Assembly (NCBI GenBank): GCA_943704525.1
Contig: CALSCQ010002414.1
Location: 1 to 45,510 of the forward strand
Direction of reading: 5' to 3'
Length of the DNA stretch: 45,510 nt
Source of the DNA: Pigoraptor vietnamica
Taxonomy: Eukaryota; Opisthokonta; Filasterea
Shown here piece after piece: positions 1-45,510 of the stretch. How positions within the stretch are numbered: the stretch's first letter is position 1; every line of letters begins with the position of its first letter. A program made the position numbers and the translations under genes. The notes below the pieces were generated by a model, which was given only the letters and a program-made list of their open reading frames with translations, had not been told where the DNA came from and made no database searches.

Positions 1-68
1 CCCCCCTCCTCCTCCTCCACGCACAAACACGTACGCACACACGCACACACGCACACACATGCACGCAC
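1..68. repeat. CA-rich tract inside a NUP62 intron
   Basis: Short pyrimidine and CA-rich sequence at the left edge. On the minus strand it begins with a GTGCGT donor directly after the NUP62 exon that ends at 69, so it is intron DNA of that gene; the acceptor lies outside the window. Confidence 0.7.
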
Positions 69-1907
69 CTTTCCGCCGTTCTCGACAAGAGCGCGGTCAT
101 ATTCTCCAATCTCGATTGCGTTGCGCGTAAACGTGTTCAGGTGCGTGCTCAGCTCCGAATTCCAGTTGTTGATAATTTCCTCGAGCGTGCGCCCCTTGAT
201 GTCCGACAGAATGGGACGCGGCGCCGACGGCGTGTCACTGCAATCGCGCCCTTAGTGCCTCGGTCGCACGCGCGAGCAAGAGCAAACACCCTACCCACCC
301 GGCGCCCGCTGGCTTGGCCTGAGTACCCGTCATATCAAATCGGACCTTCTTGCCGTCCGCATCCCCACCCGGTGTCGCGCCCGCCGCACCCGCCGCCCCG
401 GCAGCCCCGCCTGCACCCGCGGTCGCCGCACCCGGCGTCGTTGTTGTCGCCCCCGCTGTCCCAAGAGAAAACATACCGCCAGGTTTCGCCGCGTCCGCCC
501 CCGCGGCTCCGGCGGGCTTTGCCGCACCGAACAAGCCGCCGGCAGCAGGCGCACCGGCCGCACCTGCACCCGGCGCACCCGCAGCGCCAAATAGCCCGCC
601 AGCAGCAGCAGGCGCCGCTCCGCCCGACGCACCGGCACCGAAAAGGCCTGTCGTTGCGGCTGTCGTCGCCGCCGGTGCCACACCGGCCCCGCCGAGGGCT
701 GCAGGTTTCGCCTGTGTTGCAGCAGCCGCCGGCTGGCTGGCCCCAAACAGACCACCCGTCTGCGCCGTGCCCGCCGCGGTCGTGGCACCACCGCCAAAGA
801 GCGACGCCCCGCCAGCGGCGGGCGCGCCACCAGCGGCGGGCGTGGTGCCCGCAGCGGACGCCCCAAACAGCGGGGTCGCGCCCGGAGCAGCGCCTGCCGC
901 CGCCGGTTTGGGTGCAAACATACCGCCGCCACCCGCCGATGCACCGGGCGCCGCTGCCCCGAAAAGACCGCCTGCGGTAGCCCCCGCGGCACCCGCGGCA
1001 CCCGTCGCTGGTGCGCCAAACGACGGTGCGCCTGTGGATGCCCCGCCCTGCGAAAAGAGGCCGGGCGTCGCACCCCCTGCGCCCGCGGGTTGCGCTGTCG
1101 CCGTCGCTGCTGCCGGCTGAGCGGCCGCAGCACCCCCAGCGCCAAATAGGGGCGCGCCGGCGGGCTTTGCCGCGGGGGCAGTCGCACCCGGCGCTCCAAA
1201 GGACATCCCCGACGCAGGCGCCCCCGCAGATGCAGCACCAAACAGACCGGCCGTGCCCGCGGCGGTCGGCGCGGCAGCCCCAAAGGACGCCGTGCCGGCC
1301 GTACCCGCCGCCGCGGCCGGTTTCGTGGCAAACATGTTGCCAGCGGCGGACGGCTGCGCAGCGCCCGCGCCACCGAATAGGGATGCACCCGCCGGCGCAA
1401 CCCCTGGCGCACCCGCACCGGTCCCTCCGAAGAGCGACGCGCCCGCAGCCGGGGCCGCCGCAGCCCCCGCGCCGCCCGTCGCGCCAAACATAGATCCACC
1501 CACCGCGCCCCCGCCACCACTAAAGAAAGAGCCCCCCGCGGGTGCAGCAGCCGCACCGGTGCCCATTTGACCACCGCCACCGCCAAAGAAACCGCCCGTC
1601 GCCTGCCCCGCCTGCGCCTGTGTAGAGGGCGCACCAAAGCCCCCAAATCCCGTTGTCGCTCCGCCACCCGCTCCGAAGCTCATGCCGGTGGGGGCCTGTC
1701 CGGCCGGCGCCCCGGCTGCAATGACCCCTTTGTGAGCCAGTGCAGCACACAAGACGCGACAAGAAAGACAAGAACAGCCGTTTCACTCACCGCCCGCGCC
1801 AAACGAAAAACCTGCGATGCAGATCGCCGCGTCAGCACGAAGAACAGTACGCAAACACACGGCGCAGCGTCAACAACCAAGGGCGCACAACACCCACCCG
1901 ACGCCAT
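69..1907 (-). CDS. NUP62: Nucleoporin Nup62/Nsp1 (FG repeats plus start of coiled coil), 3' partial
   Basis: Central-channel FG nucleoporin that forms part of the permeability barrier of the nuclear pore. Exons on the minus strand: 1907-1898, 1811-1791, 1715-299, 237-69; the gene continues past the left edge. The first two exons are only 10 and 21 nt, and joining them gives a start reading MASGFSFGAGAGAP. The third exon is almost wholly Ala/Gly/Pro with many LFGA, MFGA and SFGA units. The last visible exon switches to a charged sequence with LEEIINNWNSEL and RALVENGGK, which matches the start of the Nsp1/Nup62 C-terminal coiled coil that binds Nup54 and Nup58. Phases agree at all three visible junctions. 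Divergent from CDC73. Identity rests on the coiled coil; FG repeats alone would not separate Nup62 from other nucleoporins. Confidence 0.88.
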
Positions 1908-2304
1908 TTCCTGCCGCGCGCAGTGATGTGTGCGTGAGGGCAGTTGTGCTCAAAAGCTGAGAGGTTGAAGGGCGCGAAAGACCACTACCTCCGTGCGCTG
2001 GAAAACGCCGTGGCACTTTTCTTCAATTCGCTGATTTTAGAGCCATTTTCGGCAATTTTCAAATAAAAGTGCCCGGCAGGGTGATCAGCTGTGTAAGGCC
2101 ATACATAGAACACCGAGGCACTTGGCCACTCTGTGTGTCTGTACGGTCGAAAGAACGGCGCTCCTGAAACGCGGGCGTTGCGTGTGGCGTGTGTACGCGT
2201 GTGTGACGTGCTGAGTGTGCGGCGTGTTGTTACCTGGAGACGGGCACTAGTTGAGAGTTGACTATTGTCCATCACGAGCACACGGCGGGCGGCCGGCAGT
2301 CGCC
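1908..2304. promoter_or_regulatory. Shared upstream region of NUP62 and CDC73
   Basis: 397 bp between two divergent start codons. It is AT-richer in its middle (about 2020-2090) and GT-rich near 2170-2235. I see no clear TATA box, no E-box and no coding signal. Confidence 0.4.
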
Positions 2305-4459
2305 ATGGCCGATCCCCTCTTAAAGCTTCGCGAGTTCTCGACGCGGAACCTCCCCATCGTGCAAGATGGGGAGCGCATTGTGTTCGACGACATTGCGTGG
2401 CCGCGCGCGACGCAGACGAGCTACCGGTCGGCAGCGGGCGGTTACTACACGCTCGAGGCCCTCCTCTTCTTCCTGCAGAACGCCGCCCTCAGCCACGCGC
2501 AGTACGTCGCCGCAGGCTCGCAGGCGGGCGTCGCGGTCGTCTCGCTGCCCGACCGAAGAGACCTCCTCGCATATCTTCGCGGCGAGGCCTCCACTTCATC
2601 GCGCATTGATCCCGCCGTGTACATTCCGCCGCCCGAGGTGGTGCTGGGCGCAGGTGCGTGGCCACGAATGCAGGGGATGGGCCGACACTCGTGGTTATTG
2701 ACCGCCATGATGTTGTCGATGCCGCGCAGGCAAACACGCGCTCGAAGACGCCGTGCGTCCGGATGCCAAGCGCGCACGTACGGACGGTGGGGCGCCATCG
2801 GACCTGCAGATCTCCTCAACGACCGATCTCAGCGGTGCTGTGCTAAGGTGGGCTGGCCATAAGCCCGGGTTGTTGCTCATTGCGCTTGCGCTCGGTCGTG
2901 CTGACAGCTTGTGTGCACAGCACTGGCGTCGGCGCTGCTGAGGACGACGAAGTGGCACAGATTGTGGGTCGCGAACGGCGGCTCAGGACGCGCGTGTCAG
3001 TGCTTCACGCCCCAAACAAGGTGCGTTGCCGCGGATGTTTCGGTGAAAGGACGTGGTCTCGCAGTTGCTTTGTGTCCGGCGCTCACTGTGTCGCAGTCCT
3101 TTGCGCACGTGCTCGATGTGTTGGAGGACATTCGCAAGAAGGACGACGCGAAGCGCCAGGCATTGCAGCCGCCCTCTGCGCAGCCGGCCGCGCAGCCGCA
3201 GCGCCGTGAGCAGGCCGTGTACAACCGATACGACGCGCGCGCCCCAGACCCCATGCGGGACGTGGTCGGCGTGAAGGGTGCGTCGTTGCGTTGATCGTGC
3301 GGTGCGCTGCGGCGGTTGCTGACACTCGCTGCGCGCAGATCTCGCCCAGTTCCAGATCGACACGGGAGCGTCGCTGCTCGGCGGCCCCGCGCGTCCGCAG
3401 CCGGCGCCCGCAAAGGTCACGCCCGCGCCCGCGCCCGCCAAGCCCGCGCCGGTAGCACAGCGGCCGACAACGCCGTCGCATTCGCAGCGCGGGCAGCCGT
3501 CCCCGCGGCACGCCCACGGTGCACCGGCACCGCAGCGTGGTGGGTGTCGCTCTGGGATTCAGCGAGCACTGGCAATGTATCACTCACTTGGCGTCCCGTG
3601 TGCCGCAGGTCCTCCCATCATCATCATTCCGGCAGTGAACAATTCGCTTCTCACCATGCTGAACGTAAAGGACTTTCTCGAAGGACATCGGTGGGTGGCC
3701 TCCAGTGTGGAAGAGCGCGGGACGTGCAGGTGTGAGGGATGGGTGGGTATGAGTGTCGCTGAGCGTATAATTCCGTTCATGCGCAGATACGTTGCCTCGG
3801 AAGAGAAGCGGCTTGCGGGCGCACGGCGGCAGAACGATGTCTTTGTCGAGCGCGTGCGTGGGAAGGACACGGTGCGCTACCAGATTGTGGACACGATCAC
3901 GCGCCTCTCCAAGGAGGACTGGTGAGCGACTGTGCACCGGCGCTGTTGGCCGCATGAAATGCCCTGCGACATGCACGCGCTGTCCTGTGGATTGGCCGGT
4001 GTTTGTCTGCTGACGGGGTGTTGGTGCGAGCAGGAAGCGCGTGATCGCCGTCTTTGCGCTGGGGCCGCTGTGGCAGTTCAAGAGCTGGCCGTGGGAGAAT
4101 CCCGTCGACATTTTCACGAACGGTGGGCATTTCTTCTCGGGTCTGGATGGCATCCAACAGCCCCACTGATGCCCTTGTGCTTCGCGCGCAGTCAAGGGAT
4201 TCCACCTCAAGTTCGAGGATGGCCCCGTGGACCCCAACATCAAAAAGTGGGACGTCTCCGTTCTCACGGTGGGTAATTCGTGTGTGTGTGCAATTGTGGG
4301 ACTGCGTGCACGGGTACGCGCGTGCATGCGTGTGCTCACAGCCAACCCTCGCAGATTAACCGCACAAAACGACACCTCGACGCGCCCGCCGCCCTCAAAT
4401 TTTGGGAGATTTTGGACGCCTTTGTGAGTTCTCACGACAACCAATACATCCGCGCGTGA
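2305..4459 (+). CDS. CDC73: Parafibromin/Cdc73, Paf1 complex subunit
   Basis: Subunit of the nuclear Paf1 complex, which travels with RNA polymerase II and supports histone modification and elongation. Ten exons: 2305-2653, 2730-2847, 2921-3020, 3097-3277, 3339-3539, 3609-3690, 3787-3921, 4034-4122, 4192-4268, 4355-4459; all junction phases fit, giving 478 residues. The N-terminal domain has WPRATQTSYR and PDRRDLLAYLRGEASTS, hallmarks of the family. A middle segment holds YNRYDAR, then comes a Pro/Ala-rich linker. The C-terminal Ras-like domain carries PIIIIPAVNNSLLTMLNVKD, LWQFKSWPW, GFHLKFEDG and NRTKRHLDAPAALKFWEIL, all closely matching human parafibromin. The product is somewhat shorter than the human one, mainly in the middle. 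Convergent with the HAD gene, 118 bp between stops. Confidence 0.97.
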
Positions 4460-4577
4460 CGCGCTCTGCCCCCATCATCATCCCTAAGTGCCGACCAACT
4501 GCTGCGGCTGGCCAGCATCCGCAGCCCTACTGTCCGCACCGCCACTCTCCGCACGTCCAGCGCGCGGCCCGAGCGCG

Positions 4578-5620
4578 CTACGAGTGCACTCCTTCCTGCT
4601 CCAGGATCCATGCCACGGCCTCGCGCACGCTGTCGCACACGTGCGAGGCAGGGTCCGTGGCGTCGTTGCCGTCGCACCGATACACCCCCGTGCGCACGAG
4701 CACCGACCGCCACCCGTTCGCATTGGCCCCCCGGATGTCCGACACGGGGTTGTCGCCGATAGCGTAGACGCGCGCGGGCGGTGCGCCGGCGTGCAACCCC
4801 AGCGCACGCTCGGCGTATGCGTAAATGTCGGGGTAGGGCTTGCCGTAGCGCGTAATCTTGAGCGCCCGTCCCGTCGACCGCTCAAACACGAGCTCCAGGC
4901 ACGCAAGAAAGGCACCCAACGTGAGGCGTGGCAGGCTGTGCAGCGCGCCGTAGTCAAAGTCCGGGTTGGCCGCAAACACGGGCACCGTCTGCTCCGGCGC
5001 CTCGTACTCCGCGCCGGGCATCCCGGTCGAGCGCGCGACGTCCGTGACCACCTGCATCGCCTCGCCCCAGTCCTCCGGTGGCGTGAGTATGAGAATGCAG
5101 CGCACAGGCGTGAGATGGGCGTCCCGCGGCGCGTCCCCGGGCGGCGGGGGATACGCGCGGCTCGGGTACAGCTGCGGGTGGCCGGCCACGTAATCCTGCA
5201 AGGTCACCACGTCGCCAAAGCCGTAGTGCGCCGACGCCCGCAGCGCAAACTCGCGCGTGCGTGCCACGACAAGCACGCGCTGCGACCTGTACGTCTCGGC
5301 GAGTGCGGCCATAGGGGTGGTGGAGAGCACAAACTGCCGCGCATGGAACGAGATGCCAAAGAGGCGGGCGAGCGCAGCGGCCTTGTCGTCCTCGGTGCTG
5401 CCGGTGCCGTTCGTGAGGAAGATGTGCGGGACGTGCAGGCGGCGAAGCAGGGCCAGGGACTCGGCGGCGCCGGGAATGGCGTGGAGTGCGCCTGCGCTGT
5501 ACCTGTATAGCACGCCGTCTGCCAGCAGGCACGGTAAGCAGAGTCACAACGCACGCACGCAGACTCACGCACGCGCCACGCACCTATATCGAACGCGACG
5601 GCAAAGCTATGCGCCGCCAT
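4578..5620 (-). CDS. HAD-superfamily hydrolase, HDHD5/CECR5 type
   Basis: Two exons, 5620-5584 and 5518-4578, giving 325 residues. Start chosen because ATGGCG at 5620 opens a short exon whose junction completes the catalytic motif I, FDIDGVLYRY (nucleophile and acid/base Asp at about residues 11 and 13). Motif II is FLTNGTG, motif III the Lys in YGKPYPDIY, motif IV AIGDNPVSDIRGA. The spacing, with an alpha/beta cap between motifs II and III, fits the class IIA HAD phosphatases (NagD-like), and the overall pattern is closest to eukaryotic HDHD5/CECR5, usually mitochondrial. No strong targeting signal is seen at the N-terminus. Substrate cannot be told from sequence. A short damaged copy of part of this gene lies at 5725-5775. 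Confidence 0.85.
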
Positions 5621-5724
5621 TCTCGCGTGGTCGCAGGAGACGGCGCGCGTTGAGTGCAGGGCCAAGTAGCGAGGAGTGCTTTGGCTTCAATCTTGAAACG
5701 GTGAGATGTTTGGGTTGCTGCTGT

Positions 5725-5859
5725 CACGTGTTTGGAGTGCACAAACTGCCGCGCACGGAACGGATGCCAAAGAGGGCTCGCATGCGACTCATTATTGCAC
5801 TCCTGATCCGACGCGACACGTCCCGCACGACATATCGACTCGAGCACGTGAGTAGACAC
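5725..5859 (-). pseudogene. Fragment of the neighbouring HAD hydrolase gene
   Basis: Bases 5736-5778 repeat, with few changes, a coding stretch of the intact HAD gene around 5326-5370. On the minus strand both translate to a core reading ARQFV preceded by a Leu/Pro/Phe context (PFRARQFVHS here, SFHARQFVLS in the gene). Outside about 45 bp similarity fades and the frame is soon closed. I read it as a leftover of a local duplication. Confidence 0.6.
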
Positions 5860-6235
5860 TGACCGAACATTGACGCCGGCGATTGTCCTGATCAGCAGGC
5901 CGCAACGTTAACGGCACGCCGTCCGCCGCGGTCGGGCCGTGCCTTCTGATTAGTCAGCGTGAAACGCGGGAGCCACTCTCCCGTGTCCAGGGAGTGCTCG
6001 CATGAGCGTTGTAGTCGCTGGTCCAGAAGACTTTGCATCTATCGGTTTTGCAACGGCGCAGTCCTCTGCATTCCAGCTTCTATCCCTCGCGGCGGGGCGC
6101 TTGTCGTCGTTCTTTGCCTTGTCCACTCCCCAAGTTGGTCGTTGGGCACGACGATGCAATACTTGCGACCCAGCGCACGACGGAGCCTCGAGTTGGGCGC
6201 AGGCGCTGCCGCGGATGCGCCATCCCCTGTTGTTC
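5860..6235. other. Non-coding stretch, nothing recognised
   Basis: About 375 bp between the HAD fragment and the EGF remnant. I find no conserved reading frame, repeat or regulatory motif apart from a weak inverted repeat near 5911-5943. Confidence 0.4.
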
Positions 6236-7245
6236 CAGTCATGGCCGGGTCGCCTGCGGCGCTACTGTGCGCAAGTTCGTACTGCACGTGCATGGCACCG
6301 GTTGGACGGGGGCTGCCGGCGACGCCACGTGCTGGCCGCCGTGCTGGCGGCGTGCGCGGCCCCTAGTTATTCACCGGGGCGAGTACTCGATGGCCACGTG
6401 CAGCTGCGACGCGTCGCCGCGGCGAGTGGACCGGACCCACGTGCGAGACTGCGTGCACCTGCTCGCCTACTGACGTGCGCCATCGGCGGGACGTGCGATA
6501 CGGCACGTGCTCGTGCCGGCCCACTTGGATCGGTCGGCGACGCGGTTCATCGAGTGCGTGCCGGCCGGGTGCGCCCGGGCCGGCAAATGGCGGCACATGC
6601 AACGCGCAGACGGGAACGTGTGCAGGCCAGGCCAGCTGGACGGGAGCTGCGTGCGAGAGGTACGTGTGTTCTCCAGCATGTCAAAACGGCTGGACGTGCG
6701 ACACGCCGAGGGGGCACTGTAAGTGCCCTCCCATCTGGACTGGCCCGACATGCGGGCGCTACGTCCACATGTTCGCCTCCGTGCCGGCGCCAACGGCGGC
6801 ATGTCTGATACCACGGCCGCGCAACAATGCAAGGGTGCGGCATGCGGCGTGCCGTTTACGTGTCTGGATGGCGGCACTCACTGACAGGGCTGCGCGTGTT
6901 CGCCAAGCTGGACCGGCATCGACTGTGGCTCATGGCGTGGCGTACAAGACTGGCTACACGGCGCTTGAATGCCAAAATCCCGGCACGTGCAATTCGGTCA
7001 CGGGCATCTGTGCCTGCGCGGCCGGTTGGAAAGGAGACGTGTGCGATGCGCGCATTTACTTGTTCCCCGTGTCGCTTGGAGTTCGCCAGGCGACTGCATT
7101 CCCGGCGTTCGTTGCGACGTGTATTGTTATGGATTGCGCGACCTGCCGCCTGTTCCTCGCAAAGCTGCGCTATGAGTCTCTACCGGTGCGCGTGGCAGTG
7201 GCCCGATTTTGGTTGGAGCGCTTGTCAAGAATACTAAAATGAAAC
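6236..7245 (+). pseudogene. Decayed EGF-repeat protein gene
   Basis: Several EGF-like modules can be read on the plus strand, but in changing frames. Best preserved are GGTCNAQTGTC, CQNGWTCDTPRGHCKCPP followed by WTGPTCGRYV (about 6660-6770), and CQNPGTCNSVTGICACAAGW followed by KGDVCDA (about 6967-7050). Between them the Cys-rich pattern goes on in the other two frames (for example TCSCDA and EWTGPTCETAC-like traces near 6405-6460), with in-frame stops. Frame changes fall inside EGF modules without intron borders, so splicing does not explain them. The ancestor was probably a secreted or surface protein with tandem EGF units of about 30 residues; how many there were cannot be told. Confidence 0.7.
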
Positions 7246-7329
7246 ACAGCTTTTTATATCGAGACAGCGCTTGTAACGTGCGAGCAACGCAAAAGCAGCG
7301 TTCACTTAATCGAACCACTTCAACCGCCA

Positions 7330-8335
7330 CAGGGGTCACAAAAACAGATACTCATTTCTTTCACCCGACGTGAAACCCAGCGGGGGTACACTCGTCAAAC
7401 CACCAATAGCACAATCGCCGTCTTGAGTCTTGGTAGGAGACGCGGCAACAACCGTGCCATCCGAGTACAAGGCCTAAGTCACTCCCTCGGCGTACGCCGT
7501 CTTGACGCTCTCGAAATAAACGTACTTCCCTAACCAGTTGGGCCTCCGGGAGCGAAAAGTTGTGCTTACGACGCTCAGACCTTTCTTGACTTTGACGAGC
7601 AATGCATCCACAATACCGTGTCGCGTAGATAGCACCGACGGGGTGACGACATGCCGTCGCGTCATGATGATGGCGCTCCGGAATGAGAGCGCAGATCTGA
7701 TTGCGCCGGGATCGGGGTCAGTATCGCACGCCATGAAGCCGCCGAAGCACGCTACAAGTCGGTCTTGACGTCGGCCGGTCCCGCACACACTCAGTGGTTA
7801 CGAGCGAGATGTTGAGGCGGATGGTCGAATGCCGATGTGCCCGCTACCAGTTCGGCGCCGGCCTGGTAAATGAGCTCTTCGACCTCTTCCAGTTGAAACT
7901 CGCCAAGAGGTATTCGTAAGGCCGAATGGCCCTGGCTACCTCCGCGATGTGTCCCTCGTCGCACGCGACGACCACGACCGGTGGCGCCGACAAATCCATC
8001 CGATTGCCGTCCATCTTGACGCCAACTCCGATACGACAAACGCGCGGAATGCGTTCGATGTTGTTGCCGTAATCCTTCAGCACCTGCCTTGCCGTGAGTG
8101 GCGTCGTGACCGGCTCGGTCGGCAATGGCTTGATGGTGCGACGGTCTCGAAAGAGCCAGTCCCCGAATGCGTCCTCGACGACGTCCGCTTCACGCGCATG
8201 ACGCGGCCGGCAGGACTGACTCGGGCGCGTCCCAAGTCGACAACATCGTTTCGTCTGCAAAACGCCAGGCCGCGGCCCGCGAAGGCGACTCGCCTGACCC
8301 GGCGCCGGGCGCTAAACGGCTCGCCGCTTGGCATG
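7330..8335 (-). pseudogene. Unidentified broken coding remnant
   Basis: The minus strand has protein-like stretches in more than one frame, for example PPVVVVACDEGHIAEVARA (about 7920-7975) and LGKYVYFESVKTAYAEGV (about 7480-7530), followed downstream by readable sequence such as SDGTVVAASPTKTQDG. Composition is less alanine-rich than the surrounding genes. It is broken in several places and I recognise no family. A multi-exon gene with poorly visible introns is a less likely alternative. Confidence 0.4.
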
Positions 8336-8387
8336 TCTGCAACAAGGATTTTGCAAATATAAAGAAACACTGCTTTCGCTAGGGACA

Positions 8388-8395
8388 TCACGTGA
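8388..8395. promoter_or_regulatory. E-box TCACGTGA upstream of DNAJC30
   Basis: Perfect 8-bp palindrome about 105 bp before the DNAJC30 start codon, with T next on the 3' side (CACGTGAT). One of the set described under findings. Confidence 0.5.
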
Positions 8396-8498
8396 TATGC
8401 CTGTGCACACGAATTCGGCGCGGTCACTGCAGTTTGCTGTTCAGCCCTGTGTCGCCCATTTCCGTGGAGCGTGACCACCCCCGATGCGCGTTTGTGTC

Positions 8499-9140
8499 AT
8501 GGCGGCGTTCACGTTGACCGCACGCGCGTCTTCTCGCCTTTTGGCGCCAGTACGTGCGCTGCACCTGCGCCGGTGGGCATCTGGCGCGGCGCACCCGCAG
8601 AGGGACTTGTACGGCGTGCTCGGCCTCAACAGCGGCGCCGCAGCGGGCGACATCAAGCGCGCCTATTACGAATTGTCGAAGCGCCACCACCCCGACGTGG
8701 ACGGGGGCAGCCCCGAGGCGTTTGCTGCGATCAGCGAGGCCTACGCGGTCCTCGGTAACCGCGATGCGCGTCGGAGGTATGACGTGGCACGCGCGCGGGG
8801 GCGGCCGTTCGACCTGTCCGGCGCCGGCGATGGCGGGGGCGCAGGTGTGTGGGAGCCGCCACAGAACCGTGCGCGGGACGAGAGCGATCTGGAGTCGCGC
8901 GGGTTTTCGTTCAATTTTGACGAGCACTACGAGGCGCACTATGCGGCCAACGCGCGGCGGCGGCGTGAGCGCGAGCACAGCCGCGCCGAGAGGGACACGC
9001 GAATGCGGATAGAGAAGGACAACACGCGGTCGCGCGTGGCGTGGACGACATTGGCCATTCTACTGGTCGGATTTGGCGTGGCCGAGGCCGTTGTGCTCAG
9101 CCGACGAAGACGCGCCGACTCTAAAAACGCGATAGTTTGA
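8499..9140 (+). CDS. DNAJC30: Mitochondrial J-domain protein, DNAJC30 type
   Basis: Single exon, 213 residues from the ATG at 8499; an in-frame ATG at 8484 would add five residues. The N-terminus (about 1-30) is rich in Arg, Ala and Ser with no acid, as in mitochondrial targeting sequences. The J domain (about 36-100) has LYGVLGL, the HPD motif at 64-66 and AYAVLGNRDARRRYD. After a Gly-rich linker comes FSFNFDEHYEAHY, matching the FNFDxFYxAHY block of human DNAJC30, then a basic helix and one membrane segment (about 180-200). Length and order equal DNAJC30 (WBSCR18), an inner-membrane J protein linked in mammals to ATP synthase and complex I turnover. Convergent with the Ca2+ pump gene, 102 bp apart. 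Confidence 0.9.
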   Translation: MAAFTLTARASSRLLAPVRALHLRRWASGAAHPQRDLYGVLGLNSGAAAGDIKRAYYELSKRHHPDVDGGSPEAFAAISEAYAVLGNRDARRRYDVARARGRPFDLSGAGDGGGAGVWEPPQNRARDESDLESRGFSFNFDEHYEAHYAANARRRREREHSRAERDTRMRIEKDNTRSRVAWTTLAILLVGFGVAEAVVLSRRRRADSKNAIV

Positions 9141-9242
9141 ATTTGCCAATTCTTTATGCGTTTGCTGCGTTGACGCGTTTGAAAATCATAATGCGCTACG
9201 CCGCTGGAGGCGCGAGGACGCGAGAGATGCACGCAAGAGCGA

Positions 9243-13981
<4,739 letters not shown>

Positions 13982-14622
13982 GGCTGCAGCCCACGTGACG
14001 TGCGCGTGGGCAAAGTCGCTGCGAGGGCAACAAGGCAACGGAGCGACGGGGCCGTGGGAGAGCAGCGCTGCTTTTGTGCCTGGGGCAGATGCCCTGCTGG
14101 CGTGGCAGTTCGCCGTGTGAACCGAGGGTGACGCAGATCGCCCGCCCCGGATGACTGCGTGGGCCGGGACGTCGCGAACGGAAAATAGATAAAAGTGTCT
14201 AACAAACGGACAGTATTTAGGGATCCTCATGCACGATAAATCGAAACAGTATGCTCATGATGATCCCAAATTTGAATGAGGGTGTTCGTAGCGCGCGCGG
14301 AATTTCACTCTACTTATGCGGGCAATTGGGCCTTGTTTTGTGATTGTGATGCGCAGATGACGGCACCATGACGCAGCGCAGTGTCAGGATGCCGTCACGC
14401 CAAGCGCGCGAAACAGCCCTGTTTCACTCTGCTGCATCCGCACGCACAGCATCCATCCACTGCATCGCCCCATCCCCGCTCACACGCTATAAGAAGCCCT
14501 CTGCAGCACTCGGCGGGCAGCAGCAGCGTTCATTGTCCGTGTGTGCAGCCGGTCCAGGATGGTGGGTTTCGTGTGGAGGCCTTGGTGTGTGCACTTTCAA
14601 CCCTGCATCGCTCTAATGGAGC
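13982..14622. promoter_or_regulatory. Shared upstream region of SERCA and RAN
   Basis: 640 bp between divergent starts. An E-box with the recurrent flank, CACGTGAC, lies at 13992-13999, only about 10 bp before the SERCA start. A TATA-like TATAAG at 14488-14493 lies about 130 bp before the RAN start. The middle (14200-14350) is AT-richer. No coding signal seen. Confidence 0.45.
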
Positions 14623-15433
14623 ATGTCGTTTCTGCAGGAGGCCCAAATTCCCACTTTTAAGGTTGGTATTCTCGCAATGCGTTGTGTCTCGCGGGCGCAC
14701 TGCAACCGGCGGCTAATCGCTTGCTCCATGCAGCTCGTGCTTGTCGGCGACGGTGGCACTGGAAAGACGACGTTCGTCAAGCGCCACAAGACGGGCGAGT
14801 TCGAGAAGAAGTATGTTGGTGAGTACGTGCCTGGCTCCGTCGTCCGTCCGCGTCGCTCCCCCGCGCTTCTCTCTAAGCGTTGCAACTGACTGGCGTCCTC
14901 CAGCCACGCTCGGAGTTGAGGTGCACCCTCTCGACTTCCACACGAACCGCGGCGTTGTGCGCTTCAACGTGTGGGACACGGCGGGCCAGGAGAAGTTCGG
15001 CGGTCTCCGCGATGGCTACTACATCCAGGGCCAGTGCGCCATTATTATGTTTGATGTGACGGCGCGCGTGACATACAAGAACGTGCCCAACTGGCACCGC
15101 GACCTCGTGCGTGTCTGCGAGAACATTCCGATTGTGCTCTGCGGCAACAAGGTCGACGTGAAGGACCGCAAGGTGAAGGCGAAGGCCATCACGTTCCACC
15201 GCAAGAAGAACCTCCAGTACTACGACATTTCGGCCAAGAGCAACTACAACTTTGAGAAGCCGTTCCTCTGGCTCATCCGCAAGCTCAGCGGCGACCAGAA
15301 CCTCGAGTTCGTCGAGATGCCCGCCCTTGCGCCCCCGGAGGTCTCGCTCGACCCGGCGCAGGTGCAGCAGTATGAGCTGGAGCTGCAGCAGGCGCAGGAC
15401 CTTCCTCTGCCCGACGAGGATGACGACGCCTGA
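14623..15433 (+). CDS. RAN: Ran GTPase
   Basis: Small GTPase that drives nuclear import/export and spindle assembly. Three exons: 14623-14661, 14734-14818, 14904-15433; 217 residues, the usual length. P-loop [14 protein letters not shown] (from about residue 18), effector loop with [14 protein letters not shown], switch [18 protein letters not shown] with the catalytic Gln, base-recognition motif GNKVD and the [19 protein letters not shown] segment are all intact. The acidic tail DEDDDA stands for the usual DEDDDL. No lipidation motif, as expected for Ran. Convergent with the syntaxin gene, 283 bp between stops; divergent from SERCA. Confidence 0.98.
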
Positions 15434-15716
15434 AGACTGCTCCATTCGCCGCGGCGTTGTCGTCTCGCGTTCACCTGCAACAAGCTTTCGTGCGTGCCGT
15501 GTCGTCGTTTTTGCGCGTCTTGCAGGCGCAGCAGTGCCTGCGCATGTAAATTCTTGCTTCGTCCAAAGTTGCCAGCATGCTCTCACTGTGGTGTGGCAGA
15601 AGGAGCCCCCGAACAGCCCCCCGGAGTACTTGAACAGTTTTAGTGGACGCAAGCGAACTTAGGCTACCAGAGGCGCAATGGCGGCGACGGCGGACCAGGT
15701 GACGGCTGCCACCGGT

Positions 15717-17192
15717 TCAGCGTTTGCTGATGACGAGGGCGAGGACGAGAATGACGATAATCGCAATGACGATGAGGATGATGCATATCTTCTTCTGCTC
15801 GGTGTGGGAGAGGCGCGTCAGTGGGACTCGCACAGCAAACAATAGACGGAACAGACATCGCGGCCACGTGGGCACCCGCTCACAGTCACACCACTCCAGG
15901 CCCCAGCAACCACTGCGCACCATCCACTCAGTCACAAGGCAACCACTGCGCCCCATCCACTCAGTCACACCACCGCGAAGGCAACCACTGGACACATGGA
16001 CACACGGCAAGGTGGAGGCATGACCACGTACCCTCCGCGCGCTCGACTGGTACTTCTGCGCCGACTTGAGCTCCCCAGTGGCCTCCTCCACAAACTCAGC
16101 CGCCTCCGAGACGCTGTACTCGATGCGGTCAATCATCTCGCCCTGGCTCTCGACGAGGATGGCCATGTCGAGGAACAGCTCGTGCAGCTCCTGCGCACAC
16201 ACACGCACACACGCACACACGGTGAGGCTGTGCAAAATAGCACGCACAAGCACGGCATAGAGGCCCACGCGGGCCATGCGCAGTGCTCGTTTCAAAGCGG
16301 CACCTTGATGCTCTTCTCGAGCTTGAGAATGTCCTTGTGGCGGTCCTGGATGTCCTCGAGCGCCTGCTTAGCCTCGGCGTGGCTTGTCGACAAAATTTGC
16401 TGAGCAAAAATGTTGCCGCCCTCGCCCTCAAGCACCTTCTCGACCTCGTCCGCCGTCGCGTCGGGCTTCACTGCGCACGCGGTGGAGCACATGCCACGCT
16501 CAGTAACTGCGCCACGACACTCAGCCACGACACTCGCAAAGCATCTCCAACCCACCGATTTTGAACTGCCGCTTCACGCGGTCGCGGTACTTCTGCTTGT
16601 AGTTAGTCTGAATTTCGTTGTACTCGCTCATGACCTCCACGAATTTCTTCGACAAAATCGCATGCTGCGGATAGAGAAGCGAGCTGTCAGCGGAGAAGGT
16701 CGAAAATCCTGGCACAGGTGCCCGTTCGCACGGCAAAAGTGCCGCGTCCGTGCGCGTGTGAGTGCAGGTGTGAGCTTGTGTTTGCGTGTATGTGTGTCAT
16801 GGGAAAATACAAGAGGGTTTCCCCCCTCTCGATGCCATTTGCCCACAGGCAAAGGGTGTGGACGAGGCAAGCACCTGGCTTTCCCTGATGCGAATGTCGG
16901 CGCCCTTCCCGCCCTCGTGGTTGCGCGCAATCTCCTTGTTCTCCTTGTCGATCTGCTTGAGCTTGTTGCGCACGCGGTTGGCAAGCACCTGCGTCTCCTC
17001 CATCAGGCGGTCCATCTCCTCGTTGTTCTCTGCGAGGTGCAGGGTAGAGGTCAGAATGTGCGCGCGGGGGGGTCAGACGCCCATTGGTCAGTGCAGCGAG
17101 GGCAACTGCTCTGAGGCAGCTGCAACCAAGGCACACAGGCCGCAAATGGGCAGCACAGCGCGTCAGGACAATGCTGAAATCCCAATAGGCTA

Positions 17193-17266
<74 letters not shown>

Positions 17267-17683
17267 CACACAAACGTTGTGCTGAGACCAACGACACGCA
17301 CTTTGACCCTGCTTCTCGCTGATAGCAGCGAGGGCCTGTCCATGCTTCTCGGAAATGAGTTTGATCTTCTTCTCGATCTCAGTGATGTTCGCTCGCGTTT
17401 CCGCCACCTGCGCAGCGATAAATGAGTGCAAACCGAAAATGCGGCGGCACGCATGGACACAAGGAGGAGGTCGCACCATCTGAAAGAAGTCGGCCATGAA
17501 CTGCTCCCCATCGTCCACGGGCGCGCCCACGTCCATAGGCTCCCCACCCTCGGGGGCCGACGACGCCTGCGCCCAATGCGGACATGTGCAATGATGAGCA
17601 CCGAAAAAGTAAAGGGGGCTCAATCAACGGCCAGTCTAACAAGACATTACCGCATTCTTGAGATCTTTCAAGCGATCCCGCAT
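15717..17683 (-). CDS. STX1: Plasma-membrane type Qa-SNARE, syntaxin 1-4 family
   Basis: Target-membrane SNARE for exocytosis. Eight exons, minus strand: 17683-17651, 17566-17477, 17407-17302, 17029-16875, 16664-16556, 16470-16304, 16190-16032, 15794-15717; 298 residues. The N-terminus [11 protein letters not shown] matches the N-peptide that binds Sec1/Munc18. The Habc domain includes [20 protein letters not shown], nearly identical to human syntaxin-1 over this block. The SNARE helix has [20 protein letters not shown] with the zero-layer Gln. A 22-residue membrane anchor near the C-terminus, rich in Ile/Val/Leu, ends in SKR. Introns hold a CA/TA microsatellite and a 33-bp tandem repeat. Gene symbol marks the family (pre-duplication STX1/2/3/4), not strict orthology to STX1A. 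Confidence 0.95.
15907..15991. repeat. 33-bp tandem repeat in the last syntaxin intron
   Basis: Two full copies (15907-15939, 15940-15971) of a unit starting CAACCACTGCGC, plus a third truncated copy starting at 15982. They lie between the SNARE-helix exon and the membrane-anchor exon. Confidence 0.85.
17191..17268. repeat. CA then TA microsatellite in a syntaxin intron
   Basis: About 20 CA units followed by about 18 TA-type units. It lies in the intron between exons 3 and 4, which at about 270 bp is far longer than most introns here. Confidence 0.95.
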
Positions 17684-18438
17684 TTTCGTTGGAGTCCCTG
17701 CGGGAGCACCACAAGACTAGAGATTTCTGCCAAGCCCACCCAAAGAACAACGACACCAAAACACACTGACAATGAAACGGATTTTGTGAGCGCCTGCGTG
17801 CCGTAGCTTATACACGGGAAGTGAGTGATCAATTCTATGTGGTTTTGGGTGTTGTTGGTGCGTGGGTCTGGCGGCGTGAGCCACAATGTGGTTACAACTT
17901 GCTTGATTAGGCTTTTAATGTTCTCTATTTGCCATGTAAGGCCAAAAGAAATCTGCAAATGACCGTCATTTACTTTATGAGGTAAATTATCTTCCCATCA
18001 TTTTCCTCTTGTAGCCTTTGGGCGCTTTCGGAAGTAGTCCGCACTATATTAGGACGTACAAAAGATAGTCAAAAACCTGTCACGAATTGTGTGTCGCAGA
18101 GAGACCATTATTTAGGCTAGATTAACCCAAGCGCAATCGAAAGATATAGGGGTCGAATAGTGCGCATGGTGCGAGCGTGTGCGTGTGCGGTGTGTATGCG
18201 CGCGCGCGCGAGCCCGCCGCTTTCCGGCGCTCCCATTCGTTCTCTCGCTTATTATTGCCACAGCAACCGTGTGGGTGCCGCCCTTTGCGCGCCGCAGCAT
18301 GAATGGGTGCTCCCACAAACCTCCTCACTCAGCGTAGTGTGTGTGTGTGTAAGTGTGTGTGGGTGGTGGGTGTGGGTGCTTGCTGTGCGTGTGTGTGCCT
18401 GTGTGCTTGTGTTGCGTGTGTGCGTGTGTGTGTGTGTG

Positions 18439-18489
<51 letters not shown>

Positions 18490-18776
18490 GGTACCGTACA
18501 CAGTCGGCCATCGATCATACAAAGAAATAGATAGAGACAGAGTGATGTGATAAGTCTGTATGCATAACGTCATACGCGAACAAACGCGTCCCGTAAATTT
18601 ACGTATCCTGATCCATCTCTATCTATTCATCGTTATATCTATGTATTTCAGTAAATCGATTCATGTTAACCGTATTTAAAATGAACGCATCCACAAACTC
18701 CATGCCTTTTTTGCACCATATTAGAGGCACCCCAACGTACAACAGTCTGAATTTGATTAAGAATGAGAGTGCTTTA
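17684..18776. other. Gene-poor gap with AT-rich DNA and a GT microsatellite
   Basis: 1.1 kb between the syntaxin start and the BUD23 stop. 17760-18120 is clearly AT-richer than the rest of the window and carries no coding signal. 18341-18486 is an imperfect then perfect GT tract. 18560-18700 again is AT-rich. I see no tRNA, no open frame with codon bias and no transposon ends. Confidence 0.6.
18341..18486. repeat. GT/TG microsatellite
   Basis: Interrupted TG repeats growing into about 20 perfect GT units at 18440-18485; intergenic. Confidence 0.95.
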
Positions 18777-20051
18777 TCAGAATTGGATCTTCCTCTTTCG
18801 TCCAGTGTACTTTGAGTCGCGCTGAACGTCTTTTCCTTGCTTCCTCCGCCGCTCTTTCTTCTCCAGAATCCACTCCTTTGACTTGGGATCGGGACGCTTG
18901 CCATCTTTCTTTGAATAGTCGCGCCTGACGTCGATCACATCATAAGCATTGGCTGCCTCCTCCAAAGGACCAAGCAAAAAAAAAAAAAAAAGACAACTGA
19001 AGAAATGCCCACCTTGCTGATGTGAACTTCACTGAGGAGCCACCCTGGTCGTCTGTCTCCCCTAGAGCTCGCGGAAGTTCGCCGACAATGCCGGCGAACA
19101 AGCAAAGAAAGATCCTGAAATAAATCCAAATTAGAGTAAGGAGGCGGCAAAGCAAAGCACCATATCATGTGCGAATATTCAACTTACTTCTTTGCCTTCG
19201 TACTATTTGGGTAGTCAACGACGAGGCCACCAGTGAATCCGGCGCGCATCGCGGCCGCCGTAATCATTTCCATTTGTTCGGGGTCTTGCGGATAGAATTG
19301 AAAAACAGCTCTGGCACCACGCGCCATACACGCATAAAGCGTTTGGAAGAACTTGAGCAATCGCTTTTGTGGCACGTGCTCCCGCTTGTCGGCATTGCAT
19401 AGCCATTGGAGAGCCGAAACACTGCGACGAGTTTGCGTTAGTTGCATATCACAACCTCAACCTCACCCTTGTCGTCCACGTACCTGATCACACCGTCAAA
19501 CGTGCCGGGCCGAAAACCGAGACCTTGGCCCATATCTTGCAGAAAGAGGTCCCCCTCTGTCTCGCGTTCCACCGCCACTCCTACAGAGTAACAGCCAACG
19601 ACTCATGAGACCCATATGATGCAAATATTACAATTGACTCCGGAAAGTAACATACCAAGCATGTGTGGACTTATGTCGAGCCCGACCCAGACGTGACCAG
19701 CGTCGGTGAGCTCCTCCCCGCTGAGCCCGGAACCGCAGCCAATGTCAAGAATGAACTTTGGCTCCCCCTCCGGAAGATTCAGGAGTTCAATGGCGCGCTG
19801 AGACATGGTCGCCTGAATTTCAATCATGCGCGAGCTGTACGGGCGCCGAGTTAGCACTTTGCGACACGCAGCAATGCAACAGCAAGCGCACAATGCGCTG
19901 ATTCTCACTTGGACGTGTATTTGCGGGCCTCATCCTCGTTATAAAACTGCGCGAGTCAAGATGCATGAGCTTTCGCAATCACTCGGCAAACAACGCAACG
20001 TCACACACTCACTATCTCAGGCGGCGCCGAGTGCTCCGGACGGGACGCCAT
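18777..20051 (-). CDS. BUD23: 18S rRNA (guanine-N7)-methyltransferase Bud23
   Basis: SAM-dependent enzyme that, with Trm112, methylates a guanine of 18S rRNA during small-subunit maturation. Seven exons, minus strand: 20051-20013, 19946-19909, 19834-19656, 19580-19484, 19421-19188, 19114-19013, 18924-18777; 278 residues against 281 in human. Start [20 protein letters not shown] matches the human N-terminus. SAM motif I is [12 protein letters not shown], followed by [35 protein letters not shown] and [12 protein letters not shown]. The tail [13 protein letters not shown] and KYTGRKRK is the family's basic C-terminus. This gene is less GC-rich than its neighbours and uses GTATGT, GTACGT and GTAAGT donors more often. 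A run of 16 A at 18976-18991 lies in its last intron. Divergent from the PHD-MYND gene. Confidence 0.96.
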
Positions 20052-20105
20052 TCTCGTTGAGGCTCTCGTGTCACTGCAGCAGTTGAATCTGCCTTTTCAG
20101 TCGGG

Positions 20106-20130
20106 CTTGCACGTGCAAGTGGCACGTGAT
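20106..20130. promoter_or_regulatory. Double E-box in the BUD23/PHD-MYND shared promoter
   Basis: Two CACGTG cores, 20110-20115 and 20123-20128, seven bases apart. The first sits in a perfect 14-bp palindrome (CTTGCACGTGCAAG, 20106-20119); the second has the recurrent flank (CACGTGAT). The region between the two starts is only 161 bp. Confidence 0.5.
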
Positions 20131-20212
20131 GACCTGTTACTCCGCACAGCCCGTTCGCCTGAATCGATTCAACTGGCTTCGGCACTGCTTCTGGCCGATT
20201 GCAGACTCCACC

Positions 20213-21627
20213 ATGAGCGTGCTCTGCGTTGCGTGTGGACACTCCGATGGCGCAACGACCGCACTTTGCTGCGAATGCGGCCGCGGTGAGCATCTATTCT
20301 TCCCTCGTCGGCGCCGCGTCAGTCTCATTCCCTCCCTCCTCTCTTTCCAGCCTACCACACCACGTGCCACAACCCCCCTGTCGATGAGGCCATGCTGCGC
20401 ACCCACGCGGCGGGTCGGTGGGCGTGCTTCTCGTGCTTCTATGGCTCGGCAGAAGCGCTCGGGGTGGGTCTTTGCAGACTCACAATTGTACTGTTTACTC
20501 GGTAGTGCCTCACATATGAGCCAAATTGGTGCTCGTAGGACGTGAAAATCCCGTCGCCCGTTTCCGTCGACTTCGCACAGCACGAAGACACCGCCGCTGC
20601 CGACGCTGCGGTCAAACAAAGCGGCCCGACAGACGCTGGACATACTGACCGCGGAGAGTTGCCGCAAGCCGCGCCTGCGACCAACGCATCTGAGGGCGGT
20701 GAACGCCCTATGGCGAATGCCGCGAATCGTGCGCTGTTGGAAGGCGAGCTCTCTCATCCGCCCGTTACTGGTGACGTAGCTATGGCGGATGGCCTGATGG
20801 CGGTCGCTGTCGAAAGTGAGGGGCGGGCGACCGCCTCGCCAACGGATGGCGCTGCGGGCGTTGTTGCAGACGGCGGCACAGCCGACGGGCCCATGACCGA
20901 CGTGCACGGCAGTGGCGCAGAGCCGCAGGGCGCGCTGGAAACGAAGGTCACTCGGCCAGAGGCGGCCGCAGGAGTCCCTGCGGCGCACGAGGCCGATAAT
21001 CCGCGTGGGGCACCGACCGCCGCATCGTCATCCGCGAGCGATCCCGTGGCCACAGCCACTGACACGAGCACCGCCGGTGGGGGGAAGGATGGCAGCGCAC
21101 CGGCGCAGACGGACATTCCCGGGGCCACTGTGCCGGGCCCTGTCCCCGACGCCGTGGTCGCCGCTTCGGAGCATCCCAGTGCGGTCGCGGCGGGCGACAG
21201 CGCTGCGCCTGCAGTGGACTCCGCGGTCGCAAAGATATCCACCGACAGCGTGGCGTCGCGTGCCGAGGGTGAGACCGTGGGCGCCCCGTCGCCCGTCGGG
21301 TCGCACGACGGCCAGGGGACCGCCCGTGCGGCGCAGCCCGGCGAGTGCGTCGTGTGCTATGCGCGCGTGACACAGGTGTGCGCGTGTGGGCGGGGCTACT
21401 GCTCGCGGCCGCACATGGCGTCCGACCTTCGCACGCATCGCAGTGTGTGCCCTGCTCGGGCGCCGCAACGCGAGCCATGTGCCGTGTGCGGCACGATGAC
21501 GCTTGACCGTTGTTCGCAGTGCCGCGTGGCGGCGTACTGTAGCCGCGAGTGCATGCATCGCGACTGGCCGTCACACCGGACGCGCTGCGCTCCTCGCCCC
21601 GCCCCTGCGGCGCCCACGTCAGGTTGA
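20213..21627 (+). CDS. PHD-finger plus double MYND-type zinc-finger protein
   Basis: Three exons: 20213-20285, 20351-20463, 20539-21627; 424 residues. Exons 1-2 encode a PHD-like finger: CVACGHSDGATTALCCECGR, then AYHTTCHNP and WACFSCF, giving C4-H-C3 spacing. Residues of about 65-335 are a low-complexity Ala/Gly/Asp/Thr linker with no domain. The C-terminus has two MYND/HIT-like fingers: CVVCYARVTQVCACG with GYCSRPH and HRSVC, then CAVCGTMTLDRCSQC with YCSRECMHRDWPSH and C. The second is a standard MYND finger; the first is degenerate. PHD fingers usually read histone tails and MYND fingers bind short proline-rich peptides, so a chromatin or scaffold role is likely, but I know no family with this order. 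Convergent with the Mondo gene, 39 bp apart. Confidence 0.8.
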
Positions 21628-21666
21628 ATGGGGGTCCTAATTTTACAACCCGTTGCGTGCGGTGGC

Positions 21667-23642
21667 TCAGCCGAACATGCCAGACGAAGCGCCGCCGCCG
21701 ATGAGTGCGGCGCCCGGTGCGCCCGGGAAGAGAAACGAGGCGAGGGCGCGGAGGGATCGCACGGCGCACTCTCGCAGCGTCGGCAGTTGGCAGTGCCCCT
21801 CGACCCACGCAAACGCCGAGGTCGTGAGGACGTCGAGGCCGCCGGTGCCAACGAGCTGGTTGTACGTGGCAAAGAGCTGGTCGGCGATCGTGCTGAACTG
21901 CGACTGGTTGTCAAGGAGAACGGCGCACGTGCTAGCATCGCCACGCAAGCACCGCCACAAGCGCGGGGGGGATACAATCCAGAACTTGGGGTCTTGCGCC
22001 GAGCGTCGCTGCACGTACTCGCGATATAGCGCGGCGGTCGCATCGCCCGAATTATCCGGGGTGGGTGTGGGCGTGTCGTCGAGGGCGGCCAGGTGCTGCT
22101 GGTACTGGCTGCAGGATATCGTCAGTGGAAGCCCAGTCGCGTCCGCACACACGCGCACATCATACGCACTTGATGCCGAGCTTGAGCGCGCATATTTCGC
22201 GGCGCGCCCTGTTGGCCTCGTCGTCGAGGAGCGCGCGCTGGCGGGTGAGCTGCCCAATAAACTCGATGGCGCGCTGGAGCACCGTCGCCTTGCTGAACTT
22301 CTGCCCCGGGAGCCGCAGCTGGCACCCGGGGATCACGGCCTGCAGGTCGTCAAACCCGCTGCGAATGTGATTGCGCCGCTTCTGCTCGGCCGCGCTGTGG
22401 CCCGTCCGCCGCCCGTCCGCGAGCCCGTCCCCCGGTGTCGCGGGGGGGAGCAACGTCTGCAGGCCGAGTGGGCCGAGGGGCGCCATGGAGGGCACGTGGC
22501 CCAAGACGCCCAGTGTGGAGGGGTGCGCGAACGGGTTGAAGTTGGGCGCGGTCGCGGCCGGCAGCAGCGGTACAAGGCCAGGGCGCGGTCGCTCCCCGCC
22601 GCCCACGCCAGCCTCGCGGAAAATGCCTGCGAACAGCGGGGCTTTGTCAGACGGATGTGTACGTGTGTGTGTGCGTGTGTGTGGTGTGTGTGGTGTGTGT
22701 GGCGTTCCTGCGTGCGTGTGTACCTCGCAAGAGTTCCTGGGGCACGCCCACGTGAATCCACGAGTCTGGCGCAAAGGAGGGCAGCTCCACGCCCGATGCG
22801 CCCGCACCCAGCGTGTGGCTGAGGCTCGGCTGCGCGACATCGACCGTCATAGGCTCATCTGCGCAAAAAGAACACGTGAGCTTGCTGCAGCTGCCCATGC
22901 GCACCAATGGGGAGGCACACCGCCACACCGCACCGCAATGTCAACCGCACCCACCAATGTCGCGCAGAGCCTCGAGATGCGGGTGCCCGTGGGCGTCCAG
23001 CGACGAGAAGAGCGTGTCTGAAAACGAGCCCAGCTGAACGGCACCCGACGTCAGCGCCGGCCGTGGGGGCGCCTGCGGTGCCGTGTCACTCGCGTTGCGC
23101 TTCTTCTTGCGCGCGACCTGTAGGCGTTCGGAAGGGCACTAAGCTACTCCTAACTTACCGTCGGCCGCGCACCGCCGACAGCCACGCACCTGCTGCATGT
23201 ACCACGTGCGCCACTCCTTGTACTCGGCCTTCACGGCCTCGAGGTGTCGCTGCCACTGCTCACCGCCGCGCGCGCCCGCTTCAGGAGCCCCGCCACGCGC
23301 GCCGCCGCCGCCGCCGGTGGCCTCGCGAAGGGCGCGCTCAAAGTCGAAGAAGGGGGTCTTGCGCCCGCGCAGCCGCCACAGGTTCCACGCACGCCATATC
23401 GCGTTGTCCAGGCGCTTCTTCTCGATCCACGCGAGGTCGCGCCGTTTGTCGCGCGCAAAGCGCTTCCACCGCGGTTCGACGTCCGCGGGAGACGCGTATT
23501 CGAGGGTGAGCAGGCGCATGAGGGTCGCCAGCGAGTCGTCGACGACGCCGCCCGACGCGCTGCTGCCCGCCGTGCTCCCCGCAGTGCTCGCGGGGGAGGG
23601 CGGCACGGAGGGCCCGTGCGGTGGCTGTGCGTGCTGTGCCAT
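21667..23642 (-). CDS. MLXIP: Mondo/ChREBP-family bHLH-leucine zipper transcription factor
   Basis: Five exons, minus strand: 23642-23190, 23117-22955, 22858-22724, 22626-22170, 22108-21667; 549 residues, shorter than animal Mondo proteins (roughly 850 or more). The N-terminal part has PRWKRFARDKRRDLAWIEKK, LDNAIWRAWNLW and later KAEYKEWRTWYMQQ, the Mondo conserved regions that in animals serve glucose sensing and 14-3-3 binding. The bHLH (about 322-378) has GHSAAEQKRRNHIRSGFDDL, a His-Glu-Arg basic region predicting CACGTG binding, then FSKATVLQRAIEFI and a zipper. The C-terminus (about 403-545, FWIVSPPRLWRCL and LTTSAFAWVEGHCQLP) matches the dimerisation and cytoplasmic-localisation domain of ChREBP/Mlx. 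Mlx lacks the N-terminal block, so this is Mondo rather than Mlx. Symbol marks the pre-duplication MLXIP/MLXIPL gene. Confidence 0.93.
22655..22715. repeat. GT-rich tract in a Mondo intron
   Basis: Imperfect GTGTGTG repeats in the intron before the bHLH exon. Confidence 0.8.
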
Positions 23643-23725
23643 GGCGACGAGGTGCGGTGTGTGTGTGTGCCTATGCCAACAAACACGAACTGAACTGTTG
23701 AGCTGTGGGTGGCTGACTGCGCCGG

Positions 23726-23733
23726 CACGTGAT
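23726..23733. promoter_or_regulatory. E-box CACGTGAT in the Mondo/PEX12 shared promoter
   Basis: Core 23726-23731 in the 182 bp between the divergent Mondo and PEX12 starts. Confidence 0.5.
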
Positions 23734-23824
23734 TGATGCCGACGCGGGGTCAGGTGAGAAGGCCGATCGTCCGGTTCGTCAGCAGCCGTTCGGCAGTTCT
23801 CGCGGTGCTCTGCCGCTGAGCAGA

Positions 23825-25555
23825 ATGGCGGACTTTGCTGCGGCAAGCACCGGCGTGGCGCACGCGGCAGCCGACCGCCCGTCTGCGTTTGAGCTGGCCG
23901 CGCAGGAGGGCATGGGGGCCATGCTGCGGCCCGCCCTCCGCTACCTCCTCGCCGTGGGTTGATGGCGCGAGGGCTGCGTGGGTGCGGGGGTTGCTTTCGC
24001 GGCATTCGTGTGCGCATGCGTGGAAAGTGCAGAGCGGCACTTTGCCGTGCGATCCCCTGACCCGCCTTCCCGCAGGTCCTTGCGCAGCGGCGCCCGCCGT
24101 CCTTCGGAGGGCTTCTCGCGCGACTGGACGAGGCCCATGCGGTGCTTTCGCTGGTGCTCCAATGGCACCACCTGCGCACGTACGGTGGGTGCGCTGCTCT
24201 CGTGCCGCAGTCACTACTTTGACTCACCGGAGCACATGGCACGCGCAGGCGGGTCCTTTGCCGAGGTGTTCTACGGCCTCAAGCGAGTGCCGGTGGCACA
24301 CGCGGCCCCTGCGAAGACGGCGGCGGTGGCCGACGGGAACGGCAGCGGTGCCACTCGTCTCACCGCGCGACAGCGCACCGCATCGCTCCTTGTGCTGGTG
24401 GGTGTGCGCGGCATGGGGCCCCTCCCGCCATACGACTGCCGTTCACTGCGCCCCCATTCGCACGGCTAGTGCACACGCCGTTATTTTCTCGGTTGTTGGC
24501 CACCACCATCCAGTGTTATGCTCTGTGTGGGTATCGCTGCTGATTCTTTGCGTGCGAACGCAAGGTTGTCGCCCCTTACATACGGACGAAATGCGACGCA
24601 TGGTATGCCGCGGCGACGCGCGCGGGCGGCAGTGGCGACCCGGAGCCGCGCCATCCGCCGGTGCGTGCGGTGGCGTTTTACTCGCGCATTTAGTGACGTG
24701 CTGGTTGCATTCGCATGTGGTGACGGCATGTCGCATTCCCTCGCTGATGCCGTTGCTCAGCAGGGCGTTTTGGGGACGGTGCGGTCGGCGGCCCTTGCGC
24801 TCTATCCCGCAGTGCACGCGGCGTGGGAGGCGTTGGCGCTGCTGTTCCAGGTCGCGTACCTCTTTGGCCACACCGAGTTCTTCTCGCCCTCCCTGGCGCT
24901 CACGGGGCTTGCGCTGCGACGGATGACGCTCGCCGACATGGTGTGTCCCTTGTCGCTCTGTGGGTGCCTGACGCATGCACGCAGCACACGTTATTGACAC
25001 ACCGCACTCATTCGCAGCTGGCACACCGTCGCGCACAGGCCGCGCGGCAGATGGCCCGCGTGGCTCCCCCCGGCGCAGGGATTGCTCGGCGCGTCCTGCA
25101 GCCCGTCGCCGGCGCTGCGCAGGCGGCCCTCGAGTACTCGCAGGTGGCCATCCCCGTCGCCGTCTTCTTCCTCCGGTTCCTCGAGTGGTGGTACAACTCG
25201 TCCGAGGGCGCATCCGCAGAGCAGCCCATGCCCATTCCCCCGCCGCCAGACCCGCCCAAGGTGCGCTTCCCGTGGCTCTGCAGCAGCCCACACTGCCACT
25301 TCGTGCAGTGCCTAACTGTCTGAGGTGACGGCGCCGCAGGTGCACCCTGATGGCATTGCGCTGCCTTCGGACGCAGCGGCCTGTCCGCTGTGCCGGCGCT
25401 CGCGCGCGAACCCCTCGGTGCTGCTCTCGTCCGGCCACGCGTTTTGTCACACGTGCATCAGCGCCCATGTTTCGGAGCATGGCCGGTGTCCCGTCACTTT
25501 CGTCCCCGCAGACGCTGGCCAGATCGTGCGCATCTACACGGGCGCCTTCTCGTAG
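23825..25555 (+). CDS. PEX12: Peroxisomal import RING protein Pex12
   Basis: Part of the Pex2-Pex10-Pex12 ubiquitin ligase of the peroxisomal membrane, which ubiquitinates the import receptor Pex5. Seven exons: 23825-23953, 24076-24188, 24211-24397, 24565-24660, 24764-24940, 25018-25260, 25340-25555; 386 residues. The start MADFAAAS, RPSAFELAAQEGMGAMLRPA, SFAEVFYGLKR and LYPAVHAAWEAL match the family in order. Exon 6 has VFFLRFLEWWYNSSE followed by a Pro-rich stretch. The C-terminal RING, CPLCRRSRANPSVLLSSGHA with FCHTCI and GRCPVT, lacks some zinc ligands, as usual for Pex12. Exon 2 has two close donors; only GTGCGC at 24189 keeps phase, so exon 3 follows after a 22-bp intron, which is doubtful; one base or splice detail here may be wrong. 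Confidence 0.92.
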
Positions 25556-25571
25556 TCAGCGAGGCGTGTGT

Positions 25572-27013
25572 TTATGTGGGACTTCGCTGCATCGGCAGGC
25601 CGTACGGGAACTCGCGCGGCGCGCACTGGACCGAGTCGTAGTCGAAGTCGTCGTCGAGCGAAAAGGCCTCCACGCCGTCAAATGTCGGCGTCTGCGCGGC
25701 ACCGCGGGCGTCAGTGGCAGCCCCGTGTGCTGACGGACCATTACGTTGACTTACCGGGTCAATTTCGCCCCGCGCGCGCTCCTCCTCGAGCAGAGCGCGA
25801 ATCTCTGCCGCATACATGGCCGCGTAGTCGCGGGCGCCCGTTGCGCGTGGGTGCGGGGCGGCTGTTTCCGCGCCATCGTCATCATCATCGATGCGGTGCT
25901 CGGGCGGCGTCCACTCGCGGTCGCCGGGGGTGTGCTGCGGCGGCGCAGCAGAGGCATCCGGTCGGCTTGTCTCGTCGGCCTCGTCATTCTGCCACTCGGC
26001 CCGATGGCCCCCCTCGTCACCGGCAGCGTCTCCATTCGACCCTCCGCGCGACTCGTGCACTGCCTCCGGGGCACTCGCGTCCTCTTCGTCGCTCACTTCG
26101 CCGAGGAGGTCGTAGAGGTCAGTTGCCGGCGGCACACGAACAGCACTCTCCATCGCCACCGTCGTCCTTGGCACGATGTGTTCGGTGAAAGCGCCCTCCG
26201 CACTTGCCGATTGCAACACTGCGCCGCCCCAGCCGCCCAGCGTGGCCACCGGCTTGTCTGTGGAGTCTGTCGCGGGCAACCGCGAGGGCCTGTATTCGCG
26301 CGGAGAGCCACACGGCGACTCGCCGTCGCTCCCCATACCTTCGTCTTCACCCTCGATAAAGTTGTCCAGCTGCATGCAACACTGTGTGTCACGGAAGGCC
26401 ACTGGCACCGCGCAGCGCTATCTCGGCTCACCTTGGGCGCACGCACGCCAGACGACAGAAGGAAGCCGCCCGTCCGCTGCGCACTCTCCTCTTCCGCGCA
26501 TATCTCCTCAAGGGCCTCGCTCTCGGCGGCCGCAAGGCGCAGAGTCCGCTGCGCCGCATTGAAACAACGTGTCATCGCACCATCATGCGCCGTCCACGCC
26601 GCATTCGATGCTCACCGCGCGCTCCTCTGCAACGAACGCAAGCAGTTTCCGCCGCGTGTGTTCGTTGAGTCCGTCGCCATGCGAGGTAACTGCCTCCAGC
26701 CTTGCGGCGGCGGCCACAATAGGGAGCGGCTCCGGCACGTCCGCATCCGCCACTGCGCCATTGTGCGAGTGAGAGCCTGCGGCACCGCACCACCAAGAGC
26801 AGCACCACACACCGTCGAGAGTCTCAAAGGACTCCAGGAACTGTCGGTAACCCTGTGTGCCGGCGGCAAGCACCTGCAACTCGCAAGCGTGAGCATGCCA
26901 CGAACAAGCGGGATCCAACAACACCCAACACATACCGACTGTAGCACGGAGAGCATCGCAGCCTCCATGGCCGCGTCGCTCGCGTTGGCTTCGCGGCCCG
27001 TGGTGCCCGGCAT
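25572..27013 (-). CDS. Unrecognised acidic protein
   Basis: Six exons, minus strand: 27013-26936, 26873-26813, 26776-26616, 26548-26432, 26369-25755, 25691-25572; all phases fit, 383 residues. N-terminal part (about 1-140) is mainly helical, with AAMEAAMLSVLQSVLAAG and RKLLAFVAEERARTLRLAA and a possible coiled coil. The middle is acidic, Gly/Pro-rich and probably unfolded, with a run of Asp at RIDDDDDGAE. A second helix ARDYAAMYAAEIRALLEEER follows, and the end is EAFSLDDDFDYDSV. I recognise no family. Its divergent partner is tectonic, so a ciliary role is possible but only by neighbourhood. Its stop lies 16 bp from the PEX12 stop, so the two 3' UTRs must overlap. Confidence 0.75.
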
Positions 27014-27075
27014 GCTGAGGGCACTATGGGGTCAGCCCCGCAACTCGGCAATTTGACGGCAGCCGTGATGACCGG

Positions 27076-27084
27076 TCACGTGAT
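27076..27084. promoter_or_regulatory. E-box TCACGTGAT in the tectonic upstream region
   Basis: Core 27077-27082 within the 165 bp between the divergent starts of the acidic protein and tectonic. Confidence 0.5.
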
Positions 27085-27178
27085 GGCTGTGGAATGCGCG
27101 GGCCAAGTGCAGTCTGCCACTCAAAGTGCGGATGCAGCCACTCGCACACTGCATCACAGCTGCACGCGGCTTGCGAGG

Positions 27179-29863
27179 ATGTCCCCGCGGGTGCCAGTCG
27201 TCGCTGTGGCACTGGCGGTGCCGGTGCTGCTGCTGCTTGCCGCTGCTGTGCGCGCAGACTCGCTGTCGTCGTCGGTTTCTGTATCGACCGCCTCACGATC
27301 GTCCTCTGCCACGGCGTCATCCCAGTCCACTTCCCTATCCTCTGCGGCCTCTGTGTCCTCCCTTTCCTCTGCGACCAATGCTGCCGTCTCTTCCTCCTCT
27401 CCTCTTTCAATTCCGTCGCCGTCGCTCAGTTCTGTGTCTGCGGCGGCTTCGACGACGGCCACAGCCTCTCCCTCGGAAGCCGCAGAGGCATCTTCATCGA
27501 CGCCCCTTGCAGAATCGAGCGCGCTGGCAACGGCATCCGTTTCCGCCACGACGGTGTCGGCTGCTGCGACAGCGACCACGGGAGCGCCATTGGTCCCCAC
27601 CACGACGCTGCCGATTGTGTGGCCGAGCGCGGTGCCTGCGGGGCCCATTTCGGACTACGAGACGAACATTGGCACGTGCCTGTGCGACCTGACGCTCAAC
27701 AGCTGCGACGCGAACTGCTGCTGCGACCACGACTGCTCGCTCGCGGACAGGGCGGCGTTTGGCCGGTGCGCCGTCGCGTCGTACGTGGACGACGAGCACC
27801 TCTGCGTGTCGGACAACCTGCTCGTGGCGGCGAACATCCAGGCGTCGAAGAAGCGGCCGTCGAACGGGGTGCGTGATGTGCGCGCCTGCGTCTGTCCGTT
27901 CACTCCCGTGACTCATCCCAATTGCGGCGTTCGCACTTGCAGGCGCTGTGCATCGCCAAGGACAACAATCCGTCCCGCCTGTATTATGCAACCCCGGCGA
28001 CGCTGACGACCGCCGCCCAGATCGACATGGCCCTCGGCCGTGCGCTGTGGTACTCGTTCCCCTCGATGCGCGCGGCCGCCGTAAGCGTCGCCCTCGCAGC
28101 GTACAAGGCACGTGTCCGCACGACAGCGTGTGTCTGGATTGTTTTGTTCCTTCTGCTGACCAGCGGCTGAGCAGGTGGGCGACCCCGTGCGCGTCGCGTT
28201 TTCGGGCGGCACTGGCGGATTCCTCTCCGTGCCGAGCGCCACGCTGACCGGGCTGTGTGCCGCGGGGCCGGCGGCGGGTGCGTCTTCAAGTGTGTGTGTC
28301 GTGTGCCGTTGTCCCTCTCTTGTCTTAGTGCGCCATGTCCCGCGCGCAGGGTATTTCCGCACATCCGCATCGTCGTGCCTCCGGCGCTTTGATGCCGTCC
28401 TCGCCGAGTGCCGCGCGGGGAGCGTGCTTGATGCAAGCACGTACTATTCGGGCTTTGGCGTCGTGATGGTGAGTAACATTGGCGTCCACATGCCAACTGC
28501 GCCCGCTGACGCATGTGCCACCGCAGAATGCCGCGTTCAGCCCGCTGGCTGGGAACGTGGCGGCCATCACCCCGTCGTGTCGCCGCACGGACGGGTCGTG
28601 GTGTGGGAGCGCTCCGCCGGCGCCGTCGTTCAATGCGACCACGGCCATGTGCGAAAATGCCGTGTTGGAGGTGCGTTTGCCGCGTGCCCCGTTCGGTCGC
28701 CCGCGTACGTGGGGTGTTGACTGCTGCTTTCCCTATTGATTCGTCAGGTGTCGTACATGCTCAACATCACCGGCACTGTCATCGTGGCGGCGTCCGTGTC
28801 ATTTGTCGTCGGTGACGTGGAGGCTGTGGCGCCATTCGTCGAGCAGTCGTTCGCCGTCGAATTTGCGCTGGTGCGGGGCTTTCTGCGCCGTTGCATCCCG
28901 TCATTGCTGTCCAATCAGTGGACAATTGCGCGGTGTGTGTGTGTGGATCGCATGCCTGCCTCACATGGTGTTGCCGCAGCCCACCGCCGGCGTCACCTTC
29001 GCCAAGTCGGGCAACCCCGGCTACATTGTTGGGAAGCCCGTCCTCGCGGGATCACTCGTCACCAACGGCGCAAAATATCCGCCAGACAATCCCTGTGCTT
29101 CCCCCCGCTTTCCCGTGTCGACGTCCCCTGGCTACCAGTGCAGCATGCTGTTGTCCTTGACCACTTGTCCACGCAGGCCATCGCGCTGAGCGTAGACCCC
29201 AACCAATGGCTCACACTGCCCGCGCCTATACCCTCGGGCGAGTGCGCGCCTTCGCTCCACCGGCAGGCGATTGATTTCGGCGTGGATGCCATCACGGGGT
29301 GTGCCGTGTCCCTTGGCGCCGGTTCCGCGGGGTCGAACTGCAACGCCCTCCGCGCCGCCGCTGCCGCATTCCTGCTGGGATATGGCGCGCCGCCGACCCA
29401 CGTGGCGCGCTTCGGCAACTCGAGCTATCTCAACGTGTACGACTGGATTCCCATTGTGAATCCCGGCGTGCCCGCGCCCTCCACCACCCGTGACACGTCC
29501 ACGATGTGCGCGGACGTCCCCACGGGCCTTGAGGTGCAGGTGCTGACGGTACGCGCGGGCTCGATCGCCAACCCGCAGTGGGCGGTCGTCGGGGCGCGCT
29601 TTGTGTATGCCGTCAGCGACGTCGCCGTGGACTGTGCGGGGCCGGCGTGCGGCGTGCTGCAGGTCTCCGCCGGCGCGCGCTTTATCGACACGACGGGTCC
29701 CGGCGGAGACTACAAGCCGGCCGCGCCTGAGGTGCTTCCGGAGTTCCCCGACGACTTCTTCTACCCGTTCTTCAGCGACAACGGAGCAGCTTCCGCGCGT
29801 CCGCTGCCTGTATGGGCTCTGCTGTTGTGCGTGCTGTGTATTGTGCGCCTCGTGTGGCAGTAA
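27179..29863 (+). CDS. TCTN1: Tectonic, ciliary transition-zone protein
   Basis: Extracellular/lumenal membrane-linked protein of the MKS module that gates the cilium base. Eight exons: 27179-27868, 27943-28080 (or 28107), 28175-28277, 28350-28468, 28527-28670, 28748-28870, 28980-29114, 29177-29863; about 712 or 721 residues. A signal peptide (about 1-26) precedes a long Ser/Thr/Ala-rich linker (27-150). The Cys-rich core CLCDLTLNSCDANCCCDHDC is the tectonic signature. Later come VGDPVRVAF, SGNPGYIVGKPVLAG, GAPPTHVARFGNSS with DWIPIVNPG, and GSIANPQWAVVGARFVYAV, which match human TCTN1 in order. A hydrophobic segment, WALLLCVLCIVRLVW, ends the protein. The second donor is uncertain: GTAAGC at 28081 or a GC donor at 28108. 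Presence implies a cilium or flagellum. Confidence 0.93.
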
Positions 29864-30031
29864 GCGTATTAATCGTGCGTGCGGCGGCCGCGTGCGTTCG
29901 TGCGTCTGTCTTTGAATTCGATTTCATGCCCTATCTTCAATGACTTGCTCGTTAACATGTTACGCGATGGCAGACTGTATTGGAACGACTGAAGACAGAA
30001 GCAACGCGCACGCAGGCAAAGGGCATGGATC

Positions 30032-33000
30032 TCACTGCCCCGGATGGGCCAGGTCGCCCTCGCGCGCAGAGGCGGCAAAGCGGCCCGCATACTCGCGCCC
30101 CAAATTGACGAGGCGCTGCGCGTGCTTTGTGGGCGCACCCGACACGAGCTGCGCGAGAACGGCGGTCGACGACAGCACGAAGATGAACGTCATCAGCAGC
30201 GTGCGCCACTGCGACGTGCGGACGCGGTCCATGTCGGGTGCAAGCTCCTCGTCGATAAACTCATCGATGACCTGCGCGACAATGGGGAAACGGAGGGTCA
30301 GCGCAAGAGAGACGAGGCAGGAAAGCCGCGCAACCACGCACCTTCCAGCGGCGCTCCGTGGGCCAGTTGAGCACGCGCTTCTCGTTGAGGCGCTTCCAGA
30401 GGACATCGCGCGCCTGCCGGGGGCACGTGAGTGGACTTGATCCATGACAACCACACACCGGACACATGCACGCGACCCACCATCTTGCGGAAGGTGAACG
30501 TCGTCCAGTAACGGTCCGCCACGGCGTGGATGATTTCGCGCGCCGACTCCAGCGGCTGCCGCACTTCGTTGGCGAAGGCGCGCACGTTGTGGCCGAGGAC
30601 GCGCTCGCGCTCGGCAGCGATGGTGGTCTGAGGCAAAAGCGCTGGTCAGCAGGCGTGCATTGCACGTGGGAACCAAAACACCCCTTCTCACCTTGAGCTT
30701 GTCGTAGGCATCGGCGTAGATGTGCGTGCGATTGAACTCGGCAAGACGCGTGCGGAAGTCGCCCAGTGTCACCTCCGCCGCCGTGGACAGGCGCTCCTCC
30801 AGCACGTCCTCTTCCTGCAATTCAATGATTGTGGGTCGTTGAGCAAAGCACTTGAGAGACCACCCACCAGGCGCCACAAACACGCTATGCCATCAACCGC
30901 TGCGTACCATCGGGAGATGGAGCGACTGGGCGTACGTCGTGAACCGCAGCGACAGGTGCTCGTAGTCCAGCTCGCACCGGCGCACAATCAGCGCCGTGTT
31001 GTCCTCATCGTACTTGTGCCTCAGCGCGCTGGCAGCGTCCTGCGAGGCAGTTACAGGAAATGTCAGTTACCTCACATCAGCCCAAACGCAAAGCCCCATG
31101 GGCACCGCAACTGGCGCAGAGCGAGCCATCGATGACTGAATCAGAACCCGGTTGCGTCCAACACACCTTGAACTGGCTGAAGTGCCCGTGGAAGAGCTTG
31201 CTGTTGCTGAGGGCCCCCGCCTCCCGGTGGAAGGCCGACACCGCTGCAGCGTACGCCTCCCTGTGCACCGCCTCCATTTCCGCCGGCGTCCGCGGCACCC
31301 GTCCAATCTGCGAAACACCCTTTAAAATTCAGATCCTGCATATCCAGAGCACGGTGACATACGGCGCCGGCGGACAGAGCTGCACCGGCACGCACCCGCG
31401 CAGACATGTGGCTCGCGTAGACGTCCTTCGCAGCCGCAAGGGCATCGTCGAGCTTCTTCTCCATCTCACGCACATTTCGCAACGCAAACCGGTCGCAGAG
31501 GGACGCGAGGCCATTCTGCAGCGTTTCAATCGGGCAAGTGGTCAGCAACAGTCTCAAAGGCCGTCCACGTGCGCGTACACGCAATATTTGGCGCACCTCC
31601 AGGCTCTGCCAGTGGCGCATGTAGACGCGGCTGTCCTTGACGTCGGACAGAACAGACGCAAAGTGCGACAGGGCACTCCCGCGAAGCTCGCGACACTCAG
31701 CGTCGAGTTCGTCGGCATTGGTCGGCAGCTCTGCACTCAGTGACACAATCAGCAAGAAACCCAAAAATAACAGCACGCACGCACGCATAGGACAAAAAAA
31801 GGGTACCAACGCAGCCGCCCACCAATATCCTCCAGGTCCTCCTCGGTGTCTTCCAGCAGCGCCTTCTCCTCGCTTGCGCTCAGCGACTCAATGCGCGCCG
31901 TGTTCGCCGTGCGAATGTTGATCCACGCCTCCGTGATCGCCTGCTCCAGCGTGCGTTGCGAGGACCGCTCGTTGCCCCCCATGCCGAGCAGCAGCCGGCG
32001 GTACAGCCGCGTCGCATTTGCCACTGCGCTCCTGTGGGCCTCCTCCAGCCGGCGCTCGTTCACGGGCGGCAGCGCGTCGTCGGCGAATATCGCCTGCAGC
32101 TCGTCCGGCAGCCCCGGCGCAGCCCTGGGTGGCGAAGGCGCGTCCACGTCCTTGGCGGCGTCCGGCTTCGGCTCGTCCGGGTGGGCGATGCGATGCGCTG
32201 CGTGGCTGACGGCCGCCGACGCCCGCGTGATCGCGCCCGCAATGCGACTGCGGACGCCTCGCACAGCACGCCGCGCGCGCGCGACGCCCTCCCGCCCGAG
32301 TGCGCGAACGGCGGCCCCGGGCGTGAGCGGTGTTCCCTCCTTGTCTTCCGCGCCCTCGCCGTGGTCGTGATGCGGCGGCTGGTTCTCGAGCAGCACGAGG
32401 CTCATTTCCTCCATGTAGAGGCGCTGGCAGTCCTCGCGCGCACGCAGCATCTGGCTCTCCACAAACATGCCCCAGAGTGACGGCAGGCGGCCCATCGCGC
32501 CCTCGTTCGCCGCCGCCACGAGCAAGCGCAGAAGCACGCCAATCTCAGCGCCCGAAAGCGGCTCGTTCTTCTCCGCCTCCCCGGCGCCGCGCCGGCTCTT
32601 CAGGCGCATGTTGGCGATCACGTGGTCCCGCACGCGCTCGCGGTCCCCCGTGTACTCCGGCGTGAGATCGGCCTCTTCGGCGACGGAGAGGTCGCGCAGC
32701 AGCGCCTTGTCCGTTGCGGGCAGAAACATCGTCTGGCAGTGCACGTCGGGAAACAGGCGTGATAGGCCGGGGCGGTAGTCGGCGTCGCGGGGTGCCGTTG
32801 CCAGCAGCCGCCGGAGCCACTGCGTCGGCGTCTCCTGCGCGTGCGTGGCCTGCGCAAAGTCCTGCACGATCCACGTGAGCGGCGGCAGATCGGCCAGGCG
32901 CTCGTCGAAACGGTCCACGCGCGGCAGTTGCGAACGCACGGCAAACAGCTGCGCCGAGCGCGCGAGAAGCTCAAGGCGCTCGACCTCAGCGAGGTCGATG

Positions 33001-33821
33001 GTCTTGACGGTGTTGTACAGCAGGTGCGAGGAGAGCAGCGCAGACACGGCGAAGACCTTGCTGTCGTAGTCAGCGGACGCGTTGCCCGAGGAAAAGCCCT
33101 CCGTGTCCAGGTAGAGGACGGTGACCTCGCGCCCGTCCCTCAGTCGGGCTTTGTCAGGCACGGGGTACGCCCACACGCCGGCGGTGCTCGGGTCCACCGA
33201 CGGGCCGACGCGGAAGACGTCCCGTCGCCCGGCGAGCTCGTTCAAGAGGAAGGACTTGCCTGCAGGGGCGGTGTCAGGTTTGCGTCACGAGGGGAAAGAA
33301 TTGAGCGTGCAATTCAGGGACTCACCGGAATGATACGGCCCCACCGCAGCCACAACGGCCACGGGGCCTTCGAGAGCATGCAGCGAGCGCACGCCCTCCT
33401 CCACAATCTCAAGGCCCGTGTGCGCCTTGTTCGGACGCAGAAGCTGCACCGCGCCGGAACGCGCAGGGCTCGAGGGCGGCCGCGTGCGCTCCGAGCGGCG
33501 CCCAAGGGTGGCCGACTGCTCGTGCTCGTGCGCGTGGATCGTGTGCTTGTACGCGTGGTGCGGGTGTCTGTGGACGTGCGTCTCGGCACGCGGCTCGGTC
33601 TCGATGCCCCGCTGGTCGTCGGCGGGGGCGGCGTCGAGCGGACCGACCTGCACGGGCCTGTTGCGGTACTTGCGAAAGTCAAGTGGCTCCACTGCCACTT
33701 CCTGCTGGCCAGAGTCGACCTTTGTCACCGCGCACGCAGAGGGACGCGCCACGGCAAGGAAGAACACGCATGCACACGCGAGGGCAACGAGTGCCGCCTC
33801 ACGGGGTGGCTTTGAGCGCAT
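30032..33821 (-). CDS. Guanylate-binding protein (GBP/atlastin-like dynamin superfamily), secretory-pathway form
   Basis: Ten exons, minus strand: 33821-33326, 33259-31823, 31730-31597, 31515-31396, 31307-31167, 31039-30908, 30814-30692, 30627-30481, 30413-30342, 30271-30032; 1013 residues. The start chosen gives a signal peptide (about 1-31). A His-rich linker with HVHRHPHHAYKHTIHAHEH (about 82-102) precedes the large GTPase domain: G1 GPYHSGKSFLLNEL, whose Lys lies just past the first intron, G3 LYLDTEGF, and a G4 reading WIVQDF where GBPs usually have an Arg-Asp pair. A long helical part follows, and near the C-terminus one membrane segment, TLLMTFIFVLSSTAVLAQL. Signal peptide plus C-terminal anchor would place the GTPase in the ER lumen or outside, the reverse of atlastin. 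Divergent from the K+ channel gene. Confidence 0.88.
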
Positions 33822-34762
33822 GGCTGAAGACTGCGCCAGCCCACGGGGACCACTGGAAAAGGTACGGTTGATGTGTCGCAAAGCAGCAAAAGGCCGTCTC
33901 ATCAAGTTCGCTGAGCGTCAATCGCAAATTTTGAAGGAGGGTGGGGCGATCTTGCTGCAGTTCAAAGACGTGGCACAAGGGGAGCGCGGAACAGCCGGCC
34001 GGAATGACGGGAATGCGAGGCGCACGCGCGGACAAAACAGCCCAGGTACCCAAATATGCAGCCATTTTAATTATGCAAGGCAGCAGAGCACCCGCCCACG
34101 CTTTCAAAACAGCCACCTGCAAGCCCGCGTTGGGCGCGCGCACATGCTCACCAGGTCGCAGCGGGACGCGCCCGGCCAGCCCCGCATTCCGCGCACTCGC
34201 CATTCTACCGCTCGGTTTGTGTGCTAGAGCTGCTGTAGAAGAGCAAACGAATATATACATAAAATAAAGCGCACGAACGACATGAAATTGTAGGAATTGC
34301 AGCTCTGCATGGAAACGCACGGAAACGTAGAAGGGAAGATTTGAGCACATCAACCCACACTTATTTTGTTTTTTAGGAGACGGATCTGTGTAACAGGTGA
34401 CGGGGTAACAATCTACCACGTGATATCACGTGATTGCAATCTCGCGCGGTTGCCATGGAGCGGGCAGGCGTTGCTTGACGGTGCATGCACACGGCGTCAG
34501 TGAGTGCCAGACAGCCACTCGTCCTACCGCGAACAAGAGGACCCCATTGCGCCGTGCGTGTGCGTGTGTGCTTGCGGCCGCTGTGTTCAACTCGCCCACA
34601 TCCGCGCCTATCACACCCGTCAAACGCATACCGTGTTGTTGTTGTTGACGGGCACGCGTCAGACGCCGCGACCGCGCTGGCCCAGAAGGACCATTCTGGC
34701 CGCGCAGGCCGTTCCTCGACAATGAGTCTGCGCCGTGTGTGACTGACTGCTGAACACGGTGC
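33822..34762. promoter_or_regulatory. Shared upstream region of the GBP and K+ channel genes
   Basis: 941 bp, the longest divergent gap. 34240-34380 is AT-rich. It holds the paired E-box listed separately. I find no convincing exon; open frames here are short and have no matching features. Confidence 0.4.
34417..34434. promoter_or_regulatory. Paired E-box palindrome
   Basis: CACGTG-ATAT-CACGTG at 34417-34432 is a perfect 16-bp palindrome; both cores are followed by AT on the same strand. Animal carbohydrate-response elements, the targets of Mondo-Mlx, are two E-boxes with a 5-bp spacer; here it is 4. Confidence 0.55.
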
Positions 34763-37493
34763 ATGGCGCCCTCGGGCGCTGGCGGGGATGACCCGCCGTC
34801 CGATGGCCCGCCGCGCGACCCTCTCCTGCAGAGTGCCCTCGCACGCATCGACTGCGCCGGTGGGTGTGCGGCTGCGCGTCTCTTCACGCTTCTGCCCCTT
34901 CTCAGGTCTGACGGCCGCCCTTGTTTCTGCGTAGTGTATATCGTGCTGGATGCGACATACGCGCGGTACCCTGTCGTGCTCGGCAGCGATGAGTTTTGCA
35001 AACAGATGTGCTATGCGCCACATGAGATCGAGGGGAAGCCGTTCGACTTTATGTTTGGCCCGGACACAAATGCGGAGGGCGTGACCTCTCTGAATCTCGC
35101 GCTCAACGACGCACGCGAAGAGGACATCCGGCTGCTCTGCTACGATGGCAACGGTGCGTAGTTGCTCTGCGGCCTGTTGAGCGACGCTCCGTCCTCACCG
35201 CCGCCCCCGCAGGCTACCCCTTCATCAACGTCATGTCCGTGGTGCCCGTGCGCGTGGCGTTTGGGGACGTCAAGTACTTTGTGCTGGTGATGAAGGATGT
35301 CGACGCGACGCGGTCCGGCGTGGGCGCGGCGCAGCGTCTCACAGGTGGGCAACGTGCACCCTGCCCTCTGTTGCACATCACGCTCGCACCGGCATTCGTG
35401 GTCCGTCTCTCGTCCGAGTTTTGAACTGACGGACTCCTCTCGCTCTCTGCCAGCCTTCCAAATGTGGCGACGAAAGCAGGTGACCTTCAAGGAGTATGTG
35501 AAGAGCGTGCCGCGCTCGATCAAGGCCGCGCTGCTGTGCAAGAGCACGCGCAGGAGAGGGTCGTCGTCGGTCAGGCCGCTGCCGTCCAACTCGAACCTGG
35601 TGCGCGTGCTGTCGATGGCGGAGGCGGACGAGGGCGGCAGCGCGGGGCTGGGGGACTCTGCGCTGTATGGGGCGCTGCCGCCGCTGATCCTCCACCCGAA
35701 CGGCACGCTCAAGGTGCTCTGGGACTGGCTGGTGCTGATGATGGTCGTGTACACGTCGGTGACGGTGCCGTACCAGGCCGCGTTTGACCAGTCGGTGTCC
35801 GAGGGCATCTCGATCTTCAGCGACGTCGTCTTCTGGCTGGACATCGTGGTGAACATGCGCACGGCGCTGACGGTCGACGGGCAGCTGGTGACGGACTGGC
35901 GGGCGATACTGCGCGTGTATGCGCGCTCGTGGCTGATCGTCGACTTTATCTCGTCGATGCCCTTTGAGTACATCCTCGCGAACCAGGGCAACGGCGAGCT
36001 CTTCCAGCTGCTCAAGTCGCTGCGCCTGCTGCGCCTCGGCAAGGTCGTGCGCAAGCTGGATCGCTTCGGCACGTCCGGCGCCTTCCAGATATTCTATCTC
36101 ATGCTCGGCTTTGCGCTGCTCGACCACTGGCTCGCGTGCGGGTGGTACGCTGTGGGCGACAACATCGACGACCCGCGCACGTGGCTCAAGCTGCTGCCGT
36201 CCGGCGATCGCACGTCGGACTATGTGAACTCACTGTACTTTACGACGTACACGATGACGACGGTGGGCTACGGCAACATTGCGCCGAGCACGCAGGCGGA
36301 GAAGATCTACTCGATCTTCATCATGCTCATCGGAGGTGCGTTTGTTGCAACGAGCGCCCACTCCTTGGCCCACGATCGGAACTTTGCGTTGTTTGTCACT
36401 CATTACGTGTGTGCTGCTTTGCTTTTGTGCGGGTGTGAGTCTCCATTGTCCGCCGTGCTGACCCTGAGCCCCTGCGCAGCGGTCGCCTACGCGTCCATCT
36501 TCGGCAACATGGCGTCCATTATCCAGCGCGCCTACCTGAGCACGTCCAAGTACCAGCAGACGATCAACTCGATGCGCGAGTTTATCCGCTTCCACCGCAT
36601 TCCCCCGACGCTGCAGCGCCGCATCCTCAGCTACGCGCAGCACTCGTGGCAGATGACGCGCGGTATCGACATGAATGCGTGAGTGGCCTCCAGCGGCGTG
36701 TGCCGCGTTGCGTGTCGCCCGTGTGCCCGCCCAGTGTTGGCTTACACGAGCTCCGTATTTTAATGCCGCCCTCCAATCTGTGCTGATTTTTGCGGTGTTC
36801 CAATGCGCAGTATGCTGGACAGCTTCCCGGAGGCGCTGCGGGCGGACGTGAGCATGCACCTGCACCAGCCGCTCGTGGCCAACTCGCCGCTGTTCAAGAA
36901 CGCGTCGAAGGGCTGCATGCGGTCCATTGCGCTCAAACTTCGCACGACGTTTTCCGCGCCGGGCGACTGCCTGATCCACCAGGGCGACGCCATCGACACG
37001 CTCTTCTTCATCGCACACGGCAACATGGAGATTGTCGTCAACGAGAAGCGCGTCGCTGTCCTGAGTGGGTTTTGCTCTGCAGCCAAAGTCTGCAACCTCT
37101 GCACTCTCTGCTCGTCTTCGTGCCGCGTGCTGACAGCCTGTGTGCTGTGCCTTGCAGCGGACGGCGATTTCTTTGGCGAGATGTCGCTTGGGGAGAGGAG
37201 CCTCGGCAAGGCCAACGCGACGGTGCGGGCGCTGACCTTCTGCGACCTCCACAGCATCCTCCACATCGACCTGCTGGATATTATGCACCGGTACCCCGAA
37301 TTCATGCCCGAGTTCAAGAAGAACCTCCACTACTCGTACGCCCTCAGGGCGAAGGTGGGCGTGCTGAACCGTTGGGCGCCGCGCGCGTGCGCGTACTGGG
37401 AATTGTGTGCATCGGTGCTAATTGCCTGTCCCCGCGAACCCGCAGAAGCAAACGGCCAAGGAGGCTGCGCTCGCACGATCCGCCGCGGTTGCT

Positions 37494-37524
<31 letters not shown>

Positions 37525-38312
37525 CTCAACCGGGGGCGACTACGAACGCCGACGATGGGGGTCCCATTCAGGAGGTTGACATTGAAATGGCGCCCCTCGC
37601 GAAGGCGCCCGCGCCCCCTGTCGGCGCCTCTTCTGTGCTGCGACGCCAGCAGTCGTGGAACGGCTCCACCGTGGACTTCTCCTCGTGGAAGCTAGACAAC
37701 GACGGCGGGGAAGAGGTCAGTCCAGAACCCTCGGAGGCAGGGGACGAGGACCCGGCAGCGGCGGCGGACGAACACGAGGATGCCGCGCACGCGCACCCCG
37801 CGCCTGTCGAGGACCGCTTTGATGCCACCAGGCCCGCGATCCCGCAGATCTCGCGGCTCAAGGGAGTGCCGGCGGACCGCCGCGTGTCGATGGGGTCCGC
37901 GCCGAGCCTGGGCGCCGTGCTGCGCGAGGAGCACGATCGGCCGCTCGTGACTGCGCCGTCGGGCGAGTTTCAGCTGCGGCCGCAGTTTCAGCGTCTGCTG
38001 GGGGCGCCGTCGGGCACCAGCAGCGCCAGCAGCGGACCCGGGTCCTCGAGGGGTCTGTTCATCCGCAAGCCCGTGGTGCAGCACACGCTCGAGTCGGGCA
38101 TTCTGTCCCGCATGGACGCGCACGAGCAGAAGATGGCCAAGCACCTCACGGAGACGGAGGAGCGCCTCGCGCGGATGGAGGCGTCGGTGGAGCGCCTCAT
38201 GCGCGACGTGGGCGTGCTCGTGAATCACCTGCAGCGCCAGTCGGACGCGGGCTCTCTAGGGCGGCAGAGCACAGAGAGCGGCCCTGGGCGGCCGTCGAAC
38301 GACAAGGACTGA
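34763..38312 (+). CDS. EAG/KCNH-type voltage-gated K+ channel with PAS and cyclic-nucleotide-binding-like domains
   Basis: Eight exons: 34763-34859, 34935-35153, 35213-35344, 35454-36335, 36480-36678, 36811-37064, 37158-37354, 37446-38312; 948 residues. Exons 2-3 encode a PAS/PAC domain (VYIVLDATYARYPVVLGSDE, YPFINVMSVVPV). Exon 4 carries S1-S6: S3 FWLDIVVNMRTALTVDG, S4 with regularly spaced Arg/Lys (LRLLRLGKVVRKLDR), and the selectivity filter TVGYGN, which predicts K+ selectivity. Exon 5 is the C-linker, HSWQMTRGIDMNA, very like the animal EAG form. Exons 6-7 are the CNB homology domain (GDFFGEMSLGERSLGKANAT). The C-tail has an 11-Ala run, acidic and Pro-rich parts, and a terminal coiled coil (about 875-925) that may help tetramer assembly. 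Clear member of the PAS-bearing KCNH group; which subfamily is not clear. Confidence 0.95.
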
Positions 38313-38460
38313 GCGTGCGTGTGCGCGTTTGCGCGTGTGCGTGCGGGATGCGTATTGTGAGATTGCGGCGTGCGTTGCAGTTGCGCACATTAACACATGA
38401 CATGAAAACTGAGACGTCGTTCGCTTTTTAATATTAGCAATGGCCCGGCGCGCTTGTAAT

Positions 38461-40923
38461 TTAGCTCTCCCCTCCGCTGTCACCGCCACTGTCGTCCGCA
38501 TACGTAACTGGCGGGACGACGTCCCTCATGGCGCCTTGCACAATGCGCGCCACGAGCGCCGCAGTCGACGGCGTGAAGCCAAGATCATCACCGTCCCCGT
38601 CGTCACTCTCGTCGCCGCTGTTTTCCTCGCGACGTCCCGCACGCGCGACGCCCGCCAGCGCCGCCCCCAGGCCCCGTCCCCGCGACGAAGGCCCGTCAAA
38701 GTCGGTCTCCTCCATGTCCATTCCATCGGCGTACCCAGAATGCGGTCGTCGAGGGGGCGCCGACGTGCCTGCCAGCAGCACGCGGACGGCGCCGTAGCAG
38801 CCGTCGTTGGCGCACGCGGGAATGGCGGCAAGGGCTTCGCCGTATGTCTCGAGAAAGTCCGCCTCCGTCTGCCCTGTCGACTGCTCCTCGCACACGTCGA
38901 CGAGCGCGGCAATGGCGTCCTCGACGCGGCCGCCGGCATCCCCCAGCGCGGCAATTGTGTTGCGCGCCTCGGTCTGCCGGCGAGACAGCCCCCGGGACAG
39001 GCACACCTCGCGAACGCTGCGTGCGTCGGGCACGAGGTGGCCGTTCTCCAGGAAGGCATGCAGCGCAGCAAAGATGGACGCGTAGCCACGCACGACCCCC
39101 GCGGGCACGACGGGGCCGAGGGGCGGGAGAAAGCGCGCGGACAGGGGCAGCTCATCCCCGTCCACAACCGCGTCCGCCTCCGCGCGCCCTTCTGCCTCGG
39201 CAATCTCGAGGGCTTCCGCGACGGCGTCGGTGAGCGTCCCGTGCTGCCACGCGGCCTCGTGCATGAGGCGGAAGCGCATCCGGGGCGAGAGGAAGCCGCC
39301 GATGCACCCGCCACACGTGCACTCAAACGAGCGCCCGAGCGACTTCTGCGCCTCCTCGAAGAGCGGCGCGTCCACAAACACAAAGCCCATCCGCCGGAAG
39401 AAGCCCTGTCCCCCCGTCACGTACGTCGCCTGCAGCGTGGCGGTCCGCTCGGACGGCAGCCACGCGCGCCGCACAAACTCCTCAACGCACGCGAGAAGAA
39501 AGCGCCCGATGCCGCGCCGCCGCATGTCCCGCCGCACACAGAGCTGCTCGAGCGTCGGTCCGAGCAACCCCATCTCTCCGTTCCGGTAGCACAGCAGCGC
39601 GCGTGCGACGGCGGTGCCGCGCGGCAGGGGGGGATAGCCGTCGCGCGTCTCGTCCTCCAACAGCCGCATCACAAACAGCGTCGACAGCGTGTCGGCCCCT
39701 TCGCACTCGCCGTCCACCCAAGCACCCGCCTCGGCGCCGGTGCACGTTTCAAGCACATACGGGCCGACAGTCGTCTCGACGCGCGCGTGCGGTATCGCGC
39801 ACGTTGCAAGCGGACCGCTGCCAAACGGAACGAGCACGGCGAGCTCACGAGACATGTCGGCGAGGAGCTTTGCGCCATCGACTGACGCCGCGGGGCCGAC
39901 GTGGACCATCACCGCAAGCGACGTGTTGTCCGCCTGCACAATCGTCACAACCGCACGCACGGTGCCGTGCGCATCAAGCGCTGGGAGGGCGTTCTCGTAC
40001 ACCTCTTCGTCCATGTCGAGCATCTCGCCGCCGGGACCGCCAGGAGCAGCGAGACGCAGGCCCTGCAGCGCCAACGCCGCGCCGCACGCAATGCGCACCT
40101 CCGCAGTTTCGGCGCGCGCGTCCACTCCAGTGCCCCGCCGCGCCACGCACACCGCCGTGAACGCGCCCTCGCGCGGCGTCGGGTGCGCCGGTCCGTTCTC
40201 CACGTGCTCTGCATTGAGGCCCCAGCTGTCCGGCGGCTCGTCCGATTCGAGGCTGCGGCGGGCTTCGGCTTCCCTATGCCCGCTCACCGTGTCCGCCGCC
40301 GCGTACAGCGCCATCACGAGCACGAGAAGCTTGGCGACATCGCCGCGCAGATCGGCGTCGACCTCCGCGGGGTCAATCTCCTCGATGGCATTGTTGATGA
40401 TCGCGAGGTCCGTCCGAAGCAGCCGCCCAAAGTGGCCCCCGAACAGCGCGTGCACGGCGCGTGCGCCAATAACCGAGCGCTTCTCGTCGCCCGCCGTGTA
40501 CGCCGCGACCGTGCCCCGCACCCACTCCTCGCGCGCGGCGATGATGTCGCCGATGCTGCGCGCGGACCAGTCGTGTCGCTGCTCGGCGGAGAGCATGTGG
40601 GGAAGGAGATCCCCGGGAAAGGCGTCCGGCGCAGTGTCCGCCAGCCGCTGCAGCTGCGCGGCAACCTCCGACGCCGAGGGGCGCGCGGGCCGCACAGTGC
40701 CCCCCGCCGTCTCGCAGAGGTACTCGAACGTCGCGCGGAACTCGGCCATGCGGCGCGCGTTCGGACAGCGCTCGCGGCACACGCCCGCTTGCGAGCACAC
40801 GACGCACGCGGGCGAAGTCGCGGCGGTGCCGTCGCCGAGCACCATGGCCACGCTCACAAGGCCATCCCGGTGCAGCGCATGCGCGCGCTCAAGGTGTGCG
40901 AGACGCTCGCTGTCGTCCGCCAT
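38461..40923 (-). CDS. Intronless GNAT-acetyltransferase-domain protein with Cys-rich module
   Basis: One uninterrupted frame of 820 residues in a window where genes of this size have 5-18 introns. Start at 40923 (MADDSERL) is preferred over 40980 for its context, ATGGCGGAC. An N-terminal Cys cluster, CVVCSQAGVCRERCPNARRM, may bind metal. The GNAT core (about 400-500) has LEQLCVRRDMRRRGIGRFLL, with the acetyl-CoA loop RRGIGR, and later GFFRRMGFVFV. Just after comes FECTCGGCIGGFLSPRMRFR (about 530-550), a Cys-rich block I recall from fungal and algal proteins of unknown role. The rest is helical, then an acidic Ser/Asp-rich tail. Substrate unknown. The missing introns suggest retrocopying or gene transfer; codon use looks like that of neighbours. 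Confidence 0.8.
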   Translation of the reverse strand: MADDSERLAHLERAHALHRDGLVSVAMVLGDGTAATSPACVVCSQAGVCRERCPNARRMAEFRATFEYLCETAGGTVRPARPSASEVAAQLQRLADTAPDAFPGDLLPHMLSAEQRHDWSARSIGDIIAAREEWVRGTVAAYTAGDEKRSVIGARAVHALFGGHFGRLLRTDLAIINNAIEEIDPAEVDADLRGDVAKLLVLVMALYAAADTVSGHREAEARRSLESDEPPDSWGLNAEHVENGPAHPTPREGAFTAVCVARRGTGVDARAETAEVRIACGAALALQGLRLAAPGGPGGEMLDMDEEVYENALPALDAHGTVRAVVTIVQADNTSLAVMVHVGPAASVDGAKLLADMSRELAVLVPFGSGPLATCAIPHARVETTVGPYVLETCTGAEAGAWVDGECEGADTLSTLFVMRLLEDETRDGYPPLPRGTAVARALLCYRNGEMGLLGPTLEQLCVRRDMRRRGIGRFLLACVEEFVRRAWLPSERTATLQATYVTGGQGFFRRMGFVFVDAPLFEEAQKSLGRSFECTCGGCIGGFLSPRMRFRLMHEAAWQHGTLTDAVAEALEIAEAEGRAEADAVVDGDELPLSARFLPPLGPVVPAGVVRGYASIFAALHAFLENGHLVPDARSVREVCLSRGLSRRQTEARNTIAALGDAGGRVEDAIAALVDVCEEQSTGQTEADFLETYGEALAAIPACANDGCYGAVRVLLAGTSAPPRRPHSGYADGMDMEETDFDGPSSRGRGLGAALAGVARAGRREENSGDESDDGDGDDLGFTPSTAALVARIVQGAMRDVVPPVTYADDSGGDSGGES

Positions 40924-40980
40924 CTGAGCGCAGGGGCGAACGGGACGCAACCGGGCGTCCGCGTGGAGATGCGTGTTCAT

Positions 40981-41557
40981 TCAAAATGGGCGCGAGGACG
41001 TCACGCAATCACGTGACCGACCGGTGCTGGTGGTTGGAGTAAATCGTTGCAAAAGCGCACGAGGTCACACACGTTCGCGGCGTGTGTGCGCGAACGTGTG
41101 AAGAGTGAGGAGAGAGGCCAGGGGAGGGGTTGACTTGAATGAAGCACACAGGCGTGAGGAGAGAGCAGCACGAGTGTGGCCCATACAGTCGGGCGTAATG
41201 ACTGCGCTGTGAACGCCCTCGCCTTCGCAGTACAACACACACACACACACACACGCAGTGCCCTTCACACGCGGCGTCGTTGTCCATGGCCGCATTGCAC
41301 GGACGCCGGTGTGCGGGGCACAACGAGTGTCCGCCGTGGGTCACATGGTTGCCGCGCCCGCCAGGCCTCGCATGCCGCGTGCCCCGCATAACTCTGGGCT
41401 GCTGGACGCGCATGTCGCTATGCATTCGCCATCCGCAGCCGGCAAGAAGCCGTGTCTGCAGAGCTTCTCGTCTGGTGTCGCGCCGTCAATTTTCTCGCCC
41501 AAGAAGCAGGATCGAGCCTCCCTCTCTGCCCTCGGCGCTGTTCGCAGACGTTGCAGC
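40981..41557. promoter_or_regulatory. Upstream region of the GNAT and metallo-hydrolase genes
   Basis: Holds an E-box TCACGTGAC at 41009-41017 and a short CA run at 41229-41254. The frame of the metallo-hydrolase stays open leftwards to about 41258, so 41345-41557 may be extra coding sequence rather than leader. Confidence 0.4.
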
Positions 41558-41929
41558 ATGTTGGGCCGGTTGTGGCGCGGCGTTTTCGGCAGTGGCACCG
41601 AGCAGCCGTCTGCACGGTGTCTCGTTCTCCCCCCGCACGGCGCGCACGACGCCGTCCCCAGCCTCGACGAGGGTTCGATCTTCTTTGTGGGCAACGCGAC
41701 AGTCATTATTCGCTATGGCGGCTTTGCTCTCATGACAGACCCCAACTTCCTCCACAAGGGTGCGTGGCCGCGGCGCCGGCGGCGGAGCTCGCTCACTGCC
41801 CGCCCCGTTGCGTCCGCCAGTGACGCTGCGCGTGTTTCGTCAGCGCCAGCGAATACTGAAAGCCACCCCTTTCGCGCAGGGGAGCATGCACACCTCGGGT
41901 GCGTTCGTCGGGTCAAGCGTCAAGCGTTG

Positions 41930-42019
<90 letters not shown>

Positions 42020-43165
42020 TACACACACAGAGAGAGAGTGAACGTGTGGGGCTCGGCTGACGGCTCTGGCGCAGGTACGGACTGCACACGGTGCGGGAAA
42101 CGAACCCCGTAATCGAGCTGGAGGACGTCGGTCACGTGGACTTTGTGCTTCTGTCGCACATGCACGAGGACCACTTTGACCGCATCGTGGAGGAGCGACT
42201 GGACAAGGCATGTGCCCGCATGCGCTGTTGCGCGGTTACTGCCGCTTGTTTACGTGCGTGCGTGTGGCAGTTGTTGATATGCCGCCGTCCTGCGTGCCGT
42301 GTGTGTCTAAAACAAAGCCAACATTCCCTCGCACGCCTCCCAGTCCATTCCGATTGTCACGACGGCACAGGCGGCGCGGCGCCTTGCGTCCAAGGGGTTC
42401 ACATCGACGCACGCCCTCGCCACGTGGCAGTCGATCTGCATCACGCGCACGGGGTCGTCGTCGGCGATCCGCGTGACGGCAATGCCCGCGCGCCACGCCC
42501 CCGGTCTCCTGCACCACTTTGGGGCTCTCCCGGAAACGATGGGCTCCATGCTCGAGTTTGGTCTGCTCGAGAACGGCCCCGAGGAGCGCGAGGGCAATCG
42601 CGAGTGCGCGGCGCCGGCGGACCTGCCCGACCACGCGCGCGGGGCGTTGGGATCTGCCGGCGTGCACGTGCCAATGCACCCCGTGTTCCACCTGTACATC
42701 AGCGGAGACACGCTCGTGCACGACGAGCTCTGCGAGATACCGCGCCGCTTTCCCGATGTCGACGTCGCTCTTCTCCATCTCGGCGGTGGGTCGTCGCCTG
42801 TGCTTATTCGCATGCTGCACAGTGGGCCACGCCGTCTTCATTGCGCAACTAACCCTCAACTAACCCTCACACCTTCGCACGCGGGCGCAGGGACGCGCGT
42901 GCTGGGCCTCGTCGTGACCATGGACGCCGCGCAGGGCGTCGAGTGCGTGCGCATCATCAATGCGCACCGCAACATTCCCATACACTTCAAGGACTACGAC
43001 GCCTTCAAGAGCCGCCTCGACGAATTCCGCGCCGCCGCGCGCGCCGCCAACATCCAAGATCGCATCTACTACATCGAGTACGGCGACACGTATCGGTTTG
43101 TGGTCCCGCCCGCGCGGCTGCAGGCGGCCGCTGGGCCGTCACCCGCGCGCAGGATATCGACGTAA
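41558..43165 (+). CDS. Metallo-beta-lactamase-fold hydrolase (Lactamase_B_2/UlaG-like)
   Basis: Five exons: 41558-41759, 41880-41898, 42075-42207, 42344-42785, 42891-43165; 356 residues. Exon 2 is only 19 nt; with it the protein reads TDPNFLHKGEHAHLGYGLHT, the order seen in bacterial and fungal relatives, without it the frame is lost. Zinc ligands: SHMHEDHFDR (His102, His104, Asp106, His107), further His at MPARHAPG, Asp at YISGDTL, and His at HLGGTRVLG or IPIHFKDYD. Intron 3 appears to start with GC (AAG then GCATGT). Start is uncertain; ATGs at 41345 and 41419 are in the same open frame and would add a basic, possibly mitochondrial leader. The fold covers lactonases, RNases and phospholipase D-type enzymes; substrate not predictable. 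A CA microsatellite fills intron 2. Confidence 0.85.
41935..42038. repeat. CA microsatellite in a metallo-hydrolase intron
   Basis: About 40 CA units ending in CATACATA and GA repeats, directly after the 19-nt exon. Confidence 0.95.
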
Positions 43166-43205
43166 CTGTTTGTCGTTTGGGCTGTGCGTGGGTGTAGGGA
43201 CAGGG

Positions 43206-43213
43206 CACGTGAC
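43206..43213. promoter_or_regulatory. E-box CACGTGAC upstream of the small mitochondrial protein gene
   Basis: About 180 bp before the start at 43388 and 40 bp after the previous stop. Confidence 0.45.
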
Positions 43214-43387
43214 GTTGGCGTGCGTCGCATTCCTCGGCTGGCGTCACCGCTGACAATCGAAAGTCAAACAAAAGCGTAACGCCATGGCCAACAACGTAAC
43301 AACGGCCTCTTGAATGAAGAGTGTGGATCACCGTTTTCGTGCACCGTGCGGGCATCAGACACATGCGCTAGCCTGGCTTGCGTGGCA

Positions 43388-43741
43388 ATGTTTTCCCTAA
43401 GACGCTGTGGACCTGCGGTGCTTGTGGCGCGGCGCGGCGCGCGGTTTGGCAGCACGGGAAGTCCCACCACTGCGACGCCGCCCACGACACGCGGTGACAG
43501 CGACACCCGCATGGACGCGTACGACGCGCGCCTGTCGGGCGGTGCGTCCCCTTCCACCAACGAGAACATGGCAGCGCGGCTCCGTGAGAACCAGAACAAA
43601 CTGCAGGCCGAGCCAGAGGAAAGCGCGCAAGGCGAAAAGAAAAAAGCGCCCAAGGAAACCCGCGAAGAGCGCATGCCGGGCAGTGGGCTGGGCGAGCGCA
43701 CGTACGAGCGCGTGCGTGGGGGCGATGTGGCACCGTACTAA
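43388..43741 (+). CDS. Small probably mitochondrial protein, unrecognised
   Basis: Single exon, 117 residues from the ATG at 43388; the frame is open further left but that part is Cys-rich and unlike a leader. The N-terminus, MFSLRRCGPAVLVARRGARF, is a typical matrix-targeting sequence: many Arg, no acid, amphipathic. The remainder is hydrophilic with ARLRENQNKLQAEPEE and a Lys-rich helix, and ends GLGERTYERVRGGDVAPY. It resembles small assembly or regulatory factors of respiratory complexes in size and style, but I cannot match one. It converges with NDUFA9, 145 bp apart. Confidence 0.6.
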   Translation: MFSLRRCGPAVLVARRGARFGSTGSPTTATPPTTRGDSDTRMDAYDARLSGGASPSTNENMAARLRENQNKLQAEPEESAQGEKKKAPKETREERMPGSGLGERTYERVRGGDVAPY

Positions 43742-43886
43742 AGCAGCACCGCGCTCACAATGCATTCAACGCCCTCAACCGCGATCACCATACGCGCGCA
43801 TTCATTCGCGGCTGCTCTCCACGCGCACGGAGACACCGCGCCAACACAGCAACCACCCCAAACACACACGAGACACAAGCGCGCGC

Positions 43887-45432
43887 TCACAGCTTGACCT
43901 GGTCAATCGACTCCTGCAGGTGAATCGATGTGCGGTACTGGCGGAGGACGCTGAGGGCAATCTTCTCAAGCGGCGTCGCCGACACGCCGAGGTCCTCAAG
44001 GCCCGGCGCGTCCGGGGTCGCCACCTGGTTCAGAGTGTCCTGCAAAAAAAAAAAGATGAGCAAAGAAATCGAACGCGAGGGTCGCTGATGCGCAGCACGC
44101 GTGCAGCAAAGCCGGTGGCATCACGCACCAACATAGCCTGGTGCTCCGTGAGGATGGGCGAATACACGGGGTTCATGCCAAGCAGACGGCCGGCCATCCT
44201 GCGATAAAACACACCCGTTGAGATGCCGGCAACAAGGGCGGGAGCGCGCAGCCGACGTACGGCGCCAGTGACCAAGTACACTGTGAGTTGTAATAAATCC
44301 CTTGCAATACGGCTCTGCGACTGCACGCACAACTTCGGGCACTCACACATAGAGGGGCTGCGGCACGGGGTATGCGACCGGATGGCGCCGCGTGAATGCG
44401 CTGATGAGATGCACGACCTCCTTCATGGTGTACACCTTGGGCCTGCAAAGTCAAGGGACATTGAGAGGGACGAGGAGAGGCATGGCACTCTTCCAAACTC
44501 TGTGCGCGCTCCGCCACTTTCAGCACGAATAGCGATGAACGACGGCGCATCACGGCGCAGAAAAGGAAGGCGCAACGCACCCGGCAAGCTCATACGTGCG
44601 GCCCTGCGTGGCGGGCTCCTTGAATGCGTTGATGACTGCCTGCGCGGCGTCCACGACGTACACCGGCTGCCGCGTGGCCTCCATGTTGCCGAGGGGCACG
44701 CCGAACGGCAGCGTCGCATACTTTGCGTAGCGGTTGAGGAAACGGTCCTCGGCGCCGGCGATGGTCCCAGGGCGGAGGATGGTTGCCGTAGGGAACTCCT
44801 CGCGCACAGCCGCCTCACCCAGCGCCTGAGACACGCAAGGGACTGAGCAATGCAAACCCGTGGCACATCGACCGACAATCGAACAAACAGCAAGGAAATC
44901 GCCACACGAAGACCGTCGACGCAAACGATACCTTGGTCTGCAGGAACACCGACGGGGACGCGATGCTGGCACCCAGGGCGCTCACGTGGATGAGCCGCTC
45001 CACGCCCGCGTTGCGGCAAGCCCGCGCAATAGCGCGCGCGCCATCGACATTGACCTGGTGAAGGGAGAAATTGCTGCGGGGAGAGAGACAACGTCACCAC
45101 ATCACAACAGCGTCAGCATGTACGCCACACGTTCAAGCACTGCAAGCACAAGCTCACCGCGTGTCCGACTCGGCGCCGACAAGGTTGATGACGACGTTCG
45201 AGTACTGTACAAGGCGCGCAATCGACGCCTCGTCCTTCAGGTGGTACTCCTGCGAACAACAAACGCACGAATGAGCACACACAGCTCATTGCAACGCGCA
45301 TCCACCTCGCACTCAAGCAGCGCACGCACCCTGAACGTAATCTGGCCGAGGTCGCCCATGGGCTTGAGGTGCCCCACATCGTACTCCTCGCCGCGGTAGG
45401 GCACAATGATCTGGGAGCCAGTGCGCCCGAGC
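43887..45432 (-). CDS. NDUFA9: NADH dehydrogenase (complex I) 39-kDa subunit NDUFA9, 5' partial
   Basis: Nuclear-encoded accessory subunit of mitochondrial complex I with an atypical short-chain dehydrogenase fold and bound NADPH. Visible exons, minus strand: 45432-45330, 45249-45158, 45073-44932, 44825-44581, 44442-44347, 44198-44129, 44039-43887; about 300 residues. The first visible exon begins in phase 2 after a TAG acceptor, so the leader and the dinucleotide-binding start lie outside. Matches to human run in order: [86 protein letters not shown], and near the end [17 protein letters not shown] run of about 11 A at 44044-44054 is the T-tract of the last acceptor. Confidence 0.96.
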
Positions 45433-45510
45433 CTAGTGCAAAGCGGCGAATGGCGAGTGAATAAAGACGCCTTGAGTGAACAGGACGCCTTCTATATGCC
45501 CCTCCCCCCC

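Follow-up and report, generated by a model that had tools for sequence, protein, structure and literature searches.

In two published studies, linkage shared by animals and unicellular holozoans is described either at the scale of chromosomes or for pairs of genes (PMC10232365, PMC5560861). According to the first of these studies, 29 chromosome-scale synteny groups link Capsaspora and animals (PMC10232365). In the second, the local gene order of holozoans is presented as mostly scrambled, with few linked pairs common to Capsaspora and animals (PMC5560861). For human 7q11.23, a published table gives the order FKBP6, FZD9, BAZ1B, BCL7B, TBL2, MLXIPL, VPS37D, DNAJC30, BUD23, STX1A (PMC10502022), which confirms the human neighbourhood of DNAJC30, BUD23, MLXIPL and STX1A that had been cited in a preliminary description of the DNA studied here. 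Counterparts of these four genes lie within 15 kb of each other in a filasterean genome, and this cluster is probably a remnant of pre-animal gene order. A gene-scale run of this size would stand out among the known cases of shared linkage and, if the reading is true, part of the Williams-Beuren neighbourhood dates to before animals.

Genes of the run and their assignment

The window, i.e. the whole stretch of DNA that was analysed, corresponds to the complete contig C993 (45,510 bases) of a draft assembly of 32.5 Mb in 1,395 contigs. Gene models were built from stop-to-stop reading frames, Pfam scans and splice sites judged by eye. Seven coding genes were identified between 8,484 and 23,642, while eight had been claimed for 8499-23642. 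They encode a DNAJC30-type J-protein, a SERCA-type calcium ATPase, RAN, a syntaxin-1-class protein, BUD23, a MYND-finger protein and a Mondo-family protein. The DNAJC30, syntaxin, BUD23 and Mondo genes named in the preliminary description are thus all present, as judged by gene models and sequence matches, the J-protein being the less firm of them.

The J-protein gene consists of one exon on the forward strand (8484-9140, with the ATG at 8484 or 8499) and contains a Pfam DnaJ domain (58 bits). Its orthology with DNAJC30 is the softest assignment of the run and not fully proven. Among the 52 PDB matches of the protein, the J domain of human DNAJC30 (PDB 2yua) ranked third with 45.5 bits, compared to 47.0 bits for the best one. 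In the search of the genome with the human J domain, the window locus came out as the best of 12 places, though narrowly (43.8 versus 40.7 bits). Downstream of the J domain the protein possesses the residues FNFDEHYEAHY, which agree with the motif FNFDxxYxxHY. This motif occurred in none of the ten other J-domain places examined (about 1.5 kb each side, unspliced) of the 32 matching in the genome. Compared with the tail of human DNAJC30, the window motif gave an E value of 1e-4 over 12 residues. By plain reading of the protein, residues 183-201 near the C-terminus form a hydrophobic stretch with a mean hydropathy of 2.01, a candidate membrane span, and the N-terminus, which might serve mitochondrial targeting, has five arginines and no acidic residue among 34.

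The next gene, located on the reverse strand (9243-13981), has many exons and could be read only partially in its middle part. It revealed a Pfam Cation_ATPase domain, and a fragment of it matched SERCA2 with 179 and SERCA1 with 176 bits, while non-SERCA pumps did not exceed 68 bits among the best 60 of 79 matches. For the RAN gene (14559-15433, forward strand), four exons were modelled, the first one tentatively. A stretch of its last exon gave 324 bits to Ran and 76 bits to Rab7 among the best 60 of 791 matches. Going by these alignments, both identities are clear. Within an apparent intron of the SERCA gene (13752-13832, reverse strand), a C/D snoRNA of the SNORD33 family was detected with 50.5 bits against a cut-off of 44. 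The host gene of SNORD33 in animals is RPL13A.

Eight exons on the reverse strand (15717-17683) make up the gene of a Qa-SNARE of the syntaxin-1 class with a C-terminal membrane anchor. Over nearly its full length the protein matched STX1A with 212 bits, whereas yeast Sso2 reached 100 bits and the scores of syntaxins 7, 13 and 17 were much lower. It is 90% identical to an Opistho-2 protein and 56% to Capsaspora 'syntaxin 1.1'. In a tree that did not include animal STX2, STX3 and STX4, the gene fell into a holozoan clade, apart from two fungi (support 100/100), although only two of the 12 inner forks were starred and most were unresolved. A second, divergent syntaxin-1-like gene was found elsewhere in the genome (C708:15501-16275), on a contig that stops about 400 bases beyond it. 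This gene was rejected as a candidate, as were the weaker matches on C830 and on C670, all of them being poorer relatives than the window gene. No close copy of syntaxin P0170, the sole one listed for Opistho-1 (P. vietnamica), was present in the genome.

BUD23, the 18S rRNA methyltransferase, is encoded by seven exons on the reverse strand (18777-20051), the last splice junction being uncertain. The protein gave 350 bits to human BUD23, including the C-terminal tail. It is followed on the forward strand by a MYND zinc-finger gene (20213-21627; Pfam zf-MYND, 46.8 bits).

The last gene of the run, on the reverse strand (21667-23642), has six exons and a 78-base intron at 21975-21898. Its product is a Mondo-family bHLH-zipper transcription factor (Pfam HLH) which can be aligned with proteins of Capsaspora, of Nk52, which we take to be the ichthyosporean Chromosphaera perkinsii, and with vertebrate MLXIP/ChREBP (E values down to 5e-36). 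Judged as a whole rather than region by region for MCR I-V, the alignment extends over the NAIWRAW region at the N-terminus, the bHLH-zipper and the DCD domain at the C-terminus. The protein also contains SDTLFS, as do the vertebrate proteins, in agreement with the core [ST]DTLF[ST] published together with a 12-residue MCR6 signature (PMC3323566). It shares all these elements with the Mondo/ChREBP family described there but differs in being non-animal and in the first three residues of the MCR6 signature, which do not match. Two MLX-like paralogues, each with a bHLH and a DCD-like part, were observed elsewhere in the genome (C1037:11258-11983 and C160:3347-4395).

In PMC7003098, the origin of MLX and Mondo is placed in stem metazoans, and their absence is stated for choanoflagellates and other holozoans. 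The complete Mondo protein predicted in this filasterean genome, along with the relatives in Capsaspora and Nk52, contradicts that statement for filastereans, and for an ichthyosporean as well if Nk52 is Chromosphaera. The gene would date this family of sugar-sensing transcription factors to before animals.

Beyond the run, the Pfam scan of the window disclosed CDC73, a HAD hydrolase, an EGF-repeat gene, a Pex2/Pex12-type gene, tectonic, a GBP-type GTPase, an ion channel with a cyclic-nucleotide domain and a GNAT gene. An FG-repeat protein, an IFTAP-like gene and a metallo-hydrolase, likewise outside the run, remained below the curated Pfam cut-offs. The tectonic gene (TCTN; 26945-29863, forward strand; Pfam DUF1619_N and TCTN_DUF1619) is a possible further member of the block. 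Together with the weakly recognised IFTAP-like gene it forms a pair of adjoining ciliary genes (25572-29863).

The preliminary description had considered that the organism might be a close relative of animals, and this proved right. All three proteins tested found a transcript of clone Opistho-2 as their best database match (Mondo 59%, BUD23 84%, syntaxin 90% identity), and Opistho-2 is Pigoraptor chileana (PMC7147346), so that the DNA belongs to a Pigoraptor-like member of the Filasterea. As the identities stay below 100%, they speak against P. chileana itself. Both P. vietnamica and P. chileana have published genomes (PMC9492541). One might suppose that the run is an artefact, arising from a chimeric contig or from animal contamination, since the assembly is a draft of many contigs and the published Pigoraptor genomes derive from mixed-culture metagenomic data (PMC9492541). 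Against this, the three of the seven genes that were searched span 15.7-23.6 kb, and each had a Pigoraptor transcript rather than any animal protein as its best match. We hold an artefact to be hardly credible.

The neighbourhood in animals and in unicellular holozoans

Four of the five consecutive human genes from MLXIPL to STX1A have counterparts in the seven-gene run, and syntaxin and BUD23 are immediate neighbours both here and in human. For syntaxin, BUD23 and Mondo, the comparisons indicate orthology with the human genes, while the J-protein is less certain, as judged from database matches and alignments. Searches of the genome for BCL7 and VPS37 yielded no match, but the controls were equally matchless, so that this result carries no weight.

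Counterparts of further genes had been assigned to human 12q24, as a second copy of the same ancestral block. In the window, RAN adjoins syntaxin. Human RAN, as we assume, directly adjoins STX2, and we take MLXIP, ATP2A2 and TCTN1/2 to lie in 12q24 as well. The part of the claim that found support in the literature is that RAN and STX2 are both contained in one 12q24.31-q24.33 deletion (PMC3083380). A row of a chicken table places STX2 in one stretch with RF02271 and ADGRD1 but does not list RAN (PMC6903725), and adjacency of RAN and STX2 is thus not supported by that row. The literature search found no paper linking ATP2A2 with TCTN1.

For other animals, three species were found by eye in both match lists, comprising the best 120 of 5,324 matches for BUD23 and of 1,874 for syntaxin. 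In the sea cucumber Apostichopus, both genes were reported on a contig of 29,313,318 bases, and due to this identical size they are probably located on one chromosome. By contrast, in Pollicipes and in Lingula, whose contigs are short in the latter case, BUD23 and syntaxin are on separate contigs. In the literature searched, supplements excluded, no report of the neighbourhood outside vertebrates was found; the accessible passages of PMC4766361 contain none of the neighbourhood terms, and those of PMC8851819 neither syntaxin nor BUD23.

The positions of the genes in unicellular relatives were taken from the names and sizes of contigs in the match lists. In Capsaspora, the draft scaffolds of which come close to chromosome scale according to PMC10232365, Mondo, BUD23 and syntaxin 1.1 are on contigs of 1,292,750, 3,794,338 and 1,052,032 bases, respectively, and therefore on three scaffolds. 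The Nk52 genes (Mondo evm6s598, BUD23 evm1s2573, syntaxin evm8s281) were read as belonging to three scaffolds, too. Clustering of Mondo, BUD23 and syntaxin is hence absent in the two further unicellular holozoans examined, and a general occurrence of the neighbourhood in this group finds no support.

Chance, shared control and passive retention as possible explanations

To judge such a co-location, the expectation under random order was calculated with idealised gene numbers instead of real gene tables. The base model assumes a linear order of 20,000 human genes, 10,000 protist genes and 5,000 shared families, and counts human neighbours within five genes that fall within seven protist genes. 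By formula, about 15 cases of two neighbours, 0.007 of three and 9.8e-7 of four are expected per genome; three neighbours were seen in two of 300 simulated genomes and four in none. With other settings (runs of 7-20 genes, human spans of 5-10), the values ranged from 0.0023 to 0.92 for three and from 2.5e-7 to 2.4e-3 for four neighbours. This modelled null, used in place of the permutation proposed in the preliminary description, accordingly indicates that the genes lie closer together than expected from random order, which at base settings would give four of them about 1e-6 times per genome. The strength of this result rests on all four genes. If the J-protein were left out, three would remain, for which the base settings give 0.007 cases per genome, unless RAN and further 12q24 members were added to the count.

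These figures bear on the view that the genes met independently in vertebrates and in the protist lineage. Close pairs of human neighbours are common under the model, holozoan gene order is mostly scrambled (PMC5560861), and Mondo, BUD23 and syntaxin are separated in two unicellular holozoans, including a filasterean; in addition, the window was chosen for its striking look. On the other hand, at base settings the model leaves little room for three and far less for four neighbours, and SERCA, RAN and tectonic would come on top as extra 12q24 members. We consider independent meeting of the genes unlikely.

It is also conceivable that selection keeps the block together through shared promoters or co-expression, perhaps by means of E-boxes to which Mondo/MLX or similar bHLH-zipper factors bind. 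Two gene pairs, BUD23/MYND and Mondo/Pex2-Pex12-type, are arranged head-to-head. In six of the eight genes examined (the seven of the run and the Pex2/Pex12-type neighbour), a CACGTG box is located at most 100 bases upstream of the ATG, whereas 14% of the window positions have a box within 150 bases. These boxes occupy four of the five intergenic regions. CACGTG was located at 8389, 13992, 20110/20123, 23726 and 41010, the last one preceding the GNAT gene (frame start 40,980) outside the run, while RAN and syntaxin have none within 250 bases. The box therefore looks like a general promoter element and not like one specific for the block. The earlier suggestion that the cluster is held by shared control was not borne out by this simple E-box test, which did not single out the run. 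Moreover, the functions of the genes are unrelated as far as known, and since the three genes are found separately in Capsaspora and in Nk52, no general need holds the block. Retention by selection is thus very improbable in our estimation.

The run is likely to be an old block of linked genes, dating back at least to the common ancestor of filastereans and animals, that has been passively kept here and broken elsewhere. Old linkage is favoured because four of the five human genes are among seven here, because syntaxin and BUD23 adjoin in both genomes, because RAN lies beside syntaxin here and together with STX2 in 12q24.31-q24.33 (PMC3083380), and because of the probable single chromosome in Apostichopus and the general synteny between animals and filastereans (PMC10232365). 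Points counting against it are the dispersal in Capsaspora and Nk52, the few shared pairs (PMC5560861), the split in Pollicipes and Lingula, the idealised null, under which three neighbours may reach 0.92 at loose settings, the selected window and the orthology of DNAJC30, which is not fully proven. The pre-vertebrate linkage group assumed in the preliminary description is therefore likely but not proven: the improbability of such a run under modelled random order speaks for it, the separation of three genes in two relatives against it.

We infer from these data that the arrangement was inherited in common, how old it is and that its retention was passive. In the animal line the block would have stayed together. 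Genome duplications occurred in vertebrates, and these would have doubled the block, one copy giving rise to 7q11.23 (MLXIPL, DNAJC30, BUD23, STX1A) and the second one to parts of 12q24 (MLXIP, STX2, RAN, ATP2A2, TCTN1/2). Capsaspora and Chromosphaera would have dispersed it, while in the Pigoraptor-like genome the closeness at gene scale may have been kept mostly because nothing broke the block. A more far-reaching version would have at least six genes (DNAJC30, SERCA, RAN, syntaxin-1, BUD23, Mondo and perhaps tectonic) packed before animals arose, with both 7q11.23 and 12q24 descending from them and with one filasterean preserving them nearly whole through E-box co-regulation by the block's own Mondo/MLX system; this we regard as a long shot. 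The run would offer a concrete test of whether old neighbourhoods last through constraint or through luck.

Comparison with described linkage

What the run has in common with human 7q11.23 is the joint occurrence of four of five consecutive genes and the position of BUD23 beside syntaxin. What separates the two is that SERCA, RAN and the MYND gene are interspersed in the window, that the J-protein gene is apart from BUD23, and that no VPS37 was recognised in the run, nor any other gene of the 7q11.23 table in the window. With the ancestral synteny groups of animals that are also found in Capsaspora, Salpingoeca and Creolimax (PMC10232365), the run has animal-filasterean linkage in common. However, those groups are loose and chromosome-scale, while this run is gene-scale and belongs to another filasterean, three of its genes being split in Capsaspora. 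The head-to-head integrin alpha/beta pairs of Capsaspora and Corallochytrium (PMC5560861) likewise represent gene-scale order predating animals, as the run probably does, but they are functionally coupled, whereas the window holds at least six genes without a known common function.
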